The notes: generated from the letters alone by a model not told the origin. 64,000 bases of DNA from Leptospirillum ferrooxidans C2-3 (GCF_000284315.1 NC_017094.1:2015486-2079485); one strand, 5' to 3'. Numbered from the stretch's first letter, positions 1 through 64,000 are shown. Translations and numbers: made by a program.

Positions 1-228
1 CCTCTCCCTGGTGTTCCGGATCTCGCCAATGGTTCCTCCGATCAAGACTGTCTCTCCGGCAATCTCCTTGTAGTCCCGGATAATCGAAGAAGGATCGAGG
101 TCCGTAACAACTCCGGAAAGCTGCTTTTCAGTAAAGACAGGAGGGTTCAAAAAAGCACATGCTCCCAAGAAAAAATAGAGACCAACCGTGTATAACAGTT
201 TCTCTTTTCGATCAAAACGCCTACACAT
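1..228 (-). CDS. Slp family outer-membrane lipoprotein (N-terminal part, runs off the window)
   Basis: Only the first 76 codons are in the window; the 3' end lies beyond position 1. The reading begins MCRRFDRKEK, followed by a hydrophobic segment ending in a lipobox-like FLGAC, so the mature protein probably starts at a lipidated Cys. Downstream residues resemble the start of the Slp family of outer-membrane lipoproteins (a V-x-GG-x-I-G-x-I-R-N stretch). An in-frame ATG at 234 also exists, but AGGAG at 240-236 lies 7 nt from the ATG at 228, which favours 228. It is divergent from the DUF4912-pspA operon and could belong to the same envelope theme. The family call rests on a short stretch and is moderate. 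Confidence 0.6.
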   Translation of the reverse strand, partial: MCRRFDRKEKLLYTVGLYFFLGACAFLNPPVFTEKQLSGVVTDLDPSSIIRDYKEIAGETVLIGGTIGEIRNTRER

Positions 229-241
229 CAACATTCTCCTT

Positions 242-270
242 TTGAACCGGTCCGACAATTCGGGTATAAT
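242..270 (+). promoter_or_regulatory. Sigma-70-type promoter for the DUF4912-pspA operon
   Basis: A perfect -10 hexamer TATAAT lies at 265-270 and a -35-like TTGAAC at 242-247, with a 17-nt spacer. It lies about 75 nt upstream of the DUF4912 start, in the gap between divergent genes. No transcription data are available, so this is a sequence-only call. Confidence 0.6.
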
Positions 271-344
271 GGCCTTAAGGTATTCTTTCAAAAGGGACTT
301 CCGAAACCCAATCCAACCGAACGACTCTCAGGAAGGATTCTCCC

Positions 345-1046
345 ATGTTTTCGGCAAACTGGCTAAGAAGCTCTTCCTCAAGTGACCATCTCTTGAGGGC
401 TCCCCTTGACTCTTCCCATAAGATCCCTGAAGGAACAGCCTGGAAAAAGCCTCTTGGCTTCATAAGGGAGGAATCCCGACTGACCCTTTGGCCGGTCGAC
501 CCATACCGGATCTTTGCCTCCGTGAGGATCGCAAACTCCGACCAAAGGTTCAACCACAGGGTGATCACGTCACTCATCATAAGGGTTCTGGATATCACCC
601 ACTCTCCCTATGCCTCCGGAGACGAGTTCGAGGACCAGACCAACCATCAGCACTGGGAAAGTCTTTTCAATACCGCAAGCTACACTTTCGACATTGCCCT
701 CGCCGGAGCAACATCCTGGTATATTCCTCTTTGGGATTCCGAGCGGATATTCACCGCTTTTCTGGGAGGCTATCCGACGGACGCGCCGGGAACATTTCGA
801 TCCATTTTAAAGTCCAATGTGATCAGGACACCTTCGGGAAAGGTCCATCCTGGTGTCGGCATTTTGCACCACCACTATGGACAGGAACGAAAAGAATCGA
901 TTTTCATAGCCTCCGGAGACTCCTTCCTGAAAGGAGCTTCAGAAGTGGACACTTTTCATCACTTTCCCGGCAGCTCCGAGAGACATCTCGCTTCCGGCCC
1001 CCAAAAAAATCTTCCATCCTCTTCAGAATACAGGAGTCGTGCATGA
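345..1046 (+). CDS. DUF4912 domain protein
   Basis: A 233-residue protein with the DUF4912 hallmark near residues 48-65: a positively ending DPYRIFASVRI stretch matching the family's dP-x-x-hFAhW-x-h core. The function of the family is not established. The start is supported by an AGGAAGG-like ribosome site 8 nt upstream. It is the first gene of an operon: its stop overlaps the ATG of the PspA gene in an ATGA arrangement at 1043-1046, which implies translational coupling. The protein has no signal peptide or membrane segment, so it is probably cytosolic. The last 30 residues look low-complexity. Pairing with PspA suggests a role in envelope stress, which is inference only. Confidence 0.75.
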   Translation: MFSANWLRSSSSSDHLLRAPLDSSHKIPEGTAWKKPLGFIREESRLTLWPVDPYRIFASVRIANSDQRFNHRVITSLIIRVLDITHSPYASGDEFEDQTNHQHWESLFNTASYTFDIALAGATSWYIPLWDSERIFTAFLGGYPTDAPGTFRSILKSNVIRTPSGKVHPGVGILHHHYGQERKESIFIASGDSFLKGASEVDTFHHFPGSSERHLASGPQKNLPSSSEYRSRA

Positions 1047-1720
1047 GCCTTTATGAGCGCTTTCGAACCATTTTTCTGGCCAATGCCAATACCGTGGCAG
1101 ATCACCTCGAAGATCCTGCTGCCATGATGGCCCAACAGATGAGAGCACTGGATGACAAGCTTCAAAAGGCCCAGGGAGAGCTGGTGAAGGCGGTGGCCGA
1201 AATCAAGCTTCTCGAACAGAAAATCCGAGACGATGAATCCCAGGTCGCCCTCTATCAGGAGCGGGCGGAAAAAGCCGTCAAAGCGGGGAATGACGATCTG
1301 GCAAAAAGAGCTCTTGTGGAAAAAAGCCGGCTTTCGGCCGATCTTTCCGAAATGACCAGGCAGCGGGATGAACAGCAAAAAGTGGTCTCCGAAATTGAGG
1401 GGGATCTTTCAAAGCTGAGGGACATGCATGACGAGTTCGCACGAAAACAGTCCATGCTTTCTCTGCGGGAAGAGAGGGCACAGGCCTCCCAGGAGGTCAA
1501 CAGCATTCGTGCAGAGATCGACCCCGGCCATCTTGGCTCTGAAATGAAACGGATGACAGACAAGATCGACATGATGGAAGCACAGGCACAGGCAACAAGA
1601 GAGATTGCGGATCGACAATCCGGAGCCGACCTGGACACCGCCTTCCGGGAACTGGACAAAAAGTCCCCGGATATCGACTCAGAGCTTTCCAATCTCAAGA
1701 AAACCCTTGGTGCCCCCTGA
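1043..1720 (+). CDS. pspA: PspA/IM30 family protein
   Basis: A 225-residue, almost entirely alpha-helical coiled-coil protein with the PspA/IM30/ESCRT-III-like N-terminus (MSLYERFRTIFLANAN, then DPAAMMAQQMRALDDKL). Family members bind membranes, form rings or rods and protect the cytoplasmic membrane. The open frame continues upstream to 488, but the family N-terminus, the CAGGAG site at 1031-1036 and the overlap with the DUF4912 stop fix the start at 1043. The length matches the family. The next gene begins 1 nt after its stop. There is no PspBC or PspF nearby, so control must differ from the enterobacterial psp operon. Confidence 0.9.
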   Translation: MSLYERFRTIFLANANTVADHLEDPAAMMAQQMRALDDKLQKAQGELVKAVAEIKLLEQKIRDDESQVALYQERAEKAVKAGNDDLAKRALVEKSRLSADLSEMTRQRDEQQKVVSEIEGDLSKLRDMHDEFARKQSMLSLREERAQASQEVNSIRAEIDPGHLGSEMKRMTDKIDMMEAQAQATREIADRQSGADLDTAFRELDKKSPDIDSELSNLKKTLGAP

Positions 1721-1721
1721 T

Positions 1722-3023
1722 ATGGGAAAAAGAAACCATCGCCTGAAGCCTGCCCGCATCAATCCTTTGACTGCTTTTCTTTTCTTTGTCTTTCTATTCC
1801 TGATGCCGCCGAATGCCATGGCGGCACAGACCTTTGAGGACGGCCTTACCCTTTACCATCAAGGGAACCTCGAGGCGGCATTCAATGTCTTCAGGGACCT
1901 TCATCAAAGCCACCCGACTGGGACAGGAAAGCTTCTCTATTTCATGGCCCTTTCCTCGAACAGGCTTCACAGGCACCATGAAGCGCTCAGATACCTTGAC
2001 GGGGCGATCCAAACAAACCCTTCCCTTTCCTTTGCCAGAAACAAGGCTCATGTGAAAACGCTGAGGGAAAGGCTTGTCAGGGAAACCAGCCAGTTCTCTC
2101 CGGATTCTTCCGGAAACCGGTTGCCACCACCAGTCTCCTCCCTCTCCGGGCTTTCACCCGAACCATCCCATGGAGGCCACTCAACCTTGATGATTGCCAT
2201 GATTGTTGTCTTCGCCATCGCCCTTCTGATCTTTGTCGCAGGACGACTGGGTGAAAAGAAAAAAAACGAACTGCAAAATCAGACCAAAAGGCAAATGGAA
2301 GAGACCGGGGCCAGGCTGATTGCCGCCATCGACAAGCTCAGGGAGGAAAAAAGCTACTACCTGCTCGACCATCCCGACCAGAAAAATCTTCTGGAAAAGG
2401 CTTTTGCCAATCTTGATACATCCTATGTCCGGGTCCTGACGATCATGAAAGAAGCCGATACACAGGGGACGGACTGGGAAGACCGAAACAGGAGGTTCGA
2501 AGCGGCACTCGCTCCTGTCGATGAAGCCATCAGGCAAATTCGATTCATCATGGAACCGGGAAGTGCAGCTCTTCCCCCGTCAGGGGAAACACCGGTCCCT
2601 CCCTCCGTCAACATGCACCCGAATGCGGAGAATCAGCCCCTTACAGGGGGATCGGATCCTTCAAAGTGTATTTTTGACGGAAATGATGCTACTAACGGCA
2701 GGACCATTTCCCTTGAGCGGGATGGAAAAGTCGCGTTTGTAAGGGTCTGCCCCAAATGTCTGTCCGAAATGGAAAGCAATTATCAGAGGACCGGTAACTA
2801 TGCGCCACCCCAAAACGCCTTCGGTGGCGGAATGGGCTTCATGGGGGGAGGCATGGGCTTTGGAGACATGATGCTTATGGACTGGATGATGCATTCGGGA
2901 GAGCGTCCGGAGGTGGTCAACAACTACTATCCTTCACCTGAGTCGGGAGGATGGCAGGGTGGAGGCGATCACGGCCGGGAAGATCGCGAAGGATCCATTG
3001 GTGAAAGCAGCGACCGCAGCTGA
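1722..3023 (+). CDS. Membrane-anchored repeat protein with zinc-ribbon-like and Gly/Met-rich C-terminus
   Basis: A 433-residue protein of unknown function. It opens with a hydrophobic export segment (residues about 15-34), then a TPR-like helical region (about 35-115) and a Pro/Ser linker. A transmembrane helix follows (about 150-172), then a charged coiled coil (about 180-280). The tail carries two cysteines as CPKC plus an upstream Cys, suggesting a metal ribbon, then a Gly/Met-rich stretch and an acidic end. The open frame extends upstream to 1605, but the ATG at 1722 directly follows the pspA stop. Its own stop overlaps the next start as TGATG at 3021-3025. The context suggests it is the membrane partner of the PspA-like protein; this is inference. 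Confidence 0.75.
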   Translation: MGKRNHRLKPARINPLTAFLFFVFLFLMPPNAMAAQTFEDGLTLYHQGNLEAAFNVFRDLHQSHPTGTGKLLYFMALSSNRLHRHHEALRYLDGAIQTNPSLSFARNKAHVKTLRERLVRETSQFSPDSSGNRLPPPVSSLSGLSPEPSHGGHSTLMIAMIVVFAIALLIFVAGRLGEKKKNELQNQTKRQMEETGARLIAAIDKLREEKSYYLLDHPDQKNLLEKAFANLDTSYVRVLTIMKEADTQGTDWEDRNRRFEAALAPVDEAIRQIRFIMEPGSAALPPSGETPVPPSVNMHPNAENQPLTGGSDPSKCIFDGNDATNGRTISLERDGKVAFVRVCPKCLSEMESNYQRTGNYAPPQNAFGGGMGFMGGGMGFGDMMLMDWMMHSGERPEVVNNYYPSPESGGWQGGGDHGREDREGSIGESSDRS

Positions 3024-4114
3024 TGCGCATTCTGTTTTCAGCATCAAATGGTCTGGGACTTGGACATCTGAACAGACTTCTGTCCTTGGCTCTTGCCATC
3101 CGGAACGCGGAACCGAAACATGAGATCATCTTTCTCACGAACTCGGAGGCCGGGCCGTATCCCGAGGAATTTCCCTTTTTCACAATCCGGATTCCAGGGA
3201 AGTCCCGCGCGAAAAAATCAGGACTGACCCTGAAGTCCTACCTCCAGACGGTGCGTCCCATTTTCTGGCAGGCAATTGCATCGTTTGATCCGCATGTGAT
3301 CGTGGTAGACACCTTTCCGGAGGGGCCGGAAGGAGAGCTCAGGGCCATTCTGGAATGGCCCATCAAAAAAATATTTGTGTTCCGGGAAATCGATCCGGAC
3401 CGTTGGCCAGAAGACCAGTTCCAATCCCTTCTCTCCCCCTTTCACAAGATTCTGGTTCCCCACAATCCCGGAGAAGTCCCTCTTCCTTCTTTCTTTGACA
3501 CAGACCCCAGAGTCCATTTTATAGGGCCAGTAACAGCCCCCCTATCGTTGCACGGCCGGGAAAAGGCGAGAGAGCTTCTCGGAATCGATACCGATCCAAC
3601 CCTTCTCGTGACACTCGGCGGGGGAGGGGATCCGGATTCTGTTTCCTTATCCGGGAAGGTCGCCAATTTTTTGACCAACCGGAAGATCTCCTTCCGCCTT
3701 GCGACCGGACCATTGGCAAGGATCCCCTCCACGCAGGAATTTCCCCGGGACAAGATCCTTTCCCTATGGCCCCTGAAACCTTGGCTGTTGGCTTTTGATG
3801 GAATCATTTCTTCGGGAGGATACAATACATTCCATGAGGTGATCGAGTCCGGGCTCCCATCCTTTTTCATTCCGTTTCAACGAGCTCTGGATCCTCAGAA
3901 AGATCGTATTTTACGGGCGGTCTCCCAAGGTTTGGCATTTTCTGCGAAATCGTCGGCTCCTCATTTGGTCATGGAGGCTCTCGACCATTTTCTGGAAAAC
4001 AGATCCAACCTGTTTCAATCCTTAAAAAAGACAGAAAAAAAGGTGATGAGCGGTGCGGAAAATGGCGCATCTTTCATCCTTGACCATCCAATCAATGCGC
4101 CAAAGGGGACTTAA
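3023..4114 (+). CDS. MurG-like glycosyltransferase
   Basis: A 363-residue GT-B-fold glycosyltransferase. The N-terminal domain begins with a G-x-G-x-GHLNR motif (residues about 10-18), as in GT28 and related enzymes. The C-terminal domain carries the nucleotide-sugar-binding signature GGYNTFHEVIESGLP (about 260-275) followed by an arginine-ended loop, as in MurG. It probably transfers a sugar from a nucleotide donor at the cytoplasmic face of the membrane; donor and acceptor cannot be read from the sequence. The start overlaps the previous stop. It is not murG in a canonical cell-wall cluster, so a role in a surface glycan is possible. The frame runs 20 nt into the next gene. Confidence 0.75.
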   Translation: MRILFSASNGLGLGHLNRLLSLALAIRNAEPKHEIIFLTNSEAGPYPEEFPFFTIRIPGKSRAKKSGLTLKSYLQTVRPIFWQAIASFDPHVIVVDTFPEGPEGELRAILEWPIKKIFVFREIDPDRWPEDQFQSLLSPFHKILVPHNPGEVPLPSFFDTDPRVHFIGPVTAPLSLHGREKARELLGIDTDPTLLVTLGGGGDPDSVSLSGKVANFLTNRKISFRLATGPLARIPSTQEFPRDKILSLWPLKPWLLAFDGIISSGGYNTFHEVIESGLPSFFIPFQRALDPQKDRILRAVSQGLAFSAKSSAPHLVMEALDHFLENRSNLFQSLKKTEKKVMSGAENGASFILDHPINAPKGT

Positions 4115-4682
4115 TACCTTGCATCCATTTCTGGACAAAAAAAAGATCATCCTTCATCTTCGTAAAACATCTATCACCATTTTTTTTCTGGCCATCGTTC
4201 ATTGGGCCGCTCCAGCACAATCGGTTTGGGCCGGGGAGCAACCCTCTTCCCTTCAAAGCACCCTGCTTCAATCGGTTTCCGGAATCTACCTGACCCATAT
4301 CCCCGGAGCCTTCACCATTTCAGCAATTGCTTCACAAAAGGGACTTCTCTATCGGGGAGAGATTTCTGATCCGAAAGGATACGTTCATATCCTTTCCCTT
4401 CAAGGTCCGGGGAATGAACGGGTGATCAAGAAAAAAGGAAAGTCGCGAATCTCTTTTTTGCTTTCGCCCTTCCAAAAAGATCAGGTGGACGGATTCACCT
4501 TTGAGACCAAGACCGGCTGTTTCACACTTGTGGTCTGGCAAAGTCCTCCCAAGAAACTTCCAATCATCCATTTAAATGGCTACACACCAAAGATCACAAA
4601 AACGCCTCTTGTTTTTTGCGGACACAATCACAGCATCCGACTTGAATGGCAGGGTCGTCTTCCATCTGCAAAAGGCTCTTGA
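4095..4682 (+). CDS. Secreted protein of unknown function
   Basis: A protein of about 195 residues that I do not recognise. It has a long basic N-region and a hydrophobic core ending near an AQSVWA cleavage-like site around residue 46, then a beta-rich body with two cysteines, which could form a disulfide in the periplasm. An ATG at 4095 overlaps the previous gene by 20 nt; a TTG at 4119 behind an AAGGGG site is an equally reasonable start, and a further upstream ATG lies at 4053. It is the last gene of the DUF4912-pspA operon by spacing and strand. It ends 43 nt before tRNA-Leu. Confidence 0.6.
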   Translation: MRQRGLNTLHPFLDKKKIILHLRKTSITIFFLAIVHWAAPAQSVWAGEQPSSLQSTLLQSVSGIYLTHIPGAFTISAIASQKGLLYRGEISDPKGYVHILSLQGPGNERVIKKKGKSRISFLLSPFQKDQVDGFTFETKTGCFTLVVWQSPPKKLPIIHLNGYTPKITKTPLVFCGHNHSIRLEWQGRLPSAKGS

Positions 4683-4725
4683 GCCTTCCCCCCTCTATCC
4701 GGTACACTATCTCTTCCCATCTCTT

Positions 4726-4812
4726 GCCGGAGTGGCGAAATAGGCAGACGCAAGGGACTTAAAATCCCTCGGCCGCAAGGCCATACCGGTTCGATCCCGG
4801 TCTCCGGCACCA
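4726..4812 (+). tRNA. tRNA-Leu(UAA)
   Basis: An 87-nt class II tRNA with a long variable arm. The acceptor stem GCCGGAG pairs with CTCCGGC, the anticodon loop CTTAAAA carries TAA at 4759-4761, the T-stem/loop is ACCGG-TTCGATC-CCGGT, and CCA is encoded at 4810-4812. It decodes UUA, and UUG by wobble. Its 3' half and flank are duplicated at 8173-8346, so it marks one border of an accessory patch. Confidence 0.95.
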
Positions 4813-4930
4813 ATAATCAAGCCAATTATGAAGATCCTTTCCCCTTCCCTTTGACTTTTTGGGACACTCAGCTCCAAAAGATGTCCCGAATAATCAGTAG
4901 GAAAAATGGCGACCTTTGAAAAAAGGGGAG
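4755..4930 (+). repeat. Direct repeat copy A: tRNA-Leu 3' half plus flank
   Basis: This segment of about 175 nt runs from the tRNA anticodon stem through the CCA end and about 115 nt of flank. It is repeated in the same orientation at 8173-8346 with scattered differences. The flank includes GGGACACTC...GATGTCCCG and ends at a run near GACCTTTGAAAAA. The right edge of this copy is fused to the truncated 3' end of an IS3 orfB. It resembles an attachment-site duplication or a segmental duplication. Confidence 0.85.
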
Positions 4931-4937
4931 ACTTTCA

Positions 4938-5869
4938 ATGGCGCGCCCCTTTCCGTCCATGCTGATCTGGATGTTCCTGGACAAGAGACGTTCGATATAG
5001 CTGTTGCTGGTGAAACGGCTTCCCTGATCGCTGTTGAAAATGGCAGGGAGAGCGGTCGAAAAAGCCCGATCAACATAGTCCAGGACAAACGGCATCTCAA
5101 GTGTCTGGTCCAGTTCCCAGGACACGACATACCGGGAATGCCAGTCGATAATGGCGACCAAGTACATCAATCCGTGGGCCAGTCGGATATACGTAATGTC
5201 GACCCCCCAAATGTGGTGCGGATATTGGGCGGTGATATTCCGGAGGAGATAGGGATAGACTTTGTGCGAAAGAGCCCGTTTGCTGAGATTCGGCCCTGGA
5301 TGGATCCCCTCGATCCCCATTTCCCGCATGAATGTTTGAACACGCTCCCGCCCCACAATGAGTCCTTCCCTTTTGAGAGAAGCCGCAATGCGCCGACTGC
5401 CGAAGAAAGGCCAACGGGTGGTGATCTCGTCAATCCGGTGCCGAAGAGAAATCTCTTCTGGCGATGGGAGAACCGCCCGGTAATAGAGCCCGGAACGAGA
5501 CACGCTCAAAAGCTTGGATTGGGTGGAGAGGGGGAGTTCCGGACAGTCGGAGTCGAGCAGATCCTTTCAATCGGCATGGCTCAGGCTATCCCGGATTTTT
5601 TTTAACCAGACCAGTTGAGTCGTCAGTTGGCCGATTTCCTGAACCAACGCCATGACTTCTTTTTCATGAGTGGTTTTGAGCGCTTAGGTCCGAGAATCGC
5701 TAAACAGATCCGGAAGCCCTTCCACGGCCTGTTTTTTCCACTTCAGAAGCTGGGAATAGTGGATCTTGTGGTCGGAAGCCAGCTGGGTCACGCTCTTTTC
5801 TTCTTTCAGAATCTCGAGAACAATCTTGACCTTCAAATCAGTGGAGTAATGCTTTCTAACAGAACTCAT
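4938..5869 (-). pseudogene. IS3-family transposase (orfA/orfB), decayed and 3'-truncated
   Basis: The orfA part (5869-5684) encodes a helix-turn-helix start (MSSVRKHYSTDLKVKIVLE) typical of the IS3 family. It meets an in-frame TAA after FSDSRT; the frame continues through a leucine-zipper-like stretch and a poly-A run, then another TGA, into orfB. The orfB part (about 5509-4938) has the integrase core, with Asp in WGVDITYI and Asp in FNSDQGS. It breaks off after DGKGRAI, just before the conserved Glu region. Residues after that point come from the tRNA-flank repeat. With two stops and no third catalytic residue the element cannot be active. Its left terminus, past 5877, could not be placed. 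Confidence 0.85.
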
Positions 5870-5941
5870 AATGTTCTTAAAACCTCCCTGTGTTTTGTCT
5901 AGAATTTCCCATCCACTATACTCCGAAATCCCAATTACCTT

Positions 5942-6229
5942 TTAGGCAGCACTCACATGCACATCCACGTGAACTCCCACTTTAGAAAGCATTTTCACTA
6001 GGGAATCGATACTGAACTTCTGAATCTTTCCCTGAAGCAGATCATTTAAGCGGGGCTGAGTAATTCCAAGTATTTTTGCCGCCTCTCTTTGGCTCAACTT
6101 CGATCTCTCCACGAATCGTTCGACCTCGAGCATTAAGCGGGACCGGATCATGAGATGTTCCGCCTCAGTCTCCGAAAATCCCAGATCCTTAAAAACATTC
6201 TCCGATCCTTCTTCCCATTCCGGATTCAT
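5942..6229 (-). CDS. HigA-type antitoxin, XRE-family HTH
   Basis: A 95-residue DNA-binding protein with a Cro/C1-type helix-turn-helix at about residues 45-70 (SQREAAKILGITQPRLNDLL) and an IDSLVKMLSKVG segment typical of HTH proteins paired with Gp49-like toxins. It should neutralise the toxin encoded just upstream and repress the shared promoter. Its ATG overlaps the toxin stop as ATGA at 6229-6226. The toxin-first order is typical of higBA loci. The pair lies inside the accessory patch between two insertion sequences. Confidence 0.85.
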   Translation of the reverse strand: MNPEWEEGSENVFKDLGFSETEAEHLMIRSRLMLEVERFVERSKLSQREAAKILGITQPRLNDLLQGKIQKFSIDSLVKMLSKVGVHVDVHVSAA

Positions 6230-6555
6230 GTCCGTCTCTCCTTTAAAACGATGTTCAATCTTTCCCGAGCCAACTCAAGATCCCGCTGGGGAGTCTTTTG
6301 GGTTTTCTTCACGAACGAGTGAAGGATATACAAAGCCTCCTCGAACTGTGCGACATAGATGATCCGATATTCGTTCTCCGCATGGATGCGAATCTCGCGG
6401 ACACTAGGGCCAACCCCATGCAAGGGCTTCCAGTCTTTTGGATCGAATCCTTCCTGAAGGCGATAGATCTGGTATCCGGCTTCCCTTTGAGCCATTCTGG
6501 AAAAATGTTGCTGAAGATCTTTTTTCGAATTCCCGATCCAAATGACTCGCTTCAT
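6226..6555 (-). CDS. HigB/Gp49-like (RelE superfamily) toxin
   Basis: A 109-residue basic protein of the phage-derived Gp49-like/HigB family, which are usually ribosome-dependent mRNA interferases. Seen features are the central KPLHGVGPSVREIRI segment, the EYRIIYVAQ strand and the LHSFVKKTQKTP motif before a C-terminal helix, all normal for the family. The length is typical and the frame intact. It is translationally coupled to the downstream antitoxin gene. An active toxin next to insertion sequences could help keep the patch in the genome; this is inference. Confidence 0.85.
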   Translation of the reverse strand: MKRVIWIGNSKKDLQQHFSRMAQREAGYQIYRLQEGFDPKDWKPLHGVGPSVREIRIHAENEYRIIYVAQFEEALYILHSFVKKTQKTPQRDLELARERLNIVLKERRT

Positions 6556-6725
6556 AGAGAAATGATATCAAAACCAATATCTAAGTCAATGGAGCCGAAA
6601 TGGTAAAGAAGATTTTTCAGGTCCGTTCTAGTCTGAATAATCATGAGACACCTTGGGACAATTTTGGGACACTTTGGATAAAAAATCCTGTGTAAACAGA
6701 AAGTCACCATACATCACAAGATATT

Positions 6726-6733
6726 GACACTTA
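6726..6733. repeat. Target-site duplication, left copy
   Basis: GACACTTA immediately outside the left inverted repeat of the IS256-family element. An identical octamer sits at 8122-8129 outside the right inverted repeat. Confidence 0.9.
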
Positions 6734-6760
6734 GGTTGAGTCCATATAATGCTGTAAATT
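6734..6760 (+). repeat. IS256 element left terminal inverted repeat
   Basis: Begins GGTTGAGTCC and ends GCTGTAAATT. It matches the reverse complement of 8095-8121 at 21 of 27 positions. Confidence 0.85.
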
Positions 6761-6849
6761 CTAAATTGGCTTGAAATTGAAAAAGGCCACTGTCTTCCCC
6801 GAGAATGGGTGTTGTCCAGACAACCTATTCTCAACAAGGAGGAAGCACA

Positions 6850-8067
6850 ATGGCCGACATTAACGTTACCCTGAATCCGGATCTTTTGCCAAATCTTCTG
6901 TCCGATGATGGCGAAGGAATGAAAAAGCTGGTCGAATCGGTGTTGAACCAGGTTCTGGAAGCCCAGATGGTCGAGCATCTGGGGGCGGATCGTCATGAAC
7001 GCTCGAGCGATCGGACGGGCTATCGAAACGGATACCGGGAACGGCAACTGATGACCCGGGTGGGAACGCTGATCCTTCGAGTTCCCCAAACCCGGGACGG
7101 ACATTTTTCGACCGATCTGTTCCGACGCTACCAGCGCTCTGAACAAGCCCTGGTTCTGGCGCTGATGGAGATGGTGGTCCAGGGAGTCTCGACCCGTAAG
7201 GTCACGCATATCACGGAAGAGTTGTGTGGCGCCCAGTTTTCGAAGTCCACAGTGAGTTCCCTGGCCACGGGTCTTTCGGCCCGGGTCAACCATTGGCGAA
7301 ACCGGAGGCTTGCTGGTCCGTATCCCTTTCTTCTGCTGGATGCCCTGGTGATCCAGGTGAGAAAGGACGACAGCGTGGTTCCGGTCGCCGCCCTGATCGC
7401 GACGGGAATCTCGGAAGAAGGGCAACGGGAGATCCTGGGACTCACGTTGGGAGACAGCGAAAACGAGGCTTCTTGGGACGACATGCTGCGGGACCTCAAG
7501 AGCCGGGGACTGTGTGGGGTGGACCTGGTGGTCTCCGATGACCACAAAGGGCTCAAAAAAGCCGTTCAGAGACACTTTCAGGGAGTCCGCTGGCAACGAT
7601 GCCAGGTGCACTTTCTCCGGAATATTCTGGGTCATGCGCCGGCCTCTCAACGAGGGTCCCTGGCACTGGCCCTGGGACGGCTGTTTCGGGCGGACACGAA
7701 AGAGGAAGCCCGAACCATAAAGAACGAGATTTTTGAGACCTTTGAGAAGAAAGCTCCCAAGTCGATGGAGTGTCTCGATGAAGGCTTTGAGGAATCGCTC
7801 ACGATTTTGTCCTTTCCCCGGAAATATCGGGTCAGGCTCAGAAGCACGAACTCCCAGGAACGACTGAATGAAGAGGTCCGAAGACGGGAACGTGTGATCC
7901 GGATCTTCCCCAACGAAGACTCGGCGATCCGACTCATTGGAGCCCTTCTCTCGGAGTTCCACGAACAATGGAGCACAGGGAAGAAGTATTTCGACATGGC
8001 CGAATATCTGGAGTGGAAGAAGCAGGAACCTCTCAAAACCCCTTCTCTCCTTTCGGTCGTCGAATAA
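6850..8067 (+). CDS. IS256-family (mutator-type) transposase
   Basis: A 405-residue DDE transposase of the IS256 family. The first catalytic Asp is in LLLDALV (about residue 164), the second in VVSDDHKG (about 230). The Glu lies in the family signature of the C-terminal third (NSQERLNEEVRRRERVIRIF). The N-terminus has the usual GYRNGYRERQL segment. The start at 6850 is preceded by AAGGAGG about 7 nt upstream; the open frame reaches 6805 but lacks a site there. It is intact from start to stop and inside intact termini, so the element may still be mobile. Confidence 0.95.
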   Translation: MADINVTLNPDLLPNLLSDDGEGMKKLVESVLNQVLEAQMVEHLGADRHERSSDRTGYRNGYRERQLMTRVGTLILRVPQTRDGHFSTDLFRRYQRSEQALVLALMEMVVQGVSTRKVTHITEELCGAQFSKSTVSSLATGLSARVNHWRNRRLAGPYPFLLLDALVIQVRKDDSVVPVAALIATGISEEGQREILGLTLGDSENEASWDDMLRDLKSRGLCGVDLVVSDDHKGLKKAVQRHFQGVRWQRCQVHFLRNILGHAPASQRGSLALALGRLFRADTKEEARTIKNEIFETFEKKAPKSMECLDEGFEESLTILSFPRKYRVRLRSTNSQERLNEEVRRRERVIRIFPNEDSAIRLIGALLSEFHEQWSTGKKYFDMAEYLEWKKQEPLKTPSLLSVVE

Positions 8068-8094
8068 TTGATGAATTCCATTTCTCGGGAAGAA

Positions 8095-8121
8095 AATTTA
8101 CAGCAACTTTTGGACTTGACC
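8095..8121 (-). repeat. IS256 element right terminal inverted repeat
   Basis: Reverse complement begins GGTCAAGTCC and ends GCTGTAAATT, matching the left terminus. Confidence 0.85.
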
Positions 8122-8129
8122 GACACTTA
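8122..8129. repeat. Target-site duplication, right copy
   Basis: GACACTTA, identical to 6726-6733, directly abutting the right inverted repeat. Confidence 0.9.
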
Positions 8130-8172
8130 TGGATTGTCAAAAAATTTCCTGTGATAAATCAGCTTACTAATC

Positions 8173-8346
8173 GGACCTAAAATCACTCGGCCGCAAGCCC
8201 ATACCGCTTCGATCCCGCTCTCCGGCACCAATAATCAAGCCAATTATGAAGATCCTTTCCCCTTCCCTTTGACTTATGGGGACACTCAACTCCAAAAGAT
8301 GTCCCGAATAATCAGTAGGAAAAAATCGCGACCTTTGAAAAACGGG
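8173..8346 (+). repeat. Direct repeat copy B: decayed tRNA-Leu 3' half plus flank
   Basis: A second copy of 4755-4930. The tRNA part has lost base pairing: in the T-stem one G on each side has become C, and the anticodon loop reads CCTAAAA, so it cannot be a functional tRNA. The flank, from the CCA end through ATGTCCCGAATAATCAGTAGG to the GACCTTTGAAAAA edge, is nearly identical to copy A. No acceptor 5' half precedes it. Confidence 0.85.
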
Positions 8347-8740
8347 AATAGACAGAGTGGCGAGTAAAGATCCGGCATAGGGAATGGCCATTTCCAACGA
8401 AGACGCAGTCAACCTTGGACCGGGCAATCTTTCGAGACTCAAAAGAAGCCGAACTGACCAGACTGACGGAACCCCTGTGGATCAATATTTTGAAAAAGTC
8501 CTCTTTCATAAACGTAGTCACTCCAGGGAAAAGAACTACCTCGAGTGCTGGAGCTTATTCCTCACGCTCTCTTTCCTCGATTTTCCCCAAAGATATCTCC
8601 CAATACCACAAGGAACACCGGAAGGCTGTTTCATCCGGATTTTCCAATCAGGAAACAGAATCCTTTCTGACTTGCTTCCGGGCGAAGGTTAGGTCATCAA
8701 AAGATTCGGGCGGGACCGAAGGGTTACCCCGATACGAACT
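8347..8740. other. Gene-poor stretch after the repeat, probable degraded DNA
   Basis: About 390 nt with open frames on both strands but none with a convincing ribosome site or recognisable product. The plus-strand frame starting at 8415 runs on into the coding region of the PEP-CTERM gene in antisense, which argues against it. This is likely the remains of mobile or displaced DNA beyond copy B. Confidence 0.4.
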
Positions 8741-8775
8741 AAAAAAGCGGGTCCCCTGCAGAGGAGACCCGCTTT
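8741..8775 (-). terminator. Rho-independent terminator of the PEP-CTERM gene
   Basis: On the minus strand, AAAGCGGGTC and GACCCGCTTT arms enclose a short loop and are followed by a run of T. It lies 23 nt after the stop of the PEP-CTERM gene. Confidence 0.85.
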
Positions 8776-8797
8776 CTCAGAATCCAGAGAGCGGCAT

Positions 8798-9796
8798 TTA
8801 CGACGCGATCCGAATCTCCTTCTTTTTCCTGATAGCAATGATTCCCAAGACGCCCAGACCGGATCCGAACAAAAGCCATGTGGAGGGTTCGGGCGTCGGA
8901 GATACATCGAGGGTTTGCCCATTGCCCAGCACTGTTCCGTTCAGTCCGGGCAGAAGGATGAATGGAGAGCTATTTGGAGGGTAATCATTGAAGTTGAGGT
9001 TGTCGAGCGGGATTTGAGTATTACTCACAAAATACTGAACGTCGGAGAGTGTTAGGCTCTGGGCCGAACCGTTCGTGACTTGAAAAGAGAGTGGCCCGAC
9101 AAAAGGAAGCTCCTCCCAGACCCCGCCGGTTGTGCTAGTTCCTGTAATCGTTTCATTGAGATAAATGATGGCCCAAGGATCGGGCAAGTTGGAATTGCCC
9201 CCGTTCAGACGACTGATGGTCGCGGCCGGTAGGTTCTGAATGTCCGATCCGTTTAAACTCCAGAATTCATTACTGAGAACCAAGGGAGTTGCGGGCTGGA
9301 GTCCGGCATCAAGCCCAAAGTGGGGGTCGAGGGTGTTTCCGAAGGGATAGGCAAATCCGTTGCTTCCCGAAAATGTCACCGTAGTGGTGTTGGAGGAGGC
9401 GCTGTAGCTGACCTTGATAGGGTTCGGGTTAAGGAAAGCATCAGTATAATTGGAAAGAGGCTGTGCTGGAATGACCGAGGTGACGTTTCCCTGAAAGACC
9501 ATCTCGAAATTGTTGGGAGTGGCTCCTCCGGAAGGAAGAGGGTCAAACTGGTTGAAAAGGTCATCAGCGGTTCCTCCCTGGACGGGAGTCAGATTGAGCG
9601 TCTGCGTCTCCCCGCAATTGATGCAAATAGTTGCCTGAGCATAGCTTTTGGGCAGTAGAAATGTACCGAGAAGCCCCATAGTCAGAAGCAAGTATTTCAA
9701 ATAATCCTTACGAATATTCGTTTTGAGCATTGGGGGACTACCAATAAGTGTTAGATTGCTGGGACACTGACCCCACTTAAACCATTTCATTTTCAT
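8798..9796 (-). CDS. PEP-CTERM sorting-domain secreted protein
   Basis: A 332-residue exported protein. The C-terminus is a canonical PEP-CTERM signal: PEPSTWLLFGSGLGVL, a short membrane helix, then a basic tail (RKKKE). Such proteins are processed by exosortase and released to the surface or an exopolysaccharide matrix. The N-terminus has a long basic region and a hydrophobic core (LLLTMGLLGTFLLP) ending near residue 52. CINCGE follows, giving two closely spaced cysteines, and the body is Ser/Thr/Asn-rich and beta-like. GAGG lies just upstream of the ATG at 9796; an internal ATG at 9730 lacks a site. No exosortase or polysaccharide cluster is in the window, so its partner must be elsewhere. 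Confidence 0.85.
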   Translation of the reverse strand: MKMKWFKWGQCPSNLTLIGSPPMLKTNIRKDYLKYLLLTMGLLGTFLLPKSYAQATICINCGETQTLNLTPVQGGTADDLFNQFDPLPSGGATPNNFEMVFQGNVTSVIPAQPLSNYTDAFLNPNPIKVSYSASSNTTTVTFSGSNGFAYPFGNTLDPHFGLDAGLQPATPLVLSNEFWSLNGSDIQNLPAATISRLNGGNSNLPDPWAIIYLNETITGTSTTGGVWEELPFVGPLSFQVTNGSAQSLTLSDVQYFVSNTQIPLDNLNFNDYPPNSSPFILLPGLNGTVLGNGQTLDVSPTPEPSTWLLFGSGLGVLGIIAIRKKKEIRIAS

Positions 9797-10334
9797 AACC
9801 TCTTTGAGGGATCAGGGTGAAGGCGGGGAATCTCTATGCCAAATGGCCAATTTTGTAATTGGCGCACGGAAGAGTGCAATTTTCTTACCAGAGAAAAATC
9901 GTTCGACTTGGGGGGATGAATAGATAATATTTTTACATATTTATCATTGTATTAATAGATCTTATGAAATCCGATGATCTTCTTAACGGATCAATTGAGT
10001 ATTAAAAACCATGACACATGTCAAATTTTCTGACAATTTTAACCTCAGAGATCCTTAGGATGGAGAGAAGAGACCTTACCCCAACCCAAGAATGAATGTT
10101 ATTCCTTGCAGGTTAGAGGAATGGTTAAGCCGGATTGTCTGGGCAGCCGAAGCTGCCCACAGGATGGCAAATACCCCTCATATACCCATCTTTATGGTTT
10201 TTCAAGAGTTTCTATCTTGGGTTCGTCCGAATGTCGGAAGAAGGTTCCTGATTTCCCCTTTCCCTTAGTCATAGAGAGGGGAAACAATATAGCAGAGCCA
10301 TTTCAGAAGGATTGTCTTTGCCTGTTAAAACCCA
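9797..10334. other. Intergenic region with AT-rich tract and a small inverted repeat
   Basis: 538 nt between two minus-strand genes. An AT-rich block around 9915-9975 could hold the PEP-CTERM promoter. TGACA-CA-TGTCA at 10012-10023 is a short perfect inverted repeat that might be an operator, although repeats this short also occur by chance. Open frames here lack support. Confidence 0.4.
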
Positions 10335-11033
10335 TCAGACCATATCAAAGAGCAGTATCTCAGCATCAGGTAGCCCTTTTAAGGAAATCAGCCCTTCATT
10401 CAGAATTTTGCCACCATCTCCAGCCTTCAGTATCTCTCCGTTGAGGTTCACCCCTCCTCGAACCACCTGGACAAAAGCCATTCGACCTTCCCTCAAAGGA
10501 AATTTCAAAACAGATTCATCTTCCAGGAGGCTTCCATAAAAGAAAACGTCCTGATGGATCGTCAGGGACCCATTTCGACCATCGGATGACCCCAGAAGAC
10601 ACAACATGTTTTTTTTGTCTTCATCGGAGAAGTGTTTCTGCTCATATCCTGGAGTCAGGCCCATACGGTTTGGCAAAACCCATATCTGGAGGAAATGGAC
10701 CGGATTATTTCCGGAGCCAATGGACTCGCTGTGCAAAATCCCCGACCCCGCAGTCATCCGTTGAATATCTCCGGGAACAATGGTTGAGCCATTCCCCATG
10801 CTATCCTGATGATTTAGAGCACCGGACAAAACATAGCTGATGATTTCCATATCTTTGTGGCCGTGCTTTCCAAACCCCTGTCCAGGCTGAACGCGGTCTT
10901 CATTGATAACCCGCAAACTGCCGAATTGCATCTGCTTAGGGTTGTAATATTCAGCAAATGAAAAGGTATGATAGCTATCGAGCCACCCATGATTTGAATG
11001 CCCACGTTCGGCGCTTTTCACGATTTCAATCAT
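10335..11033 (-). CDS. Pirin family protein (YhaK/YhhW type)
   Basis: A 232-residue bicupin. The first cupin carries the metal-binding set of pirins: GFGKHGHKDMEI (two His about residues 56-58), LNHQD (His about 75) and the later GILHSE region. The opening SAERGHSNHGWLDSYHTFSFAEYY is the classic pirin start. Members include quercetin 2,3-dioxygenases and redox-sensing proteins; the substrate here is unknown. The length is normal. It is a single gene with no obvious partner, in a gene-poor stretch. Confidence 0.9.
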   Translation of the reverse strand: MIEIVKSAERGHSNHGWLDSYHTFSFAEYYNPKQMQFGSLRVINEDRVQPGQGFGKHGHKDMEIISYVLSGALNHQDSMGNGSTIVPGDIQRMTAGSGILHSESIGSGNNPVHFLQIWVLPNRMGLTPGYEQKHFSDEDKKNMLCLLGSSDGRNGSLTIHQDVFFYGSLLEDESVLKFPLREGRMAFVQVVRGGVNLNGEILKAGDGGKILNEGLISLKGLPDAEILLFDMV

Positions 11034-11584
11034 CTGATCCTCCAGAACATCACCCGATATGATTGCTTCTCTAAAAGAACGCGCTCAAGAGCAAATCCGA
11101 CTCGCCATTTGAGCCTTTGAGCCATTGGACGCTCAACAAATGTATTATACCTCTTGTTGATATTGTTGATCACAATAGCGTTTGGCTGGAATATTTTTCC
11201 AATCTCTGAAAACAAGATGGAGATTTTACCCAGCAAAATACTTGCCCCGATTGAACCCATCTGGATCATAGGGCTCTTTCGTCTTGGGTTGTATAACAGA
11301 TCGGCCACACAAAAGAGATCATTCACTCAATCTTCACCGGAGGTCTTGATGAACAGTCCCTATCCCCGACCGGGGAAACGAATGCATCAGGGAGAGTCCT
11401 GAAATCCCCAACTTCATCCGGCTGTTCCAGGTGACAACGGAGAAATCAATGCGGCTCTTGCCTGCGAAGAAGATCTGATTCAAGCTAGAGAAAGAAAAAA
11501 GGATCTCCACTCCCATAAAAGAGCGCCATAGCGAGTTGACCAGATCACAAGACTCACTGGAAATTCACCATCCAAAGGAAACGA
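11034..11584. other. 551-nt region with only weak open frames
   Basis: The region lies between pirin (-) and the MFS gene (+), which are divergent. Two minus-strand frames, 11516-11334 and 11326-11030, follow each other in different frames and could be remains of one gene, but I recognise neither. The second ends inside the pirin start. The promoters of both flanking genes should lie here; no strong consensus was seen. Confidence 0.3.
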
Positions 11585-12892
11585 ATGGCTCTCCCCTCTT
11601 CCCCCACTCCATCAAGGATCAGTCTCTCCGGACTTTATCTTGTGAATTTCTTTCTGGGAGAAATCATAGGCGTGGGAGTTCCCTTTTTGACCGATTACCT
11701 GAAATACCACCATTGGTCCTTTCAGGAGATCGGAATCGCTACAGCGATGATCGGTGTGGGGACGGTCATATTTCAAGGTTTTTCTGGTGTGATCGCAGAG
11801 GTGATTCCCCGTCACCGACTTCTTATGGGGGTGGTGATTTTGCTATATGGGGCCTCATTCTCCCTCCTTCCCCTTGATGTCGACAGCCATGCCCTGACAA
11901 ATTCCTTTTTGTTGATATCTGGCATGGCAAGTTCCTTCTTTGCTCCCCTCTCGGCGACCCTGGCCTTTTCCCTGTCAGGACACCAACTATTTGCCAGAAC
12001 AATGGGAAGAACACAGATGTGGAACCATGCAGGCTTTCTGGTTTCTGCGATGGGAACCATCTTTCTCATTCACCATGTCGGGCTATGGTCAGGGTTTGTT
12101 CCCATCGGTCTTGGATCCATTCTGGCAGGTGGATCCATTTTCCTCATTTCTCAGAAGGATCTGATTTATCACAAAATGGCGGATTCTCCTCTCACCGATC
12201 CGTCATCCAATAGTGAAATGGATACAATCGAGGACAACAGGACCCTTTGGAATGTTTTTACCGATTTCTTCCGGGATCCTTCGATCCGGATCCTTTTGAT
12301 CTCGACGACGTTGTTCCAGATTGCCAATGCTCCGGTCATGCCGCTTCTGCTCCTCTATCTCAGATTCTTAGATGGCGGCAATGGAAAACTGGGCTGGGTG
12401 GTTTTTATCGCCCAGGCGGTCATGATCCCCACTGCATGGTGGGCGGCAAAATACAGCGCCAAATGGGGACATAAGATCATTTTTTCCATCGCGTTTTTTG
12501 TGATGCCCATTCGTGCGCTGATCTGCTCTTTCAGCATGAATACGGACATTCTTCTCGCCAGCCAGATTCTGGATGGAGTGGCGGCCGGAATCTACGGGGT
12601 TTCTGTGGCCTTGATTGTCGCTGACCTGACCCGGGGCAAAAAAGGGTTCAATATGTTGATGGGACTTTCGATGATCGCGATGGCTCTGGGATCTGTCATA
12701 GGGCCGATTCTTCAGGGAATATCGGTGGGAAGGGTCGGGTTCCGATTTTCTTTTCTGGTCTTTGGTGTAGTCTCATCCATTGCCGCCATTCTCTTTTTTC
12801 ATTACATGCCCCACGAGATCAGAAACTCTTTTGGCCAGGATAAAAGGACGGAAGAGCCAGATCTTTCAAAAGAAGCGCAGATAAAGCATTAA
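11585..12892 (+). CDS. Major facilitator superfamily transporter
   Basis: A 435-residue integral membrane protein with about 12 predicted helices in two halves, separated by a polar loop around residues 195-225. The first half contains the loop RHRLLMG between helices 2 and 3, corresponding to the MFS motif A region. Transport substrate cannot be read from the sequence; an efflux-type permease is one option. The C-terminal tail is charged and cytosolic. The stop overlaps the stop of the convergent gene at 12889 by 4 nt. There is no strong ribosome site at the ATG, so an alternative start is possible. Confidence 0.85.
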   Translation: MALPSSPTPSRISLSGLYLVNFFLGEIIGVGVPFLTDYLKYHHWSFQEIGIATAMIGVGTVIFQGFSGVIAEVIPRHRLLMGVVILLYGASFSLLPLDVDSHALTNSFLLISGMASSFFAPLSATLAFSLSGHQLFARTMGRTQMWNHAGFLVSAMGTIFLIHHVGLWSGFVPIGLGSILAGGSIFLISQKDLIYHKMADSPLTDPSSNSEMDTIEDNRTLWNVFTDFFRDPSIRILLISTTLFQIANAPVMPLLLLYLRFLDGGNGKLGWVVFIAQAVMIPTAWWAAKYSAKWGHKIIFSIAFFVMPIRALICSFSMNTDILLASQILDGVAAGIYGVSVALIVADLTRGKKGFNMLMGLSMIAMALGSVIGPILQGISVGRVGFRFSFLVFGVVSSIAAILFFHYMPHEIRNSFGQDKRTEEPDLSKEAQIKH

Positions 12893-13332
12893 TGATGATG
12901 TTTCAAGACCACAGCAGAACCAAGGATCCGGACTCTGACAACAAAGAGTTTCTTCGAGATTTTGTGATAATAGATCAAGACGTTCTCATTTTTCTGAAGT
13001 GATTTGACTCCGACACTTTTCCCTTGGAAAAACACAGTCGTTTGTGGGGTCAGATTCCAGACGACATCCTTTTGCCGATGGTTTGCCCCTCTCATCGTTG
13101 CGGTCAGCGTCATAGGGTGATCCTGAAGATCCACCTTATCCAAAATACCTTTGACCATGTGCAACACCGGTGTCTTTTTTGAAGCTGACTTTTTCCCGGA
13201 ATGTGTCCCTTTTTTACTGAAAGATGCTGATTCCGTCCCTGCCTTTGCTATTTTCAAAAAACCGCCTACAGAGATAATGAAAAGGCTCAGGATGAAAACT
13301 CTCAATATTTTAGTGCTCAGCAAATAAATCAT
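12889..13332 (-). CDS. Small secreted protein of unknown function
   Basis: A 147-residue protein with a signal peptide (hydrophobic core about residues 8-27, IAKA cleavage-like site) and a lysine/serine-rich linker. A compact beta-rich domain follows (about 55-140) containing VVWNLTPQTTVFFQGK. It ends in three histidines. The shape recalls small periplasmic OB-like or DUF5666-type domains, but I do not claim a family. It lies downstream of the Cyt572-like gene on the same strand, although a terminator separates the two. Confidence 0.6.
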   Translation of the reverse strand: MIYLLSTKILRVFILSLFIISVGGFLKIAKAGTESASFSKKGTHSGKKSASKKTPVLHMVKGILDKVDLQDHPMTLTATMRGANHRQKDVVWNLTPQTTVFFQGKSVGVKSLQKNENVLIYYHKISKKLFVVRVRILGSAVVLKHHH

Positions 13333-13448
13333 CGAGGCTCCAAAAAATTGTTATAGAAATTTTTCTCAGTTAAGAATTCAAAACCATTGAATAGGAAGCA
13401 ATTAACAGATTGTAATCAGACTAGATCAGCCGAACTTCTGAAGGCAAT

Positions 13449-13482
13449 AAAAAAGGGAAGGAGGTTTCCCCCCTTCCCTTTG
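13449..13482 (-). terminator. Rho-independent terminator of the Cyt572-like gene
   Basis: On the minus strand, AAAGGGAAGG pairs with CCTTCCCTTT and is followed by a T-run. It begins about 20 nt after the stop of the Cyt572-like gene, consistent with a highly expressed monocistronic transcript. Confidence 0.85.
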
Positions 13483-13502
13483 AGACACAAGATCAGGTGA
13501 TT

Positions 13503-15155
13503 TTAGTATGCGAAGTCGATACCAACGGAGAAGTTGTTGGCTTCGACGTTGCCGAAGTAGGAACCTCCGCTTGCACCAGGTGAAAAGTTCCCACCAGCAG
13601 CACCGGCGAAGCTACTCAACATCCCGGAAACCCCGTAGTCAATCATGTACTGATACTGGGCGAAAAGGGAGATGTCGGCACGGTCAGAGCCCCACAGCCA
13701 GTAACGGTCAGAAAGGGTAAAGGCCATGACATTGTTGAAATTCCCCGGAAGATTTGCAAGTCCGGAGAAGGTTGGCTGTTGCATCATATTGAGCTGATTG
13801 TAGATCAGCGAAATCATATTGGAATTCGTTCCGGATGCGGAAAAGAACCCATGGAACGTCGGCTGCCAGTCTGCCTGAACCAGCCAAGACATGTACTGAA
13901 GACCACCGGTTGTCGCTCCACCGCCAGTTGCAGTTCCTGCACCGGGAGCACCTGATGTAGTATTAAGAGCAATCATTCCTGTAGGATCTGTGACAATATC
14001 CCATGCGGCAAAGATATTCAATCCACCATTTGGGATCGGGTTTGCCATCGCATCAACTCCGAAACGGGTATAAACCGTTGAGGGAGATGTTCCACCTGAT
14101 CCTGAGCCGGGCAATGCGGAACCTTCTCCAACGAGAGCAAATACTCCGAGACGCTCTCCGTTGGTCCGGCCCCACCCACCCCAGGACTGGGTAATATGCA
14201 TAAAATAGTTGAAACCGTTAGACTGGATAGGTGCACCGCTAGAAGCATTACTACCGGTAGTGTAGGTTTGAGACTGCCCAGATCCGGACATTCCGCTCTG
14301 ACCGGCATACAGTGAAGAGTTCGGGATGAAACTGATGCTTACCCGAGTTTCACAAGGATTGACAGAGAAAGCTTTCTGGGTCCCACATCCGCCGTTATTG
14401 ATGTGATAACCAAAATAACGGATAGAGGTCACATCATTGTTGAATGCAACCTGATCCCCATCATAAAACATCGGGTTTGTAGCACCAGAAAAAGCGAACC
14501 CTGCATTGGTAGCACCACCGTTATTTACAACTTCTGCGGTACCTGGGACGTAATCATACATTGTCCAAGGGGAATTCGTACCGATATACACATTCCTTTG
14601 GTTTGAAAATGGGGTATCCATAGAGGTCTTTCCGGCGTAGATATTGAACCATGTCGTATTCATCAAATCATCAAATCGAACCCACAACTTTACTATATCC
14701 ATCCCACTGTTCCCATTGTATCCTGGCTGAACCCAAAAAGAGATCCAGGGAGCGATCAAGCCGCCCGATTCAATATCCCACGGGGTATTGGCAGAAGCGC
14801 CATTGGCCCATCCAGGAACAGGCTTTCCTGAATTTGGGTCAGAGATCCCATTCACGGAAGTTCCGTAATACGCCATGGACATATGGAAGCCGATGGGGAA
14901 GTAGTTCTGGTTGGCTGGCTGCTGGAACATCATGTCCAGACCATTGGCTTTACCGGTGGTGGACAGCATGAAACCGCGGTCCTTGAAGAAATGACCGGTA
15001 TCACCCAGTTTTGGCCACTGGATGTGGCAGAAAGAACAAGGGAAGTTGTACTTCCTTGCAAACCCCGGATAGGCATTCGCCTTTTTAGGGGCAACCATCA
15101 TCGCCACGGACAAGACGGCGAAGAAGGAGAGAAAAAACAAAGCCGCTTTTCTCAT
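13503..15155 (-). CDS. Cytochrome 572-like outer-membrane c-type cytochrome
   Basis: A 550-residue exported protein. A signal peptide (about residues 1-28, ending KANA) precedes the single haem-binding motif CSFCH at residues 40-44 (NFPCSFCHIQWPKLGD). The remaining 500 residues are Gly/Ser/Asn/aromatic-rich, alternate as beta strands and end in an aromatic C-terminus (SVGIDFAY), as in a beta-barrel outer-membrane protein. This arrangement fits Leptospirillum Cyt572, an outer-membrane cytochrome thought to oxidise Fe(II); the assignment is by resemblance, and paralogues exist in the genus. AAGGGA precedes the ATG. It is monocistronic, with a long upstream gap and its own terminator. Confidence 0.8.
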   Translation of the reverse strand: MRKAALFFLSFFAVLSVAMMVAPKKANAYPGFARKYNFPCSFCHIQWPKLGDTGHFFKDRGFMLSTTGKANGLDMMFQQPANQNYFPIGFHMSMAYYGTSVNGISDPNSGKPVPGWANGASANTPWDIESGGLIAPWISFWVQPGYNGNSGMDIVKLWVRFDDLMNTTWFNIYAGKTSMDTPFSNQRNVYIGTNSPWTMYDYVPGTAEVVNNGGATNAGFAFSGATNPMFYDGDQVAFNNDVTSIRYFGYHINNGGCGTQKAFSVNPCETRVSISFIPNSSLYAGQSGMSGSGQSQTYTTGSNASSGAPIQSNGFNYFMHITQSWGGWGRTNGERLGVFALVGEGSALPGSGSGGTSPSTVYTRFGVDAMANPIPNGGLNIFAAWDIVTDPTGMIALNTTSGAPGAGTATGGGATTGGLQYMSWLVQADWQPTFHGFFSASGTNSNMISLIYNQLNMMQQPTFSGLANLPGNFNNVMAFTLSDRYWLWGSDRADISLFAQYQYMIDYGVSGMLSSFAGAAGGNFSPGASGGSYFGNVEANNFSVGIDFAY

Positions 15156-15850
15156 CAGATTCCCTTTCTGTAAAGTTCATGGACTGGTCTCCGGAAACCC
15201 ACAAAGGCCCGGATCAACGAGAAATAGAGAACAAAAATGACTAAGAACCACCAGAACAATCACCCCTGTCTTGCCCAGAACCCATCTTTTTTCAAAAAAG
15301 CCGGACCAGAAAGAAAAGAGAAACACCCTTCGGATCAAAAACCCGGGAACTTGGCTTCCTGAACATTTCCGCCGACTATAAAAAGATCCATCAATGGCTT
15401 CCGGACGATCTGCCGGCCAACCCAAAAACGATAAGGGAAAAAATGGCCCGGGAAGATATGGATAATATACCCTGCAACAGATCTTGAGGTGACGATGGAT
15501 TGTTGGAGATTAAACAATACGATAACCATTGTCAACACCCTTTTTATCAACCGCAGTTTAACCGCTTGTCTGACACGAAAACCCGGGAAAGCCTAATACT
15601 CATAATCCCTTTCATTATCTTCCAAGGAAAATAATAGTCGGCCTGCCACAAGATATATTTAAAATACTTCTATAGAAAAATCTTTACGTGCCAATCATTT
15701 TGAAAAAATAGGAGAAAAACAGTCTCAGGAAGAGGAGGATGACGAAGGATGGCTGAAGATTGGATCTTTACGGCGAGGAGAAAAGAATTACAGAATTCTC
15801 ATAGAGAAAAAATGATATGAAATACCCCATGACCTAGAGCGGGCGATTGA
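15156..15850. other. Long intergenic region upstream of the Cyt572-like gene
   Basis: 695 nt without a supported gene. Short minus-strand frames (15425-15177 and 15550-15335) have neither a ribosome site nor a recognisable product. The segment 15590-15700 is AT-rich. The region is probably the promoter and leader of the cytochrome gene together with spacer; I see no clear terminator or riboswitch. Confidence 0.4.
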
Positions 15851-16687
15851 TCACAGGTCCACAAACGTCACGGACTGGACCTTGTCGAGACACTCCTCCA
15901 GAATTTTCCGGAAATCACTTCTGTTCACCCCCAGAAAATCCAGGGAAAACAGAAGAGATGGCTCGACAAAAACCGAATCCGGATGCTCCGCCCCCATAAT
16001 CACCGCCAGTTCGTCCCCGACCCTTAACAGGTGGACAAGATCCTGATGGGCGGGCGATTTGTGGGGTTCATGGTGCCAGAGAAGACAATCGATAATGGCT
16101 GGGGGGAACTGGAAGAGCCTTCCGTATCGGGCACCGATAAAACAATGATCGATATGGAATGCATTTCTCTCAGACAACCAGTCGCTCATCTGTCCCGTCT
16201 GGTCGGCAAGCTGTGTCCGCTCCGCAAAAAAACTCTGCTCATAAAGCGCCAGATAGACCTTCCCGATATCATGAAGAAGCCCTGCGGTCTCCGCAATTTC
16301 AGGTTCAGGAAATCCGATCCGGTCTGCAAGGATCCGGCTACAAAGAGATGTCACTCGACTGTGATACCAGAGCGCATCGATCCCCGCCACATGTCTCACA
16401 CTGGTAAAAAGGGGAACAGTGAGACAAAACCCCTTCAACATGCGAAAACCGATCAGACGGATCGCCTGGGTAATCGTTGTCACCTGTCCGGCGGCGATAT
16501 AAGCTCCGGTATTCGCATGCCGGATGATCTGCGTTGCAAATCCCACGTCCTTCTGGACGATCTTTCCCAGATTGGCAATGGAGATCGCACCCAGATCGAT
16601 CTCGTGGATGATACTCGTGACCACATCCGGAAGAGCCGGAAATGTTTTGGGATCAGAAAGCTTTTCCGACAAGTTCACAATTTCCAT
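15851..16687 (-). CDS. HDOD-domain signalling protein
   Basis: A 278-residue protein consisting of one HDOD domain (about residues 10-210). It shows the start FPALPDVVTSIIHEI, the conserved IVQKDVGFATQIIRHANT block and an HD-like LLHDIGK (about residue 138). HDOD proteins are non-catalytic or weakly catalytic relatives of HD-GYP phosphodiesterases, linked to cyclic-di-GMP and chemotaxis signalling. It lies 57 nt after a small gene on the same strand (16745-17083). It is divergent from the giant GGDEF-EAL gene, suggesting one signalling neighbourhood. Confidence 0.85.
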   Translation of the reverse strand: MEIVNLSEKLSDPKTFPALPDVVTSIIHEIDLGAISIANLGKIVQKDVGFATQIIRHANTGAYIAAGQVTTITQAIRLIGFRMLKGFCLTVPLFTSVRHVAGIDALWYHSRVTSLCSRILADRIGFPEPEIAETAGLLHDIGKVYLALYEQSFFAERTQLADQTGQMSDWLSERNAFHIDHCFIGARYGRLFQFPPAIIDCLLWHHEPHKSPAHQDLVHLLRVGDELAVIMGAEHPDSVFVEPSLLFSLDFLGVNRSDFRKILEECLDKVQSVTFVDL

Positions 16688-16744
16688 GATTCCTCCAACA
16701 CATTCAAAAAGCCCTCGAACTCCATATGCTTTCCTTGTTGATCA

Positions 16745-17083
16745 CTAACTCGAAGGATGATGGTTCTTGGCGTAAAAACTCTCGACCGTCTCAAGGATAA
16801 CCCCCCGTAGTTCTTCACCCGCTGGGCTCTCGGAAAGACGAAACAATCGCTTTTTGAGAAGCTCGATCTCCATCGCAATATCCTGCAGGTCCTCGACCTG
16901 GCTTTGCACCCGTGTATCCTCGACCACCACTTCGGTGATTCCCCTGTTCAGAAGCGTTTTCTTCGTAAGAGGATCGAGTGGCTTTGGAGCCTTCAGCAAA
17001 AGCCTTCCCAGGGGATCAATGATATCCGAACAGATGACCGTACCGTCTCCCAAGGATTCCAGTCGAACCATAACAAGACGCAT
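16745..17083 (-). CDS. Small protein resembling N-terminal region of HD-GYP regulators
   Basis: A 112-residue soluble protein: a compact domain (LRLLLKAPKPLDPLTKKTLLNRGITEVVVED, about residues 25-56) followed by a coiled coil. Similar lead-in segments precede HD-GYP domains in many c-di-GMP phosphodiesterases, with a slot for a turn reading G-x-L-L-x-K. Here it stands alone next to a separate HDOD protein, so the two may act together. The family call is tentative. A GGAGACTT-like ribosome site lies upstream. Confidence 0.55.
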   Translation of the reverse strand: MRLVMVRLESLGDGTVICSDIIDPLGRLLLKAPKPLDPLTKKTLLNRGITEVVVEDTRVQSQVEDLQDIAMEIELLKKRLFRLSESPAGEELRGVILETVESFYAKNHHPSS

Positions 17084-17499
17084 GAGAAGTCTCCTTTTTC
17101 ACAATCGTTGTTCCCATAGTTTATCCCGTTTCAAGACAACGATGGAACACAGCTCAACAAACCCAACGCTCCAGAAGCATTATACGCATAAGTTCACCCA
17201 CTGAGGCACCGAAGGAACAGCTATAGGGAGTTCTCATCCATCAATCATCAGTATCATCGGTCCTGATTGACAACCACCATAGTATCCCTCAGAAGACTCT
17301 CGAAAACCGAAAAAAAACTTGCACTTTTCTAGACATTCCGATATCTTCCCTTTAATTTCAAAGATCGATTTTCCTATCTTGGTGTTAGGGTGGTCGACCC
17401 AATGGTTCGACCTGTGCCATGATGGAAAAAGGAGTTTCGGTATTTTGTTTCAAAAGACACGTCGTTCCTCAGTCAACGGTCCCGGGGGAGTCAAGGAAA
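17084..17499. other. Divergent intergenic region between signalling genes
   Basis: 416 nt between a minus-strand small gene and the giant GGDEF-EAL gene. It should hold both promoters. The first open ATG of the large frame is at 17419 but has no ribosome site. I see no further structure here. Confidence 0.4.
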
Positions 17500-20400
17500 A
17501 TGGGTTCTGCTGATTCCAAGAATCCCATCAGGAACCAACCACATCTGTTCGATCTCTTTCCGGTTCCATCCATTATCCTCTACCCCGAATCGAACACCAT
17601 CCAGGACAGCAACCAGGCATTTTCTGAGCTGACCGGCTTGTCTACGAACGATCCGCTTCCAACCTCGGTTCTTCGATCCATCAAGACGGCAACTTCCAGG
17701 ATCCTCGAAACCGGAGAGCCGTTCTCTTCTATCGGAGTGAATCTCCCTGACCAGACCGGACGGCAGATCTCACTTGAGGTCGACTGTCGCCCAATTGTAA
17801 ACAATGGAAAGGCCTGTTTTCTTCTGACCTTCCGGGAACGCCAGACTGTTACAAGAAGGAGTTCAATCCTCCATCTTGTCGAAGAGGCGGAGAAGGATTT
17901 TAGGGATCGTAAAGAGCCTGATCTCTTTTTCACCCATCTCCAGAGGGCTCTCGGAACGATTTTTCCAATCCATTTTTCCATTCTCTCCATCCCATCCCCC
18001 GATGGCTCCCTGAAAACTTCAGGAATCAGCGGGAAGGATCAGGGAGACCCGGATCTCCTCCTCTCTTATTTCAGATCTTTTCGATGGAATACCCCTGACG
18101 GCCTGAAATCAGCGATCGGGAAAGCGATCGACAGCGGAAAGATCCAGATCGAAACCCCTGACATGGAAAAAGGACCCTCTCTTTCCGACCTCCTCCAGAA
18201 AATGGGCATCAAGACAACCCTCACAATTCCTTTCGGCACAGGTGAGGAGGGCGATCTCCCTTTTGGGCTTTTGACGATCGGGCTTGAGAAAAGCGAGGAA
18301 GCTGATCAGACTTTTCTCAAGGATCTGGAGATCCTGTCATCTGCCATTGCGGATTGTCTGAACCGGAATTCATTACACACTCATGTCTTCGGGCGATCAC
18401 GACTCTTCGATCTCGCCCCTGATGGGATTCTCCTTGTTGACCCAACAACCTGCCAGGTGATGGATTTCAACAGAACCTTCCGGAAAATGGTGGGCACACC
18501 GCCAGATCACTCTCCTTGGGATCTCTCACGATTCCTCAAAAGGTCCGGAGAGACACTCCAGGAGATCCTCCAAACATCGGGTCAATCCGGATTTTCATCA
18601 ACAGTCGAGCCATTGACCAGATTCGACGGAACCCGTTTTTTTGCGGACCTGACCGGTACCGTCATTCATGATCGCAACAAACCATATCTTCTGCTCCATG
18701 TCCGGGATATCACGTCTGACTACGAAACAAAGGGGATCAATGCCCTTCTCGTGGAAATTGACCGGATGATCCTCAAGGGCGATCCCCCCGAAAATCTTCT
18801 CTCCCTGATCGTCGACCGGCTCTCCGGTCTTTTCGGATTCGCCTGCACACTTTTCATGCTCCCGGTCGAAGGGGGAGAGTTCAATCTTTTGCAGATTGCC
18901 GGAGAATCCCCCGCCATACATGAATTCATCCTGAAATCCTTTTCAGGCTTGAGGTGGAATACACCACCCGGCATCCGGACTCTCGTGGGGAAAGCCTTTA
19001 TTGAAAAACGTCCCATCTATGTTGAAATCGATGAGTATGAGATCAACTGGGGATCTCCCATCGGAAACACAGCCCGGGATCTGGGAATCGCAGCGGGATT
19101 TGCAGTCCCCATTCAGAAGGGAAATAATCAGTCCCCCTGGGGTGTTCTGAGCATCGTTGTCAAAAAACCCGAAGAGCTTTCAGAAAAAATTCGGGAACAG
19201 ATCACCGATCTGGCGGGCAGAATTGAGATTGCCTTTGCCCAGTTAGAAGAACACCGGATCGAAATTCAGAAAAAGGCCATTTTCGATGAGGCTCCGGATG
19301 GCATTTTCCTGCTGGATCCGGAACGTCTTCTTCTTCTTGAAAGCAACAAGGTGTTTTTCAACATGCTGGGAGTCTCCGATCAAAAAGCACTGGTCGGGAA
19401 ACACATCAAAGAGTTCCTCGTCAGCTCAGAACAGGACTTCAGTCTCCTTTCAGAACTTCTGGTAGGATATTCGGGCCATTCTTCCCTTTTCCGAAGCCGC
19501 ATCAGGCGGTCCGATGGAACGATCTTTACCACCAGCACAAGCGTATCACTCATCCCTTATGGGGATAAAAAGGCCCTGACGGTTCATATCAGGGACATCA
19601 CCCAGGAAATCCTTATTGAAGGAATGAACCGGCTTTGGGCGGAGCTCGACCAGCGGATCCTTCTCGGAGACCCGCTGGACAACCTGATCTCATTCATCGT
19701 CCGGAAGATTCAGGATCTTTTCGGATTTCACTGGACCTGTTTTGTAACACCACAGCCGGACGGATCCTTCCGGGTCATAGAAATTGCCTCAAACCACCCC
19801 GGAATCGATGAGAAGATCCGTGGATTTCTGGCACCACTCAAATGGAACACACAGCCTGGAAACAGGACGCTTCTGGGCCGTGCCCTTACCTCCGGAGTCC
19901 CCCAAGTCTATGACGCCTCCTCGCCCCAAACCCCGATCGTTCAAGAGTGGATCAAAAACAATCACATAGAGGGAATGATCTCTCTTCCAGTCACAAGACA
20001 GAGCGGGAATCAGATCATCGGAGGGCTGACCGTCGCCGTTCAAAAAAAGGAAAATCTTTCCGATGGAGTCGTGTCCCTCCTGAAAGACCTCTCCCTCAAG
20101 ATCCGGAGCACCTTCTCCCGATTTGAAGAACAGAACCTGATCAGGATCCAGCAAGCGTCAATGGAAGCGGCCAAAAACCCCATGTGGATCACCAACCCCA
20201 AGGGAGAGGTCGAGTGGGCCAATAATGAGTTTTTCCGGATGCTGGGGTCGGATCGGGTTCCAGCAAAAGAAATCTCCCTCGGATCCATCTTCTCTGACCC
20301 CATTTCGACAACATCCGGAGCAAAGTCGCTTCTTCAGCTCATACGCTCCGGAAAACCCTTCGAAGGAGAAGTTTCAGGGATCAGCCAGAGCGGCGGAAGA

Positions 20401-22674
20401 ATCTTCACCCAGACGCTGATCACCCCGCTAAAAGATCATCGGGGAAAAATTGCCCATATTCTCGGCCATCAAAAAGATGTGACCATTGAGCGAGAAGAGA
20501 TGGAGATCGACCAGCTTTTGGCAAAGCTTGACGCCAACGTCTTGAACGGCATCAATTTCCAGGGACTTCTCGATCTTCTTACCTCCGGTGTCCAGTCCAT
20601 CTACGACGCCCTTGCGGTCCAAATCGCAACGTTGGATGAAACCCACAAACTTTCGATCCGCTCCTTTGTTTCAAAAGACCCCAAGCTCTCGGCAGCCATT
20701 CGGCTCTCCGGAAACGCTCCGGATGTCGAGGGATTCAAAAAAGAAACTTCACATCTCGCATCCAGAAAAGACCGCCATCAGGAAATTCGTCTCAAGGACT
20801 CTCCGGATGAATACCCCTTCCGAAATCTTCTTTTGGCCTCAGGATGTGAAACCATCCATTCCTTCCCCATACATGAAAAGGGAAAGGCGGTCGGAGCCCT
20901 GACCTTGTTTCTGGACCGGACGAGCAACATTGGAAATCGTTCGATCGCATTCATTAATCAGCTTCTGTCAAGAATCTCCATCGTTCTGGAGCGGTTCAGC
21001 GAACAGGAGAGGATGAGGCTTCAGGATGCCGCCATGGCAAACGTGTCGAATGGCATCATGATCACTTCGGCGGACGGAACCATCGGGTGGGTCAATCCGG
21101 CGCTTGTTTCGATGAGCGGATATTCGGAAAAAGAGCTGATCGGGACAAATGCCTGGCTTACCACTTACGGAAACGGACATCCGGAAATCCATGAGGCCCT
21201 TTTGAGAACGGTCCGGGAAGGCCGACCGTTTGAAGGCGTTCTGGATGCTTTCAAGAAAGACCAGACACCATACACGGTCGAGATCAGCATTACCCCCATA
21301 CAAAACTCCGAAGGGAAGATCACTCACTTTGTCGCCATCCAGAAAGACCAGACATTAAAGATCCAGCAGGAGAGGGAGATCTGGCAACTGGCCCATATCG
21401 ATGCACTGACAGGTCTTCTCAATAGAGCTGCCCTCCTTGATCGCCTCAGGACAGAAACAGAACGATCGGCGAGAAGTCAAAAAAGCCTTGCGCTCCTCTT
21501 TATCGACCTCGACGGATTCAAAGAGGTGAACGATACCTTTGGCCATGCTGCAGGGGACATCCTTCTCAAAACGGTCGCACAAAGGATCTCAAGAACACTT
21601 CGTTCAACCGATGCCGCCTCGCGCCTCGGAGGCGATGAGTTTGTTCTTCTGATCACAGACCTTGTCGAAATCGACGAGATCCTTTTTCTGATCCAGCGCA
21701 TCTTCGATGCCATACTCGAACCCATCCTGATCGAAGACCAGCCGATCCGGATCACCGCCTCCATGGGCGTCGCGACATTTCCTGAAGACGCATCCGATGC
21801 CGGAGACCTTCTCAGGAAATCCGATATCGCCATGTATCAGGCAAAAAGCCATAACAAGAACAACTGGCAATTTTTCGATCCCGAGATGGAAAAGAGAGTA
21901 CAGCGGCGTCACAGTCAGGCCAAGGCCATTATCAACGGGCTTGAAAAAGGGGAATTCACTCTCTACTACATGCCGGCCGTCGACCTCCAGAAAGGTCTTG
22001 TCACGGAAATTGAAGCTCTTCTGAGGTGGAACTCCCCGGAGGACGGACTCTTGCTCCCCGACGTCTTCCTGCCCACGGCAGAAGAGTCAGGATTGATGAC
22101 GGCGCTCGGGGAATGGACCATTGAACGTGCCATTGAAACCATCCATCACTGGCTCGAAGACGGACGTCCCCCCGTCCGACTCTCGATCAACATCTCCCCG
22201 ACCCATTTCTGGTCCCCGGGATTTACCGAATCATTTCTCCGGAGAATCAAACGCGACCCAGCCATCGCAACGTGGCTGACCGTTGAGCTGACGGAAAGCC
22301 TGCTGATGAAAAATCTTGAAAAGTCCCTTGAATTTCTGGAAGCCATCCGGGAATTCGGAGTTCGGATCTCGGTCGATGATTTTGGTCTGGGATCGGCACT
22401 CCTTCCCAATCTTCCGGAACTTCATGTCGACGAGATCAAGATTCCCCAGGCCTATGTCCTTCATATGGAGCGCCACAATAGAACCAGGCAGCTCGTCAAG
22501 ACCATTATCCACCTTGGGGAAAATATGGGAATTGATGTTGTCGGAGAAGGGGTTGAAACCGGTGCCGAAAAAAAACGTCTACTGGAGATGGGTTGCCACG
22601 TCCTTCAGGGTTTCGAGATCTGTCGCCCCGTCCCGCTTCCTGCTCTTGAAGATTTTCTGAAAAGGTTCCAGTGA
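17500..22674 (+). CDS. Giant PAS/GAF sensor with GGDEF and EAL domains
   Basis: About 1724 residues. Four successive PAS-GAF units (PAS about 11-117, 302-410, 594-705, 890-1000; GAF about 127-285, 414-585, 707-877, 1004-1167) precede a fifth PAS (about 1177-1290). A GGDEF domain (about 1294-1457) and an EAL domain (about 1474-1723) follow. GAF units share a repeated WNTP-x-G motif. The cyclase site GGDEF is intact at 21628-21642, with an RSTD inhibitory site five residues ahead. The EAL motif (22012-22020), NIS, ELTE and EGVET are kept. However, the usual KID is KIP (22438-22446) and loop 6 reads DDFGLGSALL, so phosphodiesterase activity may be weak. AAGGA precedes the ATG at 17500; 17419 is an alternative start. 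Confidence 0.9.
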   Translation: MGSADSKNPIRNQPHLFDLFPVPSIILYPESNTIQDSNQAFSELTGLSTNDPLPTSVLRSIKTATSRILETGEPFSSIGVNLPDQTGRQISLEVDCRPIVNNGKACFLLTFRERQTVTRRSSILHLVEEAEKDFRDRKEPDLFFTHLQRALGTIFPIHFSILSIPSPDGSLKTSGISGKDQGDPDLLLSYFRSFRWNTPDGLKSAIGKAIDSGKIQIETPDMEKGPSLSDLLQKMGIKTTLTIPFGTGEEGDLPFGLLTIGLEKSEEADQTFLKDLEILSSAIADCLNRNSLHTHVFGRSRLFDLAPDGILLVDPTTCQVMDFNRTFRKMVGTPPDHSPWDLSRFLKRSGETLQEILQTSGQSGFSSTVEPLTRFDGTRFFADLTGTVIHDRNKPYLLLHVRDITSDYETKGINALLVEIDRMILKGDPPENLLSLIVDRLSGLFGFACTLFMLPVEGGEFNLLQIAGESPAIHEFILKSFSGLRWNTPPGIRTLVGKAFIEKRPIYVEIDEYEINWGSPIGNTARDLGIAAGFAVPIQKGNNQSPWGVLSIVVKKPEELSEKIREQITDLAGRIEIAFAQLEEHRIEIQKKAIFDEAPDGIFLLDPERLLLLESNKVFFNMLGVSDQKALVGKHIKEFLVSSEQDFSLLSELLVGYSGHSSLFRSRIRRSDGTIFTTSTSVSLIPYGDKKALTVHIRDITQEILIEGMNRLWAELDQRILLGDPLDNLISFIVRKIQDLFGFHWTCFVTPQPDGSFRVIEIASNHPGIDEKIRGFLAPLKWNTQPGNRTLLGRALTSGVPQVYDASSPQTPIVQEWIKNNHIEGMISLPVTRQSGNQIIGGLTVAVQKKENLSDGVVSLLKDLSLKIRSTFSRFEEQNLIRIQQASMEAAKNPMWITNPKGEVEWANNEFFRMLGSDRVPAKEISLGSIFSDPISTTSGAKSLLQLIRSGKPFEGEVSGISQSGGRIFTQTLITPLKDHRGKIAHILGHQKDVTIEREEMEIDQLLAKLDANVLNGINFQGLLDLLTSGVQSIYDALAVQIATLDETHKLSIRSFVSKDPKLSAAIRLSGNAPDVEGFKKETSHLASRKDRHQEIRLKDSPDEYPFRNLLLASGCETIHSFPIHEKGKAVGALTLFLDRTSNIGNRSIAFINQLLSRISIVLERFSEQERMRLQDAAMANVSNGIMITSADGTIGWVNPALVSMSGYSEKELIGTNAWLTTYGNGHPEIHEALLRTVREGRPFEGVLDAFKKDQTPYTVEISITPIQNSEGKITHFVAIQKDQTLKIQQEREIWQLAHIDALTGLLNRAALLDRLRTETERSARSQKSLALLFIDLDGFKEVNDTFGHAAGDILLKTVAQRISRTLRSTDAASRLGGDEFVLLITDLVEIDEILFLIQRIFDAILEPILIEDQPIRITASMGVATFPEDASDAGDLLRKSDIAMYQAKSHNKNNWQFFDPEMEKRVQRRHSQAKAIINGLEKGEFTLYYMPAVDLQKGLVTEIEALLRWNSPEDGLLLPDVFLPTAEESGLMTALGEWTIERAIETIHHWLEDGRPPVRLSINISPTHFWSPGFTESFLRRIKRDPAIATWLTVELTESLLMKNLEKSLEFLEAIREFGVRISVDDFGLGSALLPNLPELHVDEIKIPQAYVLHMERHNRTRQLVKTIIHLGENMGIDVVGEGVETGAEKKRLLEMGCHVLQGFEICRPVPLPALEDFLKRFQ

Positions 22675-22692
22675 TTTTTTTCTCCCGAAGAC

Positions 22693-22724
22693 TTGAAAAG
22701 GGGCCCTGATCGGCCCCTTTTCAA
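22693..22724. terminator. Bidirectional terminator
   Basis: A perfect 13-bp inverted repeat TTGAAAAGGGGCC / GGCCCCTTTTCAA with a 6-nt loop. It sits between the stops of the convergent GGDEF-EAL gene and the solute-binding-protein gene. Confidence 0.85.
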
Positions 22725-22748
22725 TGAATCTGCAATGACCCCAGACTT

Positions 22749-23732
22749 CTACTTCTTCAGATCCGCCTTTGTCACCGACTTGAAGCCAAAATGCCTGAAC
22801 ACTTTTTGGGCCTCCGGTGATTTGAGGAAGATGAGCCACCGCTTTGCCCATAGCTTGTGACGGGCTCCACGAATGATCGAAGCGGCATAGATCGCCTTGA
22901 CATTCTGGCTGTCAGGGATGGCGACATTTTCAATCGCATGTCCGACCTGCTCCTGGAAGATGGCCTCCGAACGCCAGGTCACACCGGCATCAGCTTTCTT
23001 GGCCATCAGAAACATCGGACTCTGACGATGGTGGATGCGGGTCAATGTTGTTTCTCCATTCTTGACCTTGTCCTCATAGACCGTCTTGGAAAGCTTCTCC
23101 CCTCCAGCCTTTACCAGTGAGCCCTTGATCTGGCGGGAAACACCTTCCCATGCCGGATTGGGCATGACAAGACGGACCCCTGGTTTTCCAAGATCGGAAA
23201 GCCCCTTGATTCCCGCAGGGTTCCCCTTTGGAACCATGATCGTCAGGTCATTTGTCGCATAGGCCACTGGAGGACCAACCAGAAGCTTTTTCGCAATCAG
23301 TTTCCGGACCTGTCCAAGACCCGCCGCATAAAGATCTCCGGGAACCGTCATCGTCGCATTACCGACAGTGAGTCGGCCTTTTTCGGCGATCTGTTTGGCC
23401 AAAAGACCGGGCGGAAGGGTTTCGTAAAAGAGTTTTCCCCGGATTTTTGGATATTTTTTCTCAAAGGCCTCAACGAGTGGAGCCATTGCAAAAAAGTAAT
23501 TTCCACCCACATACATGACCAATTCGGGATGGCTCATGTTTCCGTGGAGATCCGGAAGATTGTCCACATCCGGAACGGTGACATTCACCCCTTTTCCGAC
23601 AGATGGATTGTTATGCCCATGGCTCCATGGCGGATAGGTGGAAGTCTCATCTGCCCAAACCGTTTTTCCGGAAGAAACGCCTCCAAGAAGGAGAGAAACA
23701 GCCAGTATCGTCATCAAAGGTCGTTGATTCAC
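22749..23732 (-). CDS. Periplasmic solute-binding protein (ModA/SBP-like)
   Basis: A 327-residue exported protein with a signal peptide (residues about 1-28, ending VWA-DE). The body has the two-lobe type II binding-protein pattern: YVGGNYFFAMAPLVEAFEKKYP, LLAKQIAEKGRLTVGNATM, LTIMVPKGNPAGIKGLSDLGKPGVRLVMP and a late WRSEAIFQEQVG. This is similar to molybdate and related oxyanion-binding proteins; the ligand is not certain. No ABC permease or ATPase is adjacent. It follows a Tat-exported DsrE-like gene and a tetrahaem gene on the same strand, so it may serve sensing or delivery of a sulfur oxyanion or metal; that is inference. Confidence 0.75.
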   Translation of the reverse strand: MNQRPLMTILAVSLLLGGVSSGKTVWADETSTYPPWSHGHNNPSVGKGVNVTVPDVDNLPDLHGNMSHPELVMYVGGNYFFAMAPLVEAFEKKYPKIRGKLFYETLPPGLLAKQIAEKGRLTVGNATMTVPGDLYAAGLGQVRKLIAKKLLVGPPVAYATNDLTIMVPKGNPAGIKGLSDLGKPGVRLVMPNPAWEGVSRQIKGSLVKAGGEKLSKTVYEDKVKNGETTLTRIHHRQSPMFLMAKKADAGVTWRSEAIFQEQVGHAIENVAIPDSQNVKAIYAASIIRGARHKLWAKRWLIFLKSPEAQKVFRHFGFKSVTKADLKK

Positions 23733-23765
23733 AATGCCTCCCTTTCTGAAAGGTGAATGGTTGGG

Positions 23766-24569
23766 CTAGGATCGGGCGTAGTGGAAACCCGCTTCGCTCA
23801 AAAGGGGAATGGTTCCCACAATTCCCGGTGTCAGGACAACTCCCGGAATCAGGTGGTTTGTCAACTCCGCAGCAATCTCTCCGTGGGTCTTGTGATCTGG
23901 GTTCACCCCGCCTTTTTTTAACGCTCCGGAAAGCTCCCAAATCATATTGTGGCAACCCAGAAAAACAACCCCTCTTGCCTGCAGGACCGGAATATTGTTG
24001 TCTTCCGGTGATAAAACTCCATGAGGATTGTTCAGATCGGAAAGAGGCTTTTCCGAAGCAGGGGATCGCTTCAAAAGCGGATTTTGAGCTGATTTCATTC
24101 CGGCTTTTTCATGAAGTTTATACTTTTCCCACATATGATCGTCAAAAAGAGCCAGATGAGCCGTTCCATGGGTTGCGGACAACACCAGAGCATCTTTTTT
24201 TCCAAAGCTGTAGACCTGGGCGTTCAGGGAATTTCTCATGAGGTTCAGCCAGGGAGATCCGATCACCGTGTTATCCCATACCTGTTTGGGCTTTGCCCGG
24301 TAATGGAACAGAAGTGAAAGGGCTTCATGATCCCATTCATCCTTGTGGAGACTGATCATGGTCACCGACTTATAGTCCCGACGCCCTTTTGCCCTTTCGA
24401 GTGCTCGCAAAAGTGCCTTCAGGTGATGATCGCCTTTGGGCTCAAGGTCCAGTTTTTCAGATGCCGCCGCTTCAGGAAGCTTCCCGACACCCAGGCCAAG
24501 GGCCGCACCTGCTGCCCCGATTGTCGCCACCATTCCCAACATTTCCCGACGAGAGACAGATTCACTCAT
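23766..24569 (-). CDS. Tat-exported DsrE-like protein
   Basis: A 267-residue protein with a twin-arginine signal (SRREMLG then a Gly/Ala-rich core, residues 7-35). The later part has the DsrE/F-like pattern: RGVVFLGCHNMIWEL (Cys about residue 196), then LIPGVVLTPGIVGTIPLLSEAGFHYA at the C-terminus, which resembles the end of sulfur-relay DsrE-fold proteins. A role in periplasmic sulfur or redox chemistry is possible. GGAGG upstream of 24569 sets the start; an upstream ATG at 24632 would bury the Tat signal. It stands between the tetrahaem gene and the binding-protein gene, so a shared transcript is plausible. Confidence 0.7.
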   Translation of the reverse strand: MSESVSRREMLGMVATIGAAGAALGLGVGKLPEAAASEKLDLEPKGDHHLKALLRALERAKGRRDYKSVTMISLHKDEWDHEALSLLFHYRAKPKQVWDNTVIGSPWLNLMRNSLNAQVYSFGKKDALVLSATHGTAHLALFDDHMWEKYKLHEKAGMKSAQNPLLKRSPASEKPLSDLNNPHGVLSPEDNNIPVLQARGVVFLGCHNMIWELSGALKKGGVNPDHKTHGEIAAELTNHLIPGVVLTPGIVGTIPLLSEAGFHYARS

Positions 24570-24708
24570 ACGTTTTCCTCCTTCGTTGATTCGGATTGAT
24601 ATTGATAAAAAGAGCCTGCATCGGCTCCGCAACAGGAATCTCCGGTGAACCTATCTGGCAATAGCCCCCCAGGAGATTCCCCTGAAAAATGATGACCGTC
24701 ATCAGAAA

Positions 24709-26172
24709 TCAATGGCCCTGAACAACGCTTTTTCTCGGATCAAGGGGATGTGGTCGGCTTTCAATATAGCGGGCCACATCCCATGCCTCCTGAACGGATA
24801 GTATTCCGGAATTTCCAAGAGGCATATTGTGCTGGATAAAAGATGCTGCCTTCGCGACAAGGTGGAGCCCTGCACCACAGTTGAAGGAATGGGCACCCCA
24901 TAGGGGAGGGAAAATAAGGCGGCCACCCTGCTCCAGCCCCTGTCCATTCGCACCGTGGCAAAGAGCGCAACTATGCTGGTACACCGCCCGTCCGTTTTCG
25001 AGGCTGACGGGACGGGGCGGTGGGGATAATGCACGGAATCCCCGGCCCGAAAGACTCGCACCGACCGGTGCTCCTTCCGCCATCCATTTGCTGTATGCCT
25101 CGAGGGAAACAATCTCCTTGCTTGATAGGGCCGGAGTCTTCCCGTTCAGGGAAAATCGGAAACAATCCTGAAGCCTTTCAACATAGGTGACAACCTTATG
25201 ATTCTTTTCCCTGTAAACAGGGTACGATACAAATGCTGCCCATAAAGGGGCAGCATTTGCAATCGTCCCCGCACCCAGATGGCAAGCTGAACAGTTCAGG
25301 CCATTTTTGTCAAACTGGGGAGCAAGCTTTCGTGTGTGAAGAAAGAGCTCCCGTCCGTACCGGATGGCATCCCCGTTCGGACCCGGAGGACCACCATCCC
25401 AATCGGGAGGATGAAACGTTCCGGCAATATAAATTCCATGGTGATTCAAGGAAACAGGAGGGTGGTCATTGCCTCCGGACAGCCATTGTGCCAACGCACT
25501 GATCTCTTCGGGAGAAAGCTTCCGGGAAACACTCGACATCAGATTGCCGGGATCTCCGGATCTGTATCCCCCTTTAAATAAAGACAGCTGGGTTGAGAGA
25601 TATCCGGGGGAGAGGCCAATAATGGGAGGGAAAGCATGGGCTACCCCTTTCCCTACTGGGCCGTGGCAGGTAAAGCAGGAGGGGATACCGGCAGAAAGAC
25701 GACCTTCCCGAGCCAGTCTTTCACCGATGCCCCATGAAGACGCATGATGAAACACCGGAGTCTTTCTGATCGACTTCAGCTTTGAAAAATACTGTGCCAC
25801 CTGTTTGCGTTCTTCGGCAGAAAGGTCCTCTGCGACAATTTGCATGACCCCAGGTCGTTTTTTTTTCGCAAAAAGATCCAGCTCGTGTTGAACATAAAGA
25901 TCGTCGAGACCGGCAATTTCAGGAGTCGCCCTTCCCGCAAGTCCCTCCCCCTTCGGTCCATGGCAGGACACACAACTCTGACCAAGATGGGGGAGCGGTC
26001 TGAAAGCCAGGATTTTACCGGTCAGATTGGCAGCCCGGGATATCATCGGATAAAAAAACGCAAGCATCAGAAAAACAATGGTAAAGACAGGAAAAAGTCG
26101 ATTTTTGGGAACGATTTTTATCACCATTGGACTCAGTATCAAAAACACACTCCCCAACAAAACATGGCTCAT
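24709..26172 (-). CDS. Tetrahaem cytochrome c with C-terminal TsdA-like thiosulfate dehydrogenase domain
   Basis: A 487-residue exported protein with four haem sites: CVSCH 67-71, CFTCH 166-170, CSACH 294-298 and CALCH 402-406. The N-terminal half holds two cytochrome c553-like domains. From about residue 268 the protein follows TsdA: NGLNCSACHLGAG, NAAPLWAAF, then YVERLQDCFRFSLNGK with Cys337 in the position of the TsdA haem-1 axial cysteine, and HNMPLG with Met450 for haem 2. TsdA oxidises thiosulfate to tetrathionate, or the reverse. The fused N-terminal haems could pass electrons on. The signal peptide ends near ISRA; ATGs at 26172 and 26127 both lack a clear ribosome site, so the start is open. 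Confidence 0.85.
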   Translation of the reverse strand: MSHVLLGSVFLILSPMVIKIVPKNRLFPVFTIVFLMLAFFYPMISRAANLTGKILAFRPLPHLGQSCVSCHGPKGEGLAGRATPEIAGLDDLYVQHELDLFAKKKRPGVMQIVAEDLSAEERKQVAQYFSKLKSIRKTPVFHHASSWGIGERLAREGRLSAGIPSCFTCHGPVGKGVAHAFPPIIGLSPGYLSTQLSLFKGGYRSGDPGNLMSSVSRKLSPEEISALAQWLSGGNDHPPVSLNHHGIYIAGTFHPPDWDGGPPGPNGDAIRYGRELFLHTRKLAPQFDKNGLNCSACHLGAGTIANAAPLWAAFVSYPVYREKNHKVVTYVERLQDCFRFSLNGKTPALSSKEIVSLEAYSKWMAEGAPVGASLSGRGFRALSPPPRPVSLENGRAVYQHSCALCHGANGQGLEQGGRLIFPPLWGAHSFNCGAGLHLVAKAASFIQHNMPLGNSGILSVQEAWDVARYIESRPHPLDPRKSVVQGH

Positions 26173-26364
26173 TTCAGATGAACGGCAAATACGATGGGCG
26201 ATTGGGTGGTTATGAGATCGTCTCTTTAATTTACAAATATATTCGGATGAAAAGAATGTCCAAAACAGATGCCTTTTGATACCATATCATGATCAACTTA
26301 ATGACGTCACCACAAATGGTGTCTTAAAAGACGAAAACATCCAATTTTACAGGAGTTCTAGAGC

Positions 26365-27024
26365 ATGTCTAAAGAAATCACCCCCGGATGCCTGGCACTT
26401 GTACGCCACGGACAAAGCCAGTGGAACCTTGAAAACCGCTTCACCGGATGGGTGGATGTGGACATCACAAAACTTGGGGAAGAAGAGGCAAGAAGGGCTG
26501 GAAATCATTTAAAGGGAATCTCTTTTTCGAAAGCCTTTACCTCCGATCTGAAACGAGCACAGCGAACGCTTCAGATCATCATGGAAACCACCGGAAGCAC
26601 ACAATTGCCTGTCGTCAGGGATGAAGCGCTGAACGAACGCCACTATGGAGATCTCCAGGGGCTCGACAAGGATGAAACGGCAAAAAAATATGGGAAAGAA
26701 CAGGTCCATATCTGGAGACGAAGTTTTGACGTCCCTCCCCCTGGAGGAGAAAGCCTTAAAATGACTCTTGAACGCGTTCTTCCCTATGTCGACAGGGAAA
26801 TCCTCCCCTGCCTTTTAAAAGGGGAGAATATTCTTGTTGTCGCTCATGGAAACAGTCTCAGGTCAATCGTCATGGTCCTTGATCAACTCGATGAGAAGTC
26901 CATTCTGGAGTTGAACATTCCCACAGCCGTCCCGATCATCTACACATTCCGGCCGGTTCACCTCGATCAGCCCGTAACAGGACTGAAAGATCTGTCTGTA
27001 CTGGAGAAGATCACAAAAGAATGA
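26365..27024 (+). CDS. gpmA: 2,3-bisphosphoglycerate-dependent phosphoglycerate mutase
   Basis: A 219-residue histidine phosphatase fold enzyme interconverting 3- and 2-phosphoglycerate. The catalytic [10 protein letters not shown] motif (His about residue 14) is followed by [23 protein letters not shown] with the acid Glu, and VVAHGNSLR with the second His. The length is slightly short of the usual 230-250 but all motifs are present. An AGGAG site lies 8 nt upstream of the ATG. The stop overlaps the start of a tiny membrane-protein gene as ATGA at 27021-27024. Confidence 0.95.
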
Positions 27025-27128
27025 GCGACAGCCATCATCGCATGAAGATCCTTGTTCTGATCATGAAGGCCATCATCGGTCTTTTGGCCTTCGGCTTTGT
27101 CCTAAAATACTCCATCTCTCAAGTATAG
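27021..27128 (+). CDS. Tiny single-pass membrane protein (35 aa)
   Basis: A 35-residue frame beginning [19 protein letters not shown] and ending YSISQV. One hydrophobic helix (about residues 9-29) makes it a plausible single-span membrane peptide. The ATG overlaps the gpmA stop by 4 nt, the usual signature of translational coupling, and a terminator follows 40 nt after its stop. Function unknown; too short to test by composition alone. Confidence 0.5.
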
Positions 27129-27167
27129 GGATACGACGGTTGCCCTCATCTGCCCTGCCCTACAAAA

Positions 27168-27206
27168 TAAAAAAGCCTGTCCAGAAAACTGGGCAGGCTT
27201 TTTTAT
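27168..27206. terminator. Bidirectional terminator
   Basis: AAAAGCCTGTCCAG pairs with CTGGGCAGGCTTTT (one mismatch), with A-runs on the left and T-runs on the right. It serves gpmA and its small neighbour from one side and the PuuD-like gene from the other. Confidence 0.85.
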
Positions 27207-27228
27207 TTTCATAAAATATTTCTTGTGA

Positions 27229-27726
27229 TCAATGGAACAAGGCAGCTCCATGGCTTGATGCACCCATGAAAAAAAGCATAGGGATTGAAAGCATTGTGTT
27301 GACCCTTGATGCCAGAAAAGCCTTTCTTGCCGCTTTGGCCTTCTCTTCCGGCTGGGCTGGAACGAGACCGATGACTCTCTTCTGATTGGGCCAGATAATG
27401 CCCCATACGTTCAACATCATGATGATGCCAAGCCAGGCACCCATGCCAATAACAGCCGCGCCCTTGTGGAGCATGAATGCATCAGCAAGCATTCCTCTTT
27501 GGCCAAGAATAGAAAGCCCAAAAAGAACGGTCAGAACGGATGCCCATCGGAAGAAAAACAGCGCCCGGGGAACCAGATGCTTGAAAGCCTCGGCCTTGGC
27601 CTCGGGAGAGATCGCCTTCAGAAATGGGACCTGAACGAAGTTGAAGTAATACAAAAGACCGATCCACATGATCCCTGCGAGGAAATGTCCCCATCGCATG
27701 ATCAGTTCCGTTGCCACATGATCCAT
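27229..27726 (-). CDS. PuuD-like four-helix membrane protein (urate hydroxylase N-terminal family)
   Basis: A 165-residue membrane protein with about four helices. The opening MRWGHFLAGIMWIGLLYYFNFVQ matches the membrane domain found in urate hydroxylase PuuD. Here the domain stands alone, without the C-terminal cytochrome c part. His residues near the starts of helices could bind haem. The product name 'urate hydroxylase' would be a transfer from the family; in an iron oxidiser a respiratory role is as likely. It is followed by a terminator and preceded by a tiny membrane-protein gene on the same strand. Confidence 0.75.
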   Translation of the reverse strand: MDHVATELIMRWGHFLAGIMWIGLLYYFNFVQVPFLKAISPEAKAEAFKHLVPRALFFFRWASVLTVLFGLSILGQRGMLADAFMLHKGAAVIGMGAWLGIIMMLNVWGIIWPNQKRVIGLVPAQPEEKAKAARKAFLASRVNTMLSIPMLFFMGASSHGAALFH

Positions 27727-27852
27727 AAAATCTCCTTCAAATTGATTCCTGAAATGGAATGTTTAGAAAGTACCGAGCCTGAGCCATTATTGTGTAATCG
27801 GGAGTCTTGGGATTGAACGTTCTCATGATCCAGGATGTCCATCGAAAAACAA

Positions 27853-27951
27853 TCAGGCGTTTACCAATGCCTTCACTACGAAAAAGAGCACTCCCGTCAG
27901 GGCAAACCCGGCCAGAACCGTTCCCCAAAGACTGTCCAGAGGATTTTTCAC
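27853..27951 (-). CDS. Tiny single-pass membrane protein (32 aa, GTG start)
   Basis: A GTG at 27951 preceded by AAAGGAG at a 6-nt spacing opens a 32-codon frame: MKNPLDSLWGTVLAGFALTG and a hydrophobic tail ending ALVNA. One membrane helix is predicted (about residues 8-28). An in-frame ATG at 27969 would add six residues. It sits upstream of, and on the same strand as, the PuuD-like membrane gene. The ribosome site and gene-like hydrophobic pattern support it; function unknown. Confidence 0.5.
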   Translation of the reverse strand: MKNPLDSLWGTVLAGFALTGVLFFVVKALVNA

Positions 27952-28432
27952 AATAACTCCTTTCCCCATTAGCTATTTTCAAAAACAGAAAACGCTCTCA
28001 AAATGTTTCAGGATGGCAGATGAGTCCTGCCCCCTATTAGATTCGGCGAATCCGATTCTTTCGGCATCCATTATACCTGATCAGATTCGATCTCCTCAAG
28101 CTCGAGTATTGCCAAGCATAAACCTTGCCAAAGAGCCCTCTCTGGTGCTAGGATGTACCTGTTGGGCCCATGTGCCCAGCGTTTTTACTTATGGTTTGTC
28201 GATTATTCAAGTCTTTTTGCGTGACCCTCCCAAATTGTTTTCAGCCTTTCGGCCGAAGATTCTACTCCCTAATTCATCAAACGTGGGGGTTGCCTGAGAG
28301 GGATGGAGTCAATCCCTCTCTGTATACCGTCCGACGGAGAGCATTCTGGACTTGAACGACTCGCCAGGAGGGGGTTTCCCCCAACCGGGTCAGGAGTTTT
28401 CTGCGCCCAAAATCTTAGGAGGTATTCGTATC
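27952..28432. other. Intergenic region and leader of the DEAD-box gene
   Basis: About 480 nt. It contains a stable hairpin GAGAGGGAT...ATCCCTCTC at 28298-28322 about 110 nt ahead of the helicase start, and the ribosome site AGGAGG at about 28419. No convincing gene is present. Confidence 0.45.
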
Positions 28433-29836
28433 ATGTTCCAAAATCAATCCGTTGAACCCACATTATCCCCTGTCAAAAACATTGAGGCAGACGAGCCTGT
28501 CGATCAAGTCACTTTCGCCGATCTTGGTCTGGCTCCAGAAATATTGAAAGCATTGAATGATATCGAGCATTTTGTTCCCACCCCGATTCAGGCAGCCACC
28601 ATTCCCCTGATCATCGAAGGACGGGACATACTCGGCATCGCCCGAACCGGAACAGGAAAAACCGGCGGGTTCCTCCTTCCTGCCCTTCACCGGATTTACC
28701 AGACCCGAACAGCAAAGCAAGGCTTCCGGGTTCTCATCCTTTCCCCAACAAGAGAGCTTGCGAACCAGACTTTCTCCGCTGCCATGTCCTATTCCAAATA
28801 TACCCGCTCCCGTCAGATCCTCCTCGTCGGTGGAACAGATCTCCGACGTCAGGAAATGTCTCTCAGAAAACCCTGGGACATCGCAGTCGTGACACCTGGT
28901 CGCCTCCTCGACCACCTTCGTCGGGGAAACATCAATCTTGCCCATATTTCCATGGTGATCATTGACGAAGCCGACCGTATGCTCGACATGGGCTTTTTCC
29001 CTGACATCCAGGCCATTGTCGCCGGCCTTCCACAGGATCGGCAGTCTCTTCTATTCTCGGCAACGCTTCCACCAAGGATCCAGGAACTCGCAAGATCCTT
29101 CCAGAGAGACGCTGCGATCATCCGCTTGAACTCAAGCGAACCGTCATCCCCCCAGATCGAACAGGAGATTGTCACAGTTTCCCACGGATCCCAAAAACTG
29201 GGCATCCTGAAAACAATCCTGGACTCGGTCAAGAATCACACAGGACAGACCATTGTCTTCACCAGAACCAAGCGCGGAGCGGAAGAGCTCTCCATCTCCC
29301 TGAGTGGGGAAGGCTACTCGACCGACGCCCTCCATGGGGACAAGTCGCAGCATGTCCGGAATCGGGTTCTCGCCAAGTTCAGAAAAGGTGACCTCAAGAT
29401 TCTGGTTGCAACGGATGTGGCAGCCCGTGGTCTCGACATCGAGGGCATTACCCACGTCATCAACTATGACCTCCCGCAAACCGCCGAAGATTATGTACAC
29501 AGAATCGGACGGACCGGCCGGGCAGGACGCACAGGAAAGGCCATTTCCTTCTACCATCCTGCCGACACCGACACGATGAGATCGATCGAACGCATGACGG
29601 GTGAACCCATTCCCAGACACCCCCTCTCCGTTCCCCATCCAACATCCTATCGCCCAAGAACAGGCTCTTCTTCCGGTTCGAGATCAGGATCAGGAAGGCC
29701 ATCTTATGGATCGGGCGGAGGTTCTGATCGCTCTTCCAGAAGCGGAAGCGGTGGACGTCGCACCACAGGAGGCGGGTACCGTTCTTCGGGCCCATCGTCC
29801 CACCAGTCTTCTTCTTTCAGCAGAAAAGACCCCTAA
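28433..29836 (+). CDS. DEAD-box RNA helicase, RhlE-like
   Basis: A 467-residue ATP-dependent RNA helicase. Motifs in order: Q motif (PTPIQAATIP), I (ARTGTGKT), Ia (PTRELA), Ib (TPGR), II (DEAD), III (SAT), then in the second domain ATDVAARGLDI and HRIGRTGRAG. A Gly/Ser/Arg-rich tail (about residues 400-467) is typical of RhlE-type proteins and likely binds RNA. AGGAGG ahead of the ATG at 28433 sets the start; the frame is open back to 28352 without a site. The next gene begins 2 nt after its stop. Confidence 0.95.
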   Translation: MFQNQSVEPTLSPVKNIEADEPVDQVTFADLGLAPEILKALNDIEHFVPTPIQAATIPLIIEGRDILGIARTGTGKTGGFLLPALHRIYQTRTAKQGFRVLILSPTRELANQTFSAAMSYSKYTRSRQILLVGGTDLRRQEMSLRKPWDIAVVTPGRLLDHLRRGNINLAHISMVIIDEADRMLDMGFFPDIQAIVAGLPQDRQSLLFSATLPPRIQELARSFQRDAAIIRLNSSEPSSPQIEQEIVTVSHGSQKLGILKTILDSVKNHTGQTIVFTRTKRGAEELSISLSGEGYSTDALHGDKSQHVRNRVLAKFRKGDLKILVATDVAARGLDIEGITHVINYDLPQTAEDYVHRIGRTGRAGRTGKAISFYHPADTDTMRSIERMTGEPIPRHPLSVPHPTSYRPRTGSSSGSRSGSGRPSYGSGGGSDRSSRSGSGGRRTTGGGYRSSGPSSHQSSSFSRKDP

Positions 29837-29838
29837 AG

Positions 29839-30579
29839 ATGGGGCCAAATCTGCCAATTGTCGGCATCACGGCAGACTATGAGCCTCAACACAATGAAAA
29901 CCATCCCCGGCATTTCCTTAAAGCCCCGTATGTCAGCACCTTACGGGAAGCCGGGGCACTGGTTGTCATACTACCCTTCCAGTTTTCAGATAAAGACTTC
30001 TCAGAAGACATTGCGCAGTGGGACTTTCTCGACGGAATCCTGATTTCGGGATCCGGTCCGGACATTCCCCCCTCTTTTTATGGAAAAAACAAGGAAATCG
30101 AGAACAATGACTGGATGGTTGACGAGCGATTTCTCTTCGAAAAGGCTCTGATTAAAAAATCAGAGGACGATGCCACTCCCTGTCTGGGGATCTGTAGCGG
30201 ACTTCAGGTGTTGAACGTATCCAGGGGAGGATCACTCCTTCAGGATATTCCTTCCTCAAAAACATCCTTTCTCGACCACAAGTCCCCACATAACATTCAA
30301 GTCCAAGCCACTCCCTCTATTGACTGGCTTCCAAATGGAACCTATCAGGTCAACAGCTTCCACCATCAAGGGGTTGATCAGATTGGATCCGGACTTTCTG
30401 TCTTTGCAAAAACATCCGATGGAATGGTCGAAGGCGTCTTTGACCCTACTCATCCTTTTCTCGTCGCCGTCCAATGGCATCCCGAAAGACTGCTTTCAGG
30501 CGATAACCTTTCAAAAATGATCATCAGGCAATTCGTTCTGAGCTGTGCTGCCCGGAAGGCCGAAAAAAACAAACGATAA
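29839..30579 (+). CDS. Class-I glutamine amidotransferase, peptidase C26 (gamma-glutamyl hydrolase type)
   Basis: A 246-residue enzyme of the PuuD/peptidase C26 type, which hydrolyses gamma-glutamyl amide bonds. Seen are the start VGITADYE, the oxyanion strand ISGSGPDIPPSFYG, the nucleophile elbow LGICSGLQVLN (Cys about residue 117) and VQWHPERL with the catalytic His and Glu. The length is normal. It starts 2 nt after the helicase stop, so it is probably co-transcribed. The substrate cannot be assigned. Confidence 0.85.
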   Translation: MGPNLPIVGITADYEPQHNENHPRHFLKAPYVSTLREAGALVVILPFQFSDKDFSEDIAQWDFLDGILISGSGPDIPPSFYGKNKEIENNDWMVDERFLFEKALIKKSEDDATPCLGICSGLQVLNVSRGGSLLQDIPSSKTSFLDHKSPHNIQVQATPSIDWLPNGTYQVNSFHHQGVDQIGSGLSVFAKTSDGMVEGVFDPTHPFLVAVQWHPERLLSGDNLSKMIIRQFVLSCAARKAEKNKR

Positions 30580-30593
30580 ATCGGCCCTGATTT

Positions 30594-31421
30594 TCAGCCT
30601 CTCTCTCCGTGTTCGGCAAGCTTTTCGAAAACCGGATCCACCAAAGTCACATTCCCCATCGGACGTTTCAAAAGATTTTGACCAATTCGCAAAAACCTCT
30701 CGACTCCGTCTGTAACAAAGAACCTCGTTGTGGGAAGCGCTTCCGGATGATTCTTCACAAGGTTACGACTCAGGATTTCACGGGCAAGTTCGTAACCCGG
30801 ATCGACAAATCTCACATCCGGCAAAATCTTCTGGAAAACAGGAAGAAGGGGCGGATAGTGTGTACATCCGAGAATGATCGTATCGACCGATTTCCACTTC
30901 GTCAGATAAGGGGACAGATACTCCATTGAAACAGCCTCTGCGACTGGACCGGAGATCCAGCCTTCCTCAACAAGTGGTGCAAACAGAGGACAGGGCTGCG
31001 CAAAAACCCCAATCGCCGGATTCATTCTGGAAAACAGACGGGGATAGGCATTCGAACTAATCGTTCCTTCGGTTGCGAGAACACCAATCGATCCCGAGCG
31101 GGTCAATCCCGCCGCGGCCCTCGCACCTGCCTCAAGAACCCCCAGAGTCGGAATGGGGTTGACCTCTTCGGAAAACTCATCAAAAGCCTGGCTCGATACG
31201 GTAAAGCAAGCGGCAATAATCAGATCAGGGTTCATCTCCGCAAGAAACCGGGCATCTTCCCGTGCAAAGCGAACAATGGTCTCTCTCGATTTGGTCCCAT
31301 AGGGAAAACGGGCCGTATCCCCCAAATAGGTCACGGAGGTTCCCGGAAACAGTTCAAGAAAGTGTTTCAGGACGGAAAGCCCACCCATTCCGGAATCAAA
31401 AAAAGCAACTCCTCCGCTCAC
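30594..31421 (-). CDS. murI: Glutamate racemase
   Basis: A 275-residue enzyme making D-glutamate for peptidoglycan. The N-terminal FFDSGMGGLSVLKH, YLGDTARFPYG and second-cysteine GCTHYPPL motifs are present. The first catalytic segment reads ACFTVSS in place of the family ACNTAS: the cysteine (about residue 72) is kept but the neighbouring Asn, which normally contacts substrate, is Phe. Activity may be altered. The start overlaps the nagZ stop (31421/31418). It is the last gene of the rph-rdgB-nagZ-murI run. An alternative call is another Asp/Glu racemase family member. Confidence 0.85.
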   Translation of the reverse strand: MSGGVAFFDSGMGGLSVLKHFLELFPGTSVTYLGDTARFPYGTKSRETIVRFAREDARFLAEMNPDLIIAACFTVSSQAFDEFSEEVNPIPTLGVLEAGARAAAGLTRSGSIGVLATEGTISSNAYPRLFSRMNPAIGVFAQPCPLFAPLVEEGWISGPVAEAVSMEYLSPYLTKWKSVDTIILGCTHYPPLLPVFQKILPDVRFVDPGYELAREILSRNLVKNHPEALPTTRFFVTDGVERFLRIGQNLLKRPMGNVTLVDPVFEKLAEHGERG

Positions 31422-32455
31422 GATGACCAGCTTTTGGAGGATTCTCTCATCGAAAGCACTCTCCTTAACCGGGTGACAGCCTCGGTTTTGCGTTTTTCAA
31501 ACCAGACCGGCTTTCCTTTTGACAGAAGATGGAGCTGCTCCATCATCTGTCTTGCAAGATCTTCACTCTTCATGGCCAAAAGTCCGTCGCAGCTTGCCAG
31601 AAGGGAGCGCTCCACAGAAACGGTCAAAGGGAAGTGATCCCGGAGACCTGCCATTTTGAAATCGTCACTCAATAAAAGCCCGTCGAATCCAAGACGCTTT
31701 CTGAGGAGTGTTTCCGAAATTTTGACAGACAAGGTCGCAGGCCACTCCTGATCGATCTCCGGATACATGACATGAGCGGTCATCAACGCCGGGATTCCCC
31801 AGGAAACGGCACGTCTGAAAGGATGAATCTCCCTATGCAACAGGACATCCATTGGATCAGGGACAGTCGGCAATGCAAAGTGGGAATCAAGATGAGTGTC
31901 CCCGTGGCCTGGAAAATGTTTTCCGCAAGGGACGACTCCTCCCAGGGAAAGCCCCTGAGAAAAGGTCATGGCATAACGAAATGCCAATTCCGGGTCGGAG
32001 GAAAAGGATCGATCCCCGATAACGGGATTGTCCGGATTGGAATCAACATCCAGGACAGGAGCAAAATCCATATCGATATCAAGAGAGGAAAGAGCCCTGC
32101 CCAACTCATACCCAGCCGTAAAAATCTCCGGGATTCCCCCTGCCCGGGAAAGTTCTCTCATGGGTGGAAGTTTTGGCACTCCATCCTGAAGTCGAGCAAC
32201 TCTTCCGCCCTCCTGGTCGATCGCCAGGATCACCGGAACCGGTGCCAGCACCCCTCTGATTTCCCGGATCAGATCTCTCAGTCTCCCCAGGGAATCTGGA
32301 GAAGATGGAGGTCCGATATTCTCCGAAAAGAGGACCACTCCGGCAGGTCTCATCTCCTCCAGGAAAATTCGATCGGAGCCACTGAGATCCATACCTGGAA
32401 GACTCACCCAGAGAAAAACTCCAGGACCATCCACAAATGATCCTGCAGACTTCAA
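31418..32455 (-). CDS. nagZ: Beta-N-acetylhexosaminidase (GH3)
   Basis: A 345-residue cytosolic glycosidase that removes GlcNAc from recycled muropeptides. The GH3 signatures are present: AIDQEGGRVARL (about residue 80), KHFPGHGDTHLDSH (about 180; the catalytic His/Asp loop) and LLLSDDFKM with the nucleophile Asp (about 260). It has no signal peptide. It overlaps rdgB by 4 nt on one side and murI on the other, so the order rdgB-nagZ-murI is translationally coupled and joins nucleotide cleaning to wall recycling. Confidence 0.9.
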   Translation of the reverse strand: MKSAGSFVDGPGVFLWVSLPGMDLSGSDRIFLEEMRPAGVVLFSENIGPPSSPDSLGRLRDLIREIRGVLAPVPVILAIDQEGGRVARLQDGVPKLPPMRELSRAGGIPEIFTAGYELGRALSSLDIDMDFAPVLDVDSNPDNPVIGDRSFSSDPELAFRYAMTFSQGLSLGGVVPCGKHFPGHGDTHLDSHFALPTVPDPMDVLLHREIHPFRRAVSWGIPALMTAHVMYPEIDQEWPATLSVKISETLLRKRLGFDGLLLSDDFKMAGLRDHFPLTVSVERSLLASCDGLLAMKSEDLARQMMEQLHLLSKGKPVWFEKRKTEAVTRLRRVLSMRESSKSWSS

Positions 32456-33057
32456 GAAACACCCCCCAAAAGGGCATTGAGCTTGGGAATGATGGACCTG
32501 ACAGCCCTTGCCCTGTGAGAAATCTCATTTTTGATCGAAGCAGGAAGGATTCCGAAGGTCACCTGATATTGATCCGGAATAAAGAGAGGATCGTATCCAA
32601 AACCACCCTCTCCCAACAGCCCCTTCGTCAATCGGCCTTCGATCACGCCTTCTGATTTTGCCAGAATCTTTCCGCTTTTTCCTTCGACAAGAACAAGGAC
32701 CGCCCGGAAACGGGCCGATCTGTTCTCGACCCCCTTAAGCTCCTTCAGGAGGGCATGGCAGTTTTCAAGAGAAGTGGCTTGTGGACCGGAGAAACGGGCG
32801 GATATGATTCCTGGAAGTCCTCCGAGTGCATCAACCTCAAGACCGGAGTCATCTCCCAGTATCCACCCTTCCACAAAGGGGGCAAGAGCTCGAGCCTTGA
32901 TCAGGGCATTTTCAAGATAGGAGTTCCCATTCTCAGGAGGAAATTCCGTATCGGCCGGAGCGGGGACAAGTGTCCACTCCGGACCGAAGAGAGTCTCAAG
33001 CTCCGAAAGCTTATGGGAATTGCCTGTGGCAACGGTAATAACAGGACGAGTTGACAT
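32452..33057 (-). CDS. rdgB: XTP/dITP diphosphatase (non-canonical purine NTP pyrophosphatase)
   Basis: A 201-residue Ham1/RdgB enzyme that clears ITP and XTP from the nucleotide pool. Landmarks are VATGNSHKLSEL at the start, the acidic SYLENALIKA, GDDSGLEVDALGGLPG, and the C-terminal ISHRARAV. Length and order are normal. The ATG overlaps the last base of the rph stop (33057), the conserved rph-rdgB arrangement seen in many bacteria. Confidence 0.95.
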   Translation of the reverse strand: MSTRPVITVATGNSHKLSELETLFGPEWTLVPAPADTEFPPENGNSYLENALIKARALAPFVEGWILGDDSGLEVDALGGLPGIISARFSGPQATSLENCHALLKELKGVENRSARFRAVLVLVEGKSGKILAKSEGVIEGRLTKGLLGEGGFGYDPLFIPDQYQVTFGILPASIKNEISHRARAVRSIIPKLNALLGGVS

Positions 33058-33821
33058 TACGCATTCCGTGAATCATTGGACAGTGGTTCCGGGAACATGA
33101 AAATTTCTTTCTGGGCCTTGATGATTTGGGTAATACCCGACTCACCCAGAGACAAAAGACTGTCCAGCTCTTTTTTGGAAAAGGGCTTTTCCTCTGCCGT
33201 CCCCTGGATTTCCACAAATGCTCCCTTGCCTGTCATGACGATATTCATATCCGTCTCGGCTCCGCTGTCCTCGACGTAACAGAGGTCGAGGCGGGGATCG
33301 CCTTCCACAACGCCCACAGAAACAGCGCCCAGATAATCGGCGACTGGCCACTGGGTAATCAGTCCTGCCTTCATCAGCTGGGAGAACGCAAGGCACATTG
33401 CAACAAAACCACCGTTGATCGACGCCGTCCGTGTCCCGCCATCGGCCTGGAGAACATCACAGTCCACAGTCAGCGTCCGCTGGCCTATACGAGAGGGAAT
33501 GACCACAGAGCGCAGGCTTCTTCCGACAAGGCGCTGGATTTCCTGGGTTCGTCCCGTTTGTTTGCCTTTTGCCGCCTCCCTGGAATTTCTTTCATGGGTT
33601 GCCCGTGGAAGCATGCCATATTCGGCGGTGACCCAACCTTTTCCCTGATCCTTTAAAAATGGCGGAACACGCTCCTCAACACTGACAGTGCAAAGGACAC
33701 GTGTCTGCCCCATTTCCACAAGAACGGATCCCTCTGCGTAAAGGTTGACGCCTGGAGTCATTTTTAACAGTCTCAATTCATCATTTCTGCGTCCGTCAGG
33801 ACGTGGCATCGACATGGGCAT
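33057..33821 (-). CDS. rph: Ribonuclease PH
   Basis: A 254-residue phosphorolytic exoribonuclease that trims tRNA 3' ends. It has the family's RPDGR start, [17 protein letters not shown], and the phosphate-binding and catalytic [16 protein letters not shown] (about residues 115-130) and [15 protein letters not shown] segments. The extra C-terminal tail is short. It is the first gene of the minus-strand run rph-rdgB-nagZ-murI and is divergent from the ABC-F gene; the promoter should lie in 33822-34137. Confidence 0.95.
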
Positions 33822-34137
33822 TCCCCTGCTTCGTAAGATTGTGACCTATGGATTCTATCCGGCTGGATCGAGAACCTCCGCGAACCACCATCCTACACTC
33901 GAGACGGAAGCATTGCCAAGGGAGAGATCACGGAAGGTTTCAGGGACAGGAAAGCTCTGTTATTGCCGGACAAGCCCTTTTTGGCATATAATATTGAAGT
34001 GAAATCCATGGGAGCTATTCTTGACTTCGCCGGCCACCAAAAAAGCACGGCAGAAAATCTGGTGTTTGCCTTTTTCGTGAATTCCTGGCTCCTCTCCGAT
34101 CCCCTCAAATAGACCTACAAGGACTCCAGAAAAACTC
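33822..34137. other. Divergent intergenic region rph / ABC-F
   Basis: 316 nt that should hold both promoters. Short open frames on each strand lack ribosome sites. No terminator-like hairpin or other element was recognised. Confidence 0.4.
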
Positions 34138-36102
34138 ATGATCAGTCTTGTCAATCTTTCAAAACACTATCCGACGCGCACCCTCTTCGACAACCTCTCC
34201 CTCAAGATCAGCCTCCGGGAACGTATGGCCATCGTAGGCCCCAACGGAGCCGGAAAGTCCTCCCTTCTCAAGATGATTGCAGGGCAGCTCGAACCTGACT
34301 CGGGTCAGGTGATTCTCCCTGTCTCCGCAAGGATTGGCTATCTACCCCAGGATCTTGAAATCGTATCGGACCGGACAGCGGTCGGAGAAGTGGTGGGTGG
34401 AGATGCGACCCTCATGGAAGTCGAAGATGAGATGAAGCGTATTGAAACCAGATTGTCTGACCAGGATTTCCAGAATGATCCGGGGTACGAAAAAATGCTG
34501 GTCCGTTACGGAGATCTGCAAACCCGATTCGGAGCCCTGGGAGGATTCGAGCAGGAAGCCCGCGCCAGAAAGATCCTCAACGGCCTGAATTTCTCCAGCC
34601 GTCAGATGGATATGCGGGTCGAGGAACTTTCCGGCGGATGGCGCATGCGGGTTGCATTGGCCAAAACCCTTATCACCGATCCGGACATTCTCCTTCTGGA
34701 CGAACCCACAAACCATCTCGACATTCCCTCTATCGAATGGCTTGAAGGTTTTCTCAACGAGTTCTCAGGATCTGTCCTCCTGATTTCGCATGACAGGACC
34801 TTCATGAATAATGTCATCAATGGAGTCATCGAACTCTCGAGCGGAAGGGCGACCGTTTATTCTGGCCACTATGACCATTATCTTGAAGAAAAGGCATCCC
34901 GGCAGGAAGCACTGGAAACCGCCTATGAACGGCAACAGGGAGAAATTGCCCGAATCGAATCCTTTGTCGAGCGATTCCGGGCAAAGGCATCCAAAGCCAC
35001 ACAGGCCCAGTCACGGCTCAAGGCTCTTGAAAAAATGGAGAGGATCGAACTTGATTCCCAGGAAAAAACAGTCAAGTTCAAGTTTCCACAGCCCCAGCGC
35101 TCGGGAAATATTGTGGTCTCCCTCAAAGGGGTGACCAAGGGATTCGAGGGACGAACCATCATCCCCTCACTCGATCTTGTCATTCACCGAAGCGTCAAGG
35201 TTGCTCTCGTGGGCCCGAATGGTGCCGGCAAATCAACCCTTCTCCGGATGCTCGCGGGAGTGATGCACCCGGACCAGGGATCGATCATCCCGGGCGCCAA
35301 TGTCACCATCACCTACTTTGCCCAGCATCAGCTTGAGACTCTCGACCCCCACCATACGGTGCTTGAGTCCATGGAATCCCAGGCTCCTGACTCCGAAACA
35401 CAGACCAAGATCCGTAGCCTTCTTGGAGCATTTTTGTTCCGCAAGGATGAAGTGACCAAAAAAGTCGGAGTCCTTTCGGGCGGAGAGAAAAGCCGTCTGG
35501 CCCTTGCAAGGATGCTCCTCGTCCCCGCAAATTTCATTCTTCTCGACGAGCCGACGAACCACTTGGACATCGCCTCACGAGAATGTCTTGAATTCGCACT
35601 CCAGTCCTACGGCGGAACACTCATCTTCATTACCCATGACAGACACCTTATCGAAACGGTCGCAACGGATATCATCGAGGTATTGCCCGGCAAGGTCACT
35701 CCACTGTGGAACACCCCCTATGAAGCTTATGTTGCCAAAAGGCGTGCAGAATCCGGCGGGCAACCGATGGCCCCCACACTGACAAGAGAATCGGACCCAA
35801 TCGGTAAGAACCCAAACGCAAAAATCAGCCAGGGACAAAAAGCACCTTCAACAACCGGTTCGACAGATCACGAACGGGACCTCCTCAAGATCAGACTCTC
35901 CCGCATCGAACAGGAAATGGAGTCCATTACTCAGAAAATCACCGCTTTTGAGGAAGAAATCGCATCCCGTGTTTCCGGGCAAATGGATTACAAGGCCAAA
36001 AGCGATATCAAAAAGATCGAGGTCAAGATCAATGAGTCCCGAAAATCACTCGACGCACTGACACTGGAATGGGACAAACTCGCCGAATTGATCTCGCAAT
36101 GA
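34138..36102 (+). CDS. ABC-F family ATPase
   Basis: A 654-residue cytosolic protein with two ABC cassettes and no membrane segments. First cassette: Walker [10 protein letters not shown] (about residue 36), signature LSGGW, Walker [13 protein letters not shown] charged linker follows (about 245-300). Second cassette: Walker [10 protein letters not shown] (about 362), [19 protein letters not shown]. The C-terminal 90 residues form a coiled coil, as in Uup- or YheS-like members. ABC-F proteins act on ribosomes or stalled replication intermediates; the subfamily cannot be fixed here. A DHH phosphoesterase gene follows 21 nt later. Confidence 0.9.
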
Positions 36103-36123
36103 CCCATCATATGGAGAATTGAC

Positions 36124-37014
36124 ATGTCCCTGAAATCAGAAAATTTCTCCATCGAAAAAGCGCCTGTTGTTGTCTTTTACCATCAGGAGTGCTCCGATGG
36201 ATTCGGCGCAGCCCTTTCCGCATGGCTAAAATATGCTGACAAAACCCCGATTACACTCACTCCGCTCTCTTATGGCGACACGCTTCCAGCCCTTCCAACC
36301 GGCTCCGATGTCTACATTCTCGACTTTTCACTTCCCGTCGAGGTTTTTTTCGAACTCCGAAAAAACAATCTCCGTGTTTCCATGATCGACCATCATCAGA
36401 CTGCCCAGGAAAAATATGGACAATTTTTTTCGGGGGATCAGGACATTATCTTCGATATGAACCATTCGGGAGCTGCGCTGGCCTGGAAGCACTTTCACCC
36501 GGGAACCGATGTTCCCGCACTCATCCGCTATATTGAAGACAAGGACCTCTGGCTCTGGAAACTTCCTGGAAGCCTTGAGATCAATTCGGCGCTGGCCTCA
36601 TATCCAATGGACTTTTCTCTCTGGAACCGTTTTCTCATCGAGCTTGAAAACAAACCAGCGGAAGAAACCGATCTCTACAAGGAAGGCTCGGCCATATTGA
36701 GATATCAGGGACGGCTTCTGGATCAAGCGATCAAAAATACGGGAACTCCCGGAAAATTTGATGAAGGGGAAGAAGGATTTTTTGTCAACAGCCCCATTTT
36801 GAACTCTGAAATTGGAGGGAGAGCCAAAACATTCAACAATATGGTTGGAATATGGTCGGTCAAGCCTGATGGTCGGGTTTCTTACAGCCTGAGATCAAGT
36901 GACGGTGGCCCTGATGTTGCCAGAATCGCTCAACGTTTTGGTGGAGGTGGTCATAAAAGGGCGGCCGGATTCATTGTTGACCAGATCGTCCATACACCAC
37001 TCCTCCCCAAATAA
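36124..37014 (+). CDS. DHH/DHHA1 family phosphoesterase
   Basis: A 296-residue metal-dependent phosphohydrolase. Motifs in order are YHQECSDGFGAA (motif I, Asp about 24), ILDFSLP (motif II), MIDHHQTAQ (the DHH box, about residue 89), a later IEDKDLW and the DHHA1 substrate loop GGGGHKRAAGF near the C-terminus. The family includes nanoRNases and cyclic-dinucleotide phosphodiesterases; the absence of extra domains suggests a stand-alone oligonucleotide-type enzyme. It follows the ABC-F gene on one strand and ends at a terminator. Confidence 0.85.
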   Translation: MSLKSENFSIEKAPVVVFYHQECSDGFGAALSAWLKYADKTPITLTPLSYGDTLPALPTGSDVYILDFSLPVEVFFELRKNNLRVSMIDHHQTAQEKYGQFFSGDQDIIFDMNHSGAALAWKHFHPGTDVPALIRYIEDKDLWLWKLPGSLEINSALASYPMDFSLWNRFLIELENKPAEETDLYKEGSAILRYQGRLLDQAIKNTGTPGKFDEGEEGFFVNSPILNSEIGGRAKTFNNMVGIWSVKPDGRVSYSLRSSDGGPDVARIAQRFGGGGHKRAAGFIVDQIVHTPLLPK

Positions 37015-37015
37015 A

Positions 37016-37039
37016 AATGGGGGGGCAAAGCCCCCCATT
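37016..37039. terminator. Bidirectional terminator
   Basis: AATGGGGGG pairs with CCCCCCATT around a short loop, with T-rich sequence on both exits. It separates the DHH gene from the convergent hsp20 gene. Confidence 0.8.
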
Positions 37040-37073
37040 CAATTTTCAATTTTTCCGCTGGACCGGGCCGGAA

Positions 37074-37547
37074 TCACCCCACCTGAATTTCAACGATTTT
37101 CGGCTTGGCTTCAGCTCTCTTTCCAATCCGGATGTCCAGAACACCATCCCTCATCTGGGCTGAAACAGAAGCCCCGTCAGCATCATCCGGCATGACAAAG
37201 GATCGGTAAAACTTCCCGGTGATTCTCTCCACCCGGTGGTAAGTCTTCTTGTCGCCCTCTTCCGTTTTCCGAGTGCGCTCGCCAGTGATGGAAAGAACTC
37301 CACTTTCAATCACAACCTTGACATCCTCCTTTTTCACATCGGGCAACTCTGCAATGACATGATAAGCTGCATCGTCCTCGGCAATGTCGACAACCGGAGC
37401 CCAGTCCGCCATAGACGCTTCGGATTTCTTTAACTCACCATTTTCCCTGCGCTCGAAGGGCCGACCAAAAACCGGAGTCAAACGACGGCCAAGTGCCTCA
37501 AGCTCCCGAACAGGATCCCAACGAAGAGTGCCATTTAGAGTGTTCAT
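37074..37547 (-). CDS. Small heat-shock protein Hsp20
   Basis: A 157-residue alpha-crystallin-family holdase. The domain covers about residues 48-150: PVVDIAEDDAAYHVIAELP, the GVLSITGERT strand, FYRSFVMP and ending DGVLDIRIGK. The start is at 37547 behind GGAGG; the frame continues to 37577 without a site. A strong sigma-70-type promoter lies about 115 nt upstream and the intervening leader can mask the ribosome site. It is a single gene, flanked by a terminator on one side and by the coding end of the pseudouridine synthase gene on the other. Confidence 0.95.
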   Translation of the reverse strand: MNTLNGTLRWDPVRELEALGRRLTPVFGRPFERRENGELKKSEASMADWAPVVDIAEDDAAYHVIAELPDVKKEDVKVVIESGVLSITGERTRKTEEGDKKTYHRVERITGKFYRSFVMPDDADGASVSAQMRDGVLDIRIGKRAEAKPKIVEIQVG

Positions 37548-37550
37548 CTG

Positions 37551-37640
37551 AAACCTCCAATCATGCTGGCCTGTCACATAACGGCCAATTGTCCATAACT
37601 TATAGGGGCATCAACCTTATGCCCGCCACCTTTGGGGTTT
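37551..37640 (-). promoter_or_regulatory. Possible RNA thermometer in the hsp20 leader
   Basis: In the minus-strand transcript, AAACCCCAAA (37640-37631) can pair with the Shine-Dalgarno region TTGGAGGTTT (37560-37551), giving nine base pairs with one bulged A. Small internal hairpins lie between (GGGCAT...ATGCCC; TGGCC...GGCCA). Masking of the site at low temperature would fit a heat-shock gene. Predicted by eye only. Confidence 0.4.
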
Positions 37641-38484
37641 ACCCCCCTGCTACTTTCACATCTATTATATCGCCTCTTTGTATTCTGTCAAGTATTATGT
37701 CAATTCTAAATCCACCGCCCCCTCCAAAATGTGAGGTCACGTCCCATATTCCCCCGATACTTTTCATCCCTTCATCACCCAGACAGAGATCCCCGAAACG
37801 AGTCCGGATCAGATGAAGGATGGTATATCCAAGCCCTGACAATATCTTGCGTATTTCTCTATTTTTACCTTCACAAAGGGTGATATCGAGCCAAGTTGTT
37901 CGCTCGTTGGCCCTCTCGATTTCGATCTTGGGAGTCATAAATCCCCAAGGGCTCCCAGCATCCCCTTTCCTGACACGTTCCAGATCTTCCGCCTTCATCG
38001 CCGGCCTGACCTGTACACGGTAGGTTCTGGGAACTTCAAAATCAGGATCGAGAAGATCCGCAAGCTCCCCCGGACGACTTGTCAGCAAGATCAGACCGGA
38101 AGAAGCCATATCGAGCCTGCCAAGAGGAGTGATCTTACCTGTAAAACCATTTTGAGGTCCCCATGGACTCTTCTCGATCAGGCGATCGATTTCTTTTTCC
38201 CTTCTTCCCGGATCCAAACCGACAAGAATCCCCCTCGGCTTGTTCATGGCGAGAACCAGGAAGGGCGCAGGTGAAAGGATGTGTCCATCGAGAGTAATCT
38301 CCGGGAACCCCCCAGCAGGTGCCGGAATGGATAGATCAGGAGAAGTCACAATCCTTCCATTCCAAGAAATGCGACCTTCCCTGATCATTCTGAGGGTTTC
38401 CGAACGTGAGGCAATTCCGGTTTTGGAAAACCATCGGTCGATTGTATGAAAGATCTTTTGCGTACCGACATTGACCCTGTCCAT
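37639..38484 (-). CDS. Pseudouridine synthase, RsuA/RluB family
   Basis: About 281 residues. An S4 RNA-binding domain (IDRWFSKTGIASRSETLRMI...GRI) precedes the catalytic domain with the nucleophile motif GRLDMASSGLILLT (Asp about residue 123) and later CEGKNREIRKIL, as in RsuA/RluB-type enzymes modifying 16S or 23S rRNA. The frame is open to 38526, but the ATG at 38484 gives the expected S4 start. The C-terminal 20 residues are encoded over the hsp20 promoter. It is a single gene with no partner on this strand. Confidence 0.85.
   Translation of the reverse strand: MDRVNVGTQKIFHTIDRWFSKTGIASRSETLRMIREGRISWNGRIVTSPDLSIPAPAGGFPEITLDGHILSPAPFLVLAMNKPRGILVGLDPGRREKEIDRLIEKSPWGPQNGFTGKITPLGRLDMASSGLILLTSRPGELADLLDPDFEVPRTYRVQVRPAMKAEDLERVRKGDAGSPWGFMTPKIEIERANERTTWLDITLCEGKNREIRKILSGLGYTILHLIRTRFGDLCLGDEGMKSIGGIWDVTSHFGGGGGFRIDIILDRIQRGDIIDVKVAGG
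37664..37691 (-). promoter_or_regulatory. hsp20 promoter (sigma-70-like), overlapping the end of the upstream gene
   Basis: On the minus strand a consensus TTGACA (37691-37686) and TATAAT (37669-37664) are 16 nt apart. Both hexamers are perfect. The promoter lies inside the 3' end of the pseudouridine synthase gene, which stops at 37639. Confidence 0.75.
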
Positions 38485-38713
38485 TCTAAAAGCCTCTCCA
38501 CCACAATTGATATATTTTGGAATCACCTTCTAAAAAAGCTGAAAAAGGCTGATTTCAGTCGAATAAGGTAAATTTCCAAATAGATCATAATATAGATCCC
38601 ATGATCTCGTTTTTTCTTGACCAGGCTCAATGGATCACATTATAATAATGAAACCTAAGAAAAAGAATCCGGAATTCCCCTTGGAATTCATTTGATAAAC
38701 CGAAAGGATCATC

Positions 38714-39328
38714 ATGAACTGGCTCATCACTCAATCCGTGTCCTGGTGTATTGGGGCACATCTTCTGACTTCATCCGTTCCCTATCAGGCAACTATTACC
38801 AAAATAGCATGCACCCAACATGTGAACCCTACGCTGGTCGCCGCCATCATCGAAAAGGAATCGGGGTTTCATCGCCGGAAGAGAAGAGTAGAACCTGCCA
38901 TTCATGATATTTCCAGGGGGCTTATGCAAATCACTCTTGGAACCGCCAGAATGATGGGTTTCAGGGGCGCCCCCAAAAAGCTCTACTCTCCAATGGTGAA
39001 CATTCAGTATGGCGTCCGCTACCTGGCCTATCTGCTGAAACGCTACCCTACAGGAGAAGATGCGATTGCCGCCTATAATGACGGTCATCCGCATTTTAGG
39101 CGGGGACATTATGTGAACTCAAAAGGAGGGTATTCTGTCCAGCGCTATGTTAGCGATGTCCTCAGAAATACCAAGAATCTCATGATCGCATCAATCAACA
39201 GCTGGGATTTTGAAAACCATTTGGGATTTATCGGGGAACCATCTCCCTCACTGAACTCCCGCTGGCTTCTGGCCGACATTGGACTTTCCGGGAATAACCG
39301 GCTTGGAGGCCACAGGACGGGATTTTAG
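38714..39328 (+). CDS. Lytic transglycosylase (SLT-type)
   Basis: A 204-residue cell-wall enzyme. The hydrophobic N-terminus (about residues 1-25) could be a signal peptide. The SLT fold follows with the catalytic Glu in AAIIEKESGF (about 48), the ISRGLMQITLGTA segment (about 71), NIQYGVRYLAYLL and IAAYNDG. Cleavage of the muramyl-GlcNAc bond with 1,6-anhydro formation is the family reaction. Its last 81 nt overlap the 3' part of an opposite-strand membrane-protein gene. An AAAGGATCATC ribosome site lies before the ATG. Confidence 0.85.
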   Translation: MNWLITQSVSWCIGAHLLTSSVPYQATITKIACTQHVNPTLVAAIIEKESGFHRRKRRVEPAIHDISRGLMQITLGTARMMGFRGAPKKLYSPMVNIQYGVRYLAYLLKRYPTGEDAIAAYNDGHPHFRRGHYVNSKGGYSVQRYVSDVLRNTKNLMIASINSWDFENHLGFIGEPSPSLNSRWLLADIGLSGNNRLGGHRTGF

Positions 39329-39571
39329 ATGAGTGTTTCGATACTTGAAATACGCACCTGCGTTCACAATAAAAGCATCAGCCCTTGACTCCATTTTCCG
39401 GTGCTCCATGGACTCATAAAAAAGGACCAGTCCAGCAAGGATCACCGATCCTCCGAGCGTCAGAGCTACAACCGACCGTATCTGATGGCGAATGCCCAAC
39501 CCCAGGACCAGGGAAACGATCCCCAAGGCAATCACCAACGTTGCAAGACTTAAAAACAGAAGCATTGTCAT
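39248..39571 (-). CDS. Small two-helix membrane protein
   Basis: A 107-residue protein of unknown function with two hydrophobic helices (about residues 2-26 and 33-52), an arginine-rich connecting loop and a basic, proline-containing C-terminal tail. GGGGAAAAG precedes the ATG at 39571. The 3' end overlaps the lytic transglycosylase gene in antisense for 81 nt, so its C-terminus is less certain. I see no family. Confidence 0.5.
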   Translation of the reverse strand: MTMLLFLSLATLVIALGIVSLVLGLGIRHQIRSVVALTLGGSVILAGLVLFYESMEHRKMESRADAFIVNAGAYFKYRNTHLKSRPVASKPVIPGKSNVGQKPAGVQ

Positions 39572-39663
39572 CTTTTCCCCCCTTGTTTATCGGGCGATAT
39601 CCCATCCCGTTCACACTCCGTCCAATCTAGCGCGTTAATTCGCCATAAGCAAGGGCAAACCAC

Positions 39664-41085
39664 TCATGGAAGCCCCTCCAACGCCTCCTTTACGACAAGA
39701 GTGAGATTCTGGTTCTGCAAAGACGGGCTTCCATCACGCTGGATAAAAACCCTGATCATCACCCGACGGACCGGCAAGGACAGCAACAGTTCAGTCATTG
39801 GCCCCCTCGACAGGGTTTCCAGGAGCGGATCCCAGACCAGGAGCCCTCTTTTCTGAAAGTCTGCCGGATTCTCCGGTCGAGTATCCCTCGATGCGATATC
39901 AATCTTTAACGCTCCATCAGACAACCCCAGAAGGCGGCAAAGATCCATCTCCTTAACTTTTACCGAGGACTCGTCCGGAAAGGATGAATGAACCCTTCCG
40001 GATCGCCATTCAGACTCATAGACCATCTCCCACCGCTTTGTCCGCAACAGAAAGGATGTCCACTTTTCTCCCAGAGACTTTTTTACGGGGTCTGTCTCTT
40101 TTCTCCACAGTCGGACCGTCTCAATCAGAGAATGATCCGTGAGGGAGAGATAACCCTCCATGTCATCCAGAGGATTTCCCGGACACAAAAGATCAACCGT
40201 ATCCCCCAGCAAACCCGAGAGCTCCATGTCAAAAAGTCTGGTGGTCCGATGAAAATAGATTTGCTGGTACATAAACGATCTGATGACCAGGAAAATTTCA
40301 AGGGCTCCTAAACCGGAACGATGAAACGAAAGTGTTTTTTCCTGAAATCGGGTATAGAAAAGGATTCGATCAAGATCTACGGGACCAATGGAAACACCGC
40401 ACATGTATGAATCCCGGAGGATATAGTCCAGGTTGTCCACTGTAAAAAGACCTGAAAACAGGGGCTTCAGGGTTTTGATAAACTCCGGTGGTTCAGGAAT
40501 CGACTGGTCTTGGCGGCTTCCCTTTCCGACAAGGTAGGCAACCCAGTCCGCAGACAATCTCTCTTGATCCATAAACCGTCCGCAAGGGGCCCGGTCGAGA
40601 TCTTCTATCGTTGCCCTCATGGGACCCCGAATGATCTCCTGACTGATTCGTTCATGAGAGATGCCGAATCGGGTCTTGAGGACATGATCATCATAGAAGT
40701 GACAAAAAGGACCATGGCCGCTGTCATGGAAGAGAGCAGATATTCGGAGAAGGGACTCAAACAGGGCAGGAGAAAGTGCGCCGGGGAAACTTTCATTAAA
40801 ACCTGGATAAAGATGATCCGCAAATCGCCCGGCGATATGCATTGCGCCTAGAGAATGGACGAACCGGCTATGCTCTGCCGAAGGAAAAACCAGTCTTGCG
40901 CTTTGGAGCTGAAGGATTGAGCGAAGACGCTGTATCCAGGCAGAGTCGACCAAGTCCCGTTCTGAAGAGCGACCTGGCCGATCGGGTTTGGAGACAAAGG
41001 GGATATACCCATGTATCGGATCAGAAAAAAGGGAAACACCCGATAACTGGGAGGAATTCGGGTGGAGGTTCTCTCTTTTGGACAT
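39664..41085 (-). CDS. HD-domain phosphohydrolase (dNTPase/SAMHD1-like)
   Basis: A 473-residue protein whose N-terminal half is an HD domain of the dGTPase/SAMHD1 type: RLRSILQLQSARLVFPSAEHSRFVHSLG (first His), FHDSGHGPFCH (HD pair about residue 121), and a later FTVDNLDYILRDSY with the distal Asp (about 230). Substrate and nucleotide specificity are unknown. The start is at 41085 behind GGGGAGGTTT; the frame runs to 41133 but that would sit within rnpB. It lies 16 nt after the RNase P RNA 3' end and on the same strand. Confidence 0.85.
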   Translation of the reverse strand: MSKRENLHPNSSQLSGVSLFSDPIHGYIPFVSKPDRPGRSSERDLVDSAWIQRLRSILQLQSARLVFPSAEHSRFVHSLGAMHIAGRFADHLYPGFNESFPGALSPALFESLLRISALFHDSGHGPFCHFYDDHVLKTRFGISHERISQEIIRGPMRATIEDLDRAPCGRFMDQERLSADWVAYLVGKGSRQDQSIPEPPEFIKTLKPLFSGLFTVDNLDYILRDSYMCGVSIGPVDLDRILFYTRFQEKTLSFHRSGLGALEIFLVIRSFMYQQIYFHRTTRLFDMELSGLLGDTVDLLCPGNPLDDMEGYLSLTDHSLIETVRLWRKETDPVKKSLGEKWTSFLLRTKRWEMVYESEWRSGRVHSSFPDESSVKVKEMDLCRLLGLSDGALKIDIASRDTRPENPADFQKRGLLVWDPLLETLSRGPMTELLLSLPVRRVMIRVFIQRDGSPSLQNQNLTLVVKEALEGLP

Positions 41086-41101
41086 AAACCTCCCCGGGTC
41101 C

Positions 41102-41479
41102 GTGAAAGATGTTCGTAAGCCGAGTTCTGTCATACCTTCCCCAAAAGGAAGGCAGGGTGACCATTACTCTAGATGCAAGGTTACCCTTGCACTCAAGCGA
41201 CCTTACCCGGGAGCCTTGACCGGGCCAATCTTATCCCTTTCGGGAGCGCCCCCCTATTTGGTCTTGCACCAGGCGGGGTTTACCATGCCGTCCCTGTCAC
41301 CAGGTCCGCGGTGAGCTCTTACCTCGCCTTTTCACCCTTACCCGGACGAATCCGGGCGGTATCTTTTCTGTGGCACTTTCCTTCCCGTCACCGGGACTGG
41401 GAGTTACCCAGCGCCTTGCCCTTTGGTGCTCGGACTTTCCTCCCGGACGAATCCGGGCGGCCACCTGAACATCTTTCAC
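41102..41479 (-). ncRNA. rnpB: RNase P RNA (bacterial type A)
   Basis: A 378-nt RNA. The P1 helix is a perfect 13-bp pair GTGAAAGATGTTC / GAACATCTTTCAC closing the molecule. The conserved GGAGGAAAGTCC core near the 5' end and the ACAGAACTCGGCTTA 3' element are on the minus strand. The catalytic RNA processes tRNA 5' ends with the RnpA protein, not seen here. A paired GTCCGGG/CCCGGAC element appears twice. The boundary comes from P1, so the mature ends may differ by a few nucleotides. Confidence 0.9.
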
Positions 41480-41505
41480 TGGACCCGGAGAAGAAATCCG
41501 GGGAA

Positions 41506-41910
41506 CTACCGGGAAGAGATCGACTGGTCAAGGGCCATGTTGGCCAGTGCGTCCGCTCGTTTGTTTTGCTCCCGTGGTACATGCTCAAAAGAAATCCGGT
41601 CGAATCGACCGGAGAGCTCCATGACTTTCTGATAAAGGGGGAAAAGACCAGGACTTTTGACTTTATAGCGGCCTGTAACCTGCCGGATCACAAGTTCAGA
41701 ATCGGCCCGAACAACCACCTGTCGAATACCCAACTCACAAGCTGCAGTGAGACCCGCTACCATTGCCTCATATTCCGCAACATTGTTGGTCCCTTCCGGT
41801 AGCCTCTTTCCAGCTTCCCTCACGCACTTTCCCGACTCATCAACAAGAGTCCATCCATAAGAGGATGGCCCTGGGTTTCCCCGGGAAGCGCCATCACAAT
41901 AAAGGATCAA
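41506..41910 (-). CDS. Ribonuclease HI-like protein
   Basis: A 134-residue RNase H fold protein. Motifs are LYCDGASRGNPGPSSYGW (first Asp), NNVAEYEAMVAGL (Glu about 49), RADSELVIRQVTG (Asp about 72) and VPREQNKRADALAN (His absent, Asp near 124), as in RNase HI relatives. A TTG at 41910 overlaps the preceding stop (TTGA) and gives the expected N-terminus; longer frames upstream to 42021 lie inside the previous gene. It probably cleaves the RNA of RNA-DNA hybrids. It is coupled to the zinc-ribbon gene, an arrangement seen in other bacteria. Confidence 0.8.
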   Translation of the reverse strand: MILYCDGASRGNPGPSSYGWTLVDESGKCVREAGKRLPEGTNNVAEYEAMVAGLTAACELGIRQVVVRADSELVIRQVTGRYKVKSPGLFPLYQKVMELSGRFDRISFEHVPREQNKRADALANMALDQSISSR

Positions 41911-42644
41911 GACACTTTCCCGTCCTCGATATAGAGCCAGCGCTGACAGTACTGACAACTCATGATTTGTTTTCTTTTCTTGACTTCGGTAACGGTCCTT
42001 GGAGGAAGGGTAATCCGGCATGACTCACAGGCTCCATCGATCACGCGGGTGATCACCTGGCCATTCTTTTGGGAAGACCGGAGGCGCTGATAGGTTTCGA
42101 GAAGGTCCTCGTCAAATCCCTTTTCCAGATCTTTTCTGGCTTTTTCGATCTCTTCGATCCGTTGCTTTCGCTCTTCCGTTTCCGTAGCAAATCGATCTGT
42201 CTCTTGCCGGTAGACTTCTTTCTTTGTCGCCAGATCCGCTTCCAGGGACTCGATCCTTTTTGCCAGGGAGGACTGCGCCTCCAGATTGGCGATAATCTCT
42301 TCTTCCATCCGGTCTTTTTCATCCCGGCGAAACTCCGCCTCCGACAAAAAAGCTTGAATATCCCTCGCATGCTTCAGATCTTTTTGCCTTTTTTTTCCTT
42401 CCAGAAGAAGCAGTTCCGTATCTTTCAGATCCGTCTCAATTTTTTGGTGGTTCATCTCAAGTGTACGGAGCTCTTCCTTGGCGATTTCAAGACTTCTTTC
42501 AAGAGACTCCAGATGAGCCTTTTCCGTTTGAATGGCGGCTGTAGCCATTTCTGTCTGGGCTCGTAGCCTTTGTCCTTCGAGGTCCATGGATTGCAAATGA
42601 TAAATCAGAGACAAAGTCTCTTGGAGTGACTGGTCCCCTGACAA
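41907..42644 (-). CDS. Coiled-coil protein with C-terminal zinc ribbon
   Basis: A 245-residue protein: long coiled coil (about residues 10-185) followed by a C4 zinc ribbon (CESC about 206-209 and CQYC about 229-232). It matches the zinc-ribbon, CT398/FlgZ-like family (C4-type zinc ribbon domain protein). The molecular role is unsettled in most bacteria. It overlaps the RNase HI-like gene by 4 nt at its end, so the two share a transcript. The tRNA with CAU anticodon lies 40 nt upstream on the same strand. Confidence 0.8.
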   Translation of the reverse strand: MSGDQSLQETLSLIYHLQSMDLEGQRLRAQTEMATAAIQTEKAHLESLERSLEIAKEELRTLEMNHQKIETDLKDTELLLLEGKKRQKDLKHARDIQAFLSEAEFRRDEKDRMEEEIIANLEAQSSLAKRIESLEADLATKKEVYRQETDRFATETEERKQRIEEIEKARKDLEKGFDEDLLETYQRLRSSQKNGQVITRVIDGACESCRITLPPRTVTEVKKRKQIMSCQYCQRWLYIEDGKVS

Positions 42645-42684
42645 CCGACCCCCTTTCCCGAACCTCCGGGCGATGATTATTATA

Positions 42685-42760
42685 TGGTGGGCCCACCAGG
42701 ACTCGAACCTGGAACCAACCGGTTATGAGCCGGTAGCTCTGCCCATTGAGCTATAGGCCC
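42685..42760 (-). tRNA. tRNA with CAU anticodon, probably tRNA-Ile2
   Basis: A 76-nt tRNA with acceptor GGGCCTA/TGGGCCC, D arm, anticodon stem ACCGG/CCGGT with loop CTCATAA, and T arm CCAGG-TTCGAGT-CCTGG; CCA is encoded. The anticodon alone reads Met. C4-G69 and C5-G68 pairs are the features the lysidine synthetase TilS selects, so an AUA-reading tRNA-Ile2 is more likely than an elongator Met. Confidence 0.85.
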
Positions 42761-42770
42761 CCGCTTATCC

Positions 42771-44573
42771 CTACCAGTCAACAAAACTCTTAAGTTGTTT
42801 GCTTCTGGCGGGATGACGAAGCTTTCTGAGCGCTTTTGCCTCAATTTGCCGGATTCTTTCCCGGGTTACATCGAAGTCCTGCCCAACTTCCTCGAGGGTA
42901 TGATCCGTTGACTCACCAATTCCGAACCTTAAACGTATAACTCTTTCCTCGCGATCAGTCAAGGTTCCGAGCGCCTTTCCGATTTTCCTGACCAGATCAT
43001 ACCGGACAGCAGAATCAATCGGGGAGATGGACTTTTTATCTTCAATAAAATCTCCGAGGTGACTATCTTCCTCCTCGCCGATCGGAGTTTCAAGGGATAT
43101 CGGCTCCCTCGCAATTTTCAAGACCCTCCTCACCTTTTCAACCGGCATTTGCATTTCTTTCGCAAGCTCCTCCGGAAGAGGTTCACGGCCATATTGCTGG
43201 ACAAGCTGTCGTGTCGTGCGAATCAGCTTATTGATCGTCTCGATCATATGGACCGGGATACGGATCGTTCTCGCCTGATCTGCAATGGCCCTAGTAATCG
43301 CTTGCCTGATCCACCATGTCGCATATGTGGAGAATTTGAACCCTCTTCGATACTCAAACTTGTCAACGGCTTTCATCAAACCGATATTGCCTTCCTGAAT
43401 CAGGTCCAAAAACTGGAGTCCCCTGTTTGTATAACGCTTGGCGATGGAGACAACAAGTCGCAGGTTGGCCTTGATCAATTCGGCTTTTGCTTCACGAACC
43501 TTCTCTTCACCAATTTCAAGCTGTTTGGCTCTCTCCCCAATCTCATCTGCGGATAGAAGCGCATCTGCCTCGGCTCGTCTCACCTTGTCGAGCGAGTCCC
43601 GATATCGCAAAAGAAGCTCATGGCGGTCAGAGGAAGAAAATTTTTCAGGAACAATGCCATCCGAACCCATCGACTCGATTGCCTTGAGGATCTCTTCCTT
43701 TGGAACGGCAAGCTTGCGCCTGACCTGATCCATCTGGCGGGTCGACTGCTCTATCAGGGCAACCACTTCATGCAGTTGCCGAATCATAAGCTCTACCTGC
43801 TTGCGATGAAGCTTCATCTCCATGATCAACTCGACAATGTCGGACTTTACCTTGTTGATCTGGTCACGTCCCGCTTTTCGCTTGGAAGAGGTCTTTGGGA
43901 GAGAGTGCCAATTTTCAGCCAATTCATTCATCTTTGCAAAATGGCCGGCGAGTTTTTCAGACTGGAGCATGAACTGATCCCTGGCTTCCCTCACAGCGGA
44001 AGAGGTTTCGCCCTCTTCGGAATCCTCGGATTCTTCCTCTTCAAAAACATCGACGATCTCCCTGATCCCGACGACACCCGTTTCAAATCTCTCCCTTAAC
44101 AAGAGGATCGTCTTGATGGTGAAGGGCATTCCAAAAAGTATGCCGGAGACCTCCTTCTGGCCTTCTTCAATCCGTTGGGCAATGGCAATCTCCCCCTCCC
44201 GTGTCAAAAGGGGAACGGCGCCCATTTCCTTCAGATAAAGACGAACAGGGTCATCAATCTTGGAGAGAGCCCCCGGAGTCATGTCCATCCCTTCATCGGG
44301 ATCTTCATCACTTTCCACGATGGCGTGGGGATCAACCTCCTCAAAACCTTCCTCATCCTCGGAATCAACATCTCCAAAAACACCGGCACCGCCATCTTCT
44401 TCAACGATATCGATATTCATGTCTCCGAAGTAACTCATCAAGTGATCCAGCTGATCTGACCCAATCGCCTCCGGAGGAAGTACATTGTTCAATTCGTCAT
44501 AAGTGAGGTAACCCCTCTCTTTGCCGAGACTGATCAGATCTTTCATTTCATTTAACTTTTCGCCTTTGCTCAT
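42771..44573 (-). CDS. rpoD: RNA polymerase sigma factor RpoD (sigma-70)
   Basis: A 600-residue primary sigma factor. Region 1.1 ([20 protein letters not shown]) starts the protein; an acidic spacer follows (about residues 50-95), then region 1.2 ([12 protein letters not shown]). The conserved region 2 [17 protein letters not shown] gives promoter melting, and the C-terminal region 4.2 helix-turn-helix ([20 protein letters not shown]) reads the -35 element. The ATG at 44573 follows GAGAGGGGTGGA. It is the last gene of the rpsU-yqeY-dnaG-rpoD macromolecular-synthesis block. Confidence 0.97.
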
Positions 44574-44713
44574 TCCACCCCTCTCAATATCCAATCTTCA
44601 GGATTGATCTCTTAAGGAACTGCACAAATCAGCCACGAAAGGAAAGCGACTCAACAAAACATTGAACATATCCTGACAAAAACAAAAGCCATTTCCAGAA
44701 CACAAAAGGAACA

Positions 44714-46396
44714 TCAGACAAGACGCAAACTCTGTCCTCCGCGTTTTCGCGCATGAAGACCGAGACGCCGAACCATCAGAACAAGATCCCTGAAACGCTC
44801 ATCCCTTCCCTCATTCCCTGGGGGAAGGGACATCCACGACACAGTCAGTGACGGTGATGGGGAGATCAGTTGCTGTATTTCAACCGGAGATGCCTGGGGG
44901 TTTTCCCAAAGGCGTCCAAGAATCTCCAGGAACTCTTTTTTCTCCAGGAAAGAGAAATCCCCAAGGGACAAGACTTCAGACGGGTGGGGATGACATCCGT
45001 CCCCCCAAAGTCTGAACAATTCCACAAGGAGGTTCTGCTCCTTGAGCTCGCTGTTGGTCGTTCCGGACTTCCTTTCATCTGAAGGAGATGCTATCGGCGG
45101 CTTTCGATCCCCCCCCTGAAGAACTCTCAAAGCGAGAAGACTTTTATCGATACCAAAAATACCGGCACCCATCGAAAGCAATTGATCCTGTTCCAGAGGA
45201 TCGGGCACCCTTCTGACCAGAACCTCGAAACCGGAAAGGATTTCCTCCTTTTCTTCACCTGAAAGATCAAGAGTCTGCTTCATCTGTTCAACGACATAAG
45301 ACGAAAGAAGAGGGGCCGAAGCAATCCTCTCCCGGACTGCATCAAGACCGTCCCTACGGATCCATTCATCCGGATCAAGGCCGTCTGGGATTCCCGCTGC
45401 GCGTACGGACATTCGGGAATCAAAAACTGTCTTCTCAAGAAGACGCGCCATCGCACTCCTTCCGGCACGATCCCCATCAAACATCAGTACCACTTCATCG
45501 ACCATTCTGGAGAGCTGGAGGAGGTGAGATGGGGTCAGCGCCGTTCCCAATGGAGCGACAACATTGGAAAGACCAAACTCCGACAGGACAATCACATCGA
45601 AGTAACCTTCTACCACCACAGCCTGACGGGTCTTCTCCAAAGCAGCCCTCGCCTGGTCCAGGCCAAAAAGAACATCTTTTTTCCGATAAAAGGCATGCTC
45701 CGGAGAGTTCATGTATTTGGGACCGGAGCTGGCACCAATGACTCTCCCCCCGAAAGCGACCGTCGAGCCGCTCTCGGTCCGAATGGGAATGATCAGTCTG
45801 CCATTCATGAAGTCGCGCGCGCCACCACCTCTCATCGGTCGAATGAGTCCAAAGAACTCCATCTCCTTCAACCGATCAGAACTGGCCTCACGAAGTAACG
45901 GAAATGGACCTGCAGGAGAAAAGCCCAGCCCGAAACGCTCCGAAGTTTTTTTGGAGATCTGACGTTTTTCGAAAAGATATTCCCTGGCAGGTCCTCCCTC
46001 AGGAGAAAGAAGGGATTTACGATACTGTGCCTCAAACTCCCGGTAAAGCCCGAGACAAATCTTCCTGCGGTCGGAAGTTTCCGAGGATCCGGCACGATCA
46101 GGCGGTGGTATTCCGGCTTTATCTCCGAGAAATTGGAGGGCTTCAGAAAAACTCTTGTGCTCCAGACGCTCAACAAAACGGAAAACGTCCCCACCTGACT
46201 GACAGCCGAAGCAATAAAAAAGCTGGCGCTCCGGATCAATTTGAAAAGACGGGGTTTTTTCCTCGTGAAATGGACACAGGGCCACCCATACACGGCCACG
46301 TTTCCTCAGGGAAAGTCTCCCTCCCGCTATTTCAAGGAGATCCGATGCTTTCCGAACTTTTTCAAGGTAATCCTTCCGGTCAGAAAAATCTCCCAG
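44714..46396 (-). CDS. dnaG: DNA primase DnaG
   Basis: About 560 residues. A CHC2 zinc-binding N-terminus (CPFHEEKTPSF...YCFGC) is followed by the TOPRIM core with VVEGYFDVI and MFDGDRAGR, then a helicase-interaction C-terminus. The first standard start, GTG at 46285, would cut the domain just before CPFHEEK. Upstream in frame, residues DYLEKVRKASDLLEI...RKRGRVWVALC match the usual DnaG N-terminus, yet the only start-like codon there is CTG at 46396, close behind the yqeY stop. A non-standard start or coupled initiation is therefore likely. Confidence 0.9.
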   Translation of the reverse strand: MGDFSDRKDYLEKVRKASDLLEIAGGRLSLRKRGRVWVALCPFHEEKTPSFQIDPERQLFYCFGCQSGGDVFRFVERLEHKSFSEALQFLGDKAGIPPPDRAGSSETSDRRKICLGLYREFEAQYRKSLLSPEGGPAREYLFEKRQISKKTSERFGLGFSPAGPFPLLREASSDRLKEMEFFGLIRPMRGGGARDFMNGRLIIPIRTESGSTVAFGGRVIGASSGPKYMNSPEHAFYRKKDVLFGLDQARAALEKTRQAVVVEGYFDVIVLSEFGLSNVVAPLGTALTPSHLLQLSRMVDEVVLMFDGDRAGRSAMARLLEKTVFDSRMSVRAAGIPDGLDPDEWIRRDGLDAVRERIASAPLLSSYVVEQMKQTLDLSGEEKEEILSGFEVLVRRVPDPLEQDQLLSMGAGIFGIDKSLLALRVLQGGDRKPPIASPSDERKSGTTNSELKEQNLLVELFRLWGDGCHPHPSEVLSLGDFSFLEKKEFLEILGRLWENPQASPVEIQQLISPSPSLTVSWMSLPPGNEGRDERFRDLVLMVRRLGLHARKRGGQSLRLV

Positions 46397-46405
46397 AACC
46401 GTAGC

Positions 46406-46864
46406 TTACCCCCCCAGTAATGCTTTCACCTTTTGACTGACGACCCTGTTATCTGCACGACCCATTGTTTTTGGAGTCAGCCACTTCATGACTGAACCCA
46501 TTTCCTTTGCAGATGTTGCATGAGTCTCTTTTATGGCTTCAGCGATCAGTCCATCAATCTGCTCGACAGAAAGAGGTTCGGGCATAAACTCCCGGATCAC
46601 GACCATCTCGGATCTCTCTTTTTCTGCAAGATCCTCACGTCCGCCCATCGTAAACTGGGCAACAGACTCCTCCATCTTCCTCAGCATCCCGGCAAGAAGA
46701 TCAACAATCTCATCCTCTGTGAGCTGGGCATCCCGTCCCTTTTCAATCGCCTTGTTCTTGATCTGGGCCATCACCATCCGGAGAATGGACAGCCTCTCCT
46801 TCTGGCCGGAACGAAGACTGTCCTTGATATCGGACTGGATCCTTTCAAGAAGAGACAGTGACAT
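46406..46864 (-). CDS. yqeY: GatB/YqeY domain protein
   Basis: A 152-residue helical protein of the YqeY family (LLERIQSDIKDSLRSGQKERLSILRMVMAQI at the start; KEMGSVMKWLTPKTMGRADNRVVS at the end). It is related to the tail domain of the GatB amidotransferase subunit and may bind tRNA. It stands between rpsU and dnaG, its usual place in Nitrospirota and many Gram-positive-like operons. Stop at 46406 is close to the presumed dnaG start, suggesting coupling. Confidence 0.9.
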   Translation of the reverse strand: MSLSLLERIQSDIKDSLRSGQKERLSILRMVMAQIKNKAIEKGRDAQLTEDEIVDLLAGMLRKMEESVAQFTMGGREDLAEKERSEMVVIREFMPEPLSVEQIDGLIAEAIKETHATSAKEMGSVMKWLTPKTMGRADNRVVSQKVKALLGG

Positions 46865-46867
46865 CTG

Positions 46868-47065
46868 CTACCGGACCGCCATACGGGCACGCTTCAAAGC
46901 TTTCTTTCGAGCCGAAAGGGCTTTTTTCTTCAGTCGAACGCTGGGCTTTTCATAGTGTTCCCTTTTCTTGATCTCCGAAAGAATGCCCGCTTTTTCACAC
47001 TGTTTTTTAAACCGCTTCAACGCACTTTCAAAGGACTCATTTTCCTTGATACGAACACCAGTCAT
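46868..47065 (-). CDS. rpsU: 30S ribosomal protein S21
   Basis: A 65-residue basic protein: [19 protein letters not shown], then a helical Lys/Arg-rich tail ([16 protein letters not shown]), exactly the S21 pattern. It binds the 30S subunit near the anti-Shine-Dalgarno region and heads the rpsU-yqeY-dnaG-rpoD order, so the block ties translation to replication and transcription start. Confidence 0.95.
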
Positions 47066-47521
47066 GAAATCTCCTCAGTTTTGTTTTGGTCTGAATTTCT
47101 AAAAATGGACATTTGTTTAGTTTAACGCTTGGAAGGACTTCTGTCAAAGAACTTTCGGACAACATCTGGATCCCCTTCCGGACCGGTCCAAAAAATTTAT
47201 CCGTCTTCCCGGAGGCTTCGCTTCGGATTCCAGGAAAAGGACGCCACTTATGGGAATTTTGACCTTGCCAGATTTTTCTCCCCATTGTTTTAATGAGTGA
47301 AAAGAACCCATACCCGATTTTTTCCAATGAACTATTGTCCTCAGGAGTCCAAAACATTTGCGAAATCTTTTTTTGTCTGATAGCATCGCACCGATATGCC
47401 GGTAATACCATAAGAAGCATGGGCTTCAGAACGGCATAAACAGGCCCCATCCCTAACGGGGTTCACCTTCATGAGCCATCATCCATAAAGATGAGATCTC
47501 ATTCGAACAAAGGAGCCTTCC
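47066..47521. other. Divergent intergenic region rpsU / HU
   Basis: 456 nt between divergent genes. Promoters for both must lie here. Open frames (47450-47037 and others on the minus strand) have no ribosome site and no recognisable product. I see no riboswitch or terminator. Confidence 0.4.
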
Positions 47522-47821
47522 ATGGCCAAATCCACCATGACCAAGTCCGACCTGATCGATGCTATCGCAGCCAAAAGCCCAACATTGACAAAGAAAGCTG
47601 TTGGCGAAGTGGTAGATCATCTGTTCAAGACCGTTACGGAAAGTGTTGCCAAAGGAAATGAAGTCAGTGTTGTCGGTTTTGGAAAATTCCATTCCGTCAA
47701 GAGAAAGGCAAGGATGGGCAGAAACCCCGCAACGGGCGCAGCCATCAAGATCGCAGCAACAACATCTCCACGTTTTTCCGCTGGAAAAGCCTTCAAGGAT
47801 GCAGTCGCCAAAAAGAAGTAA
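47522..47821 (+). CDS. HU family DNA-binding protein
   Basis: A 99-residue histone-like protein. The N-terminal helices (MTKSDLIDAIAAKSPTLTKKAVGEVVDHLF), the VSVVGFGKF strand and the DNA-binding arm RKARMGRNPATGAAIKI with the intercalating Pro near residue 73 are all present. It bends and compacts DNA as a dimer. The ATG is preceded by GGAG, and a terminator follows its stop. A single gene, divergent from rpsU. Confidence 0.95.
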   Translation: MAKSTMTKSDLIDAIAAKSPTLTKKAVGEVVDHLFKTVTESVAKGNEVSVVGFGKFHSVKRKARMGRNPATGAAIKIAATTSPRFSAGKAFKDAVAKKK

Positions 47822-47843
47822 TCATTCTAAGTTCTTCATAATG

Positions 47844-47879
47844 CCATCGGGCCTCCCAGCCGGGGTCCGATGGTTTTTC
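47844..47879 (+). terminator. Rho-independent terminator of the HU gene
   Basis: CCATCGG (47844-47850) pairs with CCGATGG (47867-47873), with further GC-rich pairing inside the arms, then TTTTTC. It lies about 25 nt after the HU stop. Confidence 0.75.
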
Positions 47880-47938
47880 TTTCCATAAGCTAAAACCAAC
47901 GAACACTCTCCGAAAAAAACAACCCATAGTCTCTAAAT

Positions 47939-48289
47939 CTATCCAGGCGGCCAAGAAAATGCCCGTCCCCCCAAAAGATGCAAGTGCAGATGCCCAACGG
48001 TCTGCCCACCGTCAATGCCGGTATTGATCACAATCCGAAAACCATTCTCAACAATGTTTTCGTCTTTTGCCGCCTGGCTGGAAAGATCCATGACCTTGCC
48101 CCACTCGTCAGACTGAGCCTCAACAGACCAAGAAATCATATCTTTTGCATGACGTTTGGGAATGACCAGCATGTGCACGGGAGCTTTTGGCGCAATATCC
48201 CGGATCACAATAGCCGCATCGTTTTGACAAACAAGCGTCACAGGAATCGCGCCACAGACCATCTTGCAAAACAAACAATCAGCTTCCAC
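47939..48289 (-). CDS. HIT family protein (HinT-like)
   Basis: A 116-residue histidine-triad hydrolase. The signature is HLHLHLLGG near the C-terminus, with the [13 protein letters not shown] start containing a CxxC that could bind zinc. It hydrolyses AMP-amide bonds in known homologues. A GTG at 48289 has the site AAGGGGG 7 nt upstream; the ORF open to 48352 would begin inside hisIE. It overlaps the end of hisIE by 11 nt and closes the his cluster. Confidence 0.9.
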   Translation of the reverse strand: MEADCLFCKMVCGAIPVTLVCQNDAAIVIRDIAPKAPVHMLVIPKRHAKDMISWSVEAQSDEWGKVMDLSSQAAKDENIVENGFRIVINTGIDGGQTVGHLHLHLLGGRAFSWPPG

Positions 48290-48947
48290 CCATATCCCCC
48301 TTCTTCTTCCTCGAGGCCTTTTCTGCAAGACCTCCTCTTCCTGTCCGTCCATCCAGAACTTTCATGACCTCATCAAATGTGACATGGCTTCTTTCCATGG
48401 CCACCCTGACATGAAAGAAAAGATCGGCCCATTCACCCCGCAGGGCCTCTTCATCATTGGACTTGACCATCTCCACCAAAACCTCACAGGACTCCTCCAC
48501 CACTTTTCTTGCCGATTTCTCGACAGGTGCCTTCAGGAGAGAAGCCACATAAGATTCATCCGGTGACGCATCCCACCGTGTTTTGAGGGTTTTACCAAGA
48601 TTGGCCCAAACCTCAAATCCTGGTCTCACTCCCTCAAAACTTGCTGTATCAAAGCAGCTTTCAAGACCGGTATGGCAAGTCGGCCCCAGCGGAGAAGTCA
48701 AAAGCAGAATCGCATCGCCATCGCAGTCAACCCTCAGGTCTTCCAGAACAAGCCCGTTACCGGATGTTTCTCCTTTTTCCCAAAGTTTATTCCGGCTTCT
48801 GCTCCAGAAAACGACCCGCCTCCTTTCAAGCGTTTGACGAAGTGACTCTTGATTCATGTATCCCAACATCAAAACCCGACCGGTGGAAACGTCCTGTACG
48901 ATGGCAGGAAGGAGCCCATCGGGAGGAAAAAGAATCTCGGGAATCAT
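48279..48947 (-). CDS. hisIE: Bifunctional phosphoribosyl-AMP cyclohydrolase / phosphoribosyl-ATP pyrophosphatase
   Basis: 222 residues fusing two histidine-pathway enzymes. The HisI part (about residues 10-115) has [18 protein letters not shown], the metal-binding [10 protein letters not shown] and the GPTCHTG loop. The HisE part (about 120-210) has [20 protein letters not shown] and the acidic WADLFFHV. Together they perform steps 2 and 3 of the pathway. The start overlaps hisF by 4 nt. The fused form is usual in bacteria. Confidence 0.95.
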
Positions 48948-49741
48948 CGGGAATCACCGGACAAATGGAGCGCTCTCCCTGACCCGGAGTGGGCTCGAAC
49001 CAAAGCGCCCTGATCAGACAGATAACGCTTCAGGTCCGGAAGGGAGACCTCCCCGAAATGGAAGAGGCTTGCAGCAAGAGCCGCGTCAGCGCCAGCTTCG
49101 AATGCCTGTAAAAAGTCCTCCATCTTACCCGCTCCGCCACTTGCTATGACAGGAACATTGACCCGTTGGGAAACGGTCCTGATCAGGTCAAGATCATATC
49201 CGGACTTGGTACCGTCACGGTCAATCGCCGTGAGAAGAATCTCCCCCGCTCCTTTTGAAACACCCGAAGAGATCCAATCGAGTGCGTCAATCCCCGTATC
49301 GCGAGTACCCCCATGACTATAGACCCGGTAACCCGTCCCTTCTTTCCTGGCATCCACGGCCAAAACGACACATTGACTCCCGAAACGACGTGCGCAATCC
49401 GACAAAAGTTCCGGATTGGAAATCGCCGCAGAATTGACCGAAACCTTGTCTGCCCCGGCCAATAGAAGTTTTCGCATATCCTCCACTTGACGAACGCCCC
49501 CTCCGACAGTTAGGGGAAGGAAAACTTTGGCCGCAGTCCGGTGGACCACATCCAACAAGGCTTCCCTGTCCTCCAGAGTCGCCGTAATGTCCAGAAGACA
49601 GATCTCGTCCGCCCCCATCCTGTCATAGAGGGAAGCGGTCTCAACAGGATCCCCCGCATCCCTCAGGTCGGCAAACTTGACTCCCTTCACCACCCTTCCC
49701 GCTTTCATGTCCAGACATGGAATGATCCTCTTCAAAAGCAC
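48944..49741 (-). CDS. hisF: Imidazole glycerol phosphate synthase cyclase subunit HisF
   Basis: A 265-residue TIM barrel. The first half begins [19 protein letters not shown] with the catalytic Asp; the second half has [15 protein letters not shown] with the second catalytic Asp. It makes IGP and AICAR from PRFAR using ammonia delivered by HisH. Slightly longer than the usual 250, with a short C-terminal tail. It is 2 nt after hisA and overlaps hisIE. Confidence 0.97.
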
Positions 49742-49743
49742 TG

Positions 49744-50466
49744 CTAACTCCTTCCCTGCAAAAGCGAAAGTGCTTCAGAGAGATTCATGTCCCCTGTATA
49801 GAGAGCACGGCCGACGATCGCACCATCAATTCCCCGTTCCCGCAATTGCTGAAGATCCATCAGGGATGTGACACCGCCGCTTGCGATGACAGGCACCCGA
49901 ACCGAGTGCCTGACCTCTTCCGTCCGGTCAAAATTCGGACCGGACAAGAGCCCGTCCCTGGAAATATCCGTATAGACAAATCCGCGGACTCCCTCCTCGG
50001 CCAGACGGACCATAACCTCAAGGGGATCACGGGTATCAACGGACAACCATCCTCTCAGGGCGATCGCACCATCCTTGACATCAACACCCACATAGAAACA
50101 ATCCTGATGGAGCTCAACCATTTTTTTTAAAAAAAACGGATCTGTCAGCGCGGAAGTTCCCAGAATCAGTCGGGAAACTCCGGCATCAAGGTAATTCTGA
50201 GCAATTTCCGGAGAACGGATACCCCCTCCGGTCTGAACAAATCCGTCAAAAATTCGGACAATGGAGGAGATGATCGCAATGTTGACAGGACTTCCCTCCC
50301 TGGCACCATCAAGATCCACGACATGAAGATGGGTCGCGCCGGCTGCCTTGAATTGGGCAGCCATCTGGACAGGATCTTCCGCATAGACTGTTTCCCTGGA
50401 GAAGTCCCCCTGTGTCAATCGGACGACATGCCCGTTCCGGATATCAATCGCTGGATAAAGCTTCAT
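49744..50466 (-). CDS. hisA: Phosphoribosylformimino-5-aminoimidazole carboxamide ribotide isomerase HisA
   Basis: A 240-residue TIM barrel related to His[15 protein letters not shown] carries the first Asp, GGGIRSPE the phosphate loop and [14 protein letters not shown] the second Asp. It opens the ProFAR ring (an Amadori isomerisation). The start overlaps hisH by 4 nt and its stop is 2 nt from hisF, so translation is coupled. Confidence 0.97.
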
Positions 50467-51101
50467 TTTTCACCTTTTTGGCATTTGGCAAAAGACTCCA
50501 GGATCGCAAGACCTGCACTCTGGCTTTTTTCAGGGTGGAACTGAACGCCAAAAACAGGACCACTTGCAACGATCGAAGTGAATTTTCCCTGATAATCCGT
50601 TATGCCCGCAATATCGGGTTCTTTTTTGGCAACCACATGAAAGGAGTGCACGAAATACGCATCAAATTGGTCCGGCAATCCTTTCAGAATCTCGACTTCC
50701 CTTTTTTTCTCAATCTGGTTCCAGCCCATGTGAGGGACCTTCCCCTTCATGGGATCAAAGCCGACAACTGATCCCTCAAAAACACCCAGCCCCCTGTAAT
50801 GGCCGAACTCAAAACTTTCGTCAAAGAGAAGCTGCATTCCCAGACAGATTCCCAAAAAAGGCCTCCCAGAAGAAATCCAGTCCAGAATGACCCGATCAAA
50901 GCCTCTCTCGACGAGGTTTTCCATTCCCTGGGCAAACGCCCCCACTCCCGGAAGAACGAGATGTGTCGCCTCTTCCGGAGGAGCCCCGGATGAAACCATG
51001 GTCACCGCATGTCCGGAAACCTCTAGAGCCTTGGAAACAGAGAACAGATTTCCCATACCATAGTCGAGAACAGCTGTCAGTGCTTTCTTGTCCGAGCTCA
51101 C
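50463..51101 (-). CDS. hisH: Imidazole glycerol phosphate synthase glutaminase subunit HisH
   Basis: A 212-residue class-I glutaminase. The nucleophile elbow FLGICLGMQLLF (Cys about residue 83) and the VQFHPEKSQ segment with His and Glu are intact. It supplies ammonia to HisF. It follows hisB by one base and overlaps hisA, in the order hisB-hisH-hisA-hisF. Confidence 0.97.
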   Translation of the reverse strand: MSSDKKALTAVLDYGMGNLFSVSKALEVSGHAVTMVSSGAPPEEATHLVLPGVGAFAQGMENLVERGFDRVILDWISSGRPFLGICLGMQLLFDESFEFGHYRGLGVFEGSVVGFDPMKGKVPHMGWNQIEKKREVEILKGLPDQFDAYFVHSFHVVAKKEPDIAGITDYQGKFTSIVASGPVFGVQFHPEKSQSAGLAILESFAKCQKGEK

Positions 51102-51716
51102 CTACAATATCCCCTTGGTTGAAGGAACGCTTTTTTGACGGGGATCGATCTCTGCCGCCATCATCAAACATCTGGCAAAGGCCTTGAAGATCGCCTCGAT
51201 CTTGTGGTGAAGGTTCCTGCCGTAAAGGATTCGGCCATGGATCGTCGAGCGTGAAGCCACCGCAACCGCCTGAAAAAAATCCATGATCAGGTCCGGATCC
51301 ATATTTCCCACACGCTCTCCACGCTCAAAAGGAAGATCCCATACGAGGTAAGGACGCCCCGAGAGATCGATCACCACATGTGCGAGAGATTCATCCAGAG
51401 GGGCAAAAAAGTGTCCAAAACGGGCAATCCCCACCCGATCCCCCAGACACCTGTCGACAAGTTCTCCAAAAACAAGTCCCGCATCCTCGACCGTATGATG
51501 AAAGTCCACCTCCAGATCTCCCTTCACGGACAGCTCTATATCCATATGTCCATGACGAGCAATCTGGTCGATCATATGATCGAGGAAGGGAATACCTGTA
51601 TCCACTCTGGAACGACCTGTCCCATCGAGATTCAGCGAGGCGACAATTTGCGTCTCCCGGGTTTTCCTTTCAACGGAGAACGTTCTGTTGGCAAAGACTC
51701 CTGTTTCTGTATTCAT
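51102..51716 (-). CDS. hisB: Imidazoleglycerol-phosphate dehydratase
   Basis: A 204-residue Mn-dependent dehydratase with the repeated metal-binding clusters FLDHMIDQIARHG, DFHHTVEDAG, and later LHHKIEAIFKA. The monofunctional length shows there is no fused histidinol-phosphatase domain, so that step must be carried out by a gene outside the window. The start overlaps hisC by 4 nt. Confidence 0.97.
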   Translation of the reverse strand: MNTETGVFANRTFSVERKTRETQIVASLNLDGTGRSRVDTGIPFLDHMIDQIARHGHMDIELSVKGDLEVDFHHTVEDAGLVFGELVDRCLGDRVGIARFGHFFAPLDESLAHVVIDLSGRPYLVWDLPFERGERVGNMDPDLIMDFFQAVAVASRSTIHGRILYGRNLHHKIEAIFKAFARCLMMAAEIDPRQKSVPSTKGIL

Positions 51717-52795
51717 GACCTTGTCCCTTCAGAAAAATGTCTCAAGATTTTCATAAGCTTTTCAATGTCCTCATGCGATCCAACCGAGATACGAACACAA
51801 TCCTTCAGGAAAGGGTGGTGCGAAGAGACGTCCCGAACCAGAACTCCATTTTCCTGAAGTTTCGCAAACACCAAAGACCCTGTTCCAGGCCAGAACCGGA
51901 CGAGAAGAAAATTTGTCCGGGAGGGAAAAAACAAAAGCCCTGGGACTGATAAAAGCTCTTTTTCCATCTTTTCCCGAAATTGGACCACCATTGCAACCGA
52001 TTCCGAGAGAAGATGAAAATGGTCCCTGATCAAAAAAAGAGCCGCCTCCTGAGTCAGGGAGTTCAGATTATAAGGGAGACGGATCTTATCAATCTCCCGG
52101 ATCACCGTATCTCTTGCCAGAAGAACCCCCAGGCGAATCGCGGCCAAGCCCATCTTGGAAAATGTCCGAAGAACAAGAAGATTGTCTGATTGACTCAGTG
52201 CCCCCACAAAACTCTCTTTATGGTAAGGGAAATACGCTTCATCCACCAGAAGTGAAAATCCCCTGTTTCGAGCAAGTTCGAGGAGGCGAAACAACTCGTC
52301 ATGAGAGCAGGCCTGTCCGGTAGGATTATTGGGAGATGCCACAACAAGAACGCCTGGAATATCCTGGACGGACATCACCTTTTCCATGGCTTCAAGATCA
52401 ATGGAAAATTCTTCTGTCATATCCACAGGTATGAAGGTCTTTCCCGCAACATGGGCGATCACCTCATACATGGAAAAGGACGGAACAGGGCAGATCACCG
52501 GCCCCCGGGTTGCCAGGAAAAGATTCAGGATAATCTCGTCAGATCCGTTTCCCAGGTGGATATTACCGCAAGCAACCCCCCAAAGGGCAGAAAGGGCTTT
52601 GACCAGCTCACTGGCTTTGTGATCCGGATACTGGTTGAGAGAAACAGAAGCCAACCTGTCGGACAGTGCGCCTCTTACTTCGGAGGGTAGAGGAAAGAAA
52701 ATTTCCGAGGGATCAGCTCCGGACATGGAAAAAGCAGGTTCTTGGAGAAAGGGACTTTTCATGGTCCGGACATCTTCCCGGATCCAGGAGTTCAT
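51713..52795 (-). CDS. hisC: Histidinol-phosphate aminotransferase
   Basis: A 360-residue fold-type I PLP enzyme. The cofactor lysine lies in LRTFSKMGLAAIRLG (about residue 224), with GNGSDEII, SPNNPTGQ and LVDEAYFPY ahead of it. The start overlaps the last base of hisD (TGATG at 52797-52793); a later in-frame ATG gives MKSPFLQ as an alternative. It converts imidazole-acetol phosphate to histidinol phosphate. Confidence 0.95.
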   Translation of the reverse strand: MNSWIREDVRTMKSPFLQEPAFSMSGADPSEIFFPLPSEVRGALSDRLASVSLNQYPDHKASELVKALSALWGVACGNIHLGNGSDEIILNLFLATRGPVICPVPSFSMYEVIAHVAGKTFIPVDMTEEFSIDLEAMEKVMSVQDIPGVLVVASPNNPTGQACSHDELFRLLELARNRGFSLLVDEAYFPYHKESFVGALSQSDNLLVLRTFSKMGLAAIRLGVLLARDTVIREIDKIRLPYNLNSLTQEAALFLIRDHFHLLSESVAMVVQFREKMEKELLSVPGLLFFPSRTNFLLVRFWPGTGSLVFAKLQENGVLVRDVSSHHPFLKDCVRISVGSHEDIEKLMKILRHFSEGTRS

Positions 52796-54141
52796 CAGAT
52801 GGTCTCTTTATCGTTCAAACATGCCCTCTGAAGTGCGGACCTCGCATGTCCTTCAAGACCCTCAAGCCTGGCGAGCAAGGCCGTCATCCGAACCATGGAC
52901 TCCTGTTCTTCCGGGCTCCCGAATCCTCTGATCAGACTGGTCCTTTTCATGAAGGTCTCAACCGACACAGGAGATGAAAAACGGGCAGATCCCGAAGTGG
53001 GAAGAACATGGCTCGGACCGTACATGTAGTCACCAAAAACCTCCGCACTGCTTTCTCCAATAAAAATGGCTCCCGCATGAGCCAATCGGGGAACAAGGGT
53101 CATCGGCTGAACCACATGTAGCTCAAGATGTTCCGGAGCGATCCTGTCGGATAACCTTAAGGCCTCATCCATTCCTCCAACGACCATGAGATATCCATAG
53201 CGGGAGATCGACTCGGTCGCAATGGCTGATCTCGGGAGGCTCCCGAGCATTTCATCCATTTCCCGGGCCGTCTCCTTTGCCAAAACAAGGGAATCGGTGA
53301 GAAGTATCGCCGACGATCGGGTATCGTGCTCGGCCTGGGCCAAAAGGTCGGCCGCAACCCAGCGGGGGTTGGCGGTCTCGTCCGCAATAATGACAACTTC
53401 TGTTGGACCGGCAATCATATCAATATCCACAAGTCCGAATACCTGACGCTTGGCTTCTGCAACAAAGCGGTTCCCCGGACCAACAATCTTGTCCACTCGC
53501 ATGACACTCTCTGTTCCAAAAGCCAGCGCGCCAATCGCCTGAACTCCTCCGATACCGATCACCTCCGTCACGCCAGACAGGTGGAAAGCCGCAAGAATGG
53601 AGGGCGGAACCTCTCCATTTCTGGCCGGAGTCACACCGACAATATTTTTAACACCGGCGACCTTCGCGACAAGAGCGGTCATCAAAACCGTTGAAGGATA
53701 GGCTGCTGTTCCACCAGGAACATAAATACCAACACGCTCCAGTGGGGTCAGACGGAATCCGGCCTTTCCCGGGGAAGGAAGGTGGTCGTGCAATAAGGAC
53801 AATGCGGAGACATGATAATCGCAAATTCTTTTTTTGGCTTCCTGAAAAGCTTCCCGAACATTGCCAGGAAGACTGTTCCAAGCAACAGGAAGTCTCTCAG
53901 GATCAATTGCAAACGCTTTCTCATCCCCTGAAAAACCGTCAAGAGAACTTGCCCACTTTAAGACACCGGCATCTCCCTTCGTGCGGACATCATAAAGAAT
54001 TTCCCGAACGGCTTCCCTGACTTCCTGAGCATCAGCATCTTCCGAACGATCAAAAATCGGGCGAAGGAGATTCTCCGCCTCAATGGGAGAAGCGGGCGTG
54101 AAAATTCGGCTGTTCGCGGAAAAAATGGATGGATCACTCAT
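52795..54141 (-). CDS. hisD: Histidinol dehydrogenase
   Basis: A 448-residue NAD- and zinc-dependent enzyme for the last two steps. Seen are the VGIYVPGGTAAYPSTVLM nucleotide loop, GPGNRFVAEAKRQVFG, AGPTEVVIIAD, and RIAPEHLELH with the catalytic Glu-His pair. The length matches the family. It overlaps hisC at its end and lies 40 nt after hisG. Confidence 0.97.
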   Translation of the reverse strand: MSDPSIFSANSRIFTPASPIEAENLLRPIFDRSEDADAQEVREAVREILYDVRTKGDAGVLKWASSLDGFSGDEKAFAIDPERLPVAWNSLPGNVREAFQEAKKRICDYHVSALSLLHDHLPSPGKAGFRLTPLERVGIYVPGGTAAYPSTVLMTALVAKVAGVKNIVGVTPARNGEVPPSILAAFHLSGVTEVIGIGGVQAIGALAFGTESVMRVDKIVGPGNRFVAEAKRQVFGLVDIDMIAGPTEVVIIADETANPRWVAADLLAQAEHDTRSSAILLTDSLVLAKETAREMDEMLGSLPRSAIATESISRYGYLMVVGGMDEALRLSDRIAPEHLELHVVQPMTLVPRLAHAGAIFIGESSAEVFGDYMYGPSHVLPTSGSARFSSPVSVETFMKRTSLIRGFGSPEEQESMVRMTALLARLEGLEGHARSALQRACLNDKETI

Positions 54142-54181
54142 TGGCCAAAAGACTCCTCAAAGAATGGGAAATCCTGTCAAG

Positions 54182-54877
54182 TCAGGAAGAGATAACGGGA
54201 TCTTTCGGAACATGCGGGACAATCCTCTCAAGGAAAGATCTGATTGCCTGATTCCTTTGGGGCCAAGCCGCCCGACTGACAACGATCCTTCCTGTCGAGG
54301 CAAGGATTTCATCAACAATTTCAAGATGATTCTCCCGAATGGTTTTCCCTGTGGCAACAAGATCCACGATACGGTCGGACAACCCCACCTTTGGTGCAAG
54401 CTCAAGGGATCCATGAAGTTTCAGGATCTCAACAGAGACACCTCTGGACACATAATACTTTTCTGCCAGTCGAGGGTATTTTGTTGCGACACGGATCGGA
54501 CGACCAAGGGGAGGCGGTCCTTCCTGACCGAGAGGTGCAGCCACAACCAGACGGCAAAAACCGATCTTCAGATCCAACGGTTCCAGAACGGGCCTGTCCT
54601 CCTCCAGAATCAGATCCAGACCGACAACCCCCATATGGGCCCCGCCATACTCCACATAGGACAGGACATCGGATCCCCTGACCATCAGTATCTCAAGGCT
54701 ACCGTCCTCTGAAAGGAATGTCAGCTTTCTGCTCCCGGGGGAAAAGTCCGGGAAGCGATATCCCGCACTCTCCAGTATCTCCATCGTGTCGGTCAGGAGC
54801 TTGCCCTTTGCCAGGGCAAGCGATAAAGAACCCGTTCCCTTTCCCGAGCTTTTTTCAATTCGTTCCGAACGATTCAA
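54182..54877 (-). CDS. hisG: ATP phosphoribosyltransferase, short form
   Basis: A 231-residue enzyme of the short HisG type, which lacks the regulatory domain and normally needs a HisZ partner; none is in the window. It has LALAKGKLLTDTM, the MVRGSDVLSYVEYGGAHMGVVG segment, RVATKYPRLAEKYY and IVDLVATGKTIREN with the PRPP loop. A TTG at 54877 with AGAGGTGG 7 nt upstream is the best start; the frame extends to 55045, inside murA. It catalyses the first committed step of histidine synthesis. Confidence 0.92.
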   Translation of the reverse strand: MNRSERIEKSSGKGTGSLSLALAKGKLLTDTMEILESAGYRFPDFSPGSRKLTFLSEDGSLEILMVRGSDVLSYVEYGGAHMGVVGLDLILEEDRPVLEPLDLKIGFCRLVVAAPLGQEGPPPLGRPIRVATKYPRLAEKYYVSRGVSVEILKLHGSLELAPKVGLSDRIVDLVATGKTIRENHLEIVDEILASTGRIVVSRAAWPQRNQAIRSFLERIVPHVPKDPVISS

Positions 54878-54893
54878 AGAAATACCACCTCTG

Positions 54894-56168
54894 TCAGACC
54901 TCTTCACTTTCTCGCCAGATTTTCCCACCGACACCGGATAACTTTTCCTCGATCCTCTCATATCCCCGATCAATATGGTAGACCCGCTGGACGGTCGTTT
55001 CTCCATGAGCCACGAGACCGGCGAGAACCAGACCAGCTGAGGCACGAAGATCCGAGGCCATCACACATGCACCCTCAAGAGAACATTCTCCCCTGACAAA
55101 TGCATGAGATCCCCTGACTTCAATGTTTGCACCCATTCGATTCATCTCCATCACATGGGTGAATCGACTTTCAAAAACGGTTTCTATCAGCGTCGACGGT
55201 CCGGTGGAAATTGCCATCAGGGGAAGAATCTGTGCCTGCATATCTGTGGGAAATCCTGGATACGGATCTGTCATCACCGTAGATCCCCGTGGAAAAAGAA
55301 CTCGGGAAAGAGTGATCCGGTTTCCCGTTATTTCGATTTCCGCTCCCATTTCTTCAAGAGTTGCGATAATCGATGACATCTGATCCGGAAGCACTCCGGA
55401 AATGGAGAGGGGATCACCCATCAATGCTCCGGCAACAAGAAATGTCCCTGCTTCGATCCTGTCAAACATCACGTCGTATCTGGCATCCCCAAGTTCATCG
55501 ACTCCCGTTATTTCCAGAACGGAGGATCCGATTCCCGTTATTTTGGCTCCTCTTGCCACCAGGCAATGGGCAAGGTCAGCAATTTCCGGCTCTTGTGCGG
55601 CGTTTGAGATTCTGGATGTTCCAGAAGCAAGAACTGCCGCCATCAGAATATTTTCAGTACCTGTCACCGTCGGATAGGACAAATGGATATCACAGCCAAC
55701 CAATCCATCGGTTGACGCATCAATATAACCGTGATCGATGGAAATGCGGGCTCCCATTTTCTGAAGGGCATGAAGGTGCAGGTCAACCGGTCTCGCTCCT
55801 ATCAGGCATCCGCCCGGAAGAGACACCCTAGCCTTTTTACGTCGGGCCAAAAGGGGACCAAGACAGAGGATGGAGGCTCGCATCACACGCACGAGATCAT
55901 ATGGAGCTTCGGTCGGAGTCAGATCCCGCTCGGAAAAGGAAATATTGCTGGCCCATGCCGCCCGGGAAGAATCATGACCTGCCTGAATTCCCAGTTGGGA
56001 GAGCAACTTTATGGCAGTGGTGATATCTCTCAGACAGGGAATATTCCCAATTGTGAGTCCCCCCCCCAACAAGGTTGAGAACAAAATGGGCAAAGCCGCG
56101 TTTTTGGAACCGGAAACAGGAATCGTCCCGTTTAACAGTTGCCTCCCCTCAATGCGGAAACGGTCCAA
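54894..56168 (-). CDS. murA: UDP-N-acetylglucosamine 1-carboxyvinyltransferase
   Basis: A 424-residue enzyme of peptidoglycan synthesis. The active-site Cys121 lies in SLPGGCLIGARPVDLHL; the conserved N-terminal SGSKNAALPI is present. The Cys form is normally fosfomycin-sensitive. It starts 3 nt after prmC and ends 16 nt before the hisG start, linking translation termination, wall and histidine genes in a run. Confidence 0.97.
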   Translation of the reverse strand: MDRFRIEGRQLLNGTIPVSGSKNAALPILFSTLLGGGLTIGNIPCLRDITTAIKLLSQLGIQAGHDSSRAAWASNISFSERDLTPTEAPYDLVRVMRASILCLGPLLARRKKARVSLPGGCLIGARPVDLHLHALQKMGARISIDHGYIDASTDGLVGCDIHLSYPTVTGTENILMAAVLASGTSRISNAAQEPEIADLAHCLVARGAKITGIGSSVLEITGVDELGDARYDVMFDRIEAGTFLVAGALMGDPLSISGVLPDQMSSIIATLEEMGAEIEITGNRITLSRVLFPRGSTVMTDPYPGFPTDMQAQILPLMAISTGPSTLIETVFESRFTHVMEMNRMGANIEVRGSHAFVRGECSLEGACVMASDLRASAGLVLAGLVAHGETTVQRVYHIDRGYERIEEKLSGVGGKIWRESEEV

Positions 56169-56171
56169 TCT

Positions 56172-57062
56172 CTAATCCTTCCTTTCCCAGATCACAACCC
56201 GATCATGTCCTGCCCAATCGGATACAAATTCAGCCGGACCAAATCCTTCGATGAGAGCAAACGGTCCGGAGCTCTCAAAAGCCCAACGTTGACCGGCACC
56301 GATCTCCATCGCCATAAGACCGCCTGAAGCCACCCTGTAAGGAATGTCCGAATACAGGATTTGCCGGTAACAGTCGAGACCATCCTCCCCACCATCCAGT
56401 GCCCGATGGGGTTCATAATTTCGGACCTCGTCCATCAGGCTCATGATTTCTCCGGAAGCAATATAGGGGGGATTCGAGACAATCAGGTCAAAGGGGAGAC
56501 CTGGCAAAATCGCATCATCCCAATTTCCCGCCAAGAGGCTTAAACGGTTTTCGAGAGATAGCCGCTTTCTGTTTTCCATCATACATTCCAGCGGCGCCGA
56601 CTCTATATCCACAGCGACCCCCCTTGCCTCCGGAAATAGCGAAAGAAGAGAGCAGATGATGGCACCTGATCCGCCTCCAAGCTCGAGAATGCTTTTGGGA
56701 GGACAGCCTTGTCTCCGGAGAAATATCTGCTCGATCAGGAGCTCTGTCTCCGGCCTCGGGATCAGGACACCCGGGCAAACCGAAAAAATCGTTCCGTAAA
56801 ACGGAACGTTTCCAGTGATCAGATGGAACGGCTCTCTATTCCTGCGGCGAGCAATCCGTTCGACGTAAAGGTCGGCCAACTCCGGAGGCAATGGTCTCGG
56901 TCCATTGATCACAACAGACCCGACGCCTCCCAGAATCGATGCCATCAAACCCCTTGCTTCCCGATCAGGAGCATCTTCAAGCTCCAAAAGCATCCGGGTT
57001 CCCCATGATAGCCACTCATCAACCGTCATGGGGCGTTCATGGCCAGTAGGATGATCTACCAT
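56172..57062 (-). CDS. prmC: Peptide chain release factor N5-glutamine methyltransferase
   Basis: A 296-residue methyltransferase for the GGQ glutamine of release factors. It has a helical N-terminal domain, the PRPETELLIEQ lead-in, the SAM-binding LELGGGSGAI loop and the catalytic NPPY at about residue 203. It lies between prfA and murA on the same strand; prfA-prmC linkage is classic. ATG at 57062 has an upstream AT-rich gap of 63 nt to prfA. Confidence 0.95.
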   Translation of the reverse strand: MVDHPTGHERPMTVDEWLSWGTRMLLELEDAPDREARGLMASILGGVGSVVINGPRPLPPELADLYVERIARRRNREPFHLITGNVPFYGTIFSVCPGVLIPRPETELLIEQIFLRRQGCPPKSILELGGGSGAIICSLLSLFPEARGVAVDIESAPLECMMENRKRLSLENRLSLLAGNWDDAILPGLPFDLIVSNPPYIASGEIMSLMDEVRNYEPHRALDGGEDGLDCYRQILYSDIPYRVASGGLMAMEIGAGQRWAFESSGPFALIEGFGPAEFVSDWAGHDRVVIWERKD

Positions 57063-57125
57063 GAACGCCCCTTTTTTGAAAGAAAACGGACTTATCAGAC
57101 ATTCGCGATCAGACAGGAAATGGTT

Positions 57126-58211
57126 TCATCCAAACTGCTCTATCTCCCGAGCCCTCTCCTGTGCCCTGAGAGCTCCGATAAATGGATCTATCTCCCCCTC
57201 CATCACCTGGTCAAGCTGGTAGAGCGTCAAACCGACCCTGTGATCCGTGACCCGATTTTGGGGAAAGTTGTAGGTCCGAATCCTTTCGGAGCGATCTCCG
57301 CTTCCAACCTGACTTTTCCGATCAGAGGCGATAATCTCGTTTTGACGACTCATCTCCCTTTCGAGAAGTCGAGACCTGAGAACTTTCATTGCCTTCGCCC
57401 GATTTTTCAGCTGAGAACGCTCATCCTGGCAGGAAACCACAATATTGCTGGGTATATGGGTAATGCGGACAGCCGAATAAGTCGTATTGACACTTTGTCC
57501 GCCAGCGGATGAGGCGCAAAAAGTATCAATTCTGAGGTCCTTGGCATCAATCTGCACATCCACTTCATCTGCCTCTGGCATAACGGCAACCGTAACGGTC
57601 GAAGTGTGGATCCGCCCACCCGCCTCGGTAACAGGCACTCTCTGAACCCGATGGACACCGCTCTCAAACTTGAGCAGACTGTAGGCACCACGGCCCTGAA
57701 CGTGAATGACAATTTCTTTTGAGCCACCGATTTCGGTATCGCTCGTTTCCATGATTTCGGCCTTCAGGCGATGCCGATCCATGAATCTCATATAAAGGCG
57801 ACCCAGTTCACGGGCAAAAAGACCCGCCTCATCTCCTCCTGCACCTGCCCGGATCTCTAGGTAAAGATTTTTCTGGTCAAAGGGATCCGGAGGAAAAATC
57901 GAGTCCAGAAGCTTACCCTCGAGAGAAGCAATCTCCCGGGAGATCCGCTCTTCTTCGGCTCCGATCAGATCAGACATCGAGGGATCGCTCCGGATCTCGT
58001 CAAGATCGGAGCGCTCTTTTTCCATCTGGCAGAAACGTTCGTAAGCCTCTACAATCGAAGAGAGCTCCGACTGGTCCTTGGCAAGTTTCATATAGAGGGT
58101 ATGATCCTTCGAAACCGAAGGATCCCCCATCTTACCGGTAATTTCCCTGTATCGCTCAATCATTGCCTCGATACGGGGACGAACCTTCTCGATCATGCCA
58201 GAGGGTGGCAA
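57126..58211 (-). CDS. prfA: Peptide chain release factor 1
   Basis: A 361-residue class-I release factor. The stop-codon reading tripeptide is PVT (residues 193-195, usual PAT or PVT in RF1), and the peptidyl-transfer GGQ is at 237-239. The N-terminal helical domain and the C-terminal RTYNFPQNRVTDHRVG segment are normal. A TTG at 58211 is favoured by AAGGGA upstream; ATG at 58196 is the alternative. It decodes UAA and UAG. Confidence 0.97.
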   Translation of the reverse strand: MPPSGMIEKVRPRIEAMIERYREITGKMGDPSVSKDHTLYMKLAKDQSELSSIVEAYERFCQMEKERSDLDEIRSDPSMSDLIGAEEERISREIASLEGKLLDSIFPPDPFDQKNLYLEIRAGAGGDEAGLFARELGRLYMRFMDRHRLKAEIMETSDTEIGGSKEIVIHVQGRGAYSLLKFESGVHRVQRVPVTEAGGRIHTSTVTVAVMPEADEVDVQIDAKDLRIDTFCASSAGGQSVNTTYSAVRITHIPSNIVVSCQDERSQLKNRAKAMKVLRSRLLEREMSRQNEIIASDRKSQVGSGDRSERIRTYNFPQNRVTDHRVGLTLYQLDQVMEGEIDPFIGALRAQERAREIEQFG

Positions 58212-58232
58212 ACCTGATCCCTTCTGTTCAGC

Positions 58233-58439
58233 TTACTTGCCAGCCTGACGATATCTCTTGTTGAAGCGATCGACACGGCCTTCAGCATCAATGATTTTCA
58301 TCGTTCCTGTAAAGAAGGGATGACAGAGGTTACAAATTTCAATCTTCAGGTCGCCTGTGGTGTTTCTTGTCTCAAAGGTATTTCCACATGCACAGCTGAC
58401 AGTGGCAATTTCATACTCGGGATGAATTCCTGGTTTCAT
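58233..58439 (-). CDS. rpmE: 50S ribosomal protein L31
   Basis: A 68-residue ribosomal protein with a zinc site formed by SCACGNTF and [10 protein letters not shown] (four Cys), the C+ form. It sits between rho and prfA, the usual order rho-rpmE-prfA-prmC. AGGAGAAAATC precedes the ATG. Zinc limitation often replaces this form with a C- paralogue; none is seen here. Confidence 0.95.
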
Positions 58440-58486
58440 GATTTTCTCCTAAAAAGTGACGATTTAATGAATGATGAAACGGGATA

Positions 58487-59737
58487 TTACCCCTTCATCA
58501 TCCGTTCAAGAAACTCCTTGTTTCCTTTGGTGCCTTTCATGTTCCCCAGCAAGTATTCCATATCATCCTGAGGGTTATTGGAATTCAGCGCCTTTCGCAA
58601 GATCCACATCTTGTTGAGTTCATCCTTGTCAAGAAGAAGTTCTTCCTTACGGGTTCCGGATCGTGTGGGATCGATCGCCGGAAAGATTCTCCTGTCAGCA
58701 AGATGGCGATCAAGGTGAAGTTCCATATTGCCTGTTCCCTTGAATTCCTCAAAGATAACATCATCCATCCTGCTTCCGGTATCAACAAGTGCCGTGGCAA
58801 TAATGGTGATACTACCACCTTCCTCAATATTCCTGGCAGATCCAAAAAAGCGTTTGGGACGCTGAAGGGCATTGGAGTCAAGACCACCTGACAGAACTTT
58901 TCCGGAAGGGGGAGCCACGGTATTAAAAGCTCTGGCAAGACGGGTAATACTATCCAGAAGAATCACCACATCCTTTTGGGACTCTGCCAGTCGCTTGGCT
59001 TTTTCAAGAACCATCTCAGCGACCTGAATATGTCTTTGCGGCGGTTCATCAAAGGTACTGCTGACCACCTCTCCCTTGACCTGGCGCAACATATCGGTCA
59101 CCTCTTCCGGACGCTCATCGATCAGGAGGACAATCAGTACAATCTCGGGATGGTTTCTTGCGATTGCCTTGGCAATTCCCTGAAGGAGGACGGTTTTTCC
59201 TGTGCGCGGAGGTGCCACGATCAAACCCCGCTGGCCCTTTCCGATCGGAGTGGCAAGATCCATCACCCTCATCGAGAGGTCATCCGGTGTTGTTTCCAGA
59301 CGGATTCGCTCCATCGGATAAAGCGGAGTCAAATTATCAAAAAGAATCTTCTCCCGACCCGTGTCCGAATCCTCAAGGTTGACCTTTTCCACCTTAAGCA
59401 TCGCAAAATACCGTTCACCTTCCTTTGGTGGACGGATCTGCCCCCAAACAGTGTCTCCTGTCCGAAGATTGAAACGGCGGATCTGGGAAGGGGATACATA
59501 AATATCATCCGGACCGGGAAGATAATTATAAAGTGGAGAACGGAGAAAACCAAAACCGTCCTGAAGGATCTCGAGGACCCCTTCACCATAAATCGTTCCA
59601 TTTTTTTCGGCTTGAGCCTGGAGAAGAGCGAAAATCAGATCCTGTTTCCGCAGGTTGACCGCGCCTTCGATATGGAGTTCCTTGGCGAGATCCGTCAAAT
59701 CGGCAATGCTTTTTTCTTTTAGTTCCGCAAGATTCAT
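58487..59737 (-). CDS. rho: Transcription termination factor Rho
   Basis: A 416-residue RNA-dependent ATPase/helicase. The N-terminal RNA-binding domain ([21 protein letters not shown], then [29 protein letters not shown]) is followed by Walker A PPRTGKT (about 181-187), Walker [14 protein letters not shown] and the Q and R loops. The frame is open back to 59896, but the family start and the GAGAGG site fix 59737. It heads the long minus-strand run to hinT. A 400-nt leader precedes it. Confidence 0.97.
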
Positions 59738-60235
59738 GAATGCCTCTCGCCTGTCAGAGCTCAAATTAAGCTTCCTTATTATTGAACAGACGTCAGATCG
59801 GGTGATGGTTGTCCAGCGATGGCCAAAAAACGGGCATCGCCGATCTATAACCGGAAAATCCACTGTCAAACAGGGATACCGGCACACAAGTCCCAAAAAC
59901 CCTGAGGAGACCCTGGCTACGGGCGGCCACCGAAATACGACAGAAACTTCCTGAAATCTGATCTTTCAACAGAAAGTCTGATTGGTCATCTTGGGCAACT
60001 TCTCAGAATGTTTTGAGGGATATGGGAATGTTCCTATATAAAGTGGACCCGGGATCAGGGGGAAAACTGGGTTATAAACCTTAAAACAGCAGCTATCAAC
60101 TATTTCAGGAGAAACGGACTAAAAAAACACATTCGGAGAAAACTACAGCAACGGGCACTTCATGTCAAGAGATCATGAGCAGGGAGGCAGATGACATGTC
60201 AACCACCTCCACTGTTCAAAAGAATGAACGCGTTA
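59738..60235. other. Leader and promoter region of rho
   Basis: 498 nt between the cytochrome c gene and rho. On the minus strand a TTGACA (60168-60163) and TAGTTT (60145-60140) 17 nt apart form a plausible promoter, which would leave a leader of nearly 400 nt before the rho start. Rho autoregulation through a long leader is known in other bacteria; whether this one does so is not visible. Confidence 0.4.
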
Positions 60236-60790
60236 TTACTTGGCGCTCAGGTTCAAGAGCTCTGGCTTCAGATTCCCGGCAGCCTCTTCCTTGACTGGCT
60301 GCTTGCCAACCCAGCTGGCACTTCCGGCAACACAATCCATATCATTTCCGCAGCCGAGACTTCTCTCATAAATGGCAGCTTCCCATGCCTGCTTTTCTGT
60401 GATCTGTCCTGCGCTCACAAAACCCACCATGGCGGGCTGGAGAGGAGATCCATTGGCGATGACCCAAAACATTTCGCCAGATGTTCTGACCTGTTCGAAC
60501 TGCTTGTTGGTGAAATTGCGGGGAGCAGGATCCATTCCGGCGGCGCCAGGGCCGTTTCCGTCACCAGCAACACCATGACATGTATAGCAAGTACCGGCAC
60601 CATTAAAAACTTCCTTGCCCTTCGCAATTGCATCAGCAGTCACGGGGAAAGGGGGATTCATTGCCTTGGCGGCGGCAAGCTGATCAGCTGGAACGCGTGG
60701 TTTCAGGATGTCGAGCTCACCAGCGAATGCCTGAGCTGAAGCGAAGCCAATCACAGCTGCACCCATAACAGCCATTGTCCAAATCCTCAT
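60236..60790 (-). CDS. Exported monohaem cytochrome c
   Basis: A 184-residue protein with a signal peptide (about residues 1-23, AFA cleavage site) and a class-I-like haem domain: CYTCH at 68-72, GNGPG, and the Met of PAMVGF as a possible distal ligand. A later Cys pair (LGCGNDMDC, about residues 147-153) may form a disulfide and is unusual. It is probably a periplasmic electron carrier, fitting an iron-oxidising respiratory chain. It is a single gene on its strand, with a 500-nt gap to rho and no terminator recognised. Confidence 0.85.
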   Translation of the reverse strand: MRIWTMAVMGAAVIGFASAQAFAGELDILKPRVPADQLAAAKAMNPPFPVTADAIAKGKEVFNGAGTCYTCHGVAGDGNGPGAAGMDPAPRNFTNKQFEQVRTSGEMFWVIANGSPLQPAMVGFVSAGQITEKQAWEAAIYERSLGCGNDMDCVAGSASWVGKQPVKEEAAGNLKPELLNLSAK

Positions 60791-61160
60791 GAATTAAGCC
60801 CTCCAAAAAAGAAAATAGTGATAGAATGTCACCCTAATGGTCCGATTGAACATGAGCCGACGGCTCACACCCTAAAAAAAACACTCTGCCGACCCTCAAA
60901 ACCGGGCTTGGGCGGAACGTTCCTTCAGGGACATGGCTAATGGCACACATTTTCGTCAGGATCCCACAACATTCAACCATTCCCTCAAGTTGATGTCAAG
61001 CGCTTTCATCACAGCATGCTCTAAAACAGGAAAACGGTTGACAAAGGATGCCATTTCCATTTTTTACTCCATATTAAGGAGAAATGGTCTGACACACTAT
61101 CCTATCAACTTTTTGAAAAAACTAGGGAGACCTGAACACTTGTCCGCGCATTCCCTTTCT
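60791..61160. other. Intergenic region upstream of the cytochrome and the IS605 left end
   Basis: About 370 nt. It should contain the cytochrome c promoter and the left end of the IS605 element. A GC-rich direct-repeat-like run (GGTCAAGCGGGGATCAAGCGGGCGG) begins near 61170. The plus-strand frame 60933-61511 has no ribosome site and runs through the tnpA pseudogene in antisense. Confidence 0.4.
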
Positions 61161-61182
61161 TTGACCGCAGGTCAAGCGGGGA

Positions 61183-61621
61183 TCAAGCGGGCGGTTTGGG
61201 CTTGGGAAGTTTTTCCTTGCTCCCTTGGCTTTCGACATACCGGAAGACGGTTGTCAGCGTCGCTTCGCCGACGCACCGACATAGTAGGCCCGATGCCAGA
61301 AATACGGCTCCCGGTAGAACGGCTTGAGATGCTCCGAAAAACGGTTTCTCGCTCGTCTGGAACTCGCCGTTTTCAAATTGTTGATCGGGGTGGAGATATT
61401 AAGGGCCGGATGAATCTCCGGCAAAAGAGGCACATGATCCGCTTCGCCTCCAACTCCAGCAAGCTGCAACGCCATTCCTCCAGAATGTCTCCAAAGGCGC
61501 CCTTCAGATAGTCGAGAAATAGCGGAGTGAGGGTTTTTCTCCGGTACTTTGTCGCAAAAACAATATGTAGCTTAAGATAATGGACGACATTGGAGCAGGA
61601 CTTGTTTGCTTGAGTTTCCAT
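61183..61621 (-). pseudogene. tnpA: IS200/IS605 transposase TnpA (HUH), frameshifted
   Basis: The N-terminal part, from METQANKSCSNVVHYLKLHI (ATG at 61621), reads LHIVFATKYRRKTLTPLFLDYLKGAF as in TnpA. A frameshift near 61450 moves the frame to GGEADHVPLLPEIHPAL, where the HUH pair reads HVP and one His is lost. A second frameshift near 61265 precedes the terminal YVESQGSKEK. With two frameshifts and a lost metal ligand it is not functional as read. Normal length would be about 140 residues. Confidence 0.85.
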
Positions 61622-61644
61622 GTGAGTAAAGGTATCCTGCTCCC

Positions 61645-63049
61645 ATGCAGACCGGCAAGCGCTTTCGCGCCTATCCCACTCCGCCCAGGAACAGATCCTG
61701 CTCCAATGGATCGGAGACCAGCGGTTCATCTATAATGCCAAGGTATCGGAAGACCGGTATGACCGGGCCTTCGCCAAAAAAGCGGTCTCTCTTTCCGGAA
61801 TACCCGTTCCCATCGATCAGGAGTATGCACGTTTCATCGGCCCGGACACCCCCTGGCTCCGGGATGTCCCCTCCCAGATCCTCAGAAACGGGGCGGTTCG
61901 CTGGAAACAGGCGATGGGACGATCCTTTTCCGGAATCGCCAGAAGACCCGTCTTCCAGAAAAAAGACGGACGGCAATCGGGCTGGATCACTTCCGAGCTC
62001 TTCTCTTTTCGATATAAAGACAAAACCCACACCGAGGAGCTTGTTCTCGGAACAATGAAGTTCCCCCTGGGGGATCTGGTCTTCAAGGCCCATACCCCAT
62101 ATTCCCGTCCCTCCTCTCTTCACGTCTTGGTCGAGGGCGGGGAAGAGGTTCGCCTCCTTCTCCTCGGACGACGGACTCCTGGCTCCTGATGTTTTCGGAA
62201 GAGGAGCTCCGGAGTCAAACGCTCGGCTTCGACCGGGGCGTGACGATTCCGGTCATGGCAAGCTCCGGTCGAAGAATCGATTTCTCCCCGATCCAGAAGA
62301 TCCGGATGGAGAAGAAGGAGCGGGCCAAAAAACGCTGGCAACGAAAACTCTCGCGACAGGTCAAAGGCTCGGACAACCGAAGAAAGAGCCGGAAGCGTCT
62401 GGCCCGGACCTTCGAATACGCAAAAAAGGTCCGGAAGGATGTGATCCACAAGGCCACCCGTGACCTCGTCTCGGAACCGGACAGGAACCTCTTCGTCGTC
62501 GAGGATCTCAAGATCAAAAACATGACGAGGAAGCCGGAAGGCAAACAGGACGATTCGGGAGGGTATGCCAAGAACGGAGCCCGAGCCAAGGCCGGACTCA
62601 ACCGGGCGATCCTGTCGTCCTGCTGGGGGCTCTTCGTCCTCTTCCTTTCGTACAAGTCCCTTCGATCCGGGAAGCTCGTGATCAAGGTCTCACCGCAATA
62701 CAGTTCGCAGGAATGCGTCCGGTGCGGGCACATTCACCCGGACAACCGGCCTTCCCGGGCCGAGTTCATCTGCCAACACTGCGGACTAAAAGACAATGCC
62801 GATCACAACGCCAGCCGAGTCATCGCCCGAAGGGGGGTCCGGCTTCTTCTGGAATGGAAGATCCAGAAAAAAGAGATTTGGCGGTGCGGGATCGGAAAAG
62901 GGAAACAACTAGGGCGGGAACCGTCCGAAGTCAAAGCCTCCTTCGATTCCGATCAGACGCGAAGGCCAAAACGCCTTCGCGAAACCTCGGCGAAAGAGGA
63001 CATCCGCTCGCGAGACCGGAAACACCTCCGGAAGCCGCAAAACGTTTAG
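61645..63049 (+). pseudogene. tnpB: TnpB, split by frameshifts; C-terminal RuvC/zinc half intact
   Basis: The N-terminal part runs in another frame from about 61683 (QEQILLQWIGDQRFIYNAK, then WLRDVPSQILRNGAVRWKQAM) to a stop at 62189. The C-terminal frame opens with ATG at 62189 and ends at 63049 (286 residues). It has the RuvC residues Asp15 (GFDRG), Glu105 (VVEDLK) and Asp205 (NADHNAS), and a zinc finger C176/C179/C195/C198. Frameshifts lie near 61683 and between about 62150 and 62189. In active relatives TnpB is an RNA-guided nuclease; here the protein is not continuous. It directly precedes the HDAC-family gene. Confidence 0.85.
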
Positions 63050-63064
63050 GAGCAGGAGAGTTCA

Positions 63065-63985
63065 TTGATCGCGACCTATTATGTCACGGATTCGCTGAGC
63101 CATGATTCCGGATCGAATCATCCGGAATCGTCTGAAAGAGTGAGATCTCTGAACACACTTTTTATCTCCATGGAGAAAGAGAGACTGACCACAATACATG
63201 AGATTTCACCTGCAAAAGACCTTTCTCTTTTTCGGATGGCTCATGACCCTGCCTATATTGATTTTCTGGAGAGACCCCCAAAACCGCTTCCGATCAGTAT
63301 TGATCCAGACACATCCCTATCCCCAGGCTCTCTTGCCGCCATGAAAGGACTTTCCGGAGCAATCACCACAATCAACAAACAAATCGGTTCCAGCCAGAGA
63401 GCATTTCTTCTGGCAAGGCCACCCGGCCACCACGCCCGGCGATCAGCCGGAATGGGTTTTTGCCTTGTCAACACCATCGCCACTCAGGCGCTCTCTCTTC
63501 TCTCTTGGAACCCGACACTCCGGATTGCCATCTTCGACTTTGATGTCCATCACGGAAACGGCACAGAAGAAATTCTGGGAAAAACACCTGGAGTCCTTAC
63601 CATCAGCACGCACCAGTACCCTTTCTATCCCGGTACCGGAAGCGGACGAGAGAATCATACTGGCCATTCAGGAGAGGGGTTGCTGGATATTCCCCTCCCT
63701 GAAGGAACCACTGACGATGCCTATTACCGGACTTTCGAATCCTGCATCCTGCCTAGGCTCACCAGGTTTGCACCTGACGTGTTGCTCGTTTCTGCCGGGT
63801 TTGACGGCCATCGGGAGGATCCACTGGGGGGATTTCTTCTGACGGAAAAAACCTATCGGCATATAGGGAAACAGCTTTCTTCCGTTTTTCCGTCCACTTT
63901 TATTGTCTCGATCCTTGAAGGAGGGTATAATCTGAGGGCCCTGACAAATAGCGTCAGGTCTTACATGGAAGGACTGAACAGTTGA
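63065..63985 (+). CDS. Histone deacetylase family protein (AcuC/HDAH-like)
   Basis: A 306-residue arginase-fold deacetylase. The opening TYYVTDSLSHDSGSNHPES, the catalytic His pair in RPPGHHARRS (about residue 122), the metal-binding IFDFDVHHGNGTEE (about 158-172), SAGFDGHREDP (about 243) and the closing LEGGYN are all present. The start is a TTG at 63065, immediately after the right end of the IS605 element, so its ribosome site (CAGGAGAG) lies in element-derived DNA. Substrates in bacteria include acetylated polyamines and proteins; the one here is unknown. The window ends 15 nt after its stop. Confidence 0.88.
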   Translation: MIATYYVTDSLSHDSGSNHPESSERVRSLNTLFISMEKERLTTIHEISPAKDLSLFRMAHDPAYIDFLERPPKPLPISIDPDTSLSPGSLAAMKGLSGAITTINKQIGSSQRAFLLARPPGHHARRSAGMGFCLVNTIATQALSLLSWNPTLRIAIFDFDVHHGNGTEEILGKTPGVLTISTHQYPFYPGTGSGRENHTGHSGEGLLDIPLPEGTTDDAYYRTFESCILPRLTRFAPDVLLVSAGFDGHREDPLGGFLLTEKTYRHIGKQLSSVFPSTFIVSILEGGYNLRALTNSVRSYMEGLNS

Positions 63986-64000
63986 CGACAACAAATCAAT

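Follow-up and report, generated by a model that had tools for sequence, protein, structure and literature searches.

A fused TsdBA cytochrome beside a tsd-sbp gene pair in Leptospirillum ferrooxidans C2-3: a candidate modular unit for thiosulfate oxidation

Genes and features of the locus

The window, i.e., the whole stretch of 64,000 nucleotides analysed here, carries three ORFs on the minus strand (Table 1), as the preliminary description had placed them. The tsdBA gene lies upstream and is followed after 139 nt by tsd and, after a further 33 nt, by sbp. This three-gene unit is flanked by opposite-strand genes, one for a GGDEF/EAL protein and the other phosphoglycerate mutase-like. Between tsdBA and tsd there is a terminator-like hairpin, so that a single transcript is not assured; terminator-like sites in the region were only slightly more frequent than in shuffled sequences. 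Rfam gave no match. A longer tsd ORF can also be read from a TTG start at 24632.

Table 1. Positions of the genes, residues and other features at the locus
Feature	Position	Strand	Details
sbp, orphan periplasmic oxyanion-type binding protein (SBP), SBP_bac_11	22749..23732	(-)	327 aa; GTG start; Pfam E=2.7e-49
tsd, putative Tat-exported DsrE-like protein, NF052225 family	23766..24569	(-)	267 aa; twin-arginine; 371 bits vs cut-off 300
Cys206 of Tsd, sole cysteine, predicted active-site residue	23952..23954	(-)	conservation and DsrE alignment
tsdBA-tsd gap, stable hairpin and terminator-like stem with T run at 24628-24611	24570..24708	(-)	139 nt; fold z-score -1.97
tsdBA, fused TsdB and TsdA	24709..26172	(-)	487 aa; 4 haem sites; 5lo9 match
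TsdB half, dihaem electron acceptor	~residues 50-235 of tsdBA product	(-)	
TsdA half, dihaem thiosulfate dehydrogenase	~residues 252-482 of tsdBA product	(-)	
TsdB haem 1, CVSCH	25960..25974	(-)	residues 67-71
TsdB haem 2, CFTCH	25663..25677	(-)	residues 166-170; cytochrome c4-like match
TsdA haem 1, CSACH, predicted active site	25279..25293	(-)	residues 294-298
Cys337, predicted axial ligand of TsdA haem 1	25162..25164	(-)	alignment with AvTsdA and MpTsdBA Cys
TsdA haem 2, CALCH	24955..24969	(-)	residues 402-406
Met450 in NMPLG, predicted axial ligand of TsdA haem 2	24823..24825	(-)	alignment

The tsdBA product was compared with the PDB sequences using phmmer. The top match was 5lo9, the TsdBA fusion of Marichromatium purpuratum, with E=2.6e-82, indicating that the match is not due to chance. 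The strongest alignment of 5lo9 spans the whole TsdA half of the window protein, and both upstream cytochrome domains of 5lo9 also matched the second cytochrome domain of the window TsdBA. AvTsdA (4wqc and 4v2k) aligned to residues 262-478, with E=1.1e-52 for 4wqc, whilst cytochrome c4 structures from the PDB search aligned to residues 59-233. Furthermore, Pfam SoxA-TsdA_cyt-c was above its cut-off, and the N-terminal half scored 288 bits against our own TsdB profile, which was built including the window sequence. The preliminary description had put both TsdA haem sites in the C-terminal half, with two further cytochrome domains fused upstream and Cys337 at the place of the axial ligand, and each of these points was borne out. 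CXXCH motifs occur at residues 294 and 402, and the upstream domains correspond to a TsdB-type dihaem half with CXXCH at residues 67 and 166. Cys337 aligned with the cysteines of AvTsdA 'GDCFERS' and MpTsdBA 'QGCFRYS'; this column holds Cys in 73 of the 74 aligned TsdA domains, i.e., in all 73 without a gap, the remaining one being a fragment gapped there. PDB match, haem sites and axial cysteine thus support the identification of the C-terminal half as a predicted TsdA. Neither of the contrary findings named in the preliminary description, a tree position outside TsdA or a lack of the axial cysteine in close homologues, was obtained. Taken as a whole, the haem protein is, by a well-supported prediction, a TsdB-like dihaem half fused to a complete TsdA.

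The axial Met of haem 2 was near-universal in the TsdA domain alignment. In the window protein, it is preceded by Asn449, which aligned to the position of the switching Lys208 of AvTsdA; 4wqc and 4v2k themselves differ here, having Asn and Lys, respectively. Campylobacter TsdA, which also has Asn at this position, functions as a tetrathionate reductase (PMC5146829). Since Asn was found in 71 of the 74 aligned domains, the window protein among them, the reaction direction is unreadable from this haem 2 residue.

The second gene encodes a protein that scored 371 bits with NF052225, the 'thiosulfate dehydrogenase' model whose NCBIfam cut-off is 300, and orthologues from Acidithiobacillus, Gluconobacter, Bradyrhizobium and others reached 366-421 bits against the same model. 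Its predicted membership of the family of AFE_0042, the tetrathionate-forming thiosulfate dehydrogenase of Acidithiobacillus ferrooxidans, is therefore well supported, and the activity itself is a prediction. AFE_0042 has an optimum pH of 2.5, was reported to be active when purified alone, and failed to reduce ubiquinone or horse cytochrome c (PMC6335251); the electron acceptor of Tsd is drawn as '?' in a 2024 review (PMC10859504). The preliminary description had called this protein 'DsrE-like', which held with moderate strength for the fold and missed the membership of the thiosulfate dehydrogenase family. Pfam, including DsrE, gave no family match for the window Tsd at E 0.1 and none that was meaningful for five relatives, and a PDB sequence search with Tsd found no relatives. 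The fold was judged from an AlphaFold model (pLDDT 79) and Foldseek. Five of the six top Foldseek matches, namely 2pd2, 1l1s, 3pnx, 3mc3 and 2qs7, were DsrE-type (E 1.5e-3 to 0.23), and the sixth was a designed cage. When Tsd was aligned with a DsrE-family protein by hhalign (E 8e-5, probability 61%), Cys206 fell on the conserved Cys; it was invariant in all 59 relatives. These results point with moderate strength to a DsrE-like fold, although without Pfam DsrE membership. DsrE3A of Metallosphaera cuprina shares a DsrE-type fold with Tsd, and its cysteine carries thiosulfate. However, DsrE3A has two cysteines, acts with TusA and is encoded beside Hdr-like genes, whereas the window Tsd is larger, has one Cys and is predicted to be Tat-exported.

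PDB relatives of SBP were sulfate/molybdate/PEB3-type proteins, and no ABC permease or ATPase genes were identified beside sbp. Hence, sequence comparison gives good support to the view that two unrelated kinds of predicted thiosulfate dehydrogenase, TsdBA and Tsd, are encoded at one locus with an orphan binding protein.

The tsd-sbp pair and its partners in other genomes

We scanned genomes for relatives of Tsd and obtained 269 matches, the best 80 of which were analysed. Among these 80, the closest named loci were those of 'Nitrospirae bacterium' acid-mine MAGs. The gap from tsd to sbp, measured between the longest ORFs, was below 60 nt in 65 of 66 loci, with a median of 8 nt. Partners were counted in the 54 loci, from the best 80 of 269, in which each side was covered by at least 4.5 kb. 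SBP was present in 43 of these, with TsdA in 30, DoxD in 12, neither in one and both in none; thus, TsdA or DoxDA adjoined 42 of the 43 tsd-sbp pairs, never both. The DoxD proteins examined contain DoxD and DoxA domains. Among the 11 well-covered loci without SBP, TsdA was found in three, and eight of the 54 had neither SBP, TsdA nor DoxD near tsd; one more had SBP only. When the SBP loci were clustered at 80% identity, ten were with TsdA and six with DoxD, and none had both or neither. Similarly, 13 plasmid records, several of them near-copies, gave nine with TsdA, three with DoxD, one with neither and none with both. On the Tsd tree, the partner switches between TsdA and DoxD at least eight times. 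Within the window's family, DoxDA lies upstream of the nearest Tsd beyond the genus label, which is 91% identical; genome G051 has the order tsdB-tsdA-tsd-sbp-fivehaemTsdA, and other members have tsd-sbp-fivehaemTsdA. Furthermore, SBP and TsdA form one ORF of ~590-630 aa in six Planctomycetota MAG loci; the two such ORFs examined contain SBP_bac_11, SoxA-TsdA and cytochrome c domains. SBP without ABC partner genes in the window, and its fusion to TsdA elsewhere, suggest a role in delivery rather than uptake.

These loci show that the combination of tsd-sbp with TsdA or DoxDA has been conserved as a module well beyond the window's genus. The window shares with the M. purpuratum TsdBA (5lo9) the TsdB-TsdA order, the four haems, the axial Cys of haem 1 and the Asn-preceded Met of haem 2; however, its TsdA half is clearly divergent and its tsdBA is encoded beside tsd-sbp. 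The preliminary description had regarded the fused electron-transfer module as the least ordinary part. This did not hold, because the M. purpuratum fusion was already discussed in PMC5146829 and its structure solved, which rules out the fusion as the new element; the architecture was known beforehand from 5lo9. The noteworthy part is the surrounding module rather than the known fusion. We found no description of a tsd-sbp-TsdA module in the open-access library searched, where absence is not proof.

Another close parallel is the tsd-sbp-doxDA cluster of A. ferrooxidans (AFE_0042 to AFE_0044), an iron-oxidising acidophile in which a tsd of NF052225 is likewise followed by an SBP homologue. The two differ in their redox exit: DoxDA, which would lead to quinone, in A. 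ferrooxidans, and TsdBA, encoded upstream and leading to cytochrome, in the window. In Acidithiobacillus ferruginosus (L133), the binding protein gene also lies directly after tsd. A plasmid of Bosea sp. AS-1 (NZ_CP022371, L146) carries a fused four-haem TsdBA, tsd and sbp on the same strand and in the same order as the window. Its TsdB-TsdA fusion is of separate origin, the Bosea TsdA sharing 75% identity with a split TsdA of Afipia, and unlike the window, the Bosea locus is flanked by Dsb and YeeE genes.

A possible division of labour among SBP, Tsd and TsdBA

TsdA and DoxDA carry out the same reaction, thiosulfate to tetrathionate, and pass the electrons to different carriers. Because the alternative partners share a reaction and differ in the carrier, Tsd and SBP can be read as a common front end. 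A modular thiosulfate oxidase, with Tsd and SBP as its shared front end and an interchangeable redox exit, i.e., TsdA (split, TsdB-fused, SBP-fused or five-haem) or DoxDA, appears to us about as likely as not. For the locus itself, we lean slightly towards a periplasmic three-part thiosulfate-oxidising unit of SBP, Tsd and TsdBA. Coupling of the locus proteins is likely; we infer their joint action, the reaction direction, and the transfer of sulfur or electrons from Tsd to either TsdBA or DoxDA. In such a unit, SBP would capture thiosulfate, and Tsd would take the sulfur anion on Cys206, either as a Cys-S-thiosulfonate or in a reactive bound form. TsdBA would then finish tetrathionate formation at the His/Cys haem, and two electrons would reach the c-type chain via TsdA haem 2 and the haems of the fused TsdB. 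In the related clusters, DoxDA would perform the final step and pass the electrons to quinone. DsrE3A forms a Cys-S-thiosulfonate (PMC4175335), and the axial Cys of TsdA carries a Cys-S-thiosulfonate during the reaction (PMC5146829); since both use this intermediate, a hand-over between Cys206 of Tsd and Cys337 of TsdA would be chemically plausible.

Partnerless tsd loci, the hairpin between tsdBA and tsd, and the activity of the A. ferrooxidans Tsd alone (PMC6335251) were counted against the three-part unit. The same observations would suit two redundant, self-sufficient thiosulfate dehydrogenases that are only co-regulated, with TsdBA passing electrons to cytochromes, Tsd to another acceptor, and SBP acting as an unrelated scavenger; each of the two families indeed has a member reported to be active on its own (PMC6335251, PMC5146829). 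However, such independence is at odds with the SBP-TsdA fusions, the alternation of TsdA and DoxD beside tsd-sbp and the near-constant tight tsd-sbp spacing, and we regard it as rather unlikely.

A different direction of sulfur flow was also considered, in which Tsd would accept a thiosulfonate from tetrathionate and SBP would bind tetrathionate, with the pair clearing or trafficking the product, or with TsdBA serving as a tetrathionate reductase. DsrE3A reacts with tetrathionate, not thiosulfate (PMC4175335), a point that also counts against the three-part unit, and the change of Lys to Asn at haem 2 is that of the reductive Campylobacter enzyme (PMC5146829), but this Asn is too widespread among TsdA domains to be diagnostic. 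Moreover, AFE_0042 was identified as tetrathionate-forming (PMC6335251), and the alternative partner, DoxDA, is a thiosulfate oxidase, so we consider a tetrathionate-directed unit improbable. Finally, the thiosulfate annotation might be over-extended, and the substrate might be another sulfur anion or thiol, e.g., sulfite, polythionates or organic thiosulfates. The name of the Tsd family rests on one characterised member, as far as we found, and SBP relatives bind many oxyanions; nevertheless, TsdA and DoxDA are both thiosulfate enzymes, which makes another substrate very unlikely.

Leptospirillum-type iron oxidisers are usually regarded as living on iron alone. The three-part unit would suggest that some acidophiles of this type can draw electrons from thiosulfate released in pyrite dissolution, and such thiosulfate use would bear on bioleaching and acid mine drainage. 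Gene neighbourhoods also offer a testable answer to the question of the Tsd electron acceptor, namely TsdBA for some bacteria and DoxDA for others. If true, the modular reading would make a single system of the A. ferrooxidans 'thiosulfate dehydrogenase' and DoxDA, with the two acting as partners.

TsdBA and other TsdA genes in related genomes

A tree of 73 TsdA domains, built with no SoxA outgroup, placed the window TsdA on its own long branch among TsdA rows that include MpTsdBA and split TsdAs. In this tree, 31 TsdAs of the same family formed a fully supported group without the window TsdA, although a forced union with the family's TsdA rows was not rejected (p-AU 0.41); the highest identity of the window TsdA to any row was 54%. 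Derivation of the window TsdBA from the split tsdB-tsdA beside tsd in the related genome G051 was considered and found no support in the tree, given the long branch, the union with the family rows being still allowed. The haem protein was matched in 19 of 21 family genomes. G000 and G061, both from a single genus, were the only ones of these 21 in which the fused TsdBA turned up, so that it is a rare form within the family; in most of the other genomes, the matches were tsdB and tsdA as separate genes, or the five-haem TsdA. SoxB was not found in the window's genome, which carries further TsdA genes, arranged as tsdB-tsdA-tsdA (L007) and as a five-haem TsdA (L006). Given three TsdA loci in a genome of 2.56 Mb, we estimated that a random gene would have TsdA within 5 kb in ~1% of cases.

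Arrangements of tsd and its partners

The cluster on the Bosea sp. AS-1 plasmid matched that of the window in gene order, with TsdBA, tsd and sbp following one another identically. Planctomycetota MAGs encode proteins 590-630 aa long, approximately, in which SBP and TsdA are naturally fused, and the fusion gene was located immediately 3' of tsd (loci L082, L085, L097, L114, L124 and L136). At L060, a Burkholderiaceae tsd locus, Dsb/TlpA-type thiol proteins were found together with a separate small DsrE protein, and tsd was likewise accompanied by Dsb proteins in Bradyrhizobium and Bosea. At five loci (L072, L078, L086, L110 and L111), tsd lacked SBP, TsdA or DoxD nearby, and in most of them XdhC-like and MobA-like genes preceded it; this partnerless branch possibly differs in role from other Tsd proteins.

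Additional genes in the window and its genome

The L006 protein carries a TsdA domain fused behind a three-haem N-terminal part. In related genomes, the five-haem TsdA gene lies immediately 3' of tsd-sbp, whereas in the window's genome it is located away from them. Proteins resembling it were present in Gallionella-type MAGs. The two TsdAs of the L007 row fell in separate branches of the TsdA tree. The Urate_ox_N-matching protein is encoded close to the region of the thiosulfate cluster; it showed, as far as seen, no relation to that cluster.

Coordinates of the features (L, locus; G000:C1, contig of the window's genome)
Feature	Position	Strand	Remark
Fused TsdBA + tsd + sbp	L146:4125-7612		conjugative plasmid, Bosea sp. 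AS-1
Small DsrE protein, separate from Tsd	L060:3753-4253		upstream of tsd, Burkholderiaceae
Small DsrE protein, separate from Tsd	L057:4415-4903		upstream of tsd, Burkholderiaceae
Five-haem TsdA, 695 aa	L006:5047-7134 (G000:C1 about 2375046-2377133)		five haem sites
tsdB-tsdA-tsdA row	L007:3048-5622		window's genome, adjoins clpB-like gene
Membrane protein, 165 aa	window 27229-27726	(-)	Urate_ox_N family match
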